Source of the DNA: Methanocella paludicola SANAE
GTDB lineage: Archaea; Halobacteriota; Methanocellia; Methanocellales; Methanocellaceae
Direction: 5' to 3'
Length of the DNA stretch: 64,000 nt
Assembly (NCBI RefSeq): GCF_000011005.1
Contig: NC_013665.1
Span: 1,775,501-1,839,500, forward strand
Part shown: piece after piece, positions 1 to 64,000 of the stretch
Position numbering within the stretch: position 1 is the stretch's first letter
Layout: each line of letters begins with the position of its first letter
Notes under the pieces: generated by a model
Databases searched by the model: none
The model's input: the letters and a program-made list of their open reading frames with translations, nothing else
What the model was told of the DNA's origin: nothing
Made by a program: the position numbers and the translations under genes

Positions 1-1
1 C

Positions 2-199
2 ATTATTAGCTTTATAGGATCAATATTCGGTTGGGATGTATCGCCCATCCTAAACTCGCTATCGCTAATCTCACAAATCGCATCGATTATAGGGGATTTA
101 GCTTATATCGGTGTCTTTTTAATCATTATTGGGATTTTGATTTCTATCGTTCTTGCCCCGTTTACATTTTTCATGGGGTTACTTAAAAACATAAAGTAG
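2..199 (+). CDS. C-terminal end of a membrane protein (truncated by window edge)
   Basis: An open frame enters the window at its left edge and ends at a TAG at 197-199, giving 65 residues without a start codon. The last 35 residues are very hydrophobic (around IGVFLIIIGILISIVLAPF) and end in a short basic tail, as expected for a final transmembrane helix. The codons are AT-rich like the rest of the left region. The family cannot be recognised from the tail alone. It probably belongs to the integrated element that ends near 10374. Confidence 0.55.
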   Translation: MISFIGSIFGWDVSPILNSLSLISQIASIIGDLAYIGVFLIIIGILISIVLAPFTFFMGLLKNIK

Positions 200-387
200 C
201 ATGGCTGATTGCACCTACTTATATAACCTGCCACACCTGCAAGTACGAGTTCTCCGGATACTGCAACTTCCGGGTATTCATGGGCTTGGGAGACCGGATA
301 AAAGTCAACCTGTGGCTAATCATGACCTACGAAGACTGCAACTGTTACCAACCATATGATAGCCTCCAACTCGATATCATTAAATGA
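187..387 (+). CDS. possible small Cys-rich protein, start unresolved
   Basis: The frame between a TAA at 184-186 and the TGA at 385-387 encodes a Cys-rich peptide: TCHTCKYEFSGYCNF near the middle and EDCNCYQPYD near the end. The paired cysteines resemble a small zinc-ribbon-like or DUF2769-like protein. No ATG, GTG or TTG lies in frame before an internal ATG at 271. An ATG at 201 lies in another frame, so this may be a frameshifted remnant. Function is unknown and the reading is tentative. Confidence 0.25.
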   Translation, partial: KHKVAWLIAPTYITCHTCKYEFSGYCNFRVFMGLGDRIKVNLWLIMTYEDCNCYQPYDSLQLDIIK

Positions 388-512
388 AAGAATAAGAGTA
401 GAAATTAGGGTAATAAATTTGTTTTAAGTTATCACTTACCCCGTTATGAACTGGTATACCGTATTATAATAAGATAGATATATCAGTAAATCAACAATAA
501 TTTTCTAGGTAA

Positions 513-2867
513 GTGGTTGCTGTGTTTGGTCTAGGAAAGCCTGATGTTAATAAATTGGAGTCGAGAAGGGATATAAACGGGTTAGTCAAAGCTTTAGATT
601 ATAAAAATGATACGATTGTTCGACAAAATGCCATTAAAGCTTTAGCTAAAATAGGCGGCGACAGTGTAGTTGGATCAATTCTAACAGCGTTCAATGATAG
701 GGATGCCCAGGTTCGCTGTGAGGCTGCCCGGGCGTTTAAAACGATAAGGAATTCTCGTGCGATTGACCCTTTAAAAAAATTACTTCGTGACGAAGAACCG
801 AGTGTCAGGGCTTGTGCGGCTGAAACCCTTAAAAGTATGAATTGGATTCCCGGTAATGATGAATTATCAGCCCGTTTTTATATCGTTATATCCGACTGGG
901 ATAAATGCGCCGATCTAGGGGCAATTGCAGTTGATCCCCTCATGTCCGTACTTAATAACTTGGATAAAGATGACCTTCGTCGGGTCAATATAATTAAGGC
1001 TCTCGGAAAAACTGGTAACGCCTATGCTATAGAGTCGGTTATTAAAGACCCGAAAAATTTTGATTATCTGGAAAAGGTTGCGAAGGCAATATTAAATGAA
1101 CCTAATCCAAGATATATTGAATTCTTAATTAAGTTGGTCGCCGAAGGGAACAAATCTGGATTGGCGTCAATTTCTATTGCTGCCGATTATGCGGCAAAGG
1201 CCCTGGGAAAAATCCATGATAAACGTGTCGTGCAGCTTTTAATAAATTACTTGGCAACTGATATTTATTTATCAAGGGCAACAAATGTTGTCAGAGCATT
1301 GGCCGAGATTGGGGACCCATCGGCTATCGAGCCCCTGGTGAACTTATTGGAACCTAAACGTTCAAGAAATTCGAATTCCGATCGGGATTTTCATGTGGGC
1401 GTTGCCTCGGCGCTTGAAAAGTTGCAATGGCAGCCTGGGAAAGATAGAAGCGGGGCTTATTATTGGGTGTGGAAAAAAAATTGGGCCAAGTGTGTTGAGA
1501 TTGGTTCACCGGCGGTTGAGCCATTATTAGCAGATTGCTCGACTCATTGGGAAGCGATTGAAGCATTGGGGCTAATAGGAGATAAAAGAGCAGTAATACC
1601 TTTGACTGGTGCTTTTGAAAATATTGGTTTAGGCGGCTGGGAAGGCGCAAAACTATGGTATGACGTATCTGCGAATGCTCTTGCTAGGATAGGTGACACC
1701 AGAGCGATAGAACCTTTATTTAAACTATATACCGGTAGATACTGGCGGGCAAAAACAGTTGGTGAAGCTATTGCAATTTTAATTAAAAAGGATCCACAGC
1801 CCCTAATCCGATATATGAACGTCAACGATAGATCTATAAGCGGAGATGCAGAAAAACTGCTTAGGATGGCTGGATACTCTGGTGTTCTTAATGCTTCAAC
1901 ACAGGCGTTAAATAATGGTGGTAGCAACGTAATAGAGCCAGCATCAGAAACTAATCATAAGATAACGGCTGGTAATACGCCAAAACTTGATAAAACGGTC
2001 ACTAAATCAAATGAAAATACGACGATGTATGAATACAATGACGATAAACATTTACCGATAAAAGCAAGCTCAGGACTTGAGCCTCAAGGCATGAAAGGAT
2101 CCGCGTTAATAGATGCGGTAAGAGCAAAAAATTGTGACAGTCTTAGAGAATTATTGATTTCAGGAACTAACCCTAATACTTTTGATGAGGATGGTTTTAC
2201 AGCTCTGATATTAGCAGTATATACTGGAAAAACATGTATCATCGAGTTACTCATCAAAGCAGGCGCAAACCCTAACCTTACCGATAAAAATAATAATGCT
2301 ACTTTGCATCACGCCGTAAGTCTTGGGCATAAGGATATCGTAGAGTTGCTCATCAAAGCAGGCGCAAACCCTAACCTTACCGATAAAAATAGCTTTATGG
2401 CTTTGTCTCGAGCGGCAAACCTTGGGCATAAGGATATCGTAGAATTACTCATCAAAGCAGGCTCAAACCTTGATATTAAGGACATTAATGGCAGAACTGC
2501 TTTGATCTACGCGGTAAGAAACAGGCATAAGGATATCGTAGAATTACTCATCAAAGCAGGCTCAAACCTTGATATTAAGGATATAACAGGCTGTACAGCT
2601 CTGATCTACGCAGCAAGCCTCGGACATAAGGATATCGTAGAATTACTCATCAAATCGAACGCGAACTTAGATATTCAGGATATCCCTGGCAGTACAGCTC
2701 TGATCTACGCAGCAAGCCTCGGACATAAGGATATCGTAGAATTACTCATCAAAGCAAAAGCGAATCCTAACCTGATAGATAAAACAGGAATGAATGCTTT
2801 GGCATATAGTGAAGCTAGCGGGTATAAAGATATCGCACTCATTATAGAAAACGCATCAAAATTCTAA
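513..2867 (+). CDS. HEAT-repeat / ankyrin-repeat fusion protein
   Basis: A 784-residue protein made of two kinds of helical repeat. Residues 1-440 are HEAT (PBS-lyase type) repeats. They include two copies of a Trp-containing module (WIPGNDELSARFYIV and WQPGKDRSGAYYWV) followed by a KC-IG-AV-PL stretch, a combination I associate with archaeal HEAT proteins. A polar linker (about 470-526) leads to eight 33-residue ankyrin repeats (527-784) with the core HKDIVELLIKAG. There is no signal peptide or membrane segment, so it is probably a cytoplasmic protein-binding scaffold. Start is GTG; a second GTG at 522 is equally plausible and gives the N-terminus MFGLGKPDVNKL. The gene stands alone in AT-rich DNA of the integrated element. 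The partner protein is unknown. Confidence 0.85.
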   Translation: MVAVFGLGKPDVNKLESRRDINGLVKALDYKNDTIVRQNAIKALAKIGGDSVVGSILTAFNDRDAQVRCEAARAFKTIRNSRAIDPLKKLLRDEEPSVRACAAETLKSMNWIPGNDELSARFYIVISDWDKCADLGAIAVDPLMSVLNNLDKDDLRRVNIIKALGKTGNAYAIESVIKDPKNFDYLEKVAKAILNEPNPRYIEFLIKLVAEGNKSGLASISIAADYAAKALGKIHDKRVVQLLINYLATDIYLSRATNVVRALAEIGDPSAIEPLVNLLEPKRSRNSNSDRDFHVGVASALEKLQWQPGKDRSGAYYWVWKKNWAKCVEIGSPAVEPLLADCSTHWEAIEALGLIGDKRAVIPLTGAFENIGLGGWEGAKLWYDVSANALARIGDTRAIEPLFKLYTGRYWRAKTVGEAIAILIKKDPQPLIRYMNVNDRSISGDAEKLLRMAGYSGVLNASTQALNNGGSNVIEPASETNHKITAGNTPKLDKTVTKSNENTTMYEYNDDKHLPIKASSGLEPQGMKGSALIDAVRAKNCDSLRELLISGTNPNTFDEDGFTALILAVYTGKTCIIELLIKAGANPNLTDKNNNATLHHAVSLGHKDIVELLIKAGANPNLTDKNSFMALSRAANLGHKDIVELLIKAGSNLDIKDINGRTALIYAVRNRHKDIVELLIKAGSNLDIKDITGCTALIYAASLGHKDIVELLIKSNANLDIQDIPGSTALIYAASLGHKDIVELLIKAKANPNLIDKTGMNALAYSEASGYKDIALIIENASKF
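2091..2864 (+). repeat. 99-bp in-gene repeats encoding ankyrin units
   Basis: This stretch is an array of 99-bp units, one per ankyrin repeat. Blocks such as CATAAGGATATCGTAGA recur almost unchanged in five or six consecutive units, and two neighbouring units (about 2248-2290 and 2347-2389) are nearly identical at the DNA level. Conservation of synonymous positions suggests recent duplication or gene conversion rather than old repeats held only by protein selection. Confidence 0.8.
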
Positions 2868-2976
2868 AATGGCTCGACCATTATGTACCAACTCTATAAT
2901 GAGCTAATATCAATGATAGCTCATTGTAATTCTTGTATACCAGAATAAAATGCGCTTTGTTGCATGGGCGCCAAAC

Positions 2977-3305
2977 ATGGCCAAATCTGAGGTGCTATTT
3001 CCCGAATATGGCATATATTATAACTGATCCTATCATTGCACACTCGCCGAGTTGTATTAATTGTCCTGCAAGTGACATATCATTGGTAACAAATGCCGAA
3101 CTTGCTAAGGTCGCCAATCCGCCGAATAGCAAAAAAAGACATAATATAGTTACTTTTGTATTTTTAGCCAATACCATTTGATACACCCTTTATCAGAAGA
3201 ACCGGATTAATCGCTTAGATAATAAATATTTACTATAAGCTAAGTCTACTTCCACAAATACTTATTTGCAGCAACGTGTAGAAATGGCCAAATCTGAGGT
3301 GCTAT
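2977..3305. repeat. 22-bp direct repeats flanking a small membrane ORF
   Basis: The same 22 bases occur at 2977-2998 and 3284-3305 in the same orientation (core CCAAATCTGAGGTGCTA). They enclose about 285 bp that hold the small minus-strand membrane gene. The left copy overlaps the stop codon of that gene. The arrangement could be a site-specific recombination footprint, a small cassette, or remains of a tandem duplication. No recombinase lies nearby. Confidence 0.65.
2995..3177 (-). CDS. small two-helix membrane protein, unknown
   Basis: A 60-residue protein starting MVLAKNTKVTILCLF. The ATG at 3177 is preceded at suitable distance by an AGGGTG ribosome site, which favours it over a GTG three codons upstream. 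It has two hydrophobic segments (about 9-25 and 40-57) joined by a short polar loop, and ends FGK. This is the pattern of a small membrane protein such as a holin-like or toxin-like peptide, but no family is recognised. The gene is bracketed by 22-bp direct repeats in otherwise non-coding AT-rich DNA. Confidence 0.5.
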   Translation of the reverse strand: MVLAKNTKVTILCLFLLFGGLATLASSAFVTNDMSLAGQLIQLGECAMIGSVIIYAIFGK

Positions 3306-4023
3306 ACTCTATCCCCATAATATCATGGGGCCGTCTAAATTTGAACATGGAAATTAAAATTGGGACAAAATATACGTCCGATTACTCATAGTCAAAAATT
3401 TCCTATCCCCCAAGGCAAAAACTTCGGGACTTAAATTTGGCGTTATTTAGCATCCATTTACAATTCACAGTATATTATAAAAATATTTTAGAGTATTTAC
3501 CATTAATTTGGTTACGCTGTGTCGATAAATATTTATTTATCGGCAAATAGGCTATTCAAGGCATTATTAGTGTCAATTTATGATAAAAGACATATATAAG
3601 CCATATTAATTAAAATGTAGGCATGGGGTTTAGGGTTATATATTGCTGAAGCAAAATATGCCCCATGCCTACAAATCGAGCAATAAGCACTTATAATTAT
3701 ATAAGCGTTTATCTGTCGTGGTTATGCGGCCAGGTTATATGGTAGGCGAGCGAAATTATGGTTGTTGGAATACCCTATAGCCTATATTTAATATTAGTTG
3801 GCCAACGTATGAACTAATATTTAGACGTATGCTTTGTTCTCGATCACATAAACATAAATTGATTTATCATAAAAAGTATCAAATTTTGACTTCTAAATAT
3901 CAGCAATTTTCGAGAGGGAAATAAGAACGCACTTTCAGAGAGAAATTTTTGTCCTTTTGTAGATACTTGGTAGTCACTTAGTAGACATATCTTAGAAAAT
4001 ATGAAAGGCATGCGTCATCATTT
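3306..4023. other. AT-rich non-coding stretch
   Basis: No convincing gene is visible here on either strand: all frames are short and lack ribosome sites. Apart from the hairpin at 3616-3673 the DNA is simple AT-rich sequence leading into the iteron cluster. Confidence 0.5.
3616..3673. repeat. 13-bp perfect inverted repeat (hairpin)
   Basis: TGTAGGCATGGGG at 3616-3628 is answered exactly by CCCCATGCCTACA at 3661-3673, with a 32-base loop. It lies in a gene-free AT-rich region about 350 bp from the iteron cluster. It could be a replication-related structure, a protein-binding site or a terminator of an unseen transcript. Confidence 0.6.
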
Positions 4024-4213
4024 TAGACACTTTAGACACTTTCTTCCGAAAAAAGTTTTTTATTTTTATTATATCATTATTTTGTAAATTTAAAAGTTTT
4101 TTTAAAAAGAAGTGTCTAAAGTGTCTACAAAAATAGAAAAATTACTGACGTTCATCGAAAAAATTGTAGACACTTCTAAAAAAAAGTGTCTAACGAGTGT
4201 CTACAAGTGTCTA
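4024..4213. other. candidate replication origin: AGTGTCTA iterons around an AT-rich core
   Basis: The octamer AGTGTCTA occurs eight times within 190 bp. On the plus strand it starts at 4111, 4120, 4185, 4196 and 4206. On the minus strand it covers 4024-4031, 4033-4040 and 4167-4174. Two inverted copies 9 bp apart and two direct copies 9 bp apart flank about 70 bp of almost pure A/T (4041-4110), the layout of an iteron origin with a DNA-unwinding element. It lies just downstream of the helicase and primase genes. The initiator could be one of the two small proteins of that operon. No experimental support is implied. Confidence 0.6.
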
Positions 4214-4219
4214 CCATTT

Positions 4220-4351
4220 TCACTTATGGTTGGTACTCGGTACACTCACCCTAACGCCTTTCCAGTACCGAGTATCCTTACGTTCCTGCGGAAAACCCAT
4301 TCCTTTTAACTTGCTGGATAGTTCCCGCTGTGTTATATTATTGCTGTAATC
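4220..4351 (-). pseudogene. in-frame continuation of the D5 helicase beyond a TGA
   Basis: After the TGA at 4352-4354 the helicase frame stays open for 43 more codons, to a TGA at 4220-4222. The peptide (NITQRELSSKLKGMGF, then RDT-like residues and RYWKGVRV) looks like the C-terminal winged-helix segment that normally ends P4/D5-type helicases. Either the TGA is a recent nonsense mutation (one base from TGG), or it is read through, or the shorter protein is functional. It is marked as a remnant because the stop is real in this sequence. Confidence 0.6.
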
Positions 4352-5671
4352 TCACTCGTTCATACAGAACTTTTTAAATTCCAGGTACATTACAGCATTA
4401 TCCATAGTGCTTTTCTCATCCCTGAAAATGCAGGTATTAACGAATGCAGCGACCATATCAGCTTCGTTCCAAACGTCCTCTGTTGCATCTGCTACAGCCT
4501 CGACCATATTTTTAGGGTTAGCCTCGCCATCGCAGGACATGTAACCTTCAATAAGCCGGTTCAGAATTCCGCTAATTTCTTTTAGGAGCTTATCCTTTAA
4601 CTCCACATCATCATTTTCATCATCGATGTTGAGGTTGAATGGTATTACCCTTATTCTTCGGGACATTGCAAGACTCTTGTTCATCTTGGGAGTGGTATTC
4701 GTTAAAATTATCAGTGTCCCGCATGGCTTGAACATGAAAGGATCACAGTATTTCCGCTCAGCGGGAATCATATCTCCACCAGCATATTGCTTAATCAATG
4801 CCTCGTTGAATGCGCTACCGTCAGCCGGTTCATTAACGAATATGATACGCTTTTCTATGGTGTCGTATAGATCGAACCGTCCCTCTCCCTCATGTTTTTT
4901 GGAGAACACCTTACCTGGCTTTTCAATAGCGTAACCGTCAAGGATATGCTCTATGACATCCCTTAGAACGCCTTTGCCGTTCCGTCCCGCTCCCTTGAAT
5001 ATAAATGCTAACTGCTTATCCGTCCGGCCACTTATGCAGTAACCGAGTGATGTGAGCAAATATTTTTTCAAGTCGGCATCCTCGCAAGTTATTTCATTAA
5101 GGAATTTATCGAATAAGGGGCAGATAGCCTCTGGATCGTATTTCACATTATAGATATGAGTGAAATACATCTCTTTCGTTTGCTCATGGTGTATTAGTGT
5201 CCCTTTATCCAGGTCGAGGACGCCATTTAAACAGTTTATCATACGGCTGTTCTTGTCTAGATCATTCTTTTTAATGAATAGTCCTGTTGCCTCAGATTTA
5301 AGCTGTATGATTATACCGTTTTGCCTGTTAGTATTTTCCAGGCTATTCGTATATTTAAATGCAGCATTCCTCGCTTTTTCGTCCTTGATGTGTTCCGTTC
5401 GTGCTTGGAATTCAGGGGCCATTAACGAGATAAGCCTGCGCACATTTGTATTGCGGTCATCCAATTCCCAGTAACGCCCGTTCCAGACTAAAAATCGATC
5501 ATCTTCTACAACATACTTTACATCTTTATTATAGAAAAAGTCGAACCAGTGGGCCATACAAGCCTCTGTATATTTCAACTCGACCGCTGGAGGATTGCCA
5601 GCCTCATTCTTAAAGGCTGACGTAAGCGTTTGTAACGACTCCTTATCAAGATATGGGTGATCAGCAATCAT
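4352..5671 (-). CDS. D5/P4-type replicative helicase (SF3), C-terminally shortened
   Basis: A 439-residue helicase of the phage/plasmid D5-P4 family, expected to unwind DNA during replication of the element. A D5_N-like region (about 130-215) precedes the SF3 ATPase. Walker A is GAGRNGKG (227-234), the Walker B-like strand is RIIFVNEP (275-282) and the sensor Asn is in LIILTN (320-325). Its ATG overlaps the stop of the primase gene by four bases (ATGA), so the two are translationally coupled, together replacing the single primase-helicase of many elements. The C-terminus stops at a TGA after KKFCMNE although the family's final domain is still encoded in frame downstream. Confidence 0.88.
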   Translation of the reverse strand: MIADHPYLDKESLQTLTSAFKNEAGNPPAVELKYTEACMAHWFDFFYNKDVKYVVEDDRFLVWNGRYWELDDRNTNVRRLISLMAPEFQARTEHIKDEKARNAAFKYTNSLENTNRQNGIIIQLKSEATGLFIKKNDLDKNSRMINCLNGVLDLDKGTLIHHEQTKEMYFTHIYNVKYDPEAICPLFDKFLNEITCEDADLKKYLLTSLGYCISGRTDKQLAFIFKGAGRNGKGVLRDVIEHILDGYAIEKPGKVFSKKHEGEGRFDLYDTIEKRIIFVNEPADGSAFNEALIKQYAGGDMIPAERKYCDPFMFKPCGTLIILTNTTPKMNKSLAMSRRIRVIPFNLNIDDENDDVELKDKLLKEISGILNRLIEGYMSCDGEANPKNMVEAVADATEDVWNEADMVAAFVNTCIFRDEKSTMDNAVMYLEFKKFCMNE

Positions 5672-6402
5672 TGGTTAACGCCTTCCTGGTATTTCAGCAT
5701 CCATATAGCCGCTTGTTCATAGGTAAGCCTCATATCACGAAGTTGACAAGCGAAAACGTACCCAGAATTATTCCTACCGATGTATTTTGCTCTCCGTATA
5801 GCCTGACGTAGAAAGTCATTTATTATCCGGTTCATTTGCTTACTCGGTATTCTGGATAATTCAACACGAACGCCTATACACTCTTTTTTCGGTGGTCTGG
5901 CAAGCACTTCCAGCAGTTCTGGCAGATCTTCAGGTCTGGTGTTTAAAAGTGTCTTTTCACTAGTGAACGTATAGCCGCCTTTCTCGGTTACAGTGGGGTA
6001 GCAGTATGCTAAATTACGTCCTGCCGTGACTTCTATGCTTATACCATCAATCTGAACTGTATATTTGCCGCCTTTTATTCCTTTGAAGTATACGTGTCTG
6101 CCGTCACCCTGCGTTTTTTCAATGATACAGCCCTTGAATGTTCCGACTTGCTCAAGTTTATGGTATACTGTCATACCATTAGGTTCCGCTGTATGTGCAT
6201 CAAAATCGACATAACATACTATATCTTCGCAGAGGATGGCACAGTTGGCATTAGCTGGTTGCCCTTTCCATACTTCATCGAAGTCATAATCTTCCTTATG
6301 GACTGTTGACCAGTAGTAATATGTTTGCTTTTTATTGGATATCGCTGGTATGGTGAGGTATCCATTATCATTTATAGTCCTGATATCTGGATTTATGGCC
6401 AT
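5668..6402 (-). CDS. Prim-Pol type primase/polymerase domain protein
   Basis: About 244 residues with features of the bifunctional primase-polymerase (Prim-Pol, AEP-like) domain. The acidic pair is in CYVDFDAH (Asp66, Asp68) and a conserved His is in GDGRHVYFK (His103). A third acidic position probably lies near IDGISIEV. The start MAINPDIRTI was chosen because AGGGTG stands six bases before it. The frame is open 34 codons further upstream but that part overlaps the preceding small gene. The protein probably lays primers for the element, with the helicase encoded immediately downstream. Confidence 0.8.
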   Translation of the reverse strand: MAINPDIRTINDNGYLTIPAISNKKQTYYYWSTVHKEDYDFDEVWKGQPANANCAILCEDIVCYVDFDAHTAEPNGMTVYHKLEQVGTFKGCIIEKTQGDGRHVYFKGIKGGKYTVQIDGISIEVTAGRNLAYCYPTVTEKGGYTFTSEKTLLNTRPEDLPELLEVLARPPKKECIGVRVELSRIPSKQMNRIINDFLRQAIRRAKYIGRNNSGYVFACQLRDMRLTYEQAAIWMLKYQEGVNQ

Positions 6403-6418
6403 TTTATGCACCCTGGAC

Positions 6419-6616
6419 CTAACAGTAATTCCCGTCAGCATTGACGGACAGATGGCCATTGCAGAGCATGTACCAAAGGGTAGCCTTGAGCTTTCGTTCG
6501 TCACACGGACTCATACTGTAAATAATCTTGGACTCGTTCACGGGTTGAAGCACATTAAAGACTCCAATGAGCTGCTTGTTGAATGTCAAATTTAAGTATA
6601 GGCCATACTGCTTCAT
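6419..6616 (-). CDS. small protein of replication operon, unknown
   Basis: A 65-residue protein (MKQYGLYLNLTFNKQLIG to VNADGNYC) with no recognised family. It is supported by position: its ATG follows the previous stop by two bases, an AGGG ribosome site precedes it, and its stop lies 16 bases before the primase start. The second half (CDERKLKATLWYML) is helical and charged and could be part of a small DNA-binding fold. It is an accessory of the element's replication operon by context only. Confidence 0.55.
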   Translation of the reverse strand: MKQYGLYLNLTFNKQLIGVFNVLQPVNESKIIYSMSPCDERKLKATLWYMLCNGHLSVNADGNYC

Positions 6617-6618
6617 GT

Positions 6619-6885
6619 TTAAGCCCTACGCTGTTTAGGATATGGCCGACTTCCTAAAGTAACAATAGTGTGCCATACGTCTATTTTCAAATTGATATAA
6701 TCACATTCGGCCAATAAGCGAAGGCGTCTCAAGGTTTTTGTACGTTGACTTACTGTAAAGGCCTCTCCCCATACTCCCCTGATAAGATCGATAGCTCTTA
6801 ATTCTCGATTTTGCGCTTTGACATAGGCGATTATCATGGAGTCGATGCTATCATATTTCAATTTTTTTGGACTTGTTTCTATCAT
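6619..6885 (-). CDS. small winged-helix-like DNA-binding protein
   Basis: An 88-residue basic protein, first gene of the replication operon. The pattern IDLIRGVWGEAFTVSQRTKTLRRLRLL followed by a hydrophobic turn is compatible with a helix-turn-helix or winged helix. The ATG at 6885 has GAAGG eight bases upstream; a TTG five codons earlier is a weaker alternative. It may be the regulator of its own promoter, which contains several inverted repeats, or an origin-binding protein for the AGTGTCTA sites. Both roles are inferred. Confidence 0.6.
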   Translation of the reverse strand: MIETSPKKLKYDSIDSMIIAYVKAQNRELRAIDLIRGVWGEAFTVSQRTKTLRRLRLLAECDYINLKIDVWHTIVTLGSRPYPKQRRA

Positions 6886-6911
6886 AGTGGTTGCCTTCAA
6901 ATTTTTTAGAA

Positions 6912-7040
6912 AAGTCGGTTAGGGCAACCCGATAGCAAGTGTTATATATGAACGAGCGGATAAATGTCTTTTGTAAGTATTAAACGCTCGCTCCAACTTG
7001 CTTAACTTGCGAGGTCATGTCAGGTTGGAGCCTGCCGACT
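6912..7040. promoter_or_regulatory. divergent control region with nested inverted repeats
   Basis: The 414 bp between the divergent replication operon and the nuclease gene contain three inverted pairs: AAGTCGG 6912-6918 with CCGACTT 7034-7040, CGAGCG 6953-6958 with CGCTCG 6985-6990, and CTCCAAC 6991-6997 with GTTGGAG 7024-7030. The rest (7041-7299) is AT-rich with TATA-like runs before the nuclease gene. The region probably carries divergent promoters and operators. Confidence 0.45.
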
Positions 7041-7299
7041 TATCCCTTAATTATATATTAGTTCGACCTTATTTAAATACTCGATATATCGGCAACATAA
7101 ACATGTGGTTGCAGTTATACACTTTCGTATCATTACGAATGTTATATAAAATATAAAAAAAATTCGTAAGAATAATATTAACAGAATATTGCATATTAAA
7201 CGCTACTTATACAATAGCTATTTAGTTATTGAAGTAAATATTATGGGATTAAATTTTAACATATAGATAAGTCATCGATATATTATTGGGGTATAGAGA

Positions 7300-8481
7300 A
7301 TGGGATTTAAGGAAGAACTACAGAAGCTTTCTATTCAAATAAACGAACGCAAAGCACACATTGTAAATGAAGAAATGACAAAGCAGGCATTAATTATACC
7401 TTTTATTCAAGTTTTAGGATATGATGTCTTTAACCCTCTTGAAGTAAAGCCAGAATTTATTGCCGATTTTGGCATGAAGAAAGGCGAAAAGGTAGATTAT
7501 GCAGTTTATAAAGGTACTGAGCCTATAATGTTTATAGAAGCGAAATCTGCCGACGCAAATTTAGTTAATCATGATGCGCAGCTTTCGAGGTATTTCAATG
7601 CAGTATCCAACGTTAAATTAGGTATTATCACCAATGGTCTTGAATATCGATTTTTCACTGATCTAAAGACTCCCAATGTCATGGACGAAAGCCCATTCTT
7701 AGTAATTAACATTTCTAACTTGAAGGATAGCGATATCGAAATACTTGCAAGGTTTAAGAAAGACACCTATGCGAAAGATAATCTCTCTGAGTTTGCCGAA
7801 GAACTTGTGTATACTTCAGCTATTAATGATACATTGAAATATCAGTTCAAGACTCCGACTGATGAATTTGTAAAATATTTGCTTAAAGAAGTTGGCGTTA
7901 CGCGTGTTATGGCAAAGGACATAGAGCGTTTCCGTCCAATCGTCAAGAAGGGTATCTCAAATGCTATTTTAGATATCGTAAGTCAAGGCCTTTTACAACA
8001 GGAGATTAATAAAGCGGAACCCGAGCAAGAAAAAGTTGACGTAGGCAAAGATCAAAAATCTCAGCCTGTGAAAACGACCGAGCTTAAGGCTGATGACATA
8101 TCTAAACTGCAACCTGTTACAACAGAAGAAGAGTTGAAAGCCTTTAATATCGTAAAAAATATCCTTATAAATGCTGGTAGGGATACAAAGGATCTCACAT
8201 ATAAAGACACTGTAAGTTATTTCTCAATAAATAATCAAAATATACTAAAATGGTTTATGAGGATTAATCTGGATGCCGTTAGTAAGAATGTTGTTATAAG
8301 ACTCGATCAACAAACTACTGAAAGCCTTATTAGCGGTTTAACGATTGAGCCAGCTCCAAAAGCTTTAGGAGAAACAAGAATCTTCATAACAAGTGCTGAA
8401 GACCTGAAAAAGTTTGATAAGCTTGTTCCGATCTGCTTCGACATGGTGAACAAGAAAGATACCTTACTCTCACAGACATAA
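7300..8481 (+). CDS. PD-(D/E)xK nuclease-like protein (COG4748 type)
   Basis: A 393-residue protein whose N-terminal 150 residues resemble the N-terminal nuclease domain of type I restriction HsdR proteins and the stand-alone COG4748 family. Candidate catalytic residues are Glu25 (NEEMTKQ), Asp66 (KVDYAVY) and Glu80/Lys82 (MFIEAKS). The segment FIQVLGYDVFNPLEVKPEF is typical of the family. Residues 230-275 are a charged linker, followed by a C-terminal domain of about 110 residues that I do not recognise. No methylase, specificity subunit or helicase is nearby, so a classical restriction system is not supported. Start ATG follows GGGGTATAGAGA. Confidence 0.8.
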   Translation: MGFKEELQKLSIQINERKAHIVNEEMTKQALIIPFIQVLGYDVFNPLEVKPEFIADFGMKKGEKVDYAVYKGTEPIMFIEAKSADANLVNHDAQLSRYFNAVSNVKLGIITNGLEYRFFTDLKTPNVMDESPFLVINISNLKDSDIEILARFKKDTYAKDNLSEFAEELVYTSAINDTLKYQFKTPTDEFVKYLLKEVGVTRVMAKDIERFRPIVKKGISNAILDIVSQGLLQQEINKAEPEQEKVDVGKDQKSQPVKTTELKADDISKLQPVTTEEELKAFNIVKNILINAGRDTKDLTYKDTVSYFSINNQNILKWFMRINLDAVSKNVVIRLDQQTTESLISGLTIEPAPKALGETRIFITSAEDLKKFDKLVPICFDMVNKKDTLLSQT

Positions 8482-8510
8482 AATAATAAAAACTATTTTT
8501 ATATTTTAAA

Positions 8511-8531
8511 GCGATATTAGTGTAATATCGC
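8511..8531. terminator. hairpin between convergent genes
   Basis: GCGATATTA and TAATATCGC form a perfect 9-bp stem with a three-base loop, in the 80-bp gap between the stops of the convergent nuclease and HNH genes. It follows an A/T run and is well placed for transcription termination from either side. Confidence 0.55.
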
Positions 8532-8561
8532 ACATGGCTAGCCAGGTTTTATCAAACACCC

Positions 8562-9074
8562 TCATTCGGTAGCATCTTCATCCATGTAGCCGTCATCCTC
8601 ATCTTCCATATCCTCGATACTCTCAAGATATCGACTGTATGGCGAAGGAACACATTTTGAGCATTGCTTACGATTCTCAGTCATGTATCCGTCGCATGTC
8701 GGACACTTTTTCAATCCTTTATGGATTGCATAGTGATATCGATTGCAGAGTACAATGACGTCATTAAATGCAAGATAAGATTTCTTCGCTGATTCGAGGA
8801 TTTCGCCATGATGCTCATCACAAAAAGCCTTGAATATCTCTTTTTCCTCTTTCGTGTGGCGAACGGAATTATATTCATGGCCCGTTGATACCCATAATGA
8901 TAGTGTCCAAAGTCTTATTGACCGCTTCATTGACGTTTTGTGATGGACCACCAATTTAGTTGTACTGCCGCACCATTCACATTTTTCTGCTTTCTCAATT
9001 ATAGCCTTTGATTTATCTCTAAATTCATCAGATTTGTGAATATCGGCTAAATATTTCATACCTTTCGTTAACAT
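8562..9074 (-). CDS. HNH-like / zinc-ribbon protein
   Basis: A protein of 170 residues with several metal-binding pairs: CEWCG followed by KLVVHHK, then VLCNRYHYAIHKG, then CPTCDGYM and CSKC. The order Cys pair, His-His, Asn/His and second Cys pair resembles an HNH (beta-beta-alpha metal) nuclease with an extra zinc ribbon. The C-terminus is very acidic. GAGGT stands eight bases before the ATG at 9074, which is preferred to an ATG five codons upstream. It is the last of three codirectional genes (10147 to 8562), 21 bases after the other HNH gene. Confidence 0.65.
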   Translation of the reverse strand: MLTKGMKYLADIHKSDEFRDKSKAIIEKAEKCEWCGSTTKLVVHHKTSMKRSIRLWTLSLWVSTGHEYNSVRHTKEEKEIFKAFCDEHHGEILESAKKSYLAFNDVIVLCNRYHYAIHKGLKKCPTCDGYMTENRKQCSKCVPSPYSRYLESIEDMEDEDDGYMDEDATE

Positions 9075-9095
9075 TACGCACGACCTCATATAGTA

Positions 9096-9575
9096 TTAGA
9101 ACAACCCGAAGCCACCCTTAGGCTTTTTGCCCTTCGGTATTCCGAGATCGAGAGAAAATGGATCATATGCTTTATTCTTCGATTTTTTAGCCTTCGGAAG
9201 CCCAAGATCGATATCGAATGGATTAGGCGATTTGGTCTTAGGTGCTTTAACCGTAGGTAGTTCGAGGTCGAAAGGATTATAAGCATCTTTCTTAGACTTT
9301 TTCGGCTTTTTCTCAATGTCATCGACGGTTTCCTTTATATGGATTTCAGAGTGACAATTGGCACAGACAGCTATACCATTCTTAACATTTGTTTCGCCGT
9401 TTTTCGACCATGCCTTTTTATGATGATAATGAGTGGATGATAACTTCAACTTTTTACCACATCTCGCACAATAGCCATCCTGTCTATCGAATATCAACTT
9501 CTGCTGTGATTTTGTAAAAGAACGCTTACTATCTCGCTTATCTTCATTGTCGTCATAAGGGTTAAAATTGTACAT
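9096..9575 (-). CDS. HNH endonuclease with repeated NPFD tail
   Basis: A 159-residue protein. Residues 20-85 are a clear HNH domain: CARCGKKL, then THYHHKKAWSKNG, then NGIAVCANCHSEIH. The remaining 75 residues are a basic, Pro-rich tail with three copies of a short motif (YNPFDLELP, PNPFDIDLGLPK, YDPFSLDLGIPK), perhaps a peptide that docks onto a partner. The ATG is preceded by GGGAGAAG. It probably nicks or cuts DNA; whether it serves defence, packaging or mobility of the element cannot be told from sequence. Confidence 0.8.
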   Translation of the reverse strand: MYNFNPYDDNEDKRDSKRSFTKSQQKLIFDRQDGYCARCGKKLKLSSTHYHHKKAWSKNGETNVKNGIAVCANCHSEIHIKETVDDIEKKPKKSKKDAYNPFDLELPTVKAPKTKSPNPFDIDLGLPKAKKSKNKAYDPFSLDLGIPKGKKPKGGFGLF

Positions 9576-9616
9576 TTAAGCTTCTCCCATATTGTAATAA
9601 AAAAATTATTTGATAC

Positions 9617-10147
9617 TCAATATTCCATCAAGCCAGATTCAACAAACTTCCTCAATATTGTTTCGCTTTTTGGAAAATCCATGCCATCTATCTTTTTACT
9701 CCAATGTCGAGTAAACGAAAGTTCGCTTGGATCGGTTGTAGTACCTATCCTGTGTTCGCTGACTTCTGATGTTCCATCACTGAAGAATATTTCAGATTTT
9801 ATTTCATAAATTGGCATTGGCGAAATCCGTATTTCTTCAGGTATCTCAGTCATTGATAACTTCTTAAAAATGCCGTTAATAGTTTCCTCGATAATATGGC
9901 AATCTCCATCTATTGTCACAGTAGCAAATTTATCACTATCCCTATCTTGAGGGAAATTACCGATAGGTCCAATTATAGCAATTTTAGACTTTACTTTCTT
10001 TCCTTTTACTTTTGCTTGTTTGAATTTACCTATTCCAGATTTCGGATCATGTTCAATTACTAACTGTGGCTCCCCGTCAAGGTAAATAGTATCGTCACCG
10101 CCAGGGTGTATTTTTTTAATTTCTAGTACAACTTTAATTTGAGCCAT
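9617..10147 (-). CDS. uncharacterised protein of HNH operon
   Basis: A 176-residue soluble protein, mostly alternating beta-strand patterns (IKVVLEIKKIHPGGDD, EPQLVIEHD, KIAIIGPIGNF), with no recognised domain. It is the first gene of the operon with the two HNH genes. ATG 10147 was chosen over a GTG seven codons upstream; a TATA-like run about 25-35 bases before it suggests a short-leader or leaderless message. There are no cysteines or histidine clusters of note. Confidence 0.6.
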   Translation of the reverse strand: MAQIKVVLEIKKIHPGGDDTIYLDGEPQLVIEHDPKSGIGKFKQAKVKGKKVKSKIAIIGPIGNFPQDRDSDKFATVTIDGDCHIIEETINGIFKKLSMTEIPEEIRISPMPIYEIKSEIFFSDGTSEVSEHRIGTTTDPSELSFTRHWSKKIDGMDFPKSETILRKFVESGLMEY

Positions 10148-10257
10148 AATGAAAATAAATATTAACACTAAAGCATAAAGCTATCGGTTATATAACAACT
10201 ATTATTATCACGATAACTATAAGCCGTAGCAATCTTCATATCATTAATCTGAATGCG

Positions 10258-10275
10258 TCGGGTTTTGTAACCCGA
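10258..10275. repeat. short hairpin near element end
   Basis: TCGGGTT and AACCCGA pair around a four-base loop (TTGT). It lies between the promoter of the HNH operon and the tRNA-derived junction, inside the putative element. It may be an arm-type recombinase site or a terminator. Confidence 0.35.
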
Positions 10276-10328
10276 ACGTGCTCTGAAATAAACCAAAATT
10301 AGAACAAAATAAGAATAAATTTGGATGA

Positions 10329-10374
10329 TTCCTTGGTATGGAAGAGGCCTCGGGTTCAATTCCCGAAGTGTCCA
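10329..10374 (+). other. displaced 3' half of a tRNA gene (putative attachment site)
   Basis: The bases from 10329 read as the right half of a tRNA: anticodon loop TTGGTAT, stem GGAAG, variable bases, T-arm TCGGGTTCAATTCCCGA (10350-10366), acceptor strand AGTGTCC and discriminator A at 10374. No matching acceptor 5' strand or D-arm precedes it, so it is a fragment. Read as a normal seven-base loop, the anticodon would be GGT (Thr). Such fragments are left when a tyrosine recombinase integrates an element into a tRNA gene. The composition changes here from AT-rich to GC-rich. The intact tRNA would lie left of the window. Confidence 0.75.
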
Positions 10375-10395
10375 CTTAGCATTTTTCAAAAATTT

Positions 10396-11724
10396 TTATG
10401 ACCAGTAAGTGGTTATGGTCTCAACAGTGCCCCCGGGGTTAAACGTTATCCACTTGATCTCTTCACTATTGAGAATTTCCAGCCTTTGTTTCTCCAGGTT
10501 TGCGTATTGCTGGTTAAGCGTGCTTCTCCTCGAATCAAGCACATTACCGCCGGTCGGAGCTCCGGGTATTTTTGCGATGTTCGTATCATACCAGCTCTTA
10601 TATTCTTCATAAGTCATTTTGTCGTTCTTGTATAACTGGTATTGTCTTTCGTTCTCGGCGTTGAAGGAAGTGACGGCGCTATTGTGTTTGGCCATCTGGT
10701 CATTGTAGCTGTCGTAGTCGGCCTGTAATTTCAGGAAACTTACCGAATATGCATCGACAGCCTCGAGATACTGGTTCACTTTATCCTTGAACGCCTCAAT
10801 ACGTTCCATACGGTCGGCGTAGAAGGCGTAATTCAGGTTACCGTTTGTCTGGTTATCCGGCAGCTCTCCCAGGTGCTCTCCGACTTGCAGGTACACGTTA
10901 TTGTCCGTGGCTAAATAGCCGTCATCTATGCAGGTCTGGTTGATGCCCGTACAGTCGATGAATACGATCCCCCTGTCGGTCGTCTGGAAAGCATTGAAGG
11001 CGTGGCCGGGGATGGCCTCTTCAAATGTAACTGAGACCATGGCGCATTTAATCCCTTTCGCCTGCGCATTGTTAAATAGGTCAGCGGAGAAGTCGACGCA
11101 CGTATAGCCCGGCAGGACGTACAGGCTGTCCTCGGTATCGTCTTCATTTAGGAATTGCATAAGCGCATTATAGCTTACCGGCGTTGAATTACGATACGTC
11201 GTGATGTTCAGGTACCGGTCATTATAGTCTGTCCAGGGTGTCGGCGTAGTCCAGTGGTCCCGGAGCAACCGGATCTCGCCGAACGGCACAGTATAATCCT
11301 CCTGGGACACATTCATGGCGGTCGGGTCCACGTAGACCGGGCCTTTATCGGTAGTAAGGAAAGAGACGATGGCGTTCAAGGGCACTTCGTTAACGATACC
11401 GCTCCCGATAATGGTGCAATTAATGCCGCTCGCTTCGGCCTTATCGTGCAGCAATGCAGCGTACTCCACGGGCTTATAGTCGGGGTCGGCATATACCAGG
11501 TACTCGATGTCGTTAGCGGCGAGGAAGATAGTCAGGTTCTCGTACGTGACGTCCGTGGCATTACGATACATGGTAACGGCCTGGTACTGGCCGGTGCTGT
11601 TTTTATAGGGGAGCTGCTCTGTCCAGACGGGCGGGAACAGAATACCATAAGTAACAACGCCGCCAATGCCTAAAATTAAAATAATGACAATAGCCGAGAT
11701 GATAAGAAGTATATTTTTCTTTAT
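10396..11724 (-). CDS. membrane-anchored protein with two transglutaminase-like domains
   Basis: The frame from the first ATG (11571) gives 391 residues, but it stays open upstream and adds a clear N-terminal membrane helix (ISAIVIILILGIGGVVTYG). A start near 11724 is therefore likely, although the only suitable codon there is ATA, after GGGGAC. Outside the membrane come two related domains of about 120 residues. The second keeps a Cys-His-Asp set (GYTCVDFS, IPGHAFNAF, VFIDCTG), as in transglutaminase/cysteine-protease-like folds. The first lacks the Cys and His. A coiled-coil (about 250-370 from the first ATG) ends the protein. It is the first core gene after the element junction. Confidence 0.65.
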   Translation of the reverse strand: MKKNILLIISAIVIILILGIGGVVTYGILFPPVWTEQLPYKNSTGQYQAVTMYRNATDVTYENLTIFLAANDIEYLVYADPDYKPVEYAALLHDKAEASGINCTIIGSGIVNEVPLNAIVSFLTTDKGPVYVDPTAMNVSQEDYTVPFGEIRLLRDHWTTPTPWTDYNDRYLNITTYRNSTPVSYNALMQFLNEDDTEDSLYVLPGYTCVDFSADLFNNAQAKGIKCAMVSVTFEEAIPGHAFNAFQTTDRGIVFIDCTGINQTCIDDGYLATDNNVYLQVGEHLGELPDNQTNGNLNYAFYADRMERIEAFKDKVNQYLEAVDAYSVSFLKLQADYDSYNDQMAKHNSAVTSFNAENERQYQLYKNDKMTYEEYKSWYDTNIAKIPGAPTGGNVLDSRRSTLNQQYANLEKQRLEILNSEEIKWITFNPGGTVETITTYWS

Positions 11725-11838
11725 GCTAACGTCCCCGGAACAGCTAAAATTACTTTTATGTTTTAGTAACGATCGATGATAAAAATATCCTTTGGTGTAC
11801 TGTTAAAAAAAGTATAAGCGTTAAATAAAATTACCCTA

Positions 11839-12147
11839 TTACTTGACGATCACCTTGCCCTTCATGTAGGGATGAACACCGCACTCATAGTTGAAAGTGC
11901 CCGCCTGGTCGAACTTCTTAGAGTACTGTCCCCCGTTCTTCAATATTCCAGACTCGGAGTCCGCAAATTTCACGGTATGGCTCGCCGGGCCCGGGTGAGT
12001 CCATGTGATCGTATCCCCCTTATTGACCGTGATCGTGTCCGGCTGGAACTTAAAGTCCTTAATTAAAACCTGCGCCGTGCTTGCCTGTGCGGCACCCGAG
12101 AAAAAGACGAGGACCGCCACGAGTACGATAACCCCTGCCAGCTTCAT
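11839..12147 (-). CDS. secreted cupredoxin (plastocyanin-like)
   Basis: A 102-residue protein with a signal peptide (VIVLVAVLVFFSGAAQA) and a blue-copper fold. The type-1 copper ligands are visible: His in SHTVKF, Cys in YECGVHP, the following His, and Met in YMKGK. Such proteins carry single electrons outside the membrane. GGTGG precedes the ATG. No oxidase or other redox partner is next to it; the neighbouring sensor kinase is separately promoted or read from the same strand upstream. Confidence 0.9.
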   Translation of the reverse strand: MKLAGVIVLVAVLVFFSGAAQASTAQVLIKDFKFQPDTITVNKGDTITWTHPGPASHTVKFADSESGILKNGGQYSKKFDQAGTFNYECGVHPYMKGKVIVK

Positions 12148-12229
12148 AAAACCACCAACGGGACTCTGGGTGGCCAGAAGATAAAATTATGCGCGGGATG
12201 GGACGGTCCTTTGGCCGGGAGTTTTTCAC

Positions 12230-14161
12230 CTATTCTGCCGACGGTAGCGTAACGATGAAGCGGCAGCCCTTTGAAGGTTCCCTGGCAATACGGTCTTCCA
12301 CTTTAACTTCCCCGTGGAAATCTTCCACGAGCGTCTTGACCAGGTAAAGCCCGAGCCCGCGGCCACCTATCCTCATGGACTCTCCCCTGTGCGAGACAAA
12401 TAATCGCTGTTTTATGTCGTCGGGGATGCCGGGGCCGTTATCCTCGATGTCGACGATACAATATCGCTTATCGCCCACCAGGGCTTTCTTAAGATTAATG
12501 CCGATGGTCAGCGGGCCGCGCGAGTGCTTGATGGCATTACCGATGATGTTTGAAAAAACATCCGATAGCAGGTCATTCGCCATGACGTGGCACGCGCCTT
12601 CAGTCTTAAGGTCAATTACGATATCCCTTCCGGCGATCTTAGAATATTGCGGGATAAGCCTGCGGATCGTCTCTACTACGTCCACCGCGTTGAGAACGAG
12701 AAGGTCGCCCCTGGCGCGCTGGAGTTTTCTCACGTTGGATATCAGCCTGGTGCTGTTACCTATCGCCTCCAGGGGCTTGGAGATGAGCTGTCTCGCCTTT
12801 TCATCCAGGTCGAGCGTATCCAGTGCCAGTTCGAGGAAGCCCATGCCTATCTGGTTGAGGTTGTTAATGTCATGGCCCATCAGGTCGAGGTAGAGTTCGG
12901 CCTGCGCCTTAGACTCCTGCAAGGCCTCCTCCACCTGTTTGCGGGCCGTTATGTCCTGAATGATACCGTAAAGCCATATGGGCCTGCCTGCCTGGTCCTG
13001 TCGGAGCTTATCGGCCACGGAGTTGATATAGCGTACAGACCCATCGGCCGTGATTATGCGATAGTCGATGTTAAAAAGCTTGTTTTCTTTTATTGCCGCA
13101 GTTAAGGCATTTGTTACCATTTCCCGGTCGTCCGGGTGTGTATGAAATATGAACCAATCATTTGAAGGCAGAGGGCTGCCTGGTGAGAGCCCCACTATAC
13201 GGTATATCTCATCGGACCATTGGACTTCGTTTTTCTTGATGTCTAACGCCCAGTTACCGACATGGGCAATGCTCTGGGCTCTCGATAATATCGCCCGGCT
13301 CTTTATGAGCGCTTTCTCCGTCTTTTTACGTTTTGATATATCGATACCGGATATGAGGCCGGTAGGCACACCACCGTAAGTGATGAGCTCTGTGGAAATA
13401 TCGAGCCACTTCTCTTCCCCGCCCTTCGTCAAGATCCTTACCTCGTACCGGGAAGGGTCGGGCTTGCCGTGCAGGCAGGATCCGGTACGGGACTTTGCTT
13501 CATCCCGGTTAGCAGGATGGACGAAATGCCAGGGTTCGCCGGATAAAAGCTCGTCCCTGCTGTAGCCCGTTATCATCTCTATGGCACGGTTCGCGTAGAT
13601 GAACTTATCATCCTGGTAGAGCATGGTGACGGCCGGCGATGCCTCGGTCAGCACCTTGAATTTTTCCTCGCTCTCGCGCAAGGCTTTTTCGATGTGCTCG
13701 CGCTCCGTGATCTCATTCTTCAATGACACGTTCATGCGGCTAAGTTCGGCTGTCCTTTCTCTCACACGGGATTCCAGCGTTTCCTGTGCCTGGCGTAGCT
13801 TTTCCTCCGAGCTTTTCAATATACTTAACAGTGCATCCTTCTTGAGGGCGATCCATCCCACGATGTATGCGATGATCAGGAACATGAAGGCCCGGAGTAG
13901 CGCATCGTATGTTAACGAGCCATCGGACATGTAATTGAAAATAATGTGAACCATGCCGAACAATAGGGCCACATAGACGGCTTTTCTGTGATACCAGATC
14001 CCGGCGAGGATGATCGGGATGTAGAATAAATGGGTATACACTACATCGATCCTGTGCAGGATGTTCATATAGAAAGCGATGAATATGGACGCAAGTATCG
14101 CTAAAGCCAGAATGGCCGGCCTATATTGGTCAAACCTACTTTTCTCACTACTACAACCTAT
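12230..14161 (-). CDS. membrane PAS-PAS sensor histidine kinase
   Basis: A sensor kinase of about 643 residues (612 from the first ATG at 14068). The frame is open above that ATG and adds a transmembrane helix (PAILALAILASIFIAFY). The likely start is the ATA at 14159-14161, five bases after GAGGGG. Four membrane helices are followed by a coiled coil, two PAS/PAC domains ending SGIDISKRKK and GIIQDITARK, and a kinase core with an unusual H-box, [11 protein letters not shown]. The ATPase has N-box SNIIGNAIKHSRG and G-boxes DNGPGIP and GRGLGLYLVK. No response regulator is adjacent. The larger kinase at 40544 shares the same core. Confidence 0.88.
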   Translation of the reverse strand: MGCSSEKSRFDQYRPAILALAILASIFIAFYMNILHRIDVVYTHLFYIPIILAGIWYHRKAVYVALLFGMVHIIFNYMSDGSLTYDALLRAFMFLIIAYIVGWIALKKDALLSILKSSEEKLRQAQETLESRVRERTAELSRMNVSLKNEITEREHIEKALRESEEKFKVLTEASPAVTMLYQDDKFIYANRAIEMITGYSRDELLSGEPWHFVHPANRDEAKSRTGSCLHGKPDPSRYEVRILTKGGEEKWLDISTELITYGGVPTGLISGIDISKRKKTEKALIKSRAILSRAQSIAHVGNWALDIKKNEVQWSDEIYRIVGLSPGSPLPSNDWFIFHTHPDDREMVTNALTAAIKENKLFNIDYRIITADGSVRYINSVADKLRQDQAGRPIWLYGIIQDITARKQVEEALQESKAQAELYLDLMGHDINNLNQIGMGFLELALDTLDLDEKARQLISKPLEAIGNSTRLISNVRKLQRARGDLLVLNAVDVVETIRRLIPQYSKIAGRDIVIDLKTEGACHVMANDLLSDVFSNIIGNAIKHSRGPLTIGINLKKALVGDKRYCIVDIEDNGPGIPDDIKQRLFVSHRGESMRIGGRGLGLYLVKTLVEDFHGEVKVEDRIAREPSKGCRFIVTLPSAE

Positions 14162-14311
14162 AAGATCCCCTCAAATATCGACAAGCCCATGAGCGATTAA
14201 TATATTATTTTATATTATATATTATCGCATAAAATAAGTATTGGGTTAAATATTTTCAGTATCACCGAATTAAAACTGACAGGCCGGTAAGATGGCACAG
14301 TAAGAAATAAA

Positions 14312-14724
14312 GGTTCTTGTGCGTTTTTGGGATGATATATTGCTTTGGCTGATGCCTTCGCTCGTTTTTATGTTATGCCGTCGTTGAGTGGTCCAACCAC
14401 AGGGGCACGGAGAGCGCTGAGTTTCACGGAGTTTTCTTATAAATGGAGGCTCAGAGGGCACAGGGGACGGGTTTATAACTTTCCCGGGGCACGGAGTTGA
14501 AAGAGGCACTGCCGAGGATAAACCGCATTATTGTTTATTGGTCAACCGAGCCTCAATAAACTCTGTGCCCCAGGCAAACTAATAAACCGGGCTCTGAGCT
14601 CTCTGAGTCTCAAATTATTAAAAAATAACTCTGTGAAACTCCCGTGCGCTCCGTGCCCCTGTGGTTGGACCACTCAACGACGGCATAACTAGAAAAGGAT
14701 AAAAATATTCATCCCAAAACCGCG
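14312..14724. repeat. long-inverted-repeat element family A, copy 1
   Basis: A 413-bp element, nearly identical to one at 48926-49340. A perfect 40-bp inverted repeat lies at 14373-14412 and 14649-14688 (begins TTATGCCGTCGTTGAGTGG). The pairing continues imperfectly inwards (GAGTTTCACGGAG against CTCTGTGAAACTC) and outwards (TTTTTGGGATGA against TCATCCCAAAA), so a single strand could fold into one long hairpin. It has no real coding capacity. It resembles a MITE or a structured RNA gene. It fills most of the 586-bp gap between the kinase and the next gene. Confidence 0.8.
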
Positions 14725-14747
14725 GAAGAATCAAAATAAAATAAATT

Positions 14748-15218
14748 TTAAACGGACGTTTCCCGGAGCATGTCCCACCTGCCGTCCATGATGGCGCTCT
14801 TCACCTGGCACCCTGCGACCGTGATCTCCGCCTCATGGGGAGTGATCACCTGGGCCAGGTACTTGCCGGTCCTGTCGCCGTAGCCGCTGTGGCGGCAGTC
14901 GAACTTTGCCTTGAACGTATATTCGGAGGGAGCCAGCGGCATGGCGATCTTCATCGTCATGGCCGAAAATTGAGGCTTCACGACGTCGCTCAGCATGCCG
15001 GCGTGCTCTACCCGGAGGCTCAGCGTATCAGACATGCCGTCGAACCTGAAGGTCTCGTCATTCTTCACGAACTGTTCCGCCACGAGCGATGCGCCATCCC
15101 GCGTATCGCACGCTTTATCGGCCGTGGCCGAGCCCCTGTATGAGCATAGTATAACGGACATGAGCGCGCAGACCAGAAAGAGCATTTTTACCGTTTTGAA
15201 GCCTGTATTGTGAGCCAT
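14748..15218 (-). CDS. secreted protein of unknown function
   Basis: A 156-residue protein with a signal peptide (MLFLVCALMSVILCSYRGSATA). The mature part is beta-rich with four cysteines (KACDTRDG, FDCRHSG, VAGCQVK) that could form disulfides or bind metal. AGGG precedes the ATG at 15218. No family is recognised. It stands alone between a repeat element and the divergent PadR gene. Confidence 0.65.
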   Translation of the reverse strand: MAHNTGFKTVKMLFLVCALMSVILCSYRGSATADKACDTRDGASLVAEQFVKNDETFRFDGMSDTLSLRVEHAGMLSDVVKPQFSAMTMKIAMPLAPSEYTFKAKFDCRHSGYGDRTGKYLAQVITPHEAEITVAGCQVKSAIMDGRWDMLRETSV

Positions 15219-15441
15219 TTTTATCCCTTGCCTGATTAGACATTATCCAATCCACGGCGTATAACCGTTGTCCGGTAATGAGGCAAATTTAACCCCTATT
15301 ATGACGATTTGAGCTGAATTTACCGCGTTTTTATTTTTATAAAAAGAGGCTTATGAATGTAGCTGAAAAAAGGCCCGACGTCGACGGCCCGTTATAAATA
15401 AGGGCAAACCTATATATATCAGGATAGTATACATAAGACTA

Positions 15442-15457
15442 GTAGGTATATACCTAC
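15442..15457. promoter_or_regulatory. palindromic TATA/operator of the padR gene
   Basis: GTAGGTATATACCTAC is a perfect 16-bp palindrome whose centre is a TATA box 27-28 bases before the ATG at 15477. A dimeric PadR regulator bound there would block TBP, so autorepression is likely. The spacing also implies a transcript starting at or beside the start codon. Confidence 0.6.
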
Positions 15458-15476
15458 AATACGTACAGTGAGAGGT

Positions 15477-15821
15477 ATGCAGTCAGACATCGAAAAGTGG
15501 CTTAAGGAGCTGCGAAAGGGAAGCACGAAGCTCGCAATGCTCACCCTGCTGAACAAGCGGGACATGTACGGCTATGAGATCACGAAGGAGCTGAGCAATA
15601 TCACGGGCGGAGCCATTGCTCTCAAGGAAAGCAACGCCTATCCGGCCCTCCACACGATGGAGGCGGACGGGCTTATCACCAGCTACTGGAAAGAGACCGA
15701 GCCGGGCATGCCCCCGCGAAAATACTATAGCATAACACCGGCAGGCAAAGGCTTCTTCGAAGATATGAAGAAGGAATGGATGAAGCACAACGAAGCCATG
15801 GAAAAGGTATGGAATTACTAG
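15477..15821 (+). CDS. PadR-family transcriptional regulator
   Basis: A 114-residue winged-helix regulator: LAMLTLLNKRDMYGYEITKEL, then NAYPALHTMEADGLITSYW and RKYYSITPAGKGFF are the family's recognition helix and wing. PadR proteins are usually ligand-responsive repressors of transport or stress genes. The ATG at 15477 fits the TATA distance; a GTG at 15468 is also in frame. The next gene, an RDD membrane protein, starts 11 bases after its stop and is probably in the same operon and under its control. Confidence 0.9.
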   Translation: MQSDIEKWLKELRKGSTKLAMLTLLNKRDMYGYEITKELSNITGGAIALKESNAYPALHTMEADGLITSYWKETEPGMPPRKYYSITPAGKGFFEDMKKEWMKHNEAMEKVWNY

Positions 15822-15832
15822 GAGGGCTTCGC

Positions 15833-16534
15833 ATGGAATTTACACAGGGCGCTAAAGACCTGATAGAGAAGAACATTAAGATCATTTTGGAAAAGATGAC
15901 CCTGAGCCAGAAGGACAGGGCCGACGTGGAGAAGGAGCTTCGCTCGAACTTTTTCGAGGGCTCCGAAGTCAAGGCAAAGGAGAGAGGAGCGAGCGTCGTC
16001 TCCGAGGAAGACGTGCTGAAGGCAGTAAGCGAGGAAGGCAATCCCGAAGAGATCGCTGGCGCATATATGTGCTCTTACGCAGGCAGCCTGAAGAGGGCTG
16101 GCTTCTGGTGGAGGTCGGCCGCGTACATCATCGACATGATCATCGCCGGCATCACCATTGGCATTCTATCGCTGCCCTTCCTGGCGCTGAACTTCCTGTT
16201 CGAGACTCACGATACGCCGTTCTGGATCGCCGGGATCGTCGTCCTCATGAACCTGGCCATCGGCCTCATCGCGCTGGGCGTGCTCATTTCCTACCTCGTC
16301 ATACTGGAAGGACGCTACGGCATGACGGCGGGCAAGTACATCCTGGGCCTGAAAGTGCTCAAGGTCGATGGCACTCCGATAGACTACAAAGACGCGCTGC
16401 TGAGGAACATCCCCAAGTTCTTCGGGAATTTCATCATCATCGACGCCTTGATCATGGTGATATTTTTCAATAAGGAAAAGCAGCGGGCGTTCGATAAGGT
16501 AGCCAACACGATCGTTGTCCATACCCGTGGTTAA
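15833..16534 (+). CDS. RDD-family membrane protein
   Basis: A 233-residue protein. An N-terminal soluble helical part of about 80 residues (MEFTQGAKDLIEKNIK to EEIAGAYMCSY) resembles the short helical domains that accompany PadR regulators. An RDD domain follows: RAGFWWRSAAYIIDMII, a second and third helix, and the motif GMTAGKYILGLKVLKVDG. The true ATG follows GGAGGG; the frame is open further upstream but overlaps padR. The transported or sensed compound is unknown. Pairing with padR suggests an envelope-stress or export role. Confidence 0.85.
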   Translation: MEFTQGAKDLIEKNIKIILEKMTLSQKDRADVEKELRSNFFEGSEVKAKERGASVVSEEDVLKAVSEEGNPEEIAGAYMCSYAGSLKRAGFWWRSAAYIIDMIIAGITIGILSLPFLALNFLFETHDTPFWIAGIVVLMNLAIGLIALGVLISYLVILEGRYGMTAGKYILGLKVLKVDGTPIDYKDALLRNIPKFFGNFIIIDALIMVIFFNKEKQRAFDKVANTIVVHTRG

Positions 16535-16546
16535 CATACCACGGGT
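16523..16546 (+). terminator. hairpin terminator at end of the padR-RDD operon
   Basis: ACCCGTGGT (16523-16531) and ACCACGGGT (16538-16546) form a perfect 9-bp stem whose loop contains the TAA stop of the RDD gene. A T-rich run follows at about 16556. It lies between two convergent genes. Confidence 0.6.
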
Positions 16547-16554
16547 CGATCCTC

Positions 16555-16740
16555 CTATTTTTTATCCCCAAGATGCGTTCGAACACCGCTGATGATCTTG
16601 TCTTTCTTTTTCGCCTCTTCGAATATCCGCTCCTCGGCCCGCTCCGAGTCGATGATGGGCGGCGATATCTCGGGGGCTGCGGCCTTTTCCGGGGACTGCA
16701 CTTCGTCTCTCTCGTCTAAAAGCTTTTTGAGGCTCCGCAT
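16555..16740 (-). CDS. small charged protein, unknown
   Basis: A 61-residue, highly charged, mostly helical protein (MRSLKKLLDERDEV to GVRTHLGDKK). GGGTGA is correctly spaced before the ATG at 16740; the longer open frame above it overlaps the next gene and lacks a ribosome site. No family is recognised. Confidence 0.5.
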   Translation of the reverse strand: MRSLKKLLDERDEVQSPEKAAAPEISPPIIDSERAEERIFEEAKKKDKIISGVRTHLGDKK

Positions 16741-16784
16741 CGCGTTCACCCGTCCATATCGTGGGCTTACGCGTTTGAATATGT

Positions 16785-17318
16785 TTATTGTGGTTTTACC
16801 AGGATGAGCGTCAGCGCCGGTGTTCCTGGCGAGAATTCCTGGCTGTAGAATGGTATGGCTCGCACGTCCCGTGGCAGCGCCGTGCCCTTGCCGTAGAGCC
16901 AGCGGTCCCATTTTTCGATGGGCGGCGTGAGCTTCATGTCCCCCCTGGCGTCCACAACACGCTGTAGAGACTCTGTGAGCCATTCCCGTAGCTTGAACAT
17001 GATCTGCCCGTCGTCCATGAATGCATTGGCCGCCTCATAAGACGCTTCAATAATAACGAATATCTGCCCTCGCCCCAGGTCCGCTTTAAAAATATCGTAA
17101 GTCCGGCCGCTTATCTCGCTCAGGCGCTCCTTGTTGTTGAACTTCTCCTCCACGAGCCCGAAGAACTTGAGTGTTTTCATGTTCCTGTATGTGCGGTAGA
17201 CTTCGGCCAGAGCGCTGTTCGGTATGGATACCGGTCCCGAATACGCTGCCAGCTTGCCTACCTCGCGCTTTAAATCTATGTCGACGGTCGTAATGCGATT
17301 AAGGGGTGTTATGGGCAT
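16785..17318 (-). CDS. uncharacterised soluble protein
   Basis: A 177-residue protein (185 from a GTG at 17342). It mixes helices and strands, with conserved-looking stretches EVYRTYRNMKTLKFFGLVEE and FVIIEASYEAANAFM, and no membrane helices or metal motifs. I do not recognise the family. Neither start has a clear ribosome site, so a leaderless message is possible. It lies upstream of the small charged gene on the same strand, with 44 bases between them. Confidence 0.55.
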   Translation of the reverse strand: MPITPLNRITTVDIDLKREVGKLAAYSGPVSIPNSALAEVYRTYRNMKTLKFFGLVEEKFNNKERLSEISGRTYDIFKADLGRGQIFVIIEASYEAANAFMDDGQIMFKLREWLTESLQRVVDARGDMKLTPPIEKWDRWLYGKGTALPRDVRAIPFYSQEFSPGTPALTLILVKPQ

Positions 17319-17363
17319 TATTGAAAGATTTAGAGGCTGCACATATGTAATTTTTCCGGCTGA

Positions 17364-17880
17364 GCGTTGATTTGTTTGGTCGGTAACACGAACCTCTCCA
17401 AAGGAATTAAACCACGAATTTTTCTTTTTAGATTTTACTCACGAAGCCTCGAATGCTCTAGCCCACCGTCAATGCCCGAACTCTCGAATACACAGGGCAG
17501 TGCTCTAAGCCTCTAACGCGCTAACCCGAAACGAAGGCTCGAAGGCTCTAAATCACGTTCGAAACGCTAAACAGTGGAGCACAAATACTCTAAAAGCCCG
17601 GTCGATCCCCCACATTTTGGGTTTTAGTGCCGTTAGCGGTTTAGCCGAGCATTAGAGAGTTAGTGCAGGCTCGTTTAGCGTTTCGAACGTGCATTCGAGC
17701 TTTAGAGCCTTCTTTTCGAGTTTGAGGCTCAGGGCGTTCGTGCAATGCCCAGAGTGTTAGAGAGTTCGTGCTTTGACGGTGTTTTAGAGGCTCAGGGATT
17801 TAGTGAGTAAAATCTTTAAAAAGAATTCGTGCTTTAATTCCTTTGGAGAGGTTCGAGATACCAACCGAACTAATCAACGC
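17364..17880. repeat. long-inverted-repeat element family B, copy 1
   Basis: A 517-bp near-palindrome. The left arm from GCGTTGATT (17364) and the right arm ending AATCAACGC (17880) match each other closely for about 240 bp (for example CGAACCTCTCCAAAGGAAT at both ends, inverted), around a centre near 17622. The arms contain many imperfect short words such as CTCTAA, CTCGAA and GCACGAA. There is no coding capacity. A related copy starts at about 62333. It fills the 555-bp gap between a hypothetical gene and the ABC transporter. Confidence 0.75.
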
Positions 17881-17897
17881 AACAGTCAACCGGTAGT

Positions 17898-18665
17898 TTA
17901 TTTTGCCCTAATGGGCACGATATACTTACCGTACCCGCTCTCGACGACTACGGCCTCGACCCCATAAACGCTATTAATATTCTGCACGGTGAGCACATCC
18001 TCAGGCCTACCAAAAGCATACAGCCGGCCTTTCTGCATCATGGCCACCTTATCCGAATACTTCAGGGCAAGGTTAAGGTCATGCAGGGCAACGATCATCG
18101 AGGCGCCCTGATCCTTCGTAAGCCTCTTTGTAATCTCAAGGACCTCGATCTGGTGCTTCAAGTCCAGGTTACTCGTGGGCTCGTCCAGCAAGTACAACTG
18201 AGGCTGCTGGGCGAGCGTCCGGGCGATATATACCTTCTGTTTCTCGCCGCCGCTCAGCTCGTCCATGAACTTACCGGCCATGGACGTGATGCCCATGTTC
18301 TCCAGCGCCTTCTGGACGATGTCCAGGTCATTTTTTGACACCTTCCACTTGATATGGGGCTTACGGCCCAGCAGCACGGTCTCCATGACGTTCGAATAGA
18401 ACAAATAGTGGAAATTCTGGGGGACATAGCCGATCAGCTTTGCGATCTCGGAGATGTCTATGGTCGACAGGTCCCGTCCGTTCAGGGATATCCTGCCGGA
18501 GGACGGCTGGATGATCTGGGCGATGGACTTGATGATGGTGCTCTTGCCCGAGCCGTTGGGGCCGATGATGCTCACCACTTCGCCGGGGCCGACATCGAAG
18601 GAGACGCCGTCCGCTGCCACGTACTTACCATATTTTACCACGACGTCCTCGAGATTTATCCTCAT
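17898..18665 (-). CDS. ABC transporter ATPase (siderophore/cobalamin type)
   Basis: A 255-residue ATPase that powers uptake through the permease encoded immediately upstream. It has Walker A GPNGSGKS, signature LSGGEKQK, Walker B LYLLDEP and the switch His in ALHDLN. The start MRINLEDVVV was chosen because GGAGG precedes it; the frame stays open far upstream inside the permease gene but that is a shadow. It is the third gene of a binding protein-permease-ATPase set. Substrate is iron chelate or cobamide by family; sequence does not decide. Confidence 0.92.
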   Translation of the reverse strand: MRINLEDVVVKYGKYVAADGVSFDVGPGEVVSIIGPNGSGKSTIIKSIAQIIQPSSGRISLNGRDLSTIDISEIAKLIGYVPQNFHYLFYSNVMETVLLGRKPHIKWKVSKNDLDIVQKALENMGITSMAGKFMDELSGGEKQKVYIARTLAQQPQLYLLDEPTSNLDLKHQIEVLEITKRLTKDQGASMIVALHDLNLALKYSDKVAMMQKGRLYAFGRPEDVLTVQNINSVYGVEAVVVESGYGKYIVPIRAK

Positions 18666-18673
18666 GGTGCCTC

Positions 18674-19831
18674 CTAATAGATGTGGCTCTCCTTCCCCCG
18701 AAGGATCAGGAAAAGGAAGAATATCCCTCCGATGATGTACATGATGATGCCGACGGGAAGCTCGATGGGGCTCACGATGGTGCGGGCAAAGGTGTCCGAG
18801 ACCAGCAGGATGATGGCGCCGGTCAGGGCGGAGCACGGGAGAAGGTACCGGTAATCGTTGCCGATGAGCATGCGGCAGATGTGCGGCGCCATGAGGCCGA
18901 TGAAGCCGATGACGCCCGTAAAGGCGAGACAGCTCGAGGCGATCAGCGTCGTCAGGAACAGGCAGATCAGCCTTAAACGCTCGACCCGGATGCCCAGGCT
19001 CTTCGCGATATCGTCGCCAGCCGAGAGCGCGTTGAGGTCCCAGGAGATGAGCGACAGGAGCAGGACACAGATGAGCGTGATAGGCGCGAGGATGACTATT
19101 GTGTCCCAGTTCGCGCTCCACATGCCGCCCATGAGCCACATGACGATGTCCTTGAGCCGCTCGTTGTTGGACAGGTACTGGAAGACGAGCACGCCGGCCT
19201 GGAAGATATAGCCGATGACCACGCCCGCGAGTATTAGCGTCGCCTGGCCCGTGCCCCGCATCCTCGAGATCCCGTAGATGAGGAACATGCTCAGGAGGCC
19301 GAAGGCGAAAGCGCTGATGACTATCACGTAATCGTCGCTGATCATCATCATGGCGGAAAGGCCTGCGCCGAATACGATGGCGAGGGCGGCGCCGAAAGAG
19401 GAGGCCGAGGCAAGGCCGAGGGTGAACGGGCTGACGAGCGGGTTCCTCAGGATGCCCTGCATGACCGCTCCCGCGACCGCCAGGCTGATGCCCGTAAGGA
19501 TGGCCAGGAGGATCCTGGGCAGGCGCATGTTCACGACGATGGATTCGGCGATGCTGCTGCCCGGCTGCATGGCCGACGCGTCTAGCCGAAAGCTGAAAGG
19601 AATATAGTTATCGACGAAGGTGAAGATGCCATTGATAAAGGCGATGAACGCGTGGCCTATGGACAGCCCGACATCGCTGATGCTGATGCTGGCCGACCCC
19701 GCAGTCACGGAATATATCGAGGCCACGACCAGCAATATGAATAGCGCAATGAGCAGGCTGACCTTCTTAGCATGGCCTTCCCGGTAAATCTCGCTGACGA
19801 ACGCCTCTTTTAACGAGGCCTGGCCCTCCAT
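18674..19831 (-). CDS. FecCD/BtuC-type ABC transporter permease
   Basis: A 385-residue permease with about ten membrane helices of the FecCD family, imports iron-siderophore or B12-like compounds. Family motifs include RLPRILLAILTGISLAVAG, the QGILRNPLVSPFTLGLASA segment and GVIGFIGLMAPHICR near the coupling helix. The N-terminal extension of about 60 residues before the first conserved helix is longer than in bacterial BtuC. GAGGTG precedes the ATG. The ATPase gene starts eight bases after its stop. Confidence 0.92.
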   Translation of the reverse strand: MEGQASLKEAFVSEIYREGHAKKVSLLIALFILLVVASIYSVTAGSASISISDVGLSIGHAFIAFINGIFTFVDNYIPFSFRLDASAMQPGSSIAESIVVNMRLPRILLAILTGISLAVAGAVMQGILRNPLVSPFTLGLASASSFGAALAIVFGAGLSAMMMISDDYVIVISAFAFGLLSMFLIYGISRMRGTGQATLILAGVVIGYIFQAGVLVFQYLSNNERLKDIVMWLMGGMWSANWDTIVILAPITLICVLLLSLISWDLNALSAGDDIAKSLGIRVERLRLICLFLTTLIASSCLAFTGVIGFIGLMAPHICRMLIGNDYRYLLPCSALTGAIILLVSDTFARTIVSPIELPVGIIMYIIGGIFFLFLILRGKESHIY

Positions 19832-19922
19832 CCATACACCTCTATCAAATAATCGAACACGGATTTATCCGTGACCCTATCATATATCTTAAAATGATTG
19901 ATATCGTTTTCCCCTGATAAAA

Positions 19923-19947
19923 GAAGGGCATGAAATTCATGCCCTTC
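19923..19947 (-). terminator. hairpin between binding-protein and permease genes
   Basis: GAAGGGCATGAA and TTCATGCCCTTC form a 12-bp stem separated by one base. It starts at the stop codon of the binding-protein gene. Downstream on the minus strand is a short T-run. It probably ends or stabilises most transcripts after the first gene, so that more binding protein than permease is made. Confidence 0.6.
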
Positions 19948-21052
19948 AGGGGGAGGGATAGATGTAGACGTAGTCGTTTGCGCCGGGGACGAACTTTTGC
20001 GCATACGTGTCGAGCGCCTTTTGCGCGTCCACGTCGCTGAACCTGTCAGGATAAAGGATCTTGCCCATGTACAGCATGCCCATGAATCCCTTGGGGCCGT
20101 ATGCCACGGCGGTGGACATGATGTAGACCCTGTTGTCCTTGACGGCGTTCACGTTCTCCATGCCGGTCCTGTTCTTGATCTCAGCGATCTTGCCAACCAT
20201 GTAGTCCTGCGACTTCACGTACCCGACGGTCTGGACGACAATGTCCGGATTACTCTCGAGTATCCACTCGGCACTGACCTGCGGATACATCTGGGTCAGG
20301 TTGCCCGCGATGTTATAGCCTCCGGACATTCGGACCAGCGTGTCGCCGCCCGATCCCTTTCCGGCTGTCGAGAGCGTTGTCATGTTCTGGCCCCAGTAGA
20401 CCTTCGGCTTTTGGCTCTCCGTCACGTTGGCGATCCTGTCGGTAACGGTCTTCATGTTATCCTCGATGAAGCCCACGTATGCCGTGGCGTTCTCCTCTTC
20501 GCCGCAGATAACGCCCATCTTCCTGATGTCCGATGTCAGGTTGTCCATCTTATAGCAGTCCAGCTGTATCAGCGTAATGTTGGCCGCCTGGAACTGTGCC
20601 AGGTTCTTAGGCTTCCAGCTCGCGTAAGAGATGACCACGTCGGGCTTGAGCGCGATGATATCCTCGATGCTGGGGTTGTCCCATACGCCGACGCTAGTAA
20701 TATTGCCCAGCTGGGATGCCATGAGCGGCGTGTTGTTGACCGTGTTCACGATGCCCACTATCTTGTCCTTCGCTCCGAGAGCTATGAGTACTTCTGCCGC
20801 GTCGGAGTTGGTGACGATTATGCGGTTCGCTGCCGCAGGTAACGTAATTGTTTTACCCGTCGAGTCAACGATGGTCACGGGCTTTGCGGTCGCAGTCGGT
20901 GTTACGGATGGCGATGTCGTCGGGCTCGTGCAGCCGGAGAGTGCCGCGGCCATTATCATGATCGAACATAATACGAAGCATAGTAAGCGTTTGTTATAGA
21001 TACCTGATTCCTCCCTGTATGGTTGCTTATTACTGAAGAGTATGGTATGCAA
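19946..21052 (-). CDS. ABC transporter substrate-binding lipoprotein (Fe-siderophore/B12 type)
   Basis: Type III (BtuF/FhuD-like) binding protein. The signal ends in a lipobox, AALSGC, followed by a Thr/Pro/Ser-rich linker. The two-lobed domain starts at TIVDSTGKTITLPAAANRII and contains IVTNSDAAEVLIALGA and PSIEDIIALKPDVVIS. The listed start is TTG at 21052. A GGGAGG site lies inside that frame and points instead to ATC at 21001, which would give a normal signal peptide (IYNKRLLCFVLCS). It is the first gene of the transporter operon. Confidence 0.88.
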   Translation of the reverse strand: MHTILFSNKQPYREESGIYNKRLLCFVLCSIMIMAAALSGCTSPTTSPSVTPTATAKPVTIVDSTGKTITLPAAANRIIVTNSDAAEVLIALGAKDKIVGIVNTVNNTPLMASQLGNITSVGVWDNPSIEDIIALKPDVVISYASWKPKNLAQFQAANITLIQLDCYKMDNLTSDIRKMGVICGEEENATAYVGFIEDNMKTVTDRIANVTESQKPKVYWGQNMTTLSTAGKGSGGDTLVRMSGGYNIAGNLTQMYPQVSAEWILESNPDIVVQTVGYVKSQDYMVGKIAEIKNRTGMENVNAVKDNRVYIMSTAVAYGPKGFMGMLYMGKILYPDRFSDVDAQKALDTYAQKFVPGANDYVYIYPSP

Positions 21053-21192
21053 GGTATAGTATTAATAATTTATCGATTTTTCATACTAAATGTGACAATT
21101 ATAAACAATTATAATAAAAGTACTGAATAAAAATATACCAGGTTTAAGACCCCTAAGAGGTATAAGACCGCAAAAACGGGCAGAAAAAAGTT

Positions 21193-21963
21193 TTAAACAG
21201 GTTCCCTGGTCCTGGGATAAGTCATCTCGGGCGCCCTCACAGCGAACGAGGCACCATACTTCTCGCAGATGCGCCGGGCCATCTCAATGGGCATGCTCAA
21301 GGCCATGATATTCTCAGGGAACCAGGAATTACCATCCGGGGCGTTCGGGCCGAGGAAGGCGGTATTTTTTGGGGCGTTAGCGGCCATGCCCGAGGGGTAG
21401 GCGACGAATAAAGAGCAATGAGAGCCCCACGGGGCCATTATGGGGTTGAAAATGCGGGTCTCGTCGAAGTGGACGAGGGCGCAAAGGTTCCGGACCTGCT
21501 CGGCGCTGCCGAAACAGACAACAGACAGCACATCGGCTTTTCCAGAGATATCAGCGGCCGCGCTGGTGACGATGTAGTCGGCAGGGGGCGTGATCCTGCC
21601 GATATTCTGCAGGCTCAGGCGGCACACTTCGGGCGACGATTTCAGGAACAGGGCCTCGTCGTCGCTCCTGCCTACCAGCATGTCCTCCATCGAAGTAGGA
21701 AAATTAATGAAGCCCAGCCAGGACTGTGCGCCATAGCAGCAGCCCTTGAGCACGTCCTCCCCCAAAAAGAGGGGTGGGATGCCGTCATGAGCAGACTGCT
21801 TGAACATCGCCTTTGCAAGGCAGCGGTGCCCGGCCTGTAATATCGAGGACACCTGGACGGCGCCCTTCGGGGCGACGTCGGAGCCATATACATATATCGG
21901 CCTGTAGATGAGCCGGCCGGCCTCAATCAGCCGCTCGTTTATTTCGTTGATGGAAAGGGACAT
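21193..21963 (-). CDS. DUF169 family protein
   Basis: A 256-residue protein of the DUF169 family common in methanogens and anaerobes. Typical stretches are VQVSSILQAGHRCLAKAMF, CCYGAQSWLGF and FGSAEQVRNLCALVHF. It contains several conserved cysteines, but its function is unknown. A link to metal or cofactor handling has been suggested by gene neighbourhood in other genomes; here it stands upstream of the ABC transporter on the same strand, separated by about 140 bp. Confidence 0.8.
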   Translation of the reverse strand: MSLSINEINERLIEAGRLIYRPIYVYGSDVAPKGAVQVSSILQAGHRCLAKAMFKQSAHDGIPPLFLGEDVLKGCCYGAQSWLGFINFPTSMEDMLVGRSDDEALFLKSSPEVCRLSLQNIGRITPPADYIVTSAAADISGKADVLSVVCFGSAEQVRNLCALVHFDETRIFNPIMAPWGSHCSLFVAYPSGMAANAPKNTAFLGPNAPDGNSWFPENIMALSMPIEMARRICEKYGASFAVRAPEMTYPRTREPV

Positions 21964-22097
21964 TATTCGAGAAACCCCGGAATGCTAAAATATTGAAGGC
22001 TCATATAGCATAAATTTTTATTCGGGATGTTAAATCACCTGAATACGTTAATATACAAATCAGAAGATAGTTATTTTTAATCAAGGGAGGGCGTGCC

Positions 22098-23537
22098 ATT
22101 AGCATAACGGAGGACCTGCTGGCCGTACGCGAAGCGCTAGATAAAAGATTTAAGGAGCGGACGGAGGAGATCAACTGCGCGCTGCTGGCCATCATCTCGG
22201 GTGAGCACGTGCTCTTTCTGGGGCCCCCGGGCACGGCGAAGTCGCTGCTCTCGAAAAGCGTGTGCGAGGCCATCGACGGGTACTTTTTCTATTATTTGTT
22301 GACGCGCTTTACGACTCCCGAGGAAGTGTTCGGGCCGCTGTCGCTGAAGGCCCTGCAGAGGGACGATTTCCGCCGCAGGACCGAGGGGTACCTGCCCACG
22401 GCGCATATCGCTTTCCTGGATGAGATATTCAAGTCGAACAGCTCCATCCTGAACAGCCTTCTCACGATACTGAACGAGCGCAAGTTCACAAGCGGCAGCC
22501 ACGTCACGGACGTGCCGCTTCTTACGGCGTTCGGCGCCTCCAACGAGATGCCCGAGGATAACGAAAGCCTCGAGGCGCTTTATGACCGTTTCCTGTTCCG
22601 GTGCTCGGTGAAGTACGTGGAGGACGAGTTGAATTTCGCCGACCTGATATTTGGTACGGATGAGTCTCTTGCCCTGGGCTCAAAGCTGTCCATACCGGAT
22701 ATCCAGGACCTGCAGGTGAGGGCTAAAAACGTTAGCGTCGATGCCGATGTCCGAAAGATCGTGCTGGAGACGAGACGGGAGTTAAGGGCCAAGAATTTTA
22801 TCCTGTCGGACCGCCGCTGGAAAAAGATGGTCAACGTCATGAGGATAGCGGCCGCGAGCATCGGCCAGAGGACCGTGGACCGCTCCATGGTGCTGCTATT
22901 ACAACACATGGCCTGGGATCGGCCTGAGCAGAAGGAGCATATCAAGAACATGCTGATGGACTTGATGATCTCGGGCGGGGAGAGCCTGAAAAAGCTCAAA
23001 AAGGAGACCGACGACCTGCTGATGCTGGTGCAGCGCTCCGTGGACTTCAAGTTCCCGCTGCGCATCCGTTGTTATGATTGTAATGAGATGCTCGAGAGCT
23101 CGAAAAAGCTGTACATGCATAAGACGATATTCCCCGAGCATCTTTATTATGACCCTTACCGCATCAGCCTGCATCTCCGGTACTTCGGCTACCACGAGCT
23201 GCTCAGGGTGCTCCAGGAGGAGTACGGCTGGAACTTCGTGGAAAACACGCCCCAGCGCATCCACGCCTACATCGTGGAGATGACCGGCATGCGGGACAGG
23301 CACGCCCAGGCCCGGGTCAAAGTAGAAGAAGAGGTTGAGACGCTGAAATGCATGCTGGACAGGAACGTCTGGGTCACGCAGAACGACCGCACGGCGGTCA
23401 TGAGCCGGTGCCAGTATAAGATAAACCTGCTCCACGAGATCGACCACACGTTCCACATCATCGAGTCCATGATCGAGCAGGATGGGGCGGTGAGCCTGAT
23501 GGACCGCGCTTTTGTGTTTGAGGCTGAAGCGCAATGA
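22098..23537 (+). CDS. MoxR/RavA-like AAA+ ATPase
   Basis: A 479-residue AAA+ protein, a MoxR-type chaperone acting with the VWA protein encoded next. Walker A is GPPGTAKS (42-49), Walker B is IAFLDEIFKSN and sensor 1 is in LLTAFGASNEMP. The first conventional start (GTG 22209) would begin in the middle of the ATPase core. The frame continues upstream through a helix (EDLLAVREALDKRFKERTEE) to an ATT at 22098 placed six bases after GGGAGGG, so ATT is the probable start. The stop overlaps the VWA start by four bases. Confidence 0.88.
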   Translation: MSITEDLLAVREALDKRFKERTEEINCALLAIISGEHVLFLGPPGTAKSLLSKSVCEAIDGYFFYYLLTRFTTPEEVFGPLSLKALQRDDFRRRTEGYLPTAHIAFLDEIFKSNSSILNSLLTILNERKFTSGSHVTDVPLLTAFGASNEMPEDNESLEALYDRFLFRCSVKYVEDELNFADLIFGTDESLALGSKLSIPDIQDLQVRAKNVSVDADVRKIVLETRRELRAKNFILSDRRWKKMVNVMRIAAASIGQRTVDRSMVLLLQHMAWDRPEQKEHIKNMLMDLMISGGESLKKLKKETDDLLMLVQRSVDFKFPLRIRCYDCNEMLESSKKLYMHKTIFPEHLYYDPYRISLHLRYFGYHELLRVLQEEYGWNFVENTPQRIHAYIVEMTGMRDRHAQARVKVEEEVETLKCMLDRNVWVTQNDRTAVMSRCQYKINLLHEIDHTFHIIESMIEQDGAVSLMDRAFVFEAEAQ

Positions 23538-25054
23538 GCGCCGCGGGCGCATTTGAAGCTGCGCTGGACGAGGATGAGATCCGTGAGGTCATCACTCAGC
23601 CCCGGAACATCCCCCGGAGGAAGAGGGAAGAGATCGCCTCTATACTGTACCGGGAGATCGTGCTGGGCGAAGATTATGAGGTCAGGGATATCGCCCGCTT
23701 TATCGAGCACTACGGCGTTTTTTATTTGATCCTCGTCTCGTTGAAGGGCTCCGACGATTGGGCCCATGTAAAGAAGCTGGCGTCAGTGAGCAGTATATCG
23801 GCGCTGATCATGCTGCGCATCGTCCTCGAGCAGATCTTCGATATGCTGGACGACTTCTCGCGCTTCGAGCCGGAGTTGAAAAAGCTGGCCAGGGGAAAGA
23901 TGGCTTTCTATTATCAGCAGTTCAAGGCGATACTGGAAAGCACCCTGGATCTATGGCACCGGAGGACGAGTAAAGAGACGCCCAGGTCAACCAGGAGGGC
24001 AGCCCAGGAAAAAGTAGATATCGTCGAGCGGGTAAGCCGGTTTGAGAATGATAAGGCGTCCAGGAAGTTCCTGGACTTGCTTGCCGGTAGCGTGCTCCTT
24101 TCGGGCATCATGGGACAGGTAAGTAACGTGGAGGACCATCTGGAGTCGCTGGAGATGCTTTCGCTGTTATACCCGGGCAGGGGCTGGGACCGGTCCATGC
24201 TGGAGCTTCACCGCGTCTACTTCGCCAACCTTCACAAGTACTCGAAGATCGTGGAGCGGAACGAGGACTTAAAAAAGATTTTGGATACGATTGGCCGTAT
24301 AGAGATGGAGTATGGGTCGAGGCGCCTGTCCTTGTCGAGCTATAGCCATTCCGAGGTCTACTCGGTCACGACGTCGGGCGACCTGCAGCACATGCTGCCC
24401 GTGGAGAGCGTCAAGCTGCAGGACGAGACGCTCAGGAATCTCTTTTTCGCCCACTGGATGGAGAAGAAGCTGCTCACATACGAGCTTAAGGGGGTGAACT
24501 GGACGGATGACTCGAAAAAGAATAGGGGTCCCATGGTGGCCATGGTGGACACGTCGGGCTCCATGCATGGAGACCCCGAGATCGTGGCCAAGTCCATCAT
24601 CCTGGCCCTCGTGAGGCGCATGATGAAGGAGAGCCGGGACGTCAAGGTATATTTGTTCTCGTCCGAGGGTCAGACTCACGAGATAGAGATCACGGATAAT
24701 AAGAAAATGGCCACAGAGTTTTTGGATTTTCTTAGCTATACGTTCGAGGGTGGAACAGACTTTGATACTGCGCTTCGGGAGGGCGTGGAGTCGCTGAAAA
24801 AGAAACAATATGTGAACGCCGATATTCTCTTCATTACGGATGGCCTGTCCGTCGTGAACGATAAGTACGTTATCTCGGGCCTGGAGCAAATGAAGAGGGA
24901 AAACGGCACCAGGCTGTTCACCATTATCGTGGGTAACGATAACGCTGGCGGCATCGACCGATTCTCGGACCACATTTTCATACTGGGCAAGGCCGACCAC
25001 TGGGACCCCGAGAACGGGCCTGCCAATGCCATACGGCTCATATCGGCAAGATGA
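23534..25054 (+). CDS. VWA-domain protein (ViaA/CoxE-like), partner of the MoxR ATPase
   Basis: A 506-residue protein. The N-terminal 320 residues are helical. The C-terminal von Willebrand A domain has MIDAS motif DTSGSMHG (about 339-346), a Thr in GGTDFDTAL and an Asp in LFITDGLS. The organisation matches RavA-ViaA pairs: the ATPase recruits and remodels a target bound by the VWA protein, usually for metal-cofactor insertion or complex assembly. The target here is unknown. The ATG overlaps the preceding stop (ATGA), so the two are coupled. Confidence 0.9.
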   Translation: MSAAGAFEAALDEDEIREVITQPRNIPRRKREEIASILYREIVLGEDYEVRDIARFIEHYGVFYLILVSLKGSDDWAHVKKLASVSSISALIMLRIVLEQIFDMLDDFSRFEPELKKLARGKMAFYYQQFKAILESTLDLWHRRTSKETPRSTRRAAQEKVDIVERVSRFENDKASRKFLDLLAGSVLLSGIMGQVSNVEDHLESLEMLSLLYPGRGWDRSMLELHRVYFANLHKYSKIVERNEDLKKILDTIGRIEMEYGSRRLSLSSYSHSEVYSVTTSGDLQHMLPVESVKLQDETLRNLFFAHWMEKKLLTYELKGVNWTDDSKKNRGPMVAMVDTSGSMHGDPEIVAKSIILALVRRMMKESRDVKVYLFSSEGQTHEIEITDNKKMATEFLDFLSYTFEGGTDFDTALREGVESLKKKQYVNADILFITDGLSVVNDKYVISGLEQMKRENGTRLFTIIVGNDNAGGIDRFSDHIFILGKADHWDPENGPANAIRLISAR

Positions 25055-25098
25055 GGCCTCATAGTAAAGATGAGGCCATCTGTACGATGAGGCCTCAT
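25051..25098. repeat. repeated 12-bp palindrome ATGAGGCCTCAT
   Basis: ATGAGGCCTCAT occurs at 25051-25062 (overlapping the VWA stop) and 25087-25098, with a partial copy between them. Each copy is self-complementary and the copies can also pair with one another. It lies just before the DUF2115 start and could be a terminator or an operator. Confidence 0.5.
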
Positions 25099-25105
25099 CT
25101 TTACG

Positions 25106-25708
25106 ATGAGTTTAAATAAAGCTGGCGAGTACATGGCCATTGTCATGGAGCAGGTATATCCGTCCGGGCGTGCCCGTGCTGTCTTTAGCCGCATAAAAAA
25201 TATTAAAAAGAAATGTGAGCTGGGAGAAGCGCTCGCCTTCGAGCTTGGGCGCCTGAGTATTCTGGACCTTCAGGCAATGAGCGCCTTTTTGGAATACGAG
25301 ATCAACAAGCTTCCATCGCCTTACCGGGAAAGTATACACCCATATTTCACCGAGCAATTATTTGGCAGCTATTTTAAGCTGATGCGTATGCACGGCGACG
25401 GCTCGCTTAAAAAGATCCCCGGCGAGATCGAGGACCAAAAAACGTTTCTGGAATATTGTGCCATGATCACTGGTGGAGAAGACGGTCATCTCGAGGAGTC
25501 GTACTATGGAGGCTATTATCATCTTGTCAGTTGTTTCACGATCTTTGTGATGGATGAGCCCGGCCATCCCGTGGGCATGCCGTTCCCCGGCGGCTTCCGG
25601 GTCGAGCGCCGCCCGGAAGGCTTTTATTGCCCCATCAGGGATAAGGAAAAGGACGTGCTCTTCTCCATTTGCAACTTTTGCCCGGCGAAGCAGAGCGAGC
25701 TGCCCTAA
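25106..25708 (+). CDS. DUF2115 (UPF0305) protein
   Basis: A 200-residue protein of a family found almost only in methanogens. Typical parts are HPYFTEQLFGSYFKLMRMHG, PFPGGFRVERR and the C-terminal Cys motif CNFCPAKQSELP, which could bind metal. Function is unknown. It follows the MoxR-VWA pair by 51 bases on the same strand. An ATG at 25133 (MAIVMEQVYP) with GGCGAG before it is an alternative start. Confidence 0.8.
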   Translation: MSLNKAGEYMAIVMEQVYPSGRARAVFSRIKNIKKKCELGEALAFELGRLSILDLQAMSAFLEYEINKLPSPYRESIHPYFTEQLFGSYFKLMRMHGDGSLKKIPGEIEDQKTFLEYCAMITGGEDGHLEESYYGGYYHLVSCFTIFVMDEPGHPVGMPFPGGFRVERRPEGFYCPIRDKEKDVLFSICNFCPAKQSELP

Positions 25709-25720
25709 GCGACGGCCATT

Positions 25721-26257
25721 CTACTGATTTAACGGCACGGCCATGGCCTTTTTCATCTGCAGGTAGCGCCAGTAAACGAACCCTCTTCGGGCGATCATAG
25801 CCCCCACGGCCATCATCAGGAATATCGACGTCACCAGGCCCACATCGATCACACCGATACTTTTGATGAAGTCCTTGCCAAAGATCTTCAGGCCTATGAT
25901 GCCTGCCCACAGGAGCACGGCCAGTATGGAGCCCTTAAGCAACATGGAGCCATCCTTTTCGTCGACCTGGACCTCCATCATCGAACCGACCGCAATGCCG
26001 ATGCCCGCGCCTATGATTAAGCCCAGCCCGACGAATATGATCTCTAACAAACCCAATGATAGTTCAGGCATGACCATCGGGATACTGAAGAGCAGCATGA
26101 TCAACGGCATGATCACGAGCCCGAAAAACCTGACACGGCGTCTGCGAAGCTGAAAGATAAGTAAAATAATAACGACCAGGAAAAAGATGCTCTCGAACGC
26201 CAGGCTATTGGACATCATATCCTGGCTGCCGGAAAAGTCATATTGCAGATGGCTCAC
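25721..26257 (-). CDS. five-helix membrane protein, possibly DUF1453/CcdC-like
   Basis: A 178-residue protein with five hydrophobic segments, beginning ESIFFLVVIILLIF, then a basic stretch LRRRRVRFFG. The arrangement of a basic loop after helix 1, a Gly-rich helix 3 (LGLIIGAGIGIAVGSMM) and a short beta-like loop before helix 4 resembles DUF1453/CcdC-like proteins, but this is a weak match by eye. The start is GTG. It converges on the DUF2115 gene. Confidence 0.55.
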   Translation of the reverse strand: MSHLQYDFSGSQDMMSNSLAFESIFFLVVIILLIFQLRRRRVRFFGLVIMPLIMLLFSIPMVMPELSLGLLEIIFVGLGLIIGAGIGIAVGSMMEVQVDEKDGSMLLKGSILAVLLWAGIIGLKIFGKDFIKSIGVIDVGLVTSIFLMMAVGAMIARRGFVYWRYLQMKKAMAVPLNQ

Positions 26258-26461
26258 CCGCCCCTATTTTTCCTCTTGATTATATATAACGATTTCCTGT
26301 ATTGACATTATAAATTAATCGACCGTCTGGAATTACACGGCCCCGTTACCCCGATAAAAGGTATATATTCCATGAACAGGGTACATCTCAACGTTAAAAG
26401 CGTCCACACTGCCGTGGATAAGCTTAATAGTAAAACAACCGATTGATAACCTAGAGGAATT

Positions 26462-29437
26462 ATGCCGTTCAGGATCGAGGTCGCGTTAAGGCCCGGCTAC
26501 CGGGACGCCGCCGGCGAAGGCGTTAAAGCCGCCATCAAGGACAATCTGAGCATCAGCGCCGACAACGTGAGGACCATCAAGGTCTACACGGTCAATGCCA
26601 GTCTGTCGGAAGACGAGAAAAAGGCCGTTGCATCGGGCCCGTTCTCCGATGTCGTCGTCCAGGAGTACTCGCTGGACAGGCCGCTGGCCGCGAACTTCGA
26701 CTGGATGATCGAGGTCGGCTTCAGGCCCGGCGTTACGGATAACGAGGGCAAGACAGGCCGCGAGGCCATCGAGGACAGGCTCGGACGGAAGCTGAAGCCG
26801 GACGAGTCGGTGCATACCTCCATGCAGTACCTCCTCAACGGCAAGATCAACCACATTCAGGCTATCCGCATCAGCAAAGAGCTGTTAGGCAACGAGCTCA
26901 TCGAGCGTTTTAACATTATCAGTAAGGACGAGTGGGACGGCAAAGTTGAGCCTTATGTGCCTTTAGTGAAGGACGCTCACAAGCCCCACGTCGGCGAGAT
27001 AAACCTGGACGTCAGCGATAAGGAGCTTCAGGACATCAGCCGGAAAGGCATCCTGGCGCTTTCTCTTGAAGAAATGAGGCGCATCCGGGACTATTTCAAG
27101 GAGCCCGCGATCCTCGATGCACGCCGTAAGGTCGGCCTGAGCGATAAGCCCACCGACGTCGAGCTCGAATCGCTGGCCCAGACCTGGAGCGAGCACTGTA
27201 AGCACAAGATCTTCAATGCCTCCATCGACTATTACGAGGACGGCAAGAAGGAGACCATTGACAGCCTCTTTAAGACGTATATCCAGGGCTCTACGAGCGA
27301 GATCGCAAAGAAGGCCGACTGGCTCGTATCCGTTTTCAAGGACAACGCCGGGGTCATCAAGTTCACGAATGATCATAATATCGCTTTCAAGGTAGAGACG
27401 CATAATAGCCCGTCCGCCCTGGACCCGTACGGCGGGGCCATAACGGGCATCGTGGGCGTCGACAGGGACCCGTCGGGCACGGGAATGGGCTCCAAGATCA
27501 TCGCCCACACGGACGTGCTCTGCTTTGCATCTCCAAATTACACGGGACGCCTGCCGCCCCGCATTTTCCACCCCAAGCGCATAATGGAAGGCGTCGTGAG
27601 GGGCATCAAGGACGGCGGCAACAAGAACGGCATCCCGACCATCAACGGCGCTATCCTGTTCGATGACCGTTATGGCGGTAAGCCTCTCGTTTACTGCGGC
27701 TCCATCGGCATCATGCCGGCTATCGTCAACGGGAAGCCATCTGAGGATAAGAAGGCCGACGCCGGGGACCTCATAGTCATGGCCGGCGGCCGCATCGGGA
27801 AGGATGGCATTCACGGCGCCACGTTCTCGTCCGAGGAATTGCACGAGGGCTCGCCCGCGACGGCCGTCCAGATCGGCGACCCCATCACGCAGAAGAAGAT
27901 GCTGGATATGCTCCTGGAAGCCCGGGACATGGGCCTGTACCGCTGCATTACTGACAACGGAGCCGGCGGCTTATCCTCATCCGTGGGAGAAACGGCGGAA
28001 TCGTCCGGCGGGTGCGAGATGCACCTGGAGAAGGCTCCCTTGAAGTACCACGGCCTGGACCCGTGGGAGATATTGCTTTCAGAAGCGCAGGAGCGCATGA
28101 CGCTGGCCGTGCCGCCCGAAAATATCGATGCGTTCATGGCATTATGCAAGCGCAGGGGCGTTGAGGCGACCGTGTTAGGCAAATTCACCGGCACCGGCAA
28201 GTTCCACGTCCTCTACGACGGCAAGACCGTCGCCTACCTGGACATGGACTTCCTGCACCACGGCCTGCCGAAGATGAGCCTGACGGCGAAGTGGGCTGCG
28301 CCAAAGTACAAGGACCCGGAGCTTCCTGTTGAGGGCCTGACCGGGGCGCTCATGACACTGCTTTCCGACCTTAATATTGCCAGCAAGGAATGGGTCATCA
28401 GGCAGTATGACCACGAAGTCCAGGGCGGCTCCGTGATCAAGCCGCTCACCGGCAGGGACAACGACGGCCCCGGCGATGCTGGAGTCATCAGGCCGCTCCT
28501 GGACAGGATGACCGGCCTGGCCGTCGCTAACGGCATCAACCCGTTTTACGGGGACATCGATACATATCACATGACGGCCAACTCAATCGACGAGGCTATC
28601 CGTAATATTATCGCGGTAGGCGGCAGTCTAAAGCAGATCGCTTTACTGGATAATTTCTGCTGGTGCGATCCCATCTATGACCCTGAGAAGACGCCTGATG
28701 GCGAGTATAAGCTGGCTCAATTAGTACGGGCGAATAAGGCGCTTTACGATTATACGACCGCCTATGGAACGCCATGTATATCGGGCAAGGACTCGATGAA
28801 GAACGATTACAAGCTCAAGGGCGAGGACGGGAAGGAGTACAAGATCTCTATCCCGCCGACCGTGCTGTTCTCGGCAGCGGGCGTTATTCCTGATGTCAGG
28901 AAATGCGTCACTATGGATGCCAAGATGCCGGGCGATGTCGTGTTCGCCGTGGGCAAGACGAAGGATGAGCTCGGAGGTTCAAGGTTCTATGCGATGCTCG
29001 GCGCCGTCGGGACGAACGTGCCGAAGGTTGACGCAGCAGCGAACAAGCGGACTTACGAGGCACTTTCGAAGGCCATCAATGCCGGCCTCGTGGCATCATG
29101 CCACGACTGCTCGGATGGCGGCCTTGCCGTGGCCCTGGCGGAGACGGCCTTCGCAGGCGGGCTTGGCATGGATATAGACCTCCTGCGTGTTCCGTCGGAG
29201 CGGCTCAACAGGGACGCCCAGGTGCTGTTCTCCGAGTCCGCGGGGCGGTTCGTGGTCACCGTGGCCCCTGAAAATGAAAAGGCGTTCAGGCAGGCCATGG
29301 AGGGCGTTGACTGCGAGTCCATCGGCACGGTAAGGCAAGACGACCGATTCCTCGTAAGAGGCCTTAAGAGCATCCGCATCATCGACACGATCACCGGCGC
29401 CATGAAAGAGTCCTGGCAATATCCGCTGAGGTGGTAA
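26462..29437 (+). CDS. purL: phosphoribosylformylglycinamidine synthase, PurS-PurL fusion
   Basis: A 991-residue synthase subunit converting FGAR to FGAM in purine synthesis, using ammonia from PurQ. The first about 165 residues form two PurS-like domains in tandem (FRIEVALRPGYRDAAGEGV and WMIEVGFRPGVTDNEGK), so a separate purS is not needed. The synthase follows: WSEHCKHKIFN, KVETHNSPSALDPYGG, a second ATP-binding half with CISGKDSMKND, and SCHDCSDGGLAVALAE. GAGGA precedes the ATG. purQ starts three bases after the stop. A TATA-like GGTATATATTCC lies about 100 bp upstream. Confidence 0.95.
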   Translation: MPFRIEVALRPGYRDAAGEGVKAAIKDNLSISADNVRTIKVYTVNASLSEDEKKAVASGPFSDVVVQEYSLDRPLAANFDWMIEVGFRPGVTDNEGKTGREAIEDRLGRKLKPDESVHTSMQYLLNGKINHIQAIRISKELLGNELIERFNIISKDEWDGKVEPYVPLVKDAHKPHVGEINLDVSDKELQDISRKGILALSLEEMRRIRDYFKEPAILDARRKVGLSDKPTDVELESLAQTWSEHCKHKIFNASIDYYEDGKKETIDSLFKTYIQGSTSEIAKKADWLVSVFKDNAGVIKFTNDHNIAFKVETHNSPSALDPYGGAITGIVGVDRDPSGTGMGSKIIAHTDVLCFASPNYTGRLPPRIFHPKRIMEGVVRGIKDGGNKNGIPTINGAILFDDRYGGKPLVYCGSIGIMPAIVNGKPSEDKKADAGDLIVMAGGRIGKDGIHGATFSSEELHEGSPATAVQIGDPITQKKMLDMLLEARDMGLYRCITDNGAGGLSSSVGETAESSGGCEMHLEKAPLKYHGLDPWEILLSEAQERMTLAVPPENIDAFMALCKRRGVEATVLGKFTGTGKFHVLYDGKTVAYLDMDFLHHGLPKMSLTAKWAAPKYKDPELPVEGLTGALMTLLSDLNIASKEWVIRQYDHEVQGGSVIKPLTGRDNDGPGDAGVIRPLLDRMTGLAVANGINPFYGDIDTYHMTANSIDEAIRNIIAVGGSLKQIALLDNFCWCDPIYDPEKTPDGEYKLAQLVRANKALYDYTTAYGTPCISGKDSMKNDYKLKGEDGKEYKISIPPTVLFSAAGVIPDVRKCVTMDAKMPGDVVFAVGKTKDELGGSRFYAMLGAVGTNVPKVDAAANKRTYEALSKAINAGLVASCHDCSDGGLAVALAETAFAGGLGMDIDLLRVPSERLNRDAQVLFSESAGRFVVTVAPENEKAFRQAMEGVDCESIGTVRQDDRFLVRGLKSIRIIDTITGAMKESWQYPLRW

Positions 29438-29439
29438 AC

Positions 29440-30273
29440 ATGGCCGTGAAGTCTTTAGTATTAACCGGATATGGCATAAATTGTGAAATGGAGACGGCAT
29501 ACGCTAACAGGCTGGCCGGGGCCGATGCGACCATCGCCCACATCAACGACGTTATCGACGGCAAATATAAATTAGAAGATTACCAGATCTTGAATTTCCC
29601 GGGCGGTTTCTCTTATGGAGACGACCTGGGCAGCGGTAAGGCGTTCGCCAACAAGGTGCTGTACGCGAAGACGCCGAAGGGCCCCATCATGGACGACATC
29701 CGGAAGTTCATCGACGACGGCAAATTAATAATCGGCATCTGCAACGGCTTCCAGATCCTGGTGAAGATGGGCCTGCTGCCCGCGTTCGATAAGGACTACA
29801 GGGCCCAGACCACGACCGTCTTCTACAATGATAAGGGATTCAGGGACGCCTGGGTCAACCTGAAGGTCAACCCGGCGTCGCAGTGCATATTCACGAAGGG
29901 CATCGAAAAGATGTACCTGCCGATCAGGCACGGTGAGGGCAAGTTCATCCCGGGCGATAAGGCCATACTGGACCGCCTCTGGAAGAACGGCCACGTCGTC
30001 ATGCAGTATGCGGACGAGAGCTACAAGCCCAGCATGGAGTTCCCGATGAACCCGAACGGTTCCGTGGACTCTATCGCCGGCATTTGCGATGAGACGGGGC
30101 GGGTCTTTGGATTAATGCCCCACCCTGAAGCTTTCAACCACATCGTCAACCACCCGCACTATACCCGGATGGCGGATGAATACCGGCGCAAGGGCAAGGT
30201 CATGCCGGAAGAGAGCGATGGTATTAAGGTGTGGAGGAACGCCGTGGCCTATGCGAAGGAAAAGCTAGCCTGA
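29440..30273 (+). CDS. purQ: FGAM synthase glutaminase subunit
   Basis: A 277-residue class I glutamine amidotransferase that supplies ammonia to PurL. The nucleophile is Cys in GICNGFQILVKMG, and the His-Glu pair is in LMPHPEAFNH. NFPGGFSYGDDLGSGKAFA is the family's oxyanion region. It is longer than the roughly 230-residue bacterial PurQ, as expected for the type that works with PurS-fused PurL. ATG 29440 was chosen because GAGGTGG precedes it; a GTG nine bases earlier is inside that site. It forms an operon with purL. Confidence 0.95.
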   Translation: MAVKSLVLTGYGINCEMETAYANRLAGADATIAHINDVIDGKYKLEDYQILNFPGGFSYGDDLGSGKAFANKVLYAKTPKGPIMDDIRKFIDDGKLIIGICNGFQILVKMGLLPAFDKDYRAQTTTVFYNDKGFRDAWVNLKVNPASQCIFTKGIEKMYLPIRHGEGKFIPGDKAILDRLWKNGHVVMQYADESYKPSMEFPMNPNGSVDSIAGICDETGRVFGLMPHPEAFNHIVNHPHYTRMADEYRRKGKVMPEESDGIKVWRNAVAYAKEKLA

Positions 30274-30323
30274 GACCGCAATTTCTATATTCTATATTTA
30301 CCTTTTTCTCTTCAGTGTTTATC

Positions 30324-30686
30324 ATGGCAGAGGAATTGATCATTGTAAGCACGCCTTACGTGCCCGGTTATAAGATAACGAAGACTATGGGCTTCACCTG
30401 GGGCCTTATCGTGAGGAGCCGCGGGCTGGGAGGCAATTTCATCGCCAGCCTGAGGACCATCTTCGGCGGCGAGATCCACGAGTACAGCGAGCTGCTTAAC
30501 CAGTCCAGGCAGCAGGCGCTGGACCGCATGAAAGAGCATGCTAAGGCAATGGGCGCCAACGCCGTCATCAGTGTCGACTTCGACTCGTCCGAGCTCGGGC
30601 AGTCGATGACCGAGGTGCTGGCGTGCGGGACGGCCGTGTTCGTTGAGAAGGAGACGGCGCCGGCGAGCCCTGTAAGGCTATCTTGA
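30324..30686 (+). CDS. YbjQ/UPF0145 family protein
   Basis: A 120-residue protein with the UPF0145 (heavy-metal-binding-like, pentameric) fold: STPYVPGYKITKTMGFTWG, SRQQALDRMKEHAKAMGANAVISVDFD and VLACGTAVFVE. Function is unknown. A TATA-like TCTATATTTA about 29 bases before the ATG and the lack of a ribosome site suggest a leaderless transcript separate from purLQ, whose stop is 50 bases upstream. Confidence 0.85.
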   Translation: MAEELIIVSTPYVPGYKITKTMGFTWGLIVRSRGLGGNFIASLRTIFGGEIHEYSELLNQSRQQALDRMKEHAKAMGANAVISVDFDSSELGQSMTEVLACGTAVFVEKETAPASPVRLS

Positions 30687-30831
30687 GATATTATCATTTT
30701 TTTAAAAGAAAGTGTAACGGTTTTTTCCTTTATCGGGTTATCTTTGTAGTCATCGTCATGGCCGGGTATAGTGAAATATATAACAATTGACAAGTAACAT
30801 AAAAGGTACGATAGATCAGGTGCAATACCAT

Positions 30832-31092
30832 ATGTCGATTTTTACGAAGATAAAGCGAATTCTGACCGACGATGACAGCCACGACAAACACTATGCCGAA
30901 GACAGCCAGCACAAGGATCAACACTCTGGGAGTGATCATCACCATGATGACCATCATGACCACAGCCATAGCGATCACAAAGACCATGACCATCATGACA
31001 ACCACGGTGAACACCACCACCACGACCACGACCATGAGCACGATAAGAAATATAAGAAACACAAGGACGACAAGTGGGACTTTTTCGATTAA
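30832..31092 (+). CDS. His/Asp-rich metal-binding protein
   Basis: An 86-residue protein. After a short basic N-terminus (MSIFTKIKRILT), nearly all of residues 13-75 are His, Asp, Lys, Ser and Glu, in runs such as DHHHDDHHDHSHSDHKDHDH; the tail is WDFFD. Such composition fits a cytoplasmic buffer for nickel, zinc, cobalt or copper. AGGTG stands nine bases before the chosen ATG. The next gene is a P-type cation ATPase, which suggests a shared role in divalent-metal handling. The repetitive sequence produces long open frames on the other strand that are not genes. Confidence 0.75.
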   Translation: MSIFTKIKRILTDDDSHDKHYAEDSQHKDQHSGSDHHHDDHHDHSHSDHKDHDHHDNHGEHHHHDHDHEHDKKYKKHKDDKWDFFD

Positions 31093-31180
31093 GTGTCTCT
31101 GACGCCATTTCCGTATTTAACGTACGGCCATCGGCATACTGCAAGCCTTGCGTGGAAAATCGGTAGCTAAGTAAAAATCT

Positions 31181-31190
31181 TTATATAAAT
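31181..31190 (+). promoter_or_regulatory. TATA box of the P-type ATPase gene
   Basis: TTATATAAAT is centred about 28 bases before the ATG at 31214, with A-rich bases just upstream as a possible BRE. No ribosome site precedes the ATG, so transcription probably starts at the first codon (leaderless). Confidence 0.55.
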
Positions 31191-31213
31191 CCTGCGAGAA
31201 AAATATCTATTCT

Positions 31214-33790
31214 ATGGTTAAACTCGGCCACTACTCCGGCATTGAAAATATCAAGGGCCTCAGTAGCCAGGAGGCGGCCGAGAGGTTGAAGGCAGAAGGC
31301 TATAACGAGCTCCCTGCAGGTAAAAAACGGACATTCGTTGATACGGCCCTCGATGTTATAAAAGAGCCTATGTTCTTGTTGCTGATCGCTGCGGGCGCTA
31401 TATATTTGCTCATCGGCGACTTCGAGGAAGCTCTGATGCTCCTTGGTTTTGTATTTGTCGTCGTAGGCATTACGATATACCAGGAAAGGAAGGTCGAGAG
31501 GGCCCTCGAAGCGTTAAAATCGTTGTCTAGCCCGCGGGCGCTCGTCATCAGGGACGGGGTCGCGAGCCGCATACCGGGGCGAGAAGTGACCCGCGGGGAT
31601 GTCGTTATCCTCGCTGAGGGGGATCGCGTGCCCGCAGATGCTTTGGTATTATCCTGTAGTAATTTATTGATAGACGAATCGCTTCTCACCGGGGAATCGA
31701 TGCCCGTGAGGAAAGGCCAGGCGGAAACCGATATTGCTATCGGGAGGCCCGGTGGCGATGACCTCCCCTTTGTATACTCGAGCACGCTGGTGGTCCAGGG
31801 GCACGGGGTTGCGGAAGTAAAGAGCACCGGGGTGCACACTGAGATCGGCAAGATCGGTAAAGCGTTACAGATCCTTGAGACGGAGAAGACGCAGCTCCAG
31901 ATAGAGACGGAAAGGCTGGTTAAAGCGTTCGCGGCCATCGGGATGGCCGTGTGTGTCACGATCATCGTTATCTACGCCCTCACGCGGGGCAACTGGCTCA
32001 ATGGTGTGCTTACCGGGCTTACGCTCGCCATGGCCTTAATACCCGAAGAGATCCCCGTCGTGCTGACGATCTTCCTGGCGCTGGGCGCCTGGCGCATGTC
32101 GAAACACCATGTGCTGACCCGGCAGCTCAAATCTATCCAGACTTTGGGCTCCACGACGGTGCTTTCCGTCGATAAGACCGGGACCCTGACCATGAATAAG
32201 ATGGCCGTCAGGAAAATCTACGCGAACGGAAAATTTTTTACGGTCGACGAAACGACGGTGGTGCTGCCGGAGCCTTTCCATGGGCTCATGGAATTCTCGA
32301 TACTGGCCAGCCAGCATGACCCATTCGACCCTATGGAGAAAGCAATTAAAAGTGCGGGCGAGAAATTACTCGGGGGTACGGAGCATTTACACGACAACTG
32401 GACGCTGGTACAGGAGTACGCCCTATCGAAAAAGCTCCTCGCCCTTTCCCACGTATGGGCTTCCCCCTCCGGCAGTGATCTTGTGATCGCCTCCAAGGGG
32501 GCGCCGGAAGCGGTCTTCGACCTCTGCCATCTGGGCGAGAGTGATATTGCCCTGTTAAGTTCCTGCGTCCAGGAAATGGCCGAAGACGGGTTAAGGGTCC
32601 TGGGCGTCGCGAGGGCGTATTTCCTGAAGCCCGATCTGCCAGCCGATCAACACGACTACGATTTCCAGTTCATCGGCCTTATCGGGTTCAGCGACCCCCT
32701 GCGTCCAATGGTAGCAGGTGCGGTCAAAGAGTGCTATGAGGCGGGCCTCCGGACCGTCATGATCACCGGTGACTATCCTGTAACAGCGCAAAATATTGCC
32801 CGTCAGGCCGGTATCAAGCCCTGTGATGAGGTCATCACCGGCCACGAGCTCGAGGCCATCAGCGACGATGAACTTAAGGACCGTATCAGGAACGTGAACG
32901 TGTTCGCCCGTGTTGCCCCGGAGCAGAAGCTCCGCATCGTGAACGCCCTCAAGAGAAACTGTGATATCGTAGTTATGACGGGGGATGGCGTAAACGATGC
33001 GCCAGCGCTGAAGAGCGCCCACATTGGTATAGCAATGGGTGGCCGAGGGACCGAAGTAGCCCGTGAGGCGGCGGCGTTCGTCCTGCTGGACGACGACTTC
33101 TCAACCATCGTTCAGGCAGTGAAAATGGGCCGCAGGATATTCGACAACCTGAAAAAGGCGATGGCCTACATCTTTGCCGTACACGTTCCCATCGCCGGTA
33201 TGTCGCTGCTCCCCGTTCTCCTGGGCTGGCCGATCATGCTCTTCCCGGCACACATTGCCTTCCTGGAGCTCATAATTGACCCTGTTTGCTCTGTGGTATA
33301 CGAGGCTGAGCCTGAAGAGAAGGACGTCATGAAAAGACCACCTAAGAAAATTAACGAGCCCGTCTTCGACGGGAGGACCATACTACTAAGTATTCTCCAG
33401 GGTTTCGTTGTTTTCATAGTTGTCCTGGCTGTTTACCGGTTCGCCCCGATGCTTGGCGAAAGCGAAGCCCAGGCCCGCGCGCTCGCCTTCACGACGCTGG
33501 TGCTCGCGAACCTCGGCCTGGTCTTCACTAATCGTTCATGGAGCCGGACCATCCCGGAAATGCTCACGACGCCGAACAATGCGCTATTATGGGTATCGGC
33601 CGCTGCCATTTTCTTCCTTGGACTATCGCTTTATGTCCCATTCCTCGCGTCGGCTTTCAAGTTTGGCCAGCTCCACTCTGTCGACCTGATCATCTGTTTA
33701 ATGGCCAGTATCGTCAGCATCCTCTGGTTTGAAGTGCTGAAGATCATCAATAGAAGGTTCGGGAAGAATCCTTCGCCCTTAAAAGCCTAA
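31214..33790 (+). CDS. P-type cation-transporting ATPase (P2, Ca2+-type)
   Basis: An 858-residue P2-type ATPase. A cation-ATPase N-terminal domain (GLSSQEAAERLKAEGYNELP) is followed by the actuator TGES (LLTGESMPV), the phosphorylation motif DKTGTLT near residue 320, KGAPEAVF in the nucleotide domain and TGDGVNDAPAL before the last membrane helices. Helix M4 has PEEIPVVLT, close to the PEGLP of calcium pumps. The ion is probably Ca2+ or Mn2+ by family, but the neighbouring His-rich protein leaves other metals possible. It is full length with about ten helices. Confidence 0.93.
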   Translation: MVKLGHYSGIENIKGLSSQEAAERLKAEGYNELPAGKKRTFVDTALDVIKEPMFLLLIAAGAIYLLIGDFEEALMLLGFVFVVVGITIYQERKVERALEALKSLSSPRALVIRDGVASRIPGREVTRGDVVILAEGDRVPADALVLSCSNLLIDESLLTGESMPVRKGQAETDIAIGRPGGDDLPFVYSSTLVVQGHGVAEVKSTGVHTEIGKIGKALQILETEKTQLQIETERLVKAFAAIGMAVCVTIIVIYALTRGNWLNGVLTGLTLAMALIPEEIPVVLTIFLALGAWRMSKHHVLTRQLKSIQTLGSTTVLSVDKTGTLTMNKMAVRKIYANGKFFTVDETTVVLPEPFHGLMEFSILASQHDPFDPMEKAIKSAGEKLLGGTEHLHDNWTLVQEYALSKKLLALSHVWASPSGSDLVIASKGAPEAVFDLCHLGESDIALLSSCVQEMAEDGLRVLGVARAYFLKPDLPADQHDYDFQFIGLIGFSDPLRPMVAGAVKECYEAGLRTVMITGDYPVTAQNIARQAGIKPCDEVITGHELEAISDDELKDRIRNVNVFARVAPEQKLRIVNALKRNCDIVVMTGDGVNDAPALKSAHIGIAMGGRGTEVAREAAAFVLLDDDFSTIVQAVKMGRRIFDNLKKAMAYIFAVHVPIAGMSLLPVLLGWPIMLFPAHIAFLELIIDPVCSVVYEAEPEEKDVMKRPPKKINEPVFDGRTILLSILQGFVVFIVVLAVYRFAPMLGESEAQARALAFTTLVLANLGLVFTNRSWSRTIPEMLTTPNNALLWVSAAAIFFLGLSLYVPFLASAFKFGQLHSVDLIICLMASIVSILWFEVLKIINRRFGKNPSPLKA

Positions 33791-33819
33791 CCTTAAGCAA
33801 AGTCGGCAATATAAAAAAA

Positions 33820-34269
33820 TTAAATTGAGCCTCGGACGACGAGGACCGGGCATGGCGCCTTTTTTACTATGGCTTCCGAAACGCTGCCCAGCAGCAAGTG
33901 CTCCAGGCCGGTCTTTCCAAGGTTGCCCACGACAATCATATCGACGCCTTCGGAGGATGCCAGCTTTATGATTTCCTCGGAGGGGTAGCCGCGGACCATC
34001 CTGGTAGATACACCTACTCCGGCCTCCCGGCACTTCGAGGAGACGTATGCCAGCGCTTTCTCTCCATCGGCCTTCAAGGCAGCATCGGCCCCTGTGTAAC
34101 CTCCAATATCATCATGATGCCCAAGGGCATACATTTCAAGGCTCTTTAGGTTCACGACGTATAAGGCTATGACACTGGCCCCCAGCTTTTTCGCCATGCT
34201 GATGCCGTAGTCGACAGCCATCTGGCTATATTTCGAGCCATCCGTAGCGATCTGAATCTTATTGGACAT
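33820..34269 (-). CDS. universal stress protein (UspA family)
   Basis: A 149-residue single-domain Usp that keeps the nucleotide-binding motif VVGNLGKTGLEHLLLGSVSE followed by CPVLVVR, so it probably binds ATP. The ATG at 34269 overlaps the end of the CDF transporter gene by 11 bases and has GGGGAGA before it. It is the last gene of a metal-transport block on this strand and is probably translated by coupling with the transporter. Confidence 0.92.
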   Translation of the reverse strand: MSNKIQIATDGSKYSQMAVDYGISMAKKLGASVIALYVVNLKSLEMYALGHHDDIGGYTGADAALKADGEKALAYVSSKCREAGVGVSTRMVRGYPSEEIIKLASSEGVDMIVVGNLGKTGLEHLLLGSVSEAIVKKAPCPVLVVRGSI

Positions 34270-35200
34270 TTGCATTCTCCCCATCGCATACTTTGCAATT
34301 AGCTCCCATTTCCTTACAGGGCTCTATGTGGATGATCACGCTCGCCCTGGGGAAGCGTTCCTTGATATCGCTCTCGATATGATCGGACAGTATATGAGCC
34401 TCCTCGACGCTCAACTTTTTATGTACGACCAGGTGCAGGTCTACGAAGCGGTCGGATCCCGACTTTCTGGTGCGCAACTCATGGAACTCGACGTAGGACG
34501 CCGAATGATCCGCTATGATCCGCTTGATCTCGTCCTCTTCCTCCGTCGGCAGCTTGATGTCCAGCAAATCCTTTACGGACTTAATGGTCAGATCGAAGGC
34601 CGCTTTCAATATGAATAGCGCGACAAGGATGGCGAGGATCGGGTCCAGGATGGCTATGCCCGTGAGCTTGATGGCCACCAGGCCTGCGAATATGCCCAGT
34701 GAGGTGAGCACATCCGTCCGGAGGTGCCACCCGTCGGCCTCGAGGGCGATACTGTCCGTCCTCTTCGCCGTCTGGAGCAGCTTCTGCGATACGAAATAGT
34801 TCGCCACGACCGAGATCAGCATGACAGCGATACCCAGGCTCACGTCCTCGATCTCGACGCCATGGACAAGCTTATTATAGGCTTCCCATATGATGAGGCC
34901 GGCGGCGACGAAGATCAGGACCGCCTCGACCGCACCCGATACGTTCTCGATCTTTCCGTGGCCGAAGGCGTGCTCGGCATCCGGAGGCCGGCTCGATTGC
35001 CGGACGGAGAAGTATGCGATGATGGCCGCGACCAGATCGATGCCAGAGTGAATGGCCTCGGAGATGACGCTCACCGAGCCGATCATGATACCGACTGCAA
35101 GCTTTAAGGCCACCAGCATGGCGTTCGAGATGATCGATAATCGTGCTATGCTCGTTTTTTCCTTGTTCAGCGCTTCGATGTTAACGTTGTTGTTTACCAT
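34259..35200 (-). CDS. cation diffusion facilitator (zinc/divalent metal efflux)
   Basis: A 313-residue CDF exporter with six membrane helices and a C-terminal cytoplasmic domain. The transport site combines HSGID in helix 2 and HLRTD in helix 5, an HD-HD set usual for Zn2+ exporters. The loop HAFGHGKIE is typical. The C-terminus carries an extra Cys pair (EPCKEMGANCKVCDG). It lies 66 bp downstream of the Nramp-like gene and overlaps the Usp gene, so these probably form one operon. Confidence 0.9.
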   Translation of the reverse strand: MVNNNVNIEALNKEKTSIARLSIISNAMLVALKLAVGIMIGSVSVISEAIHSGIDLVAAIIAYFSVRQSSRPPDAEHAFGHGKIENVSGAVEAVLIFVAAGLIIWEAYNKLVHGVEIEDVSLGIAVMLISVVANYFVSQKLLQTAKRTDSIALEADGWHLRTDVLTSLGIFAGLVAIKLTGIAILDPILAILVALFILKAAFDLTIKSVKDLLDIKLPTEEEDEIKRIIADHSASYVEFHELRTRKSGSDRFVDLHLVVHKKLSVEEAHILSDHIESDIKERFPRASVIIHIEPCKEMGANCKVCDGENANVQ

Positions 35201-35266
35201 ATTTCAACCCGTGATTTATCGGTAGCCCTCCCGGTACGCGCTCAACATATATAGGGTTTTGTATTA

Positions 35267-36526
35267 TTATTTGAAAAGCCCTGGGATGATGCTCGTCACG
35301 ACCAATAGCACCGTGAGGATCGACATGATGATGGTCGTCCCCCAGGCCAGGACATTGAAGAGCTTGCTGTTCGTGTATTCTCCCATAAGCTTTTTATTAT
35401 TGATGAGCAGGAGCATGAACACCAGCACGAACGGCAGCAGCATGCCGTTCAGCACCTGGGAGACGAGCATGATGCTGATGAGCGGCGCCCCCGGGATAAG
35501 GATAGCCAGCGCGCCCAGGACGATCAAAGACGTATAGAGCACATAGAACTGCGGTGCGTCGCTGAACTTTTTATCGATGCCCGATTCCCACCCGATGCCC
35601 TCGCAGACCGTATAAGCGGTGGCGAGAGGCAGGATGGAGGCGGCAAAAACGGACGCATTAAACAACCCGAAAGCGAAGAGCCACGAGGCGTATTTACCGG
35701 CAAGCGGCGCCAGCGCCCGGGCCGCGTCCGCGGCCGTCTCGATGGGAATGCCCTGCAGGTACATCGTGGCCGCACAGGTCATTATGATGAAGAAAGCCAC
35801 GATCGAAGTAACAAAACAACCCATAATAACGTCGAGCCTGGTGAACTTATAATCGGAAAGCCTGACGCCTTTTTCCACGATAGCGGACTGGATGTAGAAC
35901 TGCATCCAGGGGGCGATGGTCGTGCCCACGAGGCCAATGAGCATTAAAAGGTATGAGGGCTGGAAGCTGAATGACGGCACGACCGACTTCTCGATCACCT
36001 GCCCCCAGTTCGGGCCCGCCAGGAAGCCCGATATGACATAGGTCACGTAAAAGGTGCTCGCTATCATGAATATTTTTTCGACGAAGCTGTAGGTGCCCTT
36101 TACCACGAGTACCCAGACGAGGGCCGCGGCTATAGGCACGGAAATGTACTTAGAGACGCCGAATATCTCGAGGCTGGCCGCCACCCCGGCAAACTCGGCC
36201 ATGGTGTTGCCCAGGTTCGCCAGCACCAGCACGATAATAAGCAGAACGGTAATGCGGACGCCGAAATTCTCCCGTATCAAATCCGATAATCCCTTGCCCG
36301 TGACCACGCCCATACGGGCGCACATCTCCTGGACCACGATGAGGGCCACAGTGATCGGCACCAGCGTCCAGAGAAGCATATAGCCAAAACGGGCGCCTGC
36401 AAGGGAATAAGTCGTGATGCCGCCGGCATCGTTATCGACGCTCGCCGTAATGATGCCAGGACCAATAACGGCTAAAAAGAGCATGATATTTTTCAGGCTA
36501 ATTCCGCCGCTCTTAAGCTCCGGCAC
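35267..36526 (-). CDS. divergent Nramp-family transporter
   Basis: A 419-residue protein with about 11 membrane helices of the Nramp fold. Helix 1 reads ITASVDNDAGGITTYS where canonical Nramps have DPGN. Helix 6 reads GTTIAPWMQFYIQS in place of the MPH motif. Loss of these metal ligands is known from Nramp relatives that carry Mg2+ or other ions, so the substrate is unlikely to be ordinary Mn2+/Fe2+. It starts six bases after a soluble MgtE-N/CBS protein, a probable regulatory partner. Confidence 0.85.
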   Translation of the reverse strand: MPELKSGGISLKNIMLFLAVIGPGIITASVDNDAGGITTYSLAGARFGYMLLWTLVPITVALIVVQEMCARMGVVTGKGLSDLIRENFGVRITVLLIIVLVLANLGNTMAEFAGVAASLEIFGVSKYISVPIAAALVWVLVVKGTYSFVEKIFMIASTFYVTYVISGFLAGPNWGQVIEKSVVPSFSFQPSYLLMLIGLVGTTIAPWMQFYIQSAIVEKGVRLSDYKFTRLDVIMGCFVTSIVAFFIIMTCAATMYLQGIPIETAADAARALAPLAGKYASWLFAFGLFNASVFAASILPLATAYTVCEGIGWESGIDKKFSDAPQFYVLYTSLIVLGALAILIPGAPLISIMLVSQVLNGMLLPFVLVFMLLLINNKKLMGEYTNSKLFNVLAWGTTIIMSILTVLLVVTSIIPGLFK

Positions 36527-36532
36527 GACGGC

Positions 36533-37897
36533 TCACATCCTGTGTACCCGGCGGGTAATATGGTAATTTGCGGGCAGGCGGCTCTTGATGTCCTCGGGCA
36601 GCATGTACTCGAGGGCGTCGTCGAAGGTCACGATGCCGAGCATCACGTTGTCGTTGCCGACCACCGGGAGCGCCAGCAGGTCGTAGCGGGACATGACGTT
36701 AGCGACCTCCTCCCGGGAAGACGTAGGGAGGACCGTGATGACCTCGGCGAGCATGATGTCTTTTACCAGCTGCTGAGGGTCGGCAAGCAGTAAGTCCCTT
36801 AAAGAGAAGACGCCCAGCAAGCGCTCTTTCTCGTCGAGGACATACAGGTAGTATATCATGTCGATGTCCCGGCCTTCCGCCCGAAGCTTCGCAAAAGCGT
36901 CCGAAACCTTCTGGTCACGATGAATATGGATGAATTCGGTGTTCATCATGCCGCCTGCCGAGTTCTCCCGATACTTCATAAGGTCGCGGATATCGCTGGC
37001 ATGCTCTTTACTGACGGTGCATAACTGCCTGAGGACCTCGGTCGCGCGGTCTTTGGGCATCGTGATAAGAATGTCAGCGGCATCGTCCGGGTTCATGTTA
37101 TCCATGATCTCGGCCACTTCCTTCTCCGACATCTGGCGCAGCATGATCGTACGGATGTCGGGCTCGACCATCTCCAGCGTTTCGGCGGCCGTCTCCTCGT
37201 CCAGGGACTGCAGGATCGTGAACCGGCCCTTGTTGTCCAGTTCTTCGATGATGTCCGCGATGTCGGCCGGATGCAGGTCGTTCACGTTCTTCCTCGGTAT
37301 CCGGAGGTGGACCTTCCGGAGCGCCGGGTTCAGCGGGTCGATGTATGACCAGGAGATGATATGCTCTGGAAATTTTAAAATATTTAAGCGCCGGGGCACC
37401 CACGTGAGGCCCAGGCGGCGCATGATGCCGTTGAAGCCCACGTCCACGCCCACAAGGCAGAGCGAGCTCTTGATCCATGCCAGCAGCACGTCGTTCACCC
37501 GCACGACCTTCAGGTCGTCGATATCAACGATCTGTTTGTCGAGGATCGTATCCGTGATGAGCATCTCGTTCTCCGAGAGCCTTCCGGGCGGTATGTCTTC
37601 CCTGGCGACCTTGAGCTTGATCTCGCCATCAATAGAGCTGACATTGGCCATGCCCACGATGACGTCATGGCCCAGCACCTCGCTCAAGAGGCCTTCCCCG
37701 TAGACGACACCGGAGACTTCCAGTAATGACTCTCCGGGCTTGATGCTGAAGTCCTTTAGCCTGCCCAGTATATGGCCGTCCTTATCGACCACATTCCTTC
37801 CAAGGAACAGGCTAAAGAATGTGGCGCGGCCGCTCTTCAGCAGCCCGGATAATTCCTGCCTGGTGCCATCGTTCCTGGCGCCCTTCGCCTCGCTCAT
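36533..37897 (-). CDS. PRC-barrel / MgtE-N / CBS protein without channel domain
   Basis: A 454-residue soluble protein. A PRC-barrel-like region (about 25-180; NVVDKDGHILGRLKDFSIK) precedes an MgtE N-terminal superhelix (LHPADIADIIEELD, MNPDDAADILITMP). Two CBS domains follow (HRDQKVSDAFAKLR; IMLAEVITVLPTSSREEVANVM). In MgtE Mg2+ channels these domains sense Mg2+ and gate the pore, but there is no membrane domain here. The adjacent Nramp-like transporter could supply it. The C-terminus is basic (HITRRVHRM). Confidence 0.88.
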   Translation of the reverse strand: MSEAKGARNDGTRQELSGLLKSGRATFFSLFLGRNVVDKDGHILGRLKDFSIKPGESLLEVSGVVYGEGLLSEVLGHDVIVGMANVSSIDGEIKLKVAREDIPPGRLSENEMLITDTILDKQIVDIDDLKVVRVNDVLLAWIKSSLCLVGVDVGFNGIMRRLGLTWVPRRLNILKFPEHIISWSYIDPLNPALRKVHLRIPRKNVNDLHPADIADIIEELDNKGRFTILQSLDEETAAETLEMVEPDIRTIMLRQMSEKEVAEIMDNMNPDDAADILITMPKDRATEVLRQLCTVSKEHASDIRDLMKYRENSAGGMMNTEFIHIHRDQKVSDAFAKLRAEGRDIDMIYYLYVLDEKERLLGVFSLRDLLLADPQQLVKDIMLAEVITVLPTSSREEVANVMSRYDLLALPVVGNDNVMLGIVTFDDALEYMLPEDIKSRLPANYHITRRVHRM

Positions 37898-37948
37898 CGT
37901 AGTTGATTTTTCAAAGAATGAAAATAAATAGGGTACTGCTAATTAATG

Positions 37949-38950
37949 CTAAATATGCCCCTTGATGTCCGCACGAAGCCCCTCGAGCCGCTCCAGCCGC
38001 TCTTCCACGTATTCGTACTCCTCCGAGTACTTAGGGCCCATGGTGATGAAGCTCTTCTTGTAGTCGGCCAGCCGTAATTCCACGGAGTTGACCATGAACT
38101 TTTGTTCCTTGAGGCGCTCGGTCTCTTTCCTTATGAAGTTCCGCAGCACTCGCTCAAGCCCCCACTCGGCCAGCATGTACCATTCCAGGGCCTGGTTCAT
38201 GAACCGGCGACGCTCGCCTTCCATGCGGTAATTTGGTATGATGTCGCCGTACAGGTCCATGACCGCGGCGAAGAAGTTGCGCATGAGGCCGTCAGTATCG
38301 TCTAAATTCGTATAGTTATCGATGATGGCCTCGATTACCGGGCGCAGCACGACCATGGCCGTCCCGATATCGCCTTCCTGGTATATGTCCGAGGCGTACT
38401 CCCTGAATATATCGAGCTTCTTCACGATCTCCCGGACGTTGAGGTAATCGACGAACTCCTCCGAAAAAATGTTCTTCATTTCCCGCTCCACGAAGCCCGG
38501 CAGCTCGGGCCGGGGCAGCAGGCGCAGGTTAATGACATAAACGACGTCCGGGTCATACTTGATCATGTCGATGATGGTCTCGACCAGCGGGCCCTTATCC
38601 ATCTTTTTTAACAAGTCCTCCGACTGCCCGAGGTCCTTGAACATGCCCGGCTTCTTGAGCCAGCCGTACAGCACGGCGGCGATGTGCTTGCAGTAGCCTA
38701 AAGCATAGGGGCAGGTACAGGAGGCCACCATATTGCCGCCACGCAGGTCGACGCGTATATAATAATTCTCGGGGAGCGTGCCCTGGCACTCGGCCATGAT
38801 GCTGTCCCGGTAGACGAAAGGCCGCAGTATCCGGCCCTGCTCAAAATACTTGATGCCCCGCTCCATTATCCGGTCCTCAAAGAGCTCGCTGACCTGCTCG
38901 TCGGTCAGGCTTTTGAGGTCCCTCAGGGCGGGCGGAGCACTCGCTGGCAT
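37949..38950 (-). CDS. SWIM zinc-finger protein
   Basis: A 333-residue protein with a SWIM zinc finger at about 80-100 (ASCTCPYALGYCKHIAAVL: CxC, then Cys-x-His), preceded by the family's typical lead YFEQGRILRP. The remaining 230 residues are helical and acidic, with no recognised enzyme. SWIM proteins bind DNA or proteins. It stands alone, upstream of the MgtE-like gene on the same strand with about 50 bases between. Confidence 0.85.
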   Translation of the reverse strand: MPASAPPALRDLKSLTDEQVSELFEDRIMERGIKYFEQGRILRPFVYRDSIMAECQGTLPENYYIRVDLRGGNMVASCTCPYALGYCKHIAAVLYGWLKKPGMFKDLGQSEDLLKKMDKGPLVETIIDMIKYDPDVVYVINLRLLPRPELPGFVEREMKNIFSEEFVDYLNVREIVKKLDIFREYASDIYQEGDIGTAMVVLRPVIEAIIDNYTNLDDTDGLMRNFFAAVMDLYGDIIPNYRMEGERRRFMNQALEWYMLAEWGLERVLRNFIRKETERLKEQKFMVNSVELRLADYKKSFITMGPKYSEEYEYVEERLERLEGLRADIKGHI

Positions 38951-39004
38951 GATTGAGAGTATTAGCCGGGAAAATATAACGTTAAGCAGAAAAATATATT
39001 GTTT

Positions 39005-39223
39005 TTACTTCGCCTGCCCGTAGACGCAATAATACATTTCTTTGAGCTTGTATTTTTTATATACCGGACAGCCGGCCGGGCAGATACAGCCCTCCATGTT
39101 CACCTTCAGCGGGCTCTTACCGTGGCCGCAGTACTGCTTCTTATCGCCCTGGCCGGGGTAGCTCGGGCAGCCGTCGCAGATGCATTCGCTCGTGTTCTCG
39201 TCATTTACGGGTGGTGTCGTCAT
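39005..39223 (-). CDS. small Cys-rich DUF2769-type protein
   Basis: A 72-residue protein with nine cysteines in pairs: CICDGCPSYPG, QYCGHGKS, GCICPAGCPVYKKY and YYCVYG. The pattern matches the methanogen DUF2769 family and the paralogue at 46509, probably an iron-sulfur or zinc protein. It lies downstream of the radical-SAM gene's reverse complement order on the same strand, separated by 50 bases, so co-expression with that gene is plausible. Confidence 0.78.
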   Translation of the reverse strand: MTTPPVNDENTSECICDGCPSYPGQGDKKQYCGHGKSPLKVNMEGCICPAGCPVYKKYKLKEMYYCVYGQAK

Positions 39224-39273
39224 AGGCTATCAATAATAAATCGCTTTTTTATTATAAAAATGTGCTTTCGCTT

Positions 39274-40308
39274 TTAGACAAGGTTCGTGAGCCCCGCCTC
39301 TTTTGCTATCTCCCGGGCCCGGGTTATTTCGGCGCCAGTGAGCATGCGGTCGATCTCCGGGAAAGTGTGAGCCCGGTACTCGGGGAAATACTGGAACATC
39401 ATGTTAAACCGCACGTCTTTTTCTAAATTTTTTGCGCACCATTCCACGATGGGCTTCGTGCAGCACTCCACATGGCCGGGAAGCACGAGCTGCCGGACCA
39501 GGACGTCGGCCTGGGCTTTAGCTGCCAGGAAGGCCCTCGTGGTGACGGCCCAGTAGTTGGCGCCGCTCGAATACCGGGAAGCGTGCTCATCGTTGCCGTA
39601 TCTAAAATCGCCCAGGTATACGTCCACCACACCCTCCAGCAGCCGCATGGACTCAGGCGTCATGTACATGTTCGAGTTCCAGACGACCGGAATATTGGAG
39701 GTCAGGTAATTGACGATCTGGAGTATGGTATGCAGGTGAGGGGTCGGGTCGCCGCCCACCAGGTTCACGTTCTTGCTGCCCTCCTTATGGCGTATTTCGA
39801 TGACCTCGGCGAGCTCCCGGGGATCGACCAGATGGCCCCTGATCTCTGTGGCGATGGTCCAGTTCTGGCAGTAGGCGCAGGCGAAGGTGCAGCCCTCGAA
39901 AAAGATGGTGTGCGAGGGGATCAGCTCGGGCTCTTCGCCCCGGTGTAAGAATTCTGAATAGTAATGGGAGGTGGCGTCGACGCCGCAGGCTCCAGGGCGC
40001 TTATACCGGTTCGCGCCGCACCGGATCTCACAGAAGTAGCAGTGCTCCATGATGCGGGCGGCCAGCTCGGCTTTTACGTCAAGCAGTGAGGGCTTTTTTC
40101 CCGTAGGGAGCGTATTATTTTTATCATATTGCTCGTTTAGCTTACGATAATCGGCCATTCGCTCATCGTGCAACTCCCATAACGCCCTGGCCCCGAGCGA
40201 GCTGTAATCAGAAGGCACCGCTATGCTCTTGAGCAGGATATGCCTCGACGGCGCCCCTTTTAATATTTGCCTGTAACGCTCCATCTCTTTACAATAATAT
40301 GAAAACAA
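39274..40308 (-). CDS. radical-SAM protein (PflX/COG1313-like)
   Basis: A 344-residue radical-SAM protein resembling pyruvate-formate-lyase activating enzymes. The [4Fe-4S] motif is GCTFACAYCQNW (CxxxCxxC), preceded by Cys-rich YCFCEIRCGANRY-like sequence (HCYFCEIRCGANRYK) that may bind a second cluster. VNLVGGDPTPHL is the SAM-binding GGE-like stretch. The substrate is unknown. The DUF2769 gene follows downstream, possibly an electron or cluster partner. Confidence 0.88.
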   Translation of the reverse strand: MFSYYCKEMERYRQILKGAPSRHILLKSIAVPSDYSSLGARALWELHDERMADYRKLNEQYDKNNTLPTGKKPSLLDVKAELAARIMEHCYFCEIRCGANRYKRPGACGVDATSHYYSEFLHRGEEPELIPSHTIFFEGCTFACAYCQNWTIATEIRGHLVDPRELAEVIEIRHKEGSKNVNLVGGDPTPHLHTILQIVNYLTSNIPVVWNSNMYMTPESMRLLEGVVDVYLGDFRYGNDEHASRYSSGANYWAVTTRAFLAAKAQADVLVRQLVLPGHVECCTKPIVEWCAKNLEKDVRFNMMFQYFPEYRAHTFPEIDRMLTGAEITRAREIAKEAGLTNLV

Positions 40309-40543
40309 TCAAATCATATACTTTTGGCGTTGGCTTCACGCACGGCCTTTTGATGGGGGCCCATCGCGCCGGGCGAAGCAACTATCCGGGTTTTGATGAG
40401 TTGACCGGCCGAACATTAAGGGAGAATTACGCTAATATAAATATAAAATTATGCAAGCTATGGCCTCGCTTTGGATAGCCCTGAAAATTTTTATATTTAC
40501 ACATCCCAGAATACTAATAAGAAGTTTTTTGGTCAGGAAGGGC

Positions 40544-43246
40544 ATGCCGGGAAAAAAAGAGAAAGCTCCATCGAAGCGATCGAAAAAAAATGAGGGCATT
40601 AAGTTACCGGATGCTGATGCCAAAGAGCGTAAGCAGGACGAGGAAAAGCAATTTTTCAACGAGTATTTGGTAGATCAACTCAGGGATATGGCTTTTTGGA
40701 CGTGGGCCGATGGGCGCATTTTTTTCGTGAACGAGGAGGCCTGTCGATCCCTGGGGTATACCAGGTGTGAGCTATTATCGATGAATATACCGGATATTGA
40801 CGTGGATTTTACGGCGGAAAAACTATCTGAGTTCATAGAAAGGAATAAACATTTAGGCAAAATATTAGTGGAGTCGAGGTTTAAAACAAAGGACGGCAAG
40901 GTTTTTCCCGTAGAAATAAGCTCCAATTATTTCCACGCTGATGGTAAGGAGTATATGGTTTCCCTGTGTCGGGATATCAGCGAGCGTAAGAAGACTGATG
41001 AGGCCCTGCGGGAGAGCGAGCGCCGCTTGAAACGGACCGAGCGCATATTATACCGGTCCCAGGAGGCAGGGAAGGTCGGGAGCTGGCACCTCGACCTCCG
41101 GAATAACGATCTGTGGTGGTCTCCGGAAACGTACCGGATTTTCGGGCTTCCCCCGAACACGGGGCTCTCTTATGAGGACTTCCTGGCGATCGTGTACGAA
41201 GAGGATAGGGCCGGAGTGGACCGTGCATGGAAGGAGGCCCTTGCCGGTAAGCCATACGAGATCGAGCACCGGGTCTTCGCCAACGGCCAGGTTAAATGGG
41301 TGTACGAGAAAGCGATCATCGACTTCGACGCGCATGGCACCCCCATGTTCGGGATTGGAACTGTTGTGGATATCACCGAGCGCAAGCGGGCCGAGAATGC
41401 GATCGTTCAATCGAAAATAATACTACAGCTAGTCATGGATAACGTTCCCCAGGCGATCTTCTGGAAGGATCGGAATTCAACCTACCTGGGATGTAACAAG
41501 ATCTTTGCCAGGGCAGCGGGCCTGAAAACTCCGGAGGACATACGGGGGAAGACGGACTACGACCTCCCCTGGTCCCGGGAGCAAGCCGACTCCTTCCGTG
41601 AGCACGACTTCAGGGTGATGGAGAGCGATACGCCGGAGTATCATATCATTGAGCAACAGCGGGAAGCCAGTGGAAGGGTCGCCTGGCTCGAGACCAGCAA
41701 GGTCCCCCTGCACGATCTCGAAGGCAATGTGACGGGCATCCTCTGCACATACGAGGATATCACCGAGCGCAAGCTGGCTGAAGAAGCCGTCAGGCTGGCA
41801 AGTGCGTATAACCGCAGCCTCATCGAAGCAAGCCTGGACCCGCTCGTGACCATCTCCCCGGCCGGGGTGATCACTGACGTGAACAAGGCCACAGAGATGG
41901 TAACCGGCTTCGCGAGGGAGGAGCTGATAAACACCGATTTTTGCGATTATTTCACCGAGCCGGATAGGGCGAAAGAGGGATACCGGACTGCGTTCGAACG
42001 GGGGTCGGTCACGGATTATGCGCTGGAGATATGGCATAAGGACGGGCATATTACTCCCGTCATATACAATGCTTCGGTCTATCGGGATGATACCGGCGAG
42101 GTCATCGGTGTCTTCGCGGCCGCCCGGGATATCACGGAGCGCAGACAGGCCGAAGAAGCCTTGAAGAAGAGCGAAGCCAATCTCGAGCGGGCTCAAAGGA
42201 TCGCTGCACTGGGGAACTGGGAATGGGACCTGAAGACAGACCAGCTCTCCGGCTCCCGGGAATATTTCCGTATGTTCGGCCTCGACCATCAGGAGGCGGT
42301 CCCCTTTGAAAAATTTGCCCGCATGCTCCACCCGGATGACCGCAAGTGGGTGAACGAGGCCATAAAAGACATCCGTTATGATAATCTTCCACGTGACTAC
42401 GAGTTCAGGATACTACTCCCGGATGGGAAGGAAAGGTACATACACTCCATCGTGGAGGTCATTTTAGACGAGAACGGCAGGCCCATAAAGGTCTTCGGCA
42501 CGATGCAGGATATTTCGGAGAGAAAGCGGGCCCAGAATGCATTGCAGGATGCCAAAGACCAGGTTGAACTGTACGTAGACTTGATGGGCCATGACATCAA
42601 CAACATGAACCAGATCAGCCTGGGGTTCCTGGAACTAGCCCACAATATCATCGAGATGGAGGGCAAGCTCGGCGAGGACAACATCGTTTTACTGGACAGG
42701 GCGATGGATTCGCTGAATAACAGCTCGCAGCTCATCGATAGCGTGCGGAAGCTCCAGCGGGAGAAGATGGGGCTGTATGAGCCCGAGGTGCTCAGCGTCG
42801 GCAGCATCATCGAGGACACCATAAAACAGTTTAAACGCATCCCGGGCCGGGACGTCAAGATCACTTGCAATGCCCCCGGCGATTACCGCGTCCGGGCCAA
42901 TGTCCTGTTGAAGGACGTGTTCACCAACCTCGTGGGCAACGCGGTGAAGCACTCTAAGGGCGCTCTCGTGGTCAACATCGGGGTGAGCCGGGTCATCGAT
43001 AACGGTAAAATATATTGCCGCATCGACGTGGAGGACGATGGCCCCGGCATCCCTGACACTCTTAAGAGCACCTTGTTCGACCGGCTAAGCCTTACGACGA
43101 CGAGGGCGAAGGGTAAAGGCTTCGGCCTATGCTTGATCAAGATGCTCGTAGATGACTACCGGGGAAAATTCTGGGTCGAGGACCGCGTGGCGGGCGACTA
43201 TACCCGCGGAGCCAGGTTTGTGGTCATGCTTCCTGCCGTCGAGTGA
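40544..43246 (+). CDS. cytoplasmic multi-PAS sensor histidine kinase
   Basis: A 900-residue kinase with no membrane helix. A basic N-terminus is followed by five PAS/PAC modules; PAC ends such as [22 protein letters not shown] and [11 protein letters not shown] mark the boundaries. The kinase core has H-box [12 protein letters not shown]-box [13 protein letters not shown] and G-box EDDGPGIPD, the same type as the kinase at 12230. ATG 40544 was chosen because AGGAAGG lies just upstream and a TATA-like TTTTATATTTAC lies about 50 bases before it; the frame is open from 40451. No response regulator is adjacent. Confidence 0.9.
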
Positions 43247-43303
43247 TCATCTTAAAAAGGTAAAGCTCTCTCAATATTACCTGGCCTATCATGCTTATCT
43301 GAT

Positions 43304-43960
43304 TTATCGTATGAGCAGTAGCCCGTAGGAGTCGAAGCGCGAGTGCATGAACTTCCCGTACTCGTTCTTCCTGCAAGGGATGACCTCTATGGGAAGGCCC
43401 TGCCCCCTTACCGTAGTGAACACGTCGATGCCCACGGCCTCCATGGAGGTGCGCACCTTCTCTGCATGCCTGCACTCCCTCTTCATACTCACGTCAACGA
43501 CGCCTTTAGCCTGCTCGGCCACGCACTCCTCACAGAAGTAGCACGGGTATGCGCCGAACGCCAGTGCCTTATAGTACCCCGAATAAAAGGCGTGCTGCTC
43601 CAGCTCATAAACGGTATTGTGTATCCACAATATCAGCCCCGAGAGGAAGGCATGCCAGTTCGCGGGCACCCTGTCCGGGTCAAGCTCCGTCATTCCGGGA
43701 ATGCCCTTGAAGTGGACCAAATAGGCTTTTTGATATTCTTTCAGCAGTTTCCTGGTGTCCTCTGGCCCCGGAACATAAGGCGGACAGCTCAAATGCTTAC
43801 CATAGCCCTTACAGCCGAACATGCACTTCCAGCGCACCCACTCGCTCACCACTATGTCGTCCGGCGATACCGGGTATATTTCCACCTTGTTTTTCTTCGC
43901 CAGTTCCTTGAGCTCTTTTTCTAGCTTTCCATAATCCTTTTCCACATGATGCAGGGCCAT
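43304..43960 (-). CDS. DUF2284 metal-binding protein
   Basis: A 218-residue DUF2284 protein. Many conserved cysteines: KCMFGCKGYGKHLSCPPY, CYFCEECV and RECRHAEKV. The family is thought to bind a metal or iron-sulfur cluster and often sits with corrinoid or nickel enzymes, none of which is close here. It converges on the sensor-kinase gene. Confidence 0.85.
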   Translation of the reverse strand: MALHHVEKDYGKLEKELKELAKKNKVEIYPVSPDDIVVSEWVRWKCMFGCKGYGKHLSCPPYVPGPEDTRKLLKEYQKAYLVHFKGIPGMTELDPDRVPANWHAFLSGLILWIHNTVYELEQHAFYSGYYKALAFGAYPCYFCEECVAEQAKGVVDVSMKRECRHAEKVRTSMEAVGIDVFTTVRGQGLPIEVIPCRKNEYGKFMHSRFDSYGLLLIR

Positions 43961-44328
43961 AACACAAAATATATTTTATAAGGGCTTATAATATTTGCCC
44001 AGGGGGCATGTCTATAAATGCCGGGCCGTTCCGGAGCAGACAATTCGTAACTACTATACCTCGGAGAACGAGGGAAAGAAGCCGTAAAGCGTTCGAAACC
44101 GGTAAAAAGGCCACAAATCCACAAGAAATTAATTTCTATCTAATTTTATGCCATATTAAAGTGATATAACATTAAAACGTCGATTATTCATCATTTTAAA
44201 GATAAATTCTAATTACAAGAGCCTCGATGCCCTGCTGGCATTCTTCGACGTAATAGGGGGCTATGATACGATTTTCGCAGGATAAGGCTATTAACATAGG
44301 ATTTAAAGTCTGTTTTGGTGATTAACCT
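43961..44328. other. intergenic stretch without recognisable gene
   Basis: About 370 bp between the DUF2284 and KGG-protein genes, which are transcribed away from each other. It is moderately AT-rich with several TATA-like runs and presumably holds both promoters. I see no RNA gene and no frame with a credible start. Confidence 0.4.
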
Positions 44329-44493
44329 ATGGCAAGGAGAGAAGAACGTGGAGACATGACTGTCAGAGAGGCGGGCAGGAAAGGCGGAGAGACCACGAAG
44401 AGGACCCATGGCCACGACTTTTACGTTCAGATCGGCCACAAGGGTGGGCAAAAGGTAAGGGACCTGATCAACAGGGCGAAGAGGTCCGAGTAA
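44329..44493 (+). CDS. small hydrophilic KGG-repeat stress protein
   Basis: A 54-residue, very hydrophilic protein: MARREERGDMTVREAGRKGG, then two copies of the KGG motif (GRKGGETT and GHKGGQKV), ending AKRSE. This is the pattern of LEA-5/GsiB-like stress proteins, which protect against desiccation and general stress. GGTGATT precedes the ATG. A short tandem repeat follows the stop. Confidence 0.8.
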   Translation: MARREERGDMTVREAGRKGGETTKRTHGHDFYVQIGHKGGQKVRDLINRAKRSE

Positions 44494-44518
44494 GCAGGCT
44501 TACCGAGTAAGCAGGCTT
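44486..44518 (+). terminator. tandem self-complementary repeat after the KGG gene
   Basis: GAGTAAGCAGGCTTA occurs twice in tandem across and after the stop codon, and TAAGCAGGCTTA is nearly palindromic. A GC-rich inverted stretch (GGGCGGTCC ... GGGCCGCCG) and a T-run follow at about 44538-44570. A transcription terminator is likely. Confidence 0.45.
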
Positions 44519-44645
44519 AATTAAAGGCCTTTTATCGGGCGGTCCTCGCGGGCCGCCGAGATCTTTTATAATGTTAAGCTATTACTTTTAAACTACACAT
44601 CAGGTAATTATATATAACCAAAGCTCCTTTTCAAGTAAGCCCTAA

Positions 44646-44663
44646 ATGGCAAGGCGGCCGTAA
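44646..44663 (+). other. five-codon leader frame before the MFS gene
   Basis: ATG GCA AGG CGG CCG TAA lies in the predicted short leader (TATA-like TAATTATATATAACC at about 44606). It ends three bases before the MFS start, and AAGGCGG inside it is the probable ribosome site of that gene. It may couple or attenuate translation, or be chance. Confidence 0.25.
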
Positions 44664-44665
44664 AA

Positions 44666-45931
44666 ATGCTTAAAGGATTTAAGGAATTGATCTCGCGATT
44701 CGACAGGCAGGTATGGGGCCTCGTCGGCGCGGCCATCATAGCGGTAATGGGCAGCTCGCTAGTGATGACCTTCATGTCCATCTACATGTATGAGACCCTT
44801 GGCATGTCCATGACCCAGGTAGGCATCGCCGACTTCATTACGGCGATCGCCGGGGCAGGGGCCGCGTATATAGGCGGGGCCGCCTGCGACGCCTATGGCC
44901 GAAAAAAGCTTTTAATAGCCGGCCTTTCTCTCCAGATCGTCTCGTATCTCCTGATCAGCCTGGCCATCGACACGAACGCTGCCATTCCGCTCTTCATTCT
45001 TGCCCTTGCGTTCAACTCGTTCAACGGGGGCCTGTACAGGGCCATACCGGACGTCATGGTAGCCGACGTCGTGGAGCCCAGCCAGCGGGTAGAGGCCTAT
45101 GGCTTATTGCGTATCGGGTCGAACCTGGGATGGGTGGTCGGGCCCGTACTGGGCGGAGCATTCATCATGTTCACGTCCTACGGGAACCTTTTCCTGATCA
45201 CGGCGCTGACCACGTTCACGTATTTGTTGATCGCGATATTCCTGCTCAGGGACACGAAGCCGAAGACAAGGTCGGAGCACTTATCGCTGAAGGACGTTAT
45301 CGTAGTCGCGAGCGACCGGCCGTTCCTGGCGTTCTGCCTCATCATGCTCTTCATGACCATCCCGTACCAGCAGATGTACACGCTGTTCTCGGTCTATGCG
45401 TCGTCATACGTGGGCCTGAACGAGTTCTGGATCGGCGTGCTGTTCGCCCTCAGCGGCCTGATGGTGGCGCTTTTCCAGTACCCCCTGTCGGTCCGGGTCG
45501 GCCAGCACCGGATGACCTCGATGCTGGCGCTGGCCGCGGTCATATTCGCCTTCGGCTTTGGCCTGCTGTCGATCTCGACGGCATTCTTCGTGCCGTTCAT
45601 CTGCATGGCCATCATCACATTAGCCGAGATGATCTGGGCACCCTCGAGCTCTACATTGCAGGCGAACCTATCGCCGGAGGCCATGCGGGGCCGGTATTTC
45701 GGCTTCAGCGGGCTTACGGGGAACATCGGCTGGGCCGTGGGGCCGCTCTTCGGGGGCGTACTGAAGGACTCGATGAATAACAACGTCCCCTCCATGTGGA
45801 CCGTCATCGGCGCGATGTTCATCATTTGTGCGGTCGCGATCCTGGGCCTGAAGCGCCTGGTCCCTGATAGTGCCAACTCATCAGCTAATTCGGTAAAAGA
45901 AAAGGAGATGGAAGCGCCTTTGAAGGCTTAG
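44666..45931 (+). CDS. MFS transporter
   Basis: A 421-residue major facilitator with about 12 helices. The loop between helices 2 and 3 has GGAACDAYGRKKLLIAG, the MFS motif A. LRIGSNLGWVVGPVLGG in helix 5 resembles drug-export motif C, so it may be an exporter; the substrate is unknown. A charged tail ends the protein. It has its own promoter and no partner genes. Confidence 0.9.
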   Translation: MLKGFKELISRFDRQVWGLVGAAIIAVMGSSLVMTFMSIYMYETLGMSMTQVGIADFITAIAGAGAAYIGGAACDAYGRKKLLIAGLSLQIVSYLLISLAIDTNAAIPLFILALAFNSFNGGLYRAIPDVMVADVVEPSQRVEAYGLLRIGSNLGWVVGPVLGGAFIMFTSYGNLFLITALTTFTYLLIAIFLLRDTKPKTRSEHLSLKDVIVVASDRPFLAFCLIMLFMTIPYQQMYTLFSVYASSYVGLNEFWIGVLFALSGLMVALFQYPLSVRVGQHRMTSMLALAAVIFAFGFGLLSISTAFFVPFICMAIITLAEMIWAPSSSTLQANLSPEAMRGRYFGFSGLTGNIGWAVGPLFGGVLKDSMNNNVPSMWTVIGAMFIICAVAILGLKRLVPDSANSSANSVKEKEMEAPLKA

Positions 45932-45994
45932 GCGCTTCAGGATATTTTTTAGCCCTGTGAGGCGTCCCTCTGCCAGGAGACCTGTACGTCCGGG

Positions 45995-46330
45995 TCAGCT
46001 GCTCTCCGTCGGGTAGCGCTTCTCGGACCATTCCTGTATGCCGCCCTTATAGTCCAGCACGTCCTTGAAGCCCAGGCTCATGAACTCTTTGGCCGCCATC
46101 GTGCTGGCGGGGCACTGGAAGCCGCCGCAATACGTTATGATCTCCTCGTCCTTGTCAAGCCGTCCCGCATAGTCTCGTATCTCCTCGACCGGGATGGATA
46201 AGGCGCCCGGTAAATGGCTTTTATCGTAGTCCTCCCCCGAGCGGGCATCGACCAGCACGAACCGTTCGTTATTCTTGAACTTTTGAAGCAGCTCGTCGAA
46301 GCTTATTGTCCGGACTTTTTGCTCATACAT
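45995..46330 (-). CDS. single-domain rhodanese
   Basis: A 111-residue sulfurtransferase-like protein. The CH2-like motifs are VLVDARSGEDYDKSHLPGA and the active-site loop is YCGGFQCPAS, with the first Cys as presumed persulfide carrier; GLGFKDVLDYKGGIQEW-like sequence closes the fold (SLGFKDVLDYKGG). GGGAGA precedes ATG 46330, which is preferred to an upstream frame extension of 16 codons. It probably delivers or detoxifies sulfur. Confidence 0.9.
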   Translation of the reverse strand: MYEQKVRTISFDELLQKFKNNERFVLVDARSGEDYDKSHLPGALSIPVEEIRDYAGRLDKDEEIITYCGGFQCPASTMAAKEFMSLGFKDVLDYKGGIQEWSEKRYPTESS

Positions 46331-46508
46331 GGCATATCTCCCGCGATAACTCGACCTCGACGTTAAAATATTCTTCACCGGTAAAAAACAGGCTGCGCGA
46401 AAAAGGCCTTACGGGGCTTATGTAACATTTTTTCTACCGTTGTAGCTAAGACTCGACTTTATATATATTAAATAATTAATAATATGCTGTAAATGGTCGG
46501 GTGTTAAG

Positions 46509-46739
46509 ATGTTCGTTGAAAACAGCCCAGAGAATAAAAGCATATGCATGCAATATTGTGGCACCTGCCCCAGCTATATAGACTGTGGCAGTAAGCTGCT
46601 CTTCTGCTCTCGCGGTAATCTTAATGGTAAGATCGAGATGAAGGGCTGTAAATGCGGCATGTGCCCGGTCTCCATTCAGCACAGGCTCGACGGAGGCTAT
46701 TATTGTATCCACGGGAATCTGGACACTTTAGTCGATTGA
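46509..46739 (+). CDS. small Cys-rich DUF2769-type protein (paralogue)
   Basis: A 76-residue protein with nine cysteines (QYCGTCPSYIDCG, LFCSRG, GCKCGMCPVS, YYCIHG), clearly related to the protein at 39005. It is probably a metal or iron-sulfur protein of unknown role. It is divergent from the rhodanese gene and converges on the SPL-like radical-SAM gene. Confidence 0.78.
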   Translation: MFVENSPENKSICMQYCGTCPSYIDCGSKLLFCSRGNLNGKIEMKGCKCGMCPVSIQHRLDGGYYCIHGNLDTLVD

Positions 46740-46748
46740 TCCTTCTTT

Positions 46749-47555
46749 TTAATAGTTTAATTCGCAGGGCAGCTTTAGCTCAAGGCATATTCGGGCGGCA
46801 TCGGACCTCAGGGCCTCGAAGGTGCCATCATTCTTGAACAGCGCCCGCTTACAGGCCTCGGCGATGTCCGGCGCTTTTTCCATCAATATAGGCTCCATCC
46901 GTCCCCACAGCCCGGGCTTGAGCCTGAGGCGATCGAGCATGACGTGTGAAGCGCCTGCCTCCTGCACTCTGGCCAGGAGCTCTTCCAGGCGCTCTTTATC
47001 GATTATTCCGGGTACCATGGGCCCTACGAATGCCCACGTCGCTATACCGTTATCCGAAAGCGTTTTCAGGGCGTCGAGACGTGCGGCCGGCTTCGATGCG
47101 CCGGGCTCCATGATGCCGCTCATGCGCTCGTCCAGCGTCGTGACCGTAAAACCGACCTCCTTATCCTTAAATTCCCGCAGCAGGTCGATATCTCTTACCA
47201 CGAGCGCAGACTTCGTCTGAACACAGATCGGAAGATCCTTCGCCAGCAGCACTTTAAGGCAGCTCCGGGTCAGCCGGTACTTTTCCTCAACAGGCTGATA
47301 CGGGTCCGTGACCGTGCTAATGCCTACGACGCCCCGCTTTTTCGTCCTGACCTCTTTTTCAAGGACTCGAGGGATATCAGCCTTCACGTTAACGAAAGAG
47401 CCCCATGCATCGGGGCCTGCATATCTTAGCGTAGAAGGCGCATAACAATAGATACAGGCGTGGCCGCAGCCCATGTACGGGTTCAGCGTGTAGTCTAATC
47501 CTGGCAACCCCGACATGCTCAACGCAGATTTACAGCTTATTTCCCTGCATATCAT
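46749..47555 (-). CDS. radical-SAM protein, spore-photoproduct-lyase-like (COG1533)
   Basis: A 268-residue radical-SAM protein of the SplB-like COG1533 group. The cluster motif is YMGCGHACIYCYAPS (CxxxCxxC). GISTVTDPYQPVEEKYRLTR and FTVTTLDERMSGIMEPGA are group hallmarks. True spore photoproduct lyases repair UV thymine lesions; for archaeal members the substrate is unproven. It starts two bases after the stop of the Nre DNA-repair gene, which supports a repair role. Confidence 0.88.
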   Translation of the reverse strand: MICREISCKSALSMSGLPGLDYTLNPYMGCGHACIYCYAPSTLRYAGPDAWGSFVNVKADIPRVLEKEVRTKKRGVVGISTVTDPYQPVEEKYRLTRSCLKVLLAKDLPICVQTKSALVVRDIDLLREFKDKEVGFTVTTLDERMSGIMEPGASKPAARLDALKTLSDNGIATWAFVGPMVPGIIDKERLEELLARVQEAGASHVMLDRLRLKPGLWGRMEPILMEKAPDIAEACKRALFKNDGTFEALRSDAARICLELKLPCELNY

Positions 47556-47556
47556 A

Positions 47557-48843
47557 TTAGAAATCCGTCAGCCTCTTCTGGAAACGGCTGTCCTTCAATA
47601 CGAAGCTGTTCAGCGTCCAGCGCTTTATCGGTATGTCGAAGCGGCCCTGGATGTGCGTGAGCGCGGCCTCGAGCGAGTTAAAGGAGTTATACGCCCCCCG
47701 CAGGGCATTACGGACGTTCTCGCGCACGTTCCACACGCCCACGGGCATGATGTAGCCGGAATGAGCCTCCCTCAGGATAACCACCTTGGCCTGCCGCTTC
47801 TCTTTTAATAAGTATTCTGAAGTCGCCAGACGGGCCGCATAGTAGCAGCCCCCGATCTTCGCGTACGTAGTGCGGCCGCCGCTCAGCTCGTGGTCCGAAA
47901 TGACCATGATGTCCCGCCCGGCAGGATTCCAGATGGTATCCGGGTACCACGCCTCCACGAGCTCATAGCTCCAGGGCTCGGGCGCCATCAGGACGATAAA
48001 GCGGTTATCCAGCTGCCAGCTCTCGAACACCCGGTATTCGTTGATGAGCGGCAGGCGCTTGACCTCCTCTACCAGCGTCTCGCCGATGATGCTGTCCACT
48101 GCCGTGATGCTCTGCCTCGTGGGCACGAGCCGGCGGGTCTTTTTGGCGCCGAAGGCGCCCATGCTGAACGCCCGCTGGATGCGGGTGACGAGCGTACTGT
48201 CGTGATAAAGTCCTAGAACAGCGTCCCTGGCCATCAGGTCCTTATCATAAAAAGCCTTCTCTATCCGGTCGTCGAGCCTGAAGTTGCCGACCTCCATCTT
48301 TTTAAGCGGCGCTGAAGGGCCGAAGGGCTGCACTTCGTCGTCGAGCTCGATGCGCCCCGAGGGCTTCCTCAGGAACTCGGCACTCGTATCGATGGGCTTA
48401 TCCGCCATCGAAAGGAGCTGCAGGTCAGTGACCAGCTTTTCGGACTTCTCCGGCTTCTTCACATTGACAGTGGACAATCCCCGGACAAGAGCGCTCCTCA
48501 TCCCCACGATATCGTCGATGGTCTTGCCTATCCACATCTCGGGGGTGTCAAGCTCGGCCGTATCGCCCACGATGGGAGGCAGCAGCGGACCCACAGACAC
48601 CGCCGGATACCCGTAACGTCCCACGAACACGCCCGGGGCCGAGCCGAAAATCGACGTACTATCGATGGACCGCTTCTGCCTGACGGCCGCATAGTATTTC
48701 ACCAGCAGCGGGCACCTCGTCTTGGCGCAGAGCATCTTCGTGCCCTTGCATTCTACGCATAGCGAGCGCTCCCGTTCTCCTAAAAAGCCTCCGCTGGCCT
48801 TTTCATTAAAGAGCGCCGGGGATGGCATTAGCGTGCTTTCCAT
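47557..48843 (-). CDS. archaeal DNA-repair protein Nre
   Basis: A 428-residue Nre protein, an archaea-specific family involved in repair of DNA damage in Haloferax together with PCNA. An N-terminal zinc site (CVECKGTKMLCAKTRCPLL) precedes two conserved regions (IFGSAPGVFVGRYGYPAVSVG; ISDHELSGGRTTYAKIGGCY). The last residues, QKRLTDF, resemble a PCNA-interacting peptide, as reported for this family. ATG 48843 is listed; an ATG five codons in is possible. It forms an operon with the SPL-like radical-SAM gene. Confidence 0.92.
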   Translation of the reverse strand: MESTLMPSPALFNEKASGGFLGERERSLCVECKGTKMLCAKTRCPLLVKYYAAVRQKRSIDSTSIFGSAPGVFVGRYGYPAVSVGPLLPPIVGDTAELDTPEMWIGKTIDDIVGMRSALVRGLSTVNVKKPEKSEKLVTDLQLLSMADKPIDTSAEFLRKPSGRIELDDEVQPFGPSAPLKKMEVGNFRLDDRIEKAFYDKDLMARDAVLGLYHDSTLVTRIQRAFSMGAFGAKKTRRLVPTRQSITAVDSIIGETLVEEVKRLPLINEYRVFESWQLDNRFIVLMAPEPWSYELVEAWYPDTIWNPAGRDIMVISDHELSGGRTTYAKIGGCYYAARLATSEYLLKEKRQAKVVILREAHSGYIMPVGVWNVRENVRNALRGAYNSFNSLEAALTHIQGRFDIPIKRWTLNSFVLKDSRFQKRLTDF

Positions 48844-48925
48844 GGATGTTCGATAATATGGCCGTCCTCGATATAAAGGAATTTAAAGGGGTCTGAAAGT
48901 AATATTTTATAGAGTGATAAAAAAT

Positions 48926-49340
48926 GGTTCTTGTGCGTTTTTGGGATGATATATTGCTTTGGCGGATGCCTTCGCTCGTTTTTATGTTATGCCGTCGTTG
49001 AGTGGTCCAACCACAGGGGCACGGAGAGCGCTGAGTTTCACGGAGTTTTCTTATAAAGGGAGGCTCGGAGGGCACAGGGGACGGGTTTATAACATTCCCG
49101 GGGCACGGAGTATAACGAGGCACTGGCGAGGATAAACCGCTTAATTGTTTATTGGTCAACCGAGCCTCAATAAACTCTGTGCCCCAGGCAAACTAATAAA
49201 CCGGCCTCTGAGCTCTCTGAGTCTCAAATTATTAAAAAATAACTCTGTGAAACTCCCGTGCGCTCCGTGCCCCTGTGGTTGGACCACTCAACGACGGCAT
49301 AACTAGAAAAGGATAAAAAAATATTCATCCCAAAACCGCG
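48926..49340. repeat. long-inverted-repeat element family A, copy 2
   Basis: A 415-bp copy of the element at 14312-14724, in the same orientation and differing at roughly a dozen positions plus small indels. The 40-bp perfect terminal inverted repeat starting TTATGCCGTCGTTGAGTGG is fully kept. It lies between the Nre and uppS genes, in the 570-bp gap downstream of the uppS operon. No clear target duplication is seen at its ends. Confidence 0.8.
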
Positions 49341-49415
49341 AAATAATCAAAAAAATATTCTGTCGTATTATTTTCGATGGCCATCGAGACTTGGTCAGGC
49401 CACATGATACCACTA

Positions 49416-50393
49416 TCAGCTGATCTTAGCCAGCTCTTTCTTCACAAGAGGGCTCGCCAGGATCGATTCGGCCTCCTGCGGGCTTACTTTCAATGCCGAT
49501 ACCAGGCTGTCCCGGAACTCATCACGGTTGAAGCCACCATTATGACGCTTCATCTTCAACATGCTCACGGCCAGCTTCACCCGGTGCTCCTTCTCCCGGC
49601 TCTGGTATGCCCGGACGGCCCGGATAAAGTCGATCTTCCGGAACTCGGGCCAGAAAGGAGCGGCGATATAGATGGCGCACTCGTTGCCGCTGGCCTGCCA
49701 GGGCAGGAAATTCGAGGTCCGCTCGTCGCCGCCCGTCCGGATGATCAGGTCGACCTGCGAGCGAGTCTCACTGCCGAAGTAAAGGTACTTATCCACCATC
49801 TCCTCGGTGATGTTCTCGGGCTCCAGAGAGCCGCTCTTAACCTCTTTGGCCATCTTCCGGGCGCCGTCGACGATCTCCTGGCGGCCGCCGTAGGCCACGG
49901 CGACGTTAAGATAAAACTTATCGTAAGTGGCGGTCGCAGCCTCCGTGAGGGCGATCTCGTCCTTCACGTCCTGGGGCAGCATGGAGATGTCGCCCACCGA
50001 CCGTATGCGGAGCTTCGACTCGTGCGTGCGCTTGCTCTCACGGGCCTGACGGGCAAAATGCTTAAAAAGGTCAAAAAGCGCCTTCTTCTCCTGTTCGGGG
50101 CGCTTGAAGTTCTCGGTCGAGAAAGCGTACAAAGTAAGCTGCCGAATTCCCAGCTCGCCGCACCAGTCGAGCACCTTCTCCGTCGTGTCGGCGCCGTAGA
50201 TGTGGCCCTGCTCCACGCTCTTGCCCAGCCGCTTTGCGTAGCGGCGGTTGCCGTCCTGGATAATGGCCACATGCTGGGGAATAGAATGCCTTAATACGTC
50301 TCTCTTAAGGGAATGCTCGTACCAGCGGTATAGAACGGGTATATGCTCATACCATCCCGCGTACAGGTCCCATAAAAAAGACTTGATTTGCAT
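49416..50393 (-). CDS. uppS: polyprenyl diphosphate synthase (cis-prenyltransferase)
   Basis: A 325-residue cis-prenyltransferase that makes the long isoprenoid carrier for archaeal glycosylation. Motifs: IIQDGNRRYAKRLG (diphosphate site), LTLYAFSTENFKRP, GGRQEIVDGARKM and DLIIRTGGDERTSNFLPWQ. It is longer than bacterial UppS at both ends, as in archaeal enzymes. It is last of six tightly spaced genes on this strand (53882 to 49416). Confidence 0.94.
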   Translation of the reverse strand: MQIKSFLWDLYAGWYEHIPVLYRWYEHSLKRDVLRHSIPQHVAIIQDGNRRYAKRLGKSVEQGHIYGADTTEKVLDWCGELGIRQLTLYAFSTENFKRPEQEKKALFDLFKHFARQARESKRTHESKLRIRSVGDISMLPQDVKDEIALTEAATATYDKFYLNVAVAYGGRQEIVDGARKMAKEVKSGSLEPENITEEMVDKYLYFGSETRSQVDLIIRTGGDERTSNFLPWQASGNECAIYIAAPFWPEFRKIDFIRAVRAYQSREKEHRVKLAVSMLKMKRHNGGFNRDEFRDSLVSALKVSPQEAESILASPLVKKELAKIS

Positions 50394-50414
50394 AATGAGT
50401 GTCAGCTTGTCTCT

Positions 50415-50732
50415 TCAAGCAGTCTCTTCGAGCGCCACTTTCACGAGGCGCTTATATTTTTCCTTGATGGAGTACATGTTGTGGTCGCCGGTGACGTCGA
50501 CGCTAAGTATGCCGGTCTTCGAGCCCATCAGGCCGACCATGGCCGGCGTGCCTTTGTTCTTTACGTCGAAATTCTGTTCCCTGAGTTTTTCATCGATATC
50601 TTTCGTCTCGTATGGGCCGCCATCCAGGAATATCCTTAACACGGCCCTGCGCCGGCCGTCCTTATCCCTGCTCAGGTAGTCTTTGATGCGGGCGAGCACC
50701 ATTTCGTCTTCAGAGCTATTCAGAGTCACCAC
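50415..50732 (-). CDS. DUF2551 protein
   Basis: A 105-residue basic protein of the methanogen DUF2551 family: RAVLRIFLDGGPYETKDIDEKL and GTPAMVGLMGSKTGILSVD suggest a winged-helix-like fold. The GTG start overlaps the end of the upstream radical-SAM gene by 17 bases and GGAAG precedes it. An ATG at 50702 is an alternative. Function is unknown; uppS follows after 21 bases. Confidence 0.75.
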   Translation of the reverse strand: MVTLNSSEDEMVLARIKDYLSRDKDGRRRAVLRIFLDGGPYETKDIDEKLREQNFDVKNKGTPAMVGLMGSKTGILSVDVTGDHNMYSIKEKYKRLVKVALEETA

Positions 50733-51786
50733 TTCCAGATGATCGTAATGGTATTCTTTCTACGACCAGCCCGTTTTCCATCGGGTATCGCTCGACAATG
50801 GAGCAATGTGAGGCGCCGCAAAGGCCCTCGGTCTCTTCAAGGAGCCACCACGCGGTCTCGATGCGGCTGCCGTATGAACGATACATGCGCCGGGGTATGT
50901 TCGACCTTTTCAGGATTCGAAGCACATCCGTAATATTACCTTCTATTTCCCCGTATATAATTGTTCCATCAGCGCTTATCTCGTCAAAGGGCCTTGCCAT
51001 ATTTTTCGCGATGCGTTTGAGCCGCTCGCGTAACTGGACAGCGTCCTTAAAACGTGACGAGCAATACCTAGTATAGGCTATATTATTTAAAACTATCTCG
51101 TGCCCGGTTTTTTCGCTCCCCAGCACTGCATTTGATATATCATCCTTGAGACTGTAGCCTTTTTTCTTGAGGGCCTCACAATTGGTATCGGAAAACTCGA
51201 GCTCGTTGAGGTTGAGGAAGCCGCCTGACTCCCGGATCGCTTCGGATATCTCAGGCACGGGCTTTATCGAGGGTATTTCGACCCCCGTGTCCATGCCCAG
51301 CTCCTTCGAGAGCCTGAGGGCATGGTAGAACGGCGTGCTCTTAAAGTTGTCCCAGTCCTCCAGGGGCGGGTGGTACCGGATCTCGTCCAGTCCTGCGTCC
51401 TTGAGCTTTTTTAGGACGGTGTCGGAGGGGGCGATGCCAGTGTATAAGTGGATATGGTGGCGCTTCCCGAACGTTCCCTTAAGTAGTTTGATATAATGGA
51501 TGGTACGGTCCAGGACCATCAGCGGCTCGCCGCCGGTAATGCCCGTGCCCAGCGCGCTCATGCGCTTAGCCTCATCGATGACGTCAGCGTCCGAAAGGAC
51601 CCGCCTCTCGTTAGCGTACACATCGTCTTTGCCTTTTCGCTCCTCCGACAAAGGACAATAAAAACAATCCCTGGAACACGCTCCCGTAACAAATAAGACC
51701 AGCTTGGCGCCTTTAAGGCACAGGCGGCATCCCTTACACAGCCTCGTATACAGGGAGCCCGTCACATCGGGAACAGCGACTTTCAT
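50716..51786 (-). CDS. radical-SAM protein (COG2108-like)
   Basis: A 356-residue archaeal radical-SAM protein. An N-terminal CKGCRLCLKGAK may bind an additional cluster. The radical-SAM motif is GACSRDCFYCPLS (CxxxCxxC) and GTGITGGEPLM follows. KRHHIHLYTGIAPSD and LDEIRYHPPLEDW are typical of this uncharacterised group. GAGGTC precedes ATG 51786. It overlaps the DUF2551 gene. Confidence 0.87.
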   Translation of the reverse strand: MKVAVPDVTGSLYTRLCKGCRLCLKGAKLVLFVTGACSRDCFYCPLSEERKGKDDVYANERRVLSDADVIDEAKRMSALGTGITGGEPLMVLDRTIHYIKLLKGTFGKRHHIHLYTGIAPSDTVLKKLKDAGLDEIRYHPPLEDWDNFKSTPFYHALRLSKELGMDTGVEIPSIKPVPEISEAIRESGGFLNLNELEFSDTNCEALKKKGYSLKDDISNAVLGSEKTGHEIVLNNIAYTRYCSSRFKDAVQLRERLKRIAKNMARPFDEISADGTIIYGEIEGNITDVLRILKRSNIPRRMYRSYGSRIETAWWLLEETEGLCGASHCSIVERYPMENGLVVERIPLRSSGSGDSE

Positions 51787-51842
51787 GGATGCAGACCTCA
51801 AGGGAGAATATACATAAATACGTTCTTATTTCAAAAACAGCA

Positions 51843-52319
51843 TCAGCTTTCCTTATTCGCCTCGATGACCTGCATCTTCCAGTCGCCCTGCAACTCTTCG
51901 GAAAGCTGGCTGATCTTCGAGGGGTTGCCGTCCCAGAGAATGGAGAGGTCCGCGTCCCCGGCCATGAGGCGGTCGGACACGTTGATGGCCAGGCGCCGCA
52001 GCGCCTTACGGCGCGAGAAGGGCACGCTGAAGATGGTCTTGTACGCGGACGGGCCCGATTTCGAGTAGGAGACCACGACGTAGTCGTCCAGCCTCAGCCG
52101 GTTAATATCGTTGTACTGGCACATCGTCTCATACTCGTAGGCGATGTTGGAGTCCACCTTGGAAAGCGATAGCAGGATCTTCGCGAGGATGTCCTTATCC
52201 AGGTCCTTTTTCATGCTGACCGTGATCTTGCCGATCGTACAGGTAAGCCTGGCGTTCTTATCCAGGCGCTCGATGATATAAAGCGTCGTATCGGTCTTCT
52301 GCTCGAGCTCCACGGTCAT
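51843..52319 (-). CDS. uncharacterised soluble protein
   Basis: A 158-residue protein with alternating strands and helices (TLYIIERLDKNARLTCTIG, DDYVVVSYSKSG, LSILWDGNPSKIS) and no recognised family. It lies in the middle of the phosphoribosyltransferase-to-uppS operon, 12 bases after the MTA phosphorylase stop. Confidence 0.65.
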   Translation of the reverse strand: MTVELEQKTDTTLYIIERLDKNARLTCTIGKITVSMKKDLDKDILAKILLSLSKVDSNIAYEYETMCQYNDINRLRLDDYVVVSYSKSGPSAYKTIFSVPFSRRKALRRLAINVSDRLMAGDADLSILWDGNPSKISQLSEELQGDWKMQVIEANKES

Positions 52320-52331
52320 GGTATCACGCTA

Positions 52332-53177
52332 TCATTTTATATAAGGGCCGATCAGCGGCTTCAGGTCCCGTTTTACTTTCTCGGGGATGGCATCCGGGCT
52401 TGTGGCAATGGCGCCCTCCAGCGCGTGCCTGCACGGGCAGTCCGTATCCTCGATCCGGCCCACGGCCCTGCGGAGGATGTCCTTCACGGCCTCCTCGTTC
52501 TTCGCCGCGTACTCGATGACCTGGCCGATGGATACGGGCTCCTCGTACCAGACGTCGTAATCGGTAATAGTGGCGAGGATGGCGAAGCAGATCTCCGCTT
52601 CCCGGGCCAGCTTTGCCTCGGGGAGCGCGGTCATGCCGATGACGTCGAAGCCGAGCTTCCGGTAAATGCGCGACTCGGCCTTCGTCGAGAACTGGGGGCC
52701 CTCCATGCACAGGTAAGTGCCCCCGTTGTGAACTCTATATTTTTCTTTTGCCGTCTCGTAGAGGATGTCGGACAGCTTCCGGCAGAACGGGTCGGCGAAG
52801 CTGATGTGGGCCACGATGCCGCCCTCGAAGTACGTGGAAACTCGCTTCGTGGTGCGGTCATACACCTGGTCCGGTATCACGATGTCCAGCGGCTTCAGGC
52901 TCTCCTTGAGGCTGCCGACCGCCGAAACAGAGATAATGTGGGTGACGCCCAGCTTTTTCATGCCGTATATGTTAGCCCGGTAGTTCAGGTCGGTCGGAGA
53001 ATACTTGTGGCCCCGCCCATGCCTTGACAGGAACACGGCTTCTATGCCATTCATGGAGCCGACAATAAAAGAGTCACCGGGAGTGCCAAAAGGCGTCCGC
53101 ACCTTCTGCTCCTTCACGTGATCGAACATGGAGGGGTCATAGATACCGCTCCCCCCGATAATTCCCACTTTGACCAT
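52332..53177 (-). CDS. mtnP: S-methyl-5'-thioadenosine phosphorylase
   Basis: A 281-residue purine nucleoside phosphorylase of the MTAP family, cleaving methylthioadenosine (and possibly related nucleosides) to a free base and sugar phosphate. Motifs: IIGGSGIYD, SRHGRGHKYSPTDLNYRAN, VSAVGSLKE, CMEGPQFSTKAES and ITDYDVWYEEPVS. Specificity between MTA and hypoxanthine nucleosides varies in archaea. The phosphoribosyltransferase encoded upstream could salvage the base it releases. Confidence 0.93.
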   Translation of the reverse strand: MVKVGIIGGSGIYDPSMFDHVKEQKVRTPFGTPGDSFIVGSMNGIEAVFLSRHGRGHKYSPTDLNYRANIYGMKKLGVTHIISVSAVGSLKESLKPLDIVIPDQVYDRTTKRVSTYFEGGIVAHISFADPFCRKLSDILYETAKEKYRVHNGGTYLCMEGPQFSTKAESRIYRKLGFDVIGMTALPEAKLAREAEICFAILATITDYDVWYEEPVSIGQVIEYAAKNEEAVKDILRRAVGRIEDTDCPCRHALEGAIATSPDAIPEKVKRDLKPLIGPYIK

Positions 53178-53186
53178 GAAGATCCC

Positions 53187-53882
53187 TCAGTGCTTTAACG
53201 GTTCCCAGATGCCGTCGCCAAGCTGGCGAATGATGCCACGGTACTCCATCTCGCCGAGTACCTCCTCCATGCGGCCGGGCTGGGTGATCTCGAAGTACGT
53301 GGGCTCGATCTGGTGATATTTCTTGAGGCCGAGCTTGATGTCCTCCAGCGTCCAGGCCTTGAGGCTGTGCTTCGCCATGACCTGGCCGGTGACCTCGCAC
53401 ATGTCCTCCATGAAGTTCCAGGGGAAGATGACCCAGGCCCACTCGTCGAGCAATTCGCCCACATAGTCGGCCTTCGACTGGGAGCACATCAGGTGCTGCA
53501 GCGTGGCCGTGCGGACCTCTTTCGGGCCGTACTTCAGGATATATTCCTTAGCGAAGGTCATGCTCTTGCCCGTGTCCGAGATGTCGTCGACGATGAGAAC
53601 GTTCTTGCCCTTGATCATGTTCTCGTCCATGGGGTAGCGGATCTTCGGCCCGCTGCCCGGGCTCGCAGTGCCTGTGTAATGCTCGATCTTCAGGCTGATA
53701 AGGTCGTTCAGGTTAAGAAAGTCACATAATACCCGGCCGGCAAACCAGCCGCCCCTGGCCAGCGCCACGATGACGTCGGGCTTATAGCCCGAGCTTCGTA
53801 CTTCCTTCGAGATCTTTCGGCAGAGGCGATAGATGTAATCCCAGTTAGTGATAACACATTTGAAATTTTCAGGTAGCGACAT
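53187..53882 (-). CDS. purine-type phosphoribosyltransferase
   Basis: A 231-residue type I phosphoribosyltransferase. The PRPP loop is VLIVDDISDTGKSM and the pyrophosphate-side loop is ALARGGWFAGRVL. The core is followed by a C-terminal extension of about 80 residues with a winged-helix flavour (FEITQPGRMEEVLGEMEYRG). GGTGA precedes the ATG at 53882; the frame is open 13 codons above. It is first in the operon with MTA phosphorylase, consistent with purine-base salvage. Confidence 0.9.
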   Translation of the reverse strand: MSLPENFKCVITNWDYIYRLCRKISKEVRSSGYKPDVIVALARGGWFAGRVLCDFLNLNDLISLKIEHYTGTASPGSGPKIRYPMDENMIKGKNVLIVDDISDTGKSMTFAKEYILKYGPKEVRTATLQHLMCSQSKADYVGELLDEWAWVIFPWNFMEDMCEVTGQVMAKHSLKAWTLEDIKLGLKKYHQIEPTYFEITQPGRMEEVLGEMEYRGIIRQLGDGIWEPLKH

Positions 53883-54083
53883 TTTGTCACCGGCATCGAT
53901 GTTATAATAATAATGTAACACATTGGTATGTTTTGAAAATATTTAAGTCTGCCTTTTTATGAGCAAGCGCTTTTTCAGAAACCTATATATTGCTAATTTG
54001 TTATATGCTAATGATTAGGTAAATACAATTGCTTACTCACCAGTGGATGTTGGGTAAGGGATCACGAAGGGGGCAAGGTTAAA

Positions 54084-57000
54084 TTGAATAAAAGCAGTTT
54101 TACTGAAAGGTTTAGTGTAACTTATACCGGGTTAAACTTTGGTAAAATTTTAAGAAATATATTCACTATTCTGATGATATCTTTGATGCTGACCGTCAGC
54201 CTCGACGCTTTCTACATTAATGATTATGGTGCAGGTCTTGGCCCTTCCGCATATAGGACGGCCGATGCCGCGCCTGTCGTTTATCCACCGATGGCTTCCG
54301 TTTCCGGTAAGCTGTTGGACGCCACGAGCACCGCAGGCCTGGGTGGGATAGCGGTTACGTTACACGTCATGGACGGTGTGACGGAACTCTATACGATGAC
54401 ACGTACAACAAGTAATTCTATGCCATATATAGGCTACTTCAACTTTGACCACATCGTCGTGAGCACAGCCACCCACGCGTACGTGACGGCAGACCAGGGC
54501 ACATGGCATGGCAGGAGCGCAGATTTCCCCATATCAGGAGATCTGACTTCGAATTGTATGGTCATTATGACCGACATGCCGACAGCGATGATCATGGGCG
54601 GCATGGTCACGGATACTAACGGGAATGGCATAAGCCTCGCCCCGGTCGATGTACATGTCATGGATGCCGCGGATACTGAAATATACACGTTCAGTGTACT
54701 CACAGACTCCACGGGATGGTACCTGCATCATAATGGTGTGGTGCCTGTTGGCGCATCATATTTCTATATAACATGCAGCTCTGGATCTTACCAGGGGCGT
54801 AGCGTCAACGTCCCATTGAGCTCCCCCGCCCCAAGTTCGTATCTGGCGAATGTCGTCCTGCACGTGCCCGGTGGCTCCGACCCCGTGCAGAGGGCGGCAT
54901 GGTCTGGCATCGTCGTCGACTCTTTCGGGATGCCATATGGTGGCCTGACCGTCACATTACACGTATTAGATGCGGCCCATACGCCATTACCTGCAACGTA
55001 TACTATTACCACCAGCAGCGGAGCCCCGTTCTCAGGAGCGTTTAGCTTTGATAACATAGACCTTTCGGGAGGGGCCGCATACGCTTATGTCACCGCTACT
55101 GCGAATCTTGGCGACGGGATATCGGTCAGCGGAACTAGCGATACCTATACCCTGGCCGATCAATGCACTTCTGCGGGGTCCATCGTGCTTCGGATACCGT
55201 TACCCGATGAGGTCCGTGTGACCTGCGACCCGGACACGATATTGAAGGGCGGAGACACATCCGTAATAACCGCGCAATTATACCTGGCGGGCAACCCTTA
55301 CCATAGGTCCAACGTCGCTGTCACGTTTTCATCGGACAATGATCCGGTAGCTTACCTACCAACGGTTAAAACGAACTTAACCGACTTTAACGGGCAGACC
55401 ACCATCCTCCTTACGTCGAATACGGCCCCTGGAACCGTCAATGTAGACGTAAGTTCCACGACTGCCTGGGGCATCCAGATAACCGATACGAAGCCCGTCA
55501 ATGTGGTCAACTGGGGCACTATAGCCGGCACGGTCATGGATAGCCAGGGCACTGGTGTTCCACTTGCTACCGTTAAGCTACAGTCATATACGACAGGGGC
55601 GGGAACCGTAGATGCAGGCAGCATTTACCCGACACCGGAAAATCCTCAGTTGACCGTGAGTACGTCGCGAATAGCAGAGCCGGGCACGTATACTTTCTAC
55701 AGGATCCCGCAGGGCAACTACATGGTCACGGCAGAAAAGGATGGTTATCTGTATTATTCGCTAGTGACCGTCAATGAGGGCACTACGACGGCCAACATCG
55801 TGATCCCGAGCTATATTTACGGGACGAGCCCACCCCAGGCTACTCCTCCCGCATCCTTCGCAACAGGCTCGGGCACGATCTCGGGAATTGTCACAGATAG
55901 CGAACGCAACGGGATACCATTGGCGAACGTTGGCCTTTATAATTGTCTCTACAATGGGGTAACGAATACGTGGTCCAACACTGGCCTGGTGGCCGGCGTA
56001 CCGCGAAATCCTCAAACGTCGAATGACGGTATGACTAACGCCATGGGCGCCTTCGCATTCCAGGACGTGCCGACCGGCACCTACATGGTCCAGGCGGATA
56101 CCGCAGGAATAACGAGCTATGCCATTGTCGATGTCTCAAATGGGGGTACTAATGGAAATGTTATATGGACGGGTACGGCAGGAGGGTCCATATCAGGCGC
56201 CGTTACAGATAAAAACAAGAATGGCATACCCGATGCCGATGTAACATTATATACCACGACCTATGATCCGATCACCCAATCCTGGAGTAGTGATGCCGTC
56301 GTCCCGATATCCGGCAATCCCCAGCAAACGAATGAGGGCATAACGGGTGCTATGGGCACCTACACCTTCGAAGGGGTACCCGATGGCACGTACAAGGTCG
56401 TCGCCTCAAAGAAGGATGCCGCTTTGAATGACCATTCGTACTATGGCATCGTTACCATAGGCAATAATCGTGGCACAGTGTCGGCCAACATCGCCATACC
56501 GGACCTGGTATTCTTCATGGGTTCGAGCTTTGATCCAGACACGATCATTTCCATGGAGATTGGAGAGCCCAGCTCCCTGGACCCGGCGACCGCATACGAT
56601 GCTTCAAGCCTGGAGGTCGTACAGAACGTTTACCAGACACTCGTCAGTTATAATGGAAATGAGTCTATGCCGTCGAACTGTCTCGCTACGGGAGCGGATG
56701 TTTCGGCGGACGGCCTTACCTATAGGATCTACCTGCGTAGCGGTGTCAAGTTCCAGGACGGGACTGACTTTAATGCCGATGCGGTGAAATATTCCTTTGA
56801 CCGGGGGGTCATTATGAACCAGGACCCCTGGCGGATGTCGATTACACCCCACCTGCTTGGCGGCCAGGAGTACATCGCCACCGGGGATGCGGCCCAATAC
56901 CTGGCCCATGACACAGTCCAGGTCATCAATTCCACCTGTGTCCAGATCCACCTCGCCGCACCATACACTGGCTCCGTGTTCTTATTCGCGTTCCCCGCCA

Positions 57001-58580
57001 CCGCCATCATCAGCCCCGCCTATGATATGGCGAACGGAGGCTATAGCCCGAATGTGCCGAGCAGTTTCATGGATAGGCACATGTGTGGTACCGGGCCCTA
57101 CAGGTTCGTTTCCTGGGCGCCGGGCAACTGCGTAGTTCTCAAAAAGAACGATGCGTACTGGGGGACACAGGCGCTTACACAAAATGTGGTCATCCGCTAT
57201 GTGCCCGATTATACGACCCGGCTCAACGCCATAAACAGCGGCTCGGCCGACCTTATCTGGGCGAGTGCGCTTAATACGCCGGACCTCGGTAACCCGAATG
57301 TCGTAGTGGAAAGCGGAAGGCCCACGCTTTCCGTGAATGCGCTATGCTTCAATTTAGCCCGCTGGCGATTCGATGATAAGCGCGTAAGGCAGGCGTTCGT
57401 CGAATCATTCGATGATGGCACCTACGTCGACAGCGCCCTCAATGGCTATGGAAGGCGGGTGAACGGCCCGATCCCGCAATACATCGATGGACACGATAAC
57501 GACATCCCCATATACCAGTTCGACCCGGAACACGCGCGCCAGCTACTGGTGGATGCGGGCTTCAGTAAAAGTACGCCCACCACGGTGAACCTGTATTATA
57601 ATAATGGTAACGAGGTCCGCAGGATCGCCTGCGAATTATTAAAGAAGCAGATCGAGAGCTATGACCTGGGCATCACGGTCCAGGTAACTCCCCTCGATTG
57701 GTCGACATATCTATCCAGGCAGGATGCCGGAGATATGGATATGTACGCAGTGGGTACCATGGCGGACTACCCGTCGGCGGATGCCTGCCTGGCGCCTTAC
57801 GTACCGAACGGCTATTATGGGTCGCGTATAGGGTACGTGAACGATTCCGTCACCGCCCTTTACCAGCAGGCATTGGCCGAAACGGATCCGGTGAGATCGC
57901 AGTTGATAGGCCAGATCGTATCGGGTATGGATGCCGACTATGCCTACATCTGGTTATCTAACGCCATCCAGTTTCAGCCACATCGCATCGAGCTGAGGGG
58001 CTATACGTATAACCCGGCCGACACCGGGCTACGCTTCGCCAGTATGTATAAGGATAATTCCGTGCCTTCTTATACGTTCGACCTAAAGGAAGGCTGGAAC
58101 CTGGTATCATTGCCCGTGGACAATACTATGTTTACGGCGAGCGGCCTGGGCGCGACCAATCCGTATATAACGGACATTGTCATGTTCGACCAGGCGACGG
58201 GCGAATACAAGATATTCATGGTGGGCTTAAGTCCGGCCGCGTACGATTTCCAGCTACTGCCCGATAATGGCTATTTTGTCAATTGTGCGGACGATACGAC
58301 CCTGACCGTTAACGGTAAGCCGCCATCCCTCCGATCCACGGACCTGCAACCGGGATGGAACCTGGTAGGATGGGGGACCTATCACGATACGGATGCAAAA
58401 TCCCTGTGTGAAATGCTGGACGGCACCCAGGATATTGTCCGATACGACCGGGCCACGGGCGAATACCAGGTCTACATGGAAGGCCTCAGCCCAAGTACAT
58501 ATGACTTTAACAACGGGCCCGGTGAAGGGTACTTCATCAATACGGATAGTCATCGAACACTACGATACGGGGTGATATAA
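54084..58580 (+). CDS. giant surface protein: Ig-like domains fused to a peptide-binding (SBP_bac_5) domain
   Basis: A 1498-residue secreted protein. The N-terminal helix (IFTILMISLMLTVSLDAFY) is a signal or anchor. Residues about 70-370 hold three carboxypeptidase-regulatory-like domains and 380-475 a Big/invasin-like domain. Three more regulatory-like domains occupy 477-800, each with GIPLA/GIPDA and a final GTY-V-A strand. Residues 810-1320 are an ABC oligopeptide-binding domain (GEPSSLDPATAYDA; NADAVKYSFDRG; GTGPYRFVSW; DDKRVRQAF). Two GWNLV repeats end it. Start is TTG after AAGG. No permease is adjacent. Confidence 0.85.
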   Translation: MNKSSFTERFSVTYTGLNFGKILRNIFTILMISLMLTVSLDAFYINDYGAGLGPSAYRTADAAPVVYPPMASVSGKLLDATSTAGLGGIAVTLHVMDGVTELYTMTRTTSNSMPYIGYFNFDHIVVSTATHAYVTADQGTWHGRSADFPISGDLTSNCMVIMTDMPTAMIMGGMVTDTNGNGISLAPVDVHVMDAADTEIYTFSVLTDSTGWYLHHNGVVPVGASYFYITCSSGSYQGRSVNVPLSSPAPSSYLANVVLHVPGGSDPVQRAAWSGIVVDSFGMPYGGLTVTLHVLDAAHTPLPATYTITTSSGAPFSGAFSFDNIDLSGGAAYAYVTATANLGDGISVSGTSDTYTLADQCTSAGSIVLRIPLPDEVRVTCDPDTILKGGDTSVITAQLYLAGNPYHRSNVAVTFSSDNDPVAYLPTVKTNLTDFNGQTTILLTSNTAPGTVNVDVSSTTAWGIQITDTKPVNVVNWGTIAGTVMDSQGTGVPLATVKLQSYTTGAGTVDAGSIYPTPENPQLTVSTSRIAEPGTYTFYRIPQGNYMVTAEKDGYLYYSLVTVNEGTTTANIVIPSYIYGTSPPQATPPASFATGSGTISGIVTDSERNGIPLANVGLYNCLYNGVTNTWSNTGLVAGVPRNPQTSNDGMTNAMGAFAFQDVPTGTYMVQADTAGITSYAIVDVSNGGTNGNVIWTGTAGGSISGAVTDKNKNGIPDADVTLYTTTYDPITQSWSSDAVVPISGNPQQTNEGITGAMGTYTFEGVPDGTYKVVASKKDAALNDHSYYGIVTIGNNRGTVSANIAIPDLVFFMGSSFDPDTIISMEIGEPSSLDPATAYDASSLEVVQNVYQTLVSYNGNESMPSNCLATGADVSADGLTYRIYLRSGVKFQDGTDFNADAVKYSFDRGVIMNQDPWRMSITPHLLGGQEYIATGDAAQYLAHDTVQVINSTCVQIHLAAPYTGSVFLFAFPATAIISPAYDMANGGYSPNVPSSFMDRHMCGTGPYRFVSWAPGNCVVLKKNDAYWGTQALTQNVVIRYVPDYTTRLNAINSGSADLIWASALNTPDLGNPNVVVESGRPTLSVNALCFNLARWRFDDKRVRQAFVESFDDGTYVDSALNGYGRRVNGPIPQYIDGHDNDIPIYQFDPEHARQLLVDAGFSKSTPTTVNLYYNNGNEVRRIACELLKKQIESYDLGITVQVTPLDWSTYLSRQDAGDMDMYAVGTMADYPSADACLAPYVPNGYYGSRIGYVNDSVTALYQQALAETDPVRSQLIGQIVSGMDADYAYIWLSNAIQFQPHRIELRGYTYNPADTGLRFASMYKDNSVPSYTFDLKEGWNLVSLPVDNTMFTASGLGATNPYITDIVMFDQATGEYKIFMVGLSPAAYDFQLLPDNGYFVNCADDTTLTVNGKPPSLRSTDLQPGWNLVGWGTYHDTDAKSLCEMLDGTQDIVRYDRATGEYQVYMEGLSPSTYDFNNGPGEGYFINTDSHRTLRYGVI

Positions 58581-58581
58581 A

Positions 58582-59166
58582 ATGCGAATGGTCTATAAAA
58601 CTTTTGTAGCGTTGTTAATGACAGCGCTGTTCTGCTCGGTCCTTTCGGCGCCAGTTCTCGCTCTTGGCAAGCCGGCCGGGCTGTATGGATACATAAGCTT
58701 TAATGGTAAGCCGATTGGAGGTGTCTCGGTCTCTCTCAGCGATGGCCAGCGGGCGACGACGGACAGCTCCGGCTACTACCAGTTCGGAGTTTTTAACGGC
58801 TCGACCTATACGGTCACGGCTTCGTATAATGGAGGCTCAGCATCGCGTTCAGTGACGATAGACCAGGCGAGAGTGCAGGTGGACCTCAATATCGTGCCAT
58901 CGTCCTCCGGCTCTAAGCCCGCGGCCACTACGACCCCGACAGCTGTCCCGACAGCAGTAACACAGGCCACAACGGTTACCGTTACACCAACACCTGCGCC
59001 GACCATTACGCCTACCCCCACGCCTACGCCCACGCCGACTCCAACGCCTACACCGGTCCCCGGCATACCATCTCCTGTGGATTACAGGCTACTGCTATTG
59101 ATCATTGCTCTGCTGGTGATCATCATCGTAGCAATGGGATATTACATACTGTTCAAGAAGCAGTAG
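58582..59166 (+). CDS. surface protein with regulatory-like domain, Thr/Pro stalk and membrane anchor
   Basis: A 194-residue protein: signal peptide (1-28), one carboxypeptidase-regulatory-like domain (GLYGYISFNGKPIGGVSVSL to VDLNIV), a Thr-Pro stalk of about 50 residues suited to O-glycosylation, a transmembrane helix (LLLLIIALLVIIIVAMGYYI) and a short basic tail, FKKQ. It starts one base after the stop of the giant gene, with GGGGTGATA before the ATG, so the two are one operon. Its domain is very close to that of the next protein. Confidence 0.82.
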   Translation: MRMVYKTFVALLMTALFCSVLSAPVLALGKPAGLYGYISFNGKPIGGVSVSLSDGQRATTDSSGYYQFGVFNGSTYTVTASYNGGSASRSVTIDQARVQVDLNIVPSSSGSKPAATTTPTAVPTAVTQATTVTVTPTPAPTITPTPTPTPTPTPTPTPVPGIPSPVDYRLLLLIIALLVIIIVAMGYYILFKKQ

Positions 59167-59212
59167 GTGCCGGATATTTTTCTTGATTAATTTTTGGTAA
59201 AGGGGGACATGA

Positions 59213-61375
59213 ATGAGGGCACTGGATCGTGGGATTAAAGTGGGGCCCATTGCGATATGCGTGATGGTAATAGCCTGCCTGTGGATACCAATGGCGGCGA
59301 TGGCCCAGGGATTCACGCCGAGCAGCGTTTATGGCTACGTTAGCGTGGATGGCACGCCGGCCGGGGGCGTATCCGTTTCCATATCGGATGGGCAATCGAC
59401 GACCACGGACGGCTCGGGATACTACCAGTTCGGCATAAGTGACGGCCTAATGTATACGATCACCGCCAGCTATAACGGTTATTCCGCATCGAGCACTTTT
59501 ACCGCCAGCGGTCCTAGAAACCAGGTCGACCTGAACATCGTTACTAGTGGCGAGGCCACGCCTACGCCCACGGCCACTCCTACCCCGACAGTCACTCCGA
59601 TACCAACACCGACGCCGAGTCCGGGAGAGCCGACCCCCGGACCATCACCTACCTACGGGCCCACGGCGACCCCGGATCCATCGGCCGCTGCCCCAAATAG
59701 CCCCGGTACATTCCGGTTCGTCAACGACAATATGCATGTGAGTAACGGCACTATAGCTGTCATCGTAACGAGGGGCGACGGCAGCGCCGGCACTGTCACG
59801 GTGGATTACTCGACCCGGGACGGGACTGCGAAAGCCGGAACGCATTATGTTCCGATGGCAGGCACTTTGACCTTTAACGATGGCGAGACGATCAAAACGG
59901 TAACCGTCACGGTCATAAAAGGAGACACGGACAATCTGTCGTTCGGCATGGCCCTCAGTAATCCCACGGGCGGTGCATCGATAGGCCTGGAAAAATGCAC
60001 TATTACGATCGATAGTCAAATTCAACCGCCTGCATACAGTTACATCTCGTTCGAAAAGCCGGCCTATAACGCATATGGCTACTACGCTAACCTTACTCTG
60101 ATCATTGTAAGAGAAGGCGATATCAACACTACGGCCACCATCGACTATACAACGGTCGATGGCACTGCGACCGCATATAAGGAGTACGCGCCCGTATTCG
60201 GCACCCTGATATTTAACCCTGGAGAGATCATTAAGACGATCGAGGTAACCTTACTGGATAGCGATAATAATGGCACTTTTTCGCTCATGCTGGAAAATCC
60301 ATCCCCTGGCGTTACCGTAGCTAATACCGCCCATGTAGACATCTATTATCCTCAGACCACTGTTGAAAAACTTACTTCAGCCATCTCCCAGGCGAGGGGC
60401 ACCGTCGAATCTGATAATAGTATACCGGTGAGCGAATTCATCGACCAGGAGACCATGACGGAAATGGCGAAAAATTCCGCGGCCGGGGTGGTCATGGGCA
60501 CGTCCGTCGCCCTTATCGCCGTTTATGGCCTCAGGTTCTTAGAGCCTGCGATCAGGGCCATAACGAGGAATCTGCCGGAAACGCTATTGAAAATGCTAAA
60601 GGGATACTTCGACGTCGCGACCGGCTACATCAAGGGCTCGTTCTATTACTTCTATTCAAAATTTTTCACGATCAGCCCGGTGGAGCATACGCATAAGATC
60701 CTGGGCATATCGTGGACGGAGATTATCGTGGCCATTTTTAGCATTTTACTGCTCGGCCTGACGTTCTCTTTCGCCTATTCGCCCATAATTTCCGGTATAA
60801 CGATAGAAACTTTTTCCCAGTGGATGGTGGCGGCAGGGTTTACCGTGGTCGTCTGCGACCTGGCCCGCCGGCTGCTATCGTCGAAGTACAAGGCGATGGC
60901 CGAGTTCAAGTTCTGGGAAGTGGGCACCTTCACGCTGCTCCTGACGGCCTTCGCCCTGAACTATCCTTTTTCGCAGCCTGGTAAAACCATCGTTAAGGAA
61001 GAGAATAAAGACGATGCGCGGTCGCATGGCATCATCTCGCTCATCGGCCCGTATACGGCGCTTTTACTGACGATAATGTTCCTCTTCATGAAGTTCCTGT
61101 CCAATATGCCCGATATCATCGGCGAACTCGGAGGCTATATCGGCTCTATCGCCGATAAGGGGATCTGGATCGGCATGGTAAGCTGTGTCTACGGCCTGTT
61201 GCCCGTAGAGCCTATGGCTGGCATAGGGGTATATAAGTGGAGCAAGACCGTGTGGCTCATGGTGTTCATCCCGGCGGTCGTGTTATTCCTGTTCATATCC
61301 ATACTATTCCAGCCCGTTCCCACTCCAGAAAAATTTTTCATACCCCAGATAAGGGCTCTAATATTCGGCATATAG
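59213..61375 (+). CDS. Calx-beta surface protein with degenerate site-2-protease-like membrane domain
   Basis: A 720-residue protein: signal (1-31), regulatory-like domain (38-115), Thr/Pro linker, and two Calx-beta domains (about 170-270 and 273-390; TVDYSTRDGTAKAGTHYVP and TIDYTTVDGTATAYKEYAP). A C-terminal bundle of about seven helices follows. That bundle recalls archaeal M50 (site-2) proteases: SLIGPYTALLLTIMFL and LLPVEPMAGIGVYKW. The expected HExxH is replaced by CDLAR (548-552) and the later Asp by Ala, so metal catalysis is unlikely. GGGGGACATGA-like sequence precedes the ATG. It is third in the surface operon. Confidence 0.75.
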   Translation: MRALDRGIKVGPIAICVMVIACLWIPMAAMAQGFTPSSVYGYVSVDGTPAGGVSVSISDGQSTTTDGSGYYQFGISDGLMYTITASYNGYSASSTFTASGPRNQVDLNIVTSGEATPTPTATPTPTVTPIPTPTPSPGEPTPGPSPTYGPTATPDPSAAAPNSPGTFRFVNDNMHVSNGTIAVIVTRGDGSAGTVTVDYSTRDGTAKAGTHYVPMAGTLTFNDGETIKTVTVTVIKGDTDNLSFGMALSNPTGGASIGLEKCTITIDSQIQPPAYSYISFEKPAYNAYGYYANLTLIIVREGDINTTATIDYTTVDGTATAYKEYAPVFGTLIFNPGEIIKTIEVTLLDSDNNGTFSLMLENPSPGVTVANTAHVDIYYPQTTVEKLTSAISQARGTVESDNSIPVSEFIDQETMTEMAKNSAAGVVMGTSVALIAVYGLRFLEPAIRAITRNLPETLLKMLKGYFDVATGYIKGSFYYFYSKFFTISPVEHTHKILGISWTEIIVAIFSILLLGLTFSFAYSPIISGITIETFSQWMVAAGFTVVVCDLARRLLSSKYKAMAEFKFWEVGTFTLLLTAFALNYPFSQPGKTIVKEENKDDARSHGIISLIGPYTALLLTIMFLFMKFLSNMPDIIGELGGYIGSIADKGIWIGMVSCVYGLLPVEPMAGIGVYKWSKTVWLMVFIPAVVLFLFISILFQPVPTPEKFFIPQIRALIFGI

Positions 61376-61473
61376 CATTTTTATAAACACCATTTTTATA
61401 TCCAAAAGTTGATATTCTAAAATAGTCTAGATACATCTGTCCTTTAGGAACAACTATATTTGAATGATAAGAA

Positions 61474-61764
61474 ATGACTGGCATCAAACGATTGGTATTG
61501 GACGTACTTAAGCCGCATCAGCCGTCGATCCTGGAGCTGGCGAAGGCTATAGCCGCGCTGAAGCACGTGAACGGCGTGAACTTAAGCCTGTACGAGGTCG
61601 ACACGCAGACCGAGAACATCAAGATAACCGTAGAGGGCGTCAACATCGATTTCGATGAGCTGCAGCACGTCATCGAGGACATGGGCGCCGTTATCCATAG
61701 CATCGATGAAGTGGCCGCGGGCATCAAGCTCGTAGAAGAGGTCGAGACGCTGCAGGACCGCTAA
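61474..61764 (+). CDS. DUF211 protein
   Basis: A 96-residue ferredoxin-like-fold protein of the archaeal DUF211 family ([37 protein letters not shown]). Function is unproven. Its stop is three bases before the next gene, a VIT/CCC1-like membrane protein, a pairing known from other methanogens, which suggests a metal-sensing or metal-handling role. Confidence 0.85.
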
Positions 61765-61767
61765 CCT

Positions 61768-62304
61768 ATGGCGCTACTTGAGGAGACCGAGCAGGGCCGC
61801 TATATCATTTTAGGCACTATCGACGGCATTCTGGCTATTTTAGGCATCATCGTGGGCCTTTCCTCCGCCACCCTCGACCCGGGCGTCATCATCAAGGCCG
61901 CCCTCGGCGGCGGCATCGCTCTTTGCCTTACTAACGGCATCGGCTCCTACTTAGCGGAGACGGCCGTCGAGTACGGTAAGCTGTCCGAGGTGGAGGCGGC
62001 ACTGCTTCAGGACCTTAAGGATACGAAGATCGAGAAGCTTACTAAGCGTAAGATCATTAAGGACTCGATCACACATGGCGGGTCGAGTTTCGTCGGCTCT
62101 CTGGTACCTATTTTGCCTTTTGTCGTTGTTTCTGGCAGTATGGCGGTGTATGTTTCCATTGTTCTGGCGCTTGCGGCGCTGATCGTCCTGGGGCTTTTCT
62201 CCGGAAGGATATCGGGGCAGAGCTATTTGAAGTCGGTTTTGCGCATGGTTTTCCTGGGCGCCGTCGTGGTTATAGCCTGCAGCTTGCTAAGGCTGAGCCC
62301 ATAA
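61768..62304 (+). CDS. VIT1/CCC1-like membrane protein
   Basis: A 178-residue membrane protein (TIGR00267-like) with five helices related to vacuolar iron transporters: GRYIILGTIDGILAILGIIVGLSSA, then CLTNGIGSYLAETAV and THGGSSFVGSLVPILPF. The family moves Fe2+ or Mn2+ in eukaryotes; the archaeal branch is uncharacterised. It lacks the long cytoplasmic metal-binding domain of plant VIT1. It forms an operon with the DUF211 gene. Confidence 0.82.
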   Translation: MALLEETEQGRYIILGTIDGILAILGIIVGLSSATLDPGVIIKAALGGGIALCLTNGIGSYLAETAVEYGKLSEVEAALLQDLKDTKIEKLTKRKIIKDSITHGGSSFVGSLVPILPFVVVSGSMAVYVSIVLALAALIVLGLFSGRISGQSYLKSVLRMVFLGAVVVIACSLLRLSP

Positions 62305-62594
62305 AATAAAATTACCGTATTTCCTTTAGGCCCTTATTAGTTCAGTCGGTATCACGAACCTCACCAAAGGAAATAAAGCACTAATTTTTTTTAGATTTTA
62401 CTCACTAAATCCCTGAGCCTCGAACTCACCATCAATGCTCTAACGGCACTAATCCACAGGGCAGTGCTCGAAATCACTAACGCTCTAACCCGAAACGAAG
62501 GCTCTAAAACTCGAATGCACGTCTGAAACGCTAAACGATGGAGCACGAACACTCGAAGGCACGGCTAAGACTCTAACTGCACTAAACGATTGCA

Positions 62595-63877
62595 GGCGCT
62601 GTCCCGAGTTGTCTGTAAAATTATATTTTTGGTGTTATATATTTAGCCCTGTATTCTCATAAGGTATTTTGGAGAGATACAATATGAGAAGTACAAGGCC
62701 AATTAGTAGTACGGAGTCTGATGAGAAATATTTTGAGTTTGATAAAGATGCGGTGAGGAATGTTATCAGGGAGTTTTTGAATGGCGTGATGGAGGCCGAG
62801 GCCTGTGAGCAGGCCGGGGCCCGGCCTTACGAGAGGACCGATGGGAGGATGGCTTATCGTAACGGGTCTAAGAATCGGGACCTGGTCACTCGGTATGGCA
62901 GGGTAGAGTTGAAGAAGCCTCAGCTTCGTGGTGTGCCGTTTGAGACTAGCGTGTTCGCCAGGTACAGTAGGGCGGAGCAGGCGATCGTGAACACGATCTG
63001 CGAGTCCTACCTTCAGGGCATTAGCACTCGGAAGATGAAGAACGTGCTGTCACTGCTCGATGTGGACGTGAGCAGAAGTACCGTGTCAAGGATCACTAAG
63101 GAGCTTGACGAGGCGGTCCATGAGTTCCTCTCGAGGCCATTGGGGGTGATGCCTTACATCTACGTGGATGCCACTTACATTAAGGTGAGGGATCATGGCA
63201 TGTACCTGTCCAAGGCAGTGTATACGGCTATGGGCATCAACGAGGAGGGGTACAAGGAAATGATCGGTGTGAGGGTGATGCAACGAGAAGATGAGGACTC
63301 GTGGAAGGAGTTCTTCCAGGAACTATTGAAAAGAGGGCTGCAAGGAGTGAGATTGGTGGTCAGCGACGGTCACAGGGGCATAAAGCAGGCTGTTCGAAAA
63401 GAGTTCCTGGGGAGTGCATGGCAGTATTGTCACGTCCATTTCAGGAGGAACGTGTTGAAGACAGTGCCAATGAAGGAGAGGAGGGCGGTGAATGAGCTTC
63501 TTAAAGAGCACATGGAATCCCCTCACCTGCTGGCAAACTTTTCAGAAGAGTTGAAGGCTAAGGGGTATGAGAAGGCGGGGAGTATCATCGAAAAGAACCT
63601 GGAAGACCTGTTCAATTATCTTGCGTTCCCCGCTTACCAGTGGCCGAAGCTTAGAACAACAAACACCCTGGAAAACATCCACTCAGTGATCAAAAAAAGA
63701 ATCAAGCCCATAGGAGCCTTTCCAAACGACGATTCAGTACTGAGAGTCGTGGTTTCCATGCTTATCGACGTAAATGAAGAATTTGCCACGGATAAAAGAC
63801 ATATCAACGTATACCGAAACGAACAATGAGAACCACGGGGCTAAAACACCAATTTACAGAAAAAACGGGACAGTCCC
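62595..63877 (+). mobile_element. IS256-family insertion sequence (1283 bp)
   Basis: A complete element. Left end GGCGCTGTCCCG (62595-62606) and the complement of the right end, GGGACTGTCCCG, match at 10 of 12 bases; a second inverted block, TCTGTAAA, lies about five bases further in at both ends. The 8-bp target duplication CGATTGCA is present at 62587-62594 and 63878-63885, as expected for IS256. It carries one transposase gene and has landed in the loop of a family-B repeat. Confidence 0.88.
62684..63829 (+). CDS. IS256-family transposase
   Basis: A 381-residue DDE transposase of the IS256/MULE-like group. Catalytic residues appear as Asp in IYVDATYIKV, Asp in LVVSDGHRG and Glu in RTTNTLENIHSVIKKR. 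FLNGVMEAEACEQAG and RNGSKNRDLVTRYGRVELKKPQLRG are N-terminal hallmarks. GGAGAG seven bases upstream sets the ATG at 62684; a TTG five codons earlier is in frame. It appears intact and the element has good ends, so it may be active. Confidence 0.95.
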   Translation: MRSTRPISSTESDEKYFEFDKDAVRNVIREFLNGVMEAEACEQAGARPYERTDGRMAYRNGSKNRDLVTRYGRVELKKPQLRGVPFETSVFARYSRAEQAIVNTICESYLQGISTRKMKNVLSLLDVDVSRSTVSRITKELDEAVHEFLSRPLGVMPYIYVDATYIKVRDHGMYLSKAVYTAMGINEEGYKEMIGVRVMQREDEDSWKEFFQELLKRGLQGVRLVVSDGHRGIKQAVRKEFLGSAWQYCHVHFRRNVLKTVPMKERRAVNELLKEHMESPHLLANFSEELKAKGYEKAGSIIEKNLEDLFNYLAFPAYQWPKLRTTNTLENIHSVIKKRIKPIGAFPNDDSVLRVVVSMLIDVNEEFATDKRHINVYRNEQ

Positions 63878-64000
63878 CGATTGCACATAAAACTCGTGGT
63901 TCCAACCGTGTTCTTAGAGTGTTGGTGCAAGGCTGTTTCGAGTTTCAAGCGTGTTTTTGAGCTTTATAGCCTTCCTTTCGGGTTAGAGCGTCCGTGTCTT

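What the first reader, a model, noticed from the sequence alone, without database searches (positions are those of the whole stretch)
4024..4213. Iteron cluster resembling an origin beside a Prim-Pol/D5 replication operon
Seen: eight copies of AGTGTCTA in both orientations, two at 9-bp spacing on each side of about 70 bp of nearly pure A/T. Known: iteron arrays next to an unwinding element form plasmid and virus origins. Inference: with the primase and helicase next door, this is a candidate origin of the integrated element, which may still replicate when excised.
Basis: partly seen in the sequence, partly recalled or inferred. Interest (0 to 1): 0.62.

Follow-up and report, generated by a model that had tools for sequence, protein, structure and literature searches.

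The report
Iteron origin of an archaeal integrated plasmid
Eight identical 8-letter repeats beside a helicase gene are very probably the replication start site of a 13.6-kb plasmid-like element inserted in a methanogen chromosome; the layout matches bacterial satellites such as P4 and SaPI, but the helicase that should bind the site carries a premature stop, so the element may be unable to replicate on its own.

Summary
The repeats are real: 8 exact AGTGTCTA copies lie in 190 bp, out of 18 in the whole 2.96-Mb genome. Two 9-bp-spaced pairs face away from each other across a 70-bp, 87% A/T spacer; four more copies lie on the D5 side. They sit inside a 13.6-kb element bounded by a tRNA-Ala gene with a tyrosine integrase (attL) and a 49-bp copy of the tRNA 3' part (attR), and begin 6 bp after the full D5 helicase frame. 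In 41 other archaeal D5 loci, repeat clusters of different sequence sit at the D5 3' end far more often than chance or than behind other genes; in one genus all six copies change sequence together. This is the anatomy of SaPI/PICI and P4 origins, where the helicase's own C-terminal domain binds iterons downstream of its gene; the mapped pRN1 origin has a similar dyad. Best reading: iteron origin of a P4/SaPI-type replicon. Caveats: D5 has an in-frame TGA before the DNA-recognition half of its winged helix, so autonomous replication is doubtful; no binding or replication data exist; a blind search for the same motif and geometry found no D5 genes, though several hits abut other primase or helicase genes.

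The parts
4024..4040 (-). Inner iteron pair, left arm of the dyad (two AGTGTCTA, 9-bp period AAGTGTCTA)
   Evidence: geometry detector
4041..4110 (.). A/T-rich spacer, putative melting site (87% A/T; overlaps one of the least stable 70-bp stretches of the element)
4111..4127 (+). Inner iteron pair, right arm of the dyad
4167..4174 (-). Single iteron, opposite orientation
4185..4213 (+). Outer iteron triplet, spacing 11 and 10 bp, 6 bp from the end of the full D5 frame (P4 ori1 repeats also show 10/11 spacing)
3960..3978 (-). Two degenerate iterons (one mismatch each, 11 bp apart, same flanks as 4196/4206)
4220..5671 (-). D5-type SF3 helicase frame (D5_N PF08706, DUF5906); the frame runs on past the TGA at 4352-4354 to a stop at 4220-4222 with a conserved winged-helix tail
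4352..4354 (-). In-frame TGA that cuts the winged helix after its first helix
5668..6504 (-). Prim-Pol (AEP) gene overlapping D5 by ATGA; probable start ATG at 6402
   Evidence: (PF09250 E=2.9e-6)
6619..6900 (-). Small gene at the head of the replication operon, possible regulator; no family match
10329..10377 (+). attR: 49-bp copy (46/49) of the 3' part of tRNA-Ala(GGC); attL lies upstream of the window at genome 1772247-1772295, with the integrase frame overlapping the tRNA gene

Best explanation
The array is the replication origin of a 13.6-kb integrated plasmid-like element. The AGTGTCTA copies are binding sites for the C-terminal winged-helix domain of the element's own D5-type SF3 helicase, which works with the Prim-Pol encoded just upstream. 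Sites in opposite orientation on both sides of the A/T-rich spacer would load two helicase hexamers facing each other; they would melt the spacer, the Prim-Pol would prime, and host polymerases would copy the excised circle. Shown here: repeats, dyad geometry, element boundaries, gene order, position and concerted evolution in relatives. Inferred: binding, melting, direction and use in vivo. Because the D5 gene has a premature TGA before the recognition part of the winged helix, the present copy is probably defective or was inactivated recently (all eight sites are still identical), unless the stop is read through or is a sequence error.
For: Repeats far above chance. tRNA-Ala attL/attR and tyrosine integrase. 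Array lies between converging gene ends (HEAT/ankyrin gene ends at 2867 on +, D5 frame ends at 4220 on -), not a promoter position. Clusters of at least 4 exact 8-mers sit at the D5 3' end in 12 of 41 other archaeal D5 loci, each with its own word. The doublet-spacer-inverted-doublet geometry occurs in 20 of 42 loci against 2 of 210 shuffled ones, 10 at the D5 3' end against 1.0 expected, spacer mostly 71-76 bp; only 5 of 211 other ORF ends have it, P=9e-6. In one genus six sites at fixed positions change together (TGTAACCG, TGTTACCG, TGTTGCCG); between L058 and L072 all 12 site differences are the same two positions in all six copies while the rest is 93% identical. P4: crr octamers directly behind the alpha gene, 9-bp spacing. 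PICI: always two iteron sets flanking an AT-rich region (PMC6092414). SaPI Rep C-terminus recognises iterons directly downstream of rep (PMC7581432). The best PDB sequence match of D5 is 7ola (E=2.7e-10), listed as 'DNA primase' (from memory the SaPI5 self-loading helicase).
Against: No binding, copy-number or excision data. D5 is truncated before its recognition helix. 22 of 42 D5 loci show no dyad and in several it lies elsewhere, e.g. in L037, the nearest relative, 4.9 kb away. The dyad detector does not call P4 itself, whose arrangement differs. A blind search with this motif and geometry in viral and genome collections returned no D5 gene. For the related pRN1 origin no specific binding was found in vitro, and a symmetry-restoring double mutant favours a hairpin.
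Confidence: 0.83

Rival explanations
1. Stem-loop (cruciform) origin as proposed for pRN1: the inner inverted pairs form a hairpin with an A/T loop, and structure rather than repeated words is recognised.
For: 4018-4133 folds as single-stranded DNA with a long perfect stem, z=-5.4. The pRN1 origin was mapped to a 100-bp stem-loop behind the rep gene, and one stem mutation was rescued by restoring symmetry. pDL10 and pSSVx keep an inverted repeat without a clear doublet (read from the sequence printed).
Against: Four exact copies (4167, 4185, 4196, 4206) lie outside the stem. In L058/L063/L072/L077 six copies in mixed orientation change together, which a single hairpin does not explain. In SCC elements deleting inverted repeats did not affect Cch2 binding while deleting direct repeats abolished it.
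Confidence: 0.1
2. Operator array for a transcription regulator (for example the small proteins upstream of Prim-Pol) rather than an origin.
For: Repeated 8-bp sites and small uncharacterised proteins in the same element; iterons often double as operators (general knowledge).
Against: The sites lie behind the 3' ends of converging genes, not at a promoter. Dyads are tied to D5 gene ends, not to gene ends in general.
Confidence: 0.04
3. Relic: the array was an origin but the element is dead and the sites have no function now. This concerns present activity, not the identity of the array, so it is compatible with the best explanation.
For: In-frame TGA in D5; attL and attR differ at 3 of 49 positions.
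Against: Eight of eight core sites are identical, so decay is at most recent; the SF3 Walker motifs and Prim-Pol catalytic motifs read intact in the translations.
Confidence: 0.5

Closest known systems
SaPI/PICI pri-rep-ori replicon (Ubeda 2007 as cited in PMC7581432; PMC6092414; PMC9894130)
   Same: Integrase-bearing element; primase plus self-loading D5/SF3-type helicase; origin directly behind the helicase gene; two oppositely oriented iteron sets around an A/T-rich region
   Different: Archaeal host, tRNA-Ala site, no helper-phage interference or packaging genes recognised, D5 interrupted; binding not tested
Satellite phage P4 alpha/ori/crr (NC_001609)
   Same: 8-bp repeats in both orientations with 9-bp and 10/11-bp spacing; crr lies directly 3' of the primase-helicase gene; alpha binds with a C-terminal winged helix (cited in PMC4234260)
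   Different: P4 has a Toprim primase, two separate iteron regions, and no strict doublet dyad
Sulfolobus plasmid pRN1 minimal origin (PMC4234260)
   Same: AEP primase, SF3 helicase, winged helix; about 100-bp origin within 166 bp behind the rep gene; its arms hold two TGTCCA words 9 bp apart with a spacer of about 60 bp
   Different: Described as a stem-loop without iterons; a single dyad without extra copies; primase and helicase fused; specific binding not found in vitro

Membership tests
SaPI/PICI/P4-type helicase-adjacent iteron origin | SF3/D5-family primase-helicase gene next to the array | tested here: met
SaPI/PICI/P4-type helicase-adjacent iteron origin | Iterons directly downstream of the helicase gene, two sets around an A/T-rich region | tested here: met
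SaPI/PICI/P4-type helicase-adjacent iteron origin | Intact C-terminal DNA-binding domain in the helicase | tested here: not met
   Homologous tail present but behind an in-frame TGA; this lowers the claim of a working replicon, not the claim about the kind of origin
SaPI/PICI/P4-type helicase-adjacent iteron origin | Helicase binds the iterons and the segment replicates autonomously | not testable with these tools
   needs bench work
PICI (as an element) | Helper-phage interference or packaging genes and a phage-responsive master repressor | tested here: not met
   No such family among the element ORFs scanned, several of which have no family match at all; the element is not called a PICI
pRN plasmid family | Fused AEP-SF3 replication protein | tested here: not met
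   Prim-Pol and D5 are separate overlapping genes
Integrated element at a tRNA gene | Tyrosine integrase, tRNA attL and partial-tRNA attR | tested here: met

The most novel reading that the evidence does not exclude
A fixed design, two initiator sites about 9 bp apart on each side of a roughly 70-bp melting spacer placed behind the initiator-helicase gene, is a common origin type of Prim-Pol/D5 replicons from archaea to bacterial satellites and phages, and the pRN1 'stem-loop' origin is one of these iteron dyads rather than a structure-recognised hairpin.
Probability: 0.4. Interest if true: 0.66.

Novelty: new member of a known kind. Interest (0 to 1): 0.5.

Why it matters
The only archaeal Prim-Pol/SF3 origin mapped in the papers found here (pRN1) was described as a stem-loop without iterons. 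This locus and its relatives show iteron arrays behind the helicase gene in euryarchaeal elements, with words that change in concert. That ties archaeal integrated plasmids to the P4/SaPI replication scheme and gives a sequence rule for finding the origins of such elements and for building archaeal vectors.

Tried and rejected
D5 homologue scans of genome contigs and viral contigs with the single protein gave nothing; the phylum-wide genome search replaced them. A blind DNA search with AGACACNNNAGACACN{60,90}GTGTCTNNNGTGTCT gave 7 viral and 12 genome contigs but no D5 gene. L091 and L089 have a primase-family gene ending 68 and 339 bp from the dyad; the Prevotella-type contigs (L092, L095, L097, L099, one lineage) have a long gene ending 271-294 bp away, shown to be DnaG-type only in L092; L100 has a VapE-like helicase gene ending 6 bp away. 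Several Verrucomicrobiota hits look like dispersed repeats. So the geometry is not specific to D5. The read-through D5 model without an alignment was unusable (mean pLDDT 35), so no fold search was run. BPP-1 and two haloarchaeal plasmids showed no convincing dyad behind the rep gene.

Full report
Observation. In the whole single-contig genome of 2,957,635 bp there are 18, eight of them in these 190 bp. The unit is better written AAGTGTCTA, so each inner pair is a tandem of a 9-bp unit; two one-mismatch copies with the same flanks lie further left at 3960 and 3971. The 70-bp spacer between the inner pairs is 87% A/T and is overlapped by the second least stable 70-bp stretch of the element.

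Element. Upstream of the window lies tRNA-Ala(GGC), overlapped by the start of a tyrosine integrase frame. A 49-bp copy of the tRNA 3' part (46/49 identical) lies at window 10329-10377. The interval, 13,582 bp from repeat to repeat, is mostly of lower G+C than its surroundings and holds the integrase, an unknown 416-aa protein, a HEAT/ankyrin protein, the array, D5, Prim-Pol, a small upstream gene, an HSDR_N-type protein and HNH-type genes. The array lies between converging gene ends, so it is not in a promoter position.

D5. The open frame is 439 aa, but the same frame continues after a TGA (4352-4354) for 43 codons to a stop at 4220-4222. That tail is homologous to the C-termini of other archaeal D5 proteins (best E=3e-11, alignment running through the stop), and Pfam Pox_D5 matches across the stop but below its cut-off (E=0.014). 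By the predicted helices and by analogy with the winged helices of relatives, the stop falls after the first helix, so the recognition part is lost if the stop is real. The nearest iteron ends 6 bp from the end of the full frame.

Relatives. 75 of 393 genomes of the phylum hold a D5 relative; the nearest is 35% identical. I fetched 41 loci and looked for short repeats without assuming any sequence. In 12 of them a cluster of at least four exact 8-mers sits at the D5 3' end, each with its own word: for example GTGTCCAA in L040, GGTATCAA in L064, AAGTGTCT in L065, ACCTGTTC in L075. Five more have clusters inside the 3' end of the frame. A geometry detector (two words 8-11 bp apart, then the inverted pair) finds a call in 20 of 42 loci against 2 of 210 shuffled loci; 10 calls lie at the D5 3' end (1.0 expected) and their spacers are 55, 71, 72, 72, 72, 74, 74, 75, 76 and 107 bp. 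Only 5 of 211 other ORF ends in the same loci have one. About half of the loci have none, and in some the dyad is elsewhere, so the rule is a tendency, not a law. The detector thresholds were set after seeing the window's array, which is a reason for caution; the shuffles and the other-ORF control use the same thresholds.

Concerted change. In L058, L063, L072 and L077 (one genus) an array of sites at nearly fixed positions starts 2-3 bp behind the D5 stop. Between L058 and L072 two letters of the word differ in all six copies (36/48 site columns identical) while the other columns are 93% identical; between L063 and L077 the sites are 47/48 identical and the rest 85%. The D5 tails of L058 and L072 also differ at several residues. 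This is what co-evolving protein-binding sites look like.

Known systems. In P4 the crr octamers lie directly behind the alpha gene, with 9-bp spacing, and ori1 repeats are 10 and 11 bp apart. PICI origins always have two iteron sets around an AT-rich region (PMC6092414). SaPI Rep recognises iterons directly downstream of its gene with its C-terminal domain, and SCC Cch2 binds direct repeats behind its own gene (PMC7581432); oppositely oriented SaPI repeats are described as loading two head-to-head hexamers (PMC9894130). For archaea, the pRN1 origin was mapped within 166 bp behind the rep gene and described as a stem-loop lacking iterons (PMC4234260). Its arms nevertheless contain two TGTCCA words 9 bp apart and are separated by about 60 bp; pHEN7 and pRN2 look similar, while in pDL10 and pSSVx I see an inverted repeat without a clear doublet. 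The pRN1 symmetry-rescue mutant and the failure to see specific binding speak for the hairpin there, so this reinterpretation is open.

Blind test. Searching collections with the motif and geometry alone found 19 contigs, more than random sequence would be expected to give for 24 fixed letters, but no D5 gene. In L089, L091, L092 and L100 a primase- or helicase-family gene ends 6 to 339 bp from the dyad, and L095, L097 and L099 look like the L092 lineage; others are dispersed repeats or unexplained phage arrays. The prediction therefore held only in the loose form 'primase or helicase next door', and only for part of the hits.

Verdict. Origin of a P4/SaPI-type replicon in an archaeal integrated element, about 0.83; present autonomous replication doubtful because of the TGA. 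A new member of a known kind, with a wider comparative pattern that deserves testing.

Noticed in passing
L087, L088, L089, L090, L091, L093, L102, L103 (positions): Phage and bacterial contigs with inverted arrays of AGACAC words at 9-bp spacing around a spacer rich in alternating purine-pyrimidine (CGCGCG, Z-DNA-prone); only L089 and L091 shown to abut a primase-family gene.
   Followed up: partly
L096, L098, L101, L104, L105: Dispersed AAAGACACGAAAGACACG... dyads in a Verrucomicrobiota bin and one Planctomycetota contig, probably REP/MITE-like repeats.
   Followed up: no
window 513-2867: 784-aa protein with HEAT repeats at the N-terminus and ankyrin repeats at the C-terminus inside the element; some ankyrin units are nearly identical DNA copies, suggesting recent expansion.
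   Followed up: no
L053, L055, L059, L068, L073: Short repeat clusters inside the 3' end of the D5 reading frame itself, as if the origin were embedded in the coding sequence.
   Followed up: no
L037 (position -4919 relative to the D5 stop): The nearest D5 relative has a perfect doublet dyad (CGCCAAG) nearly 5 kb upstream of the D5 3' end, not behind the gene.
   Followed up: no
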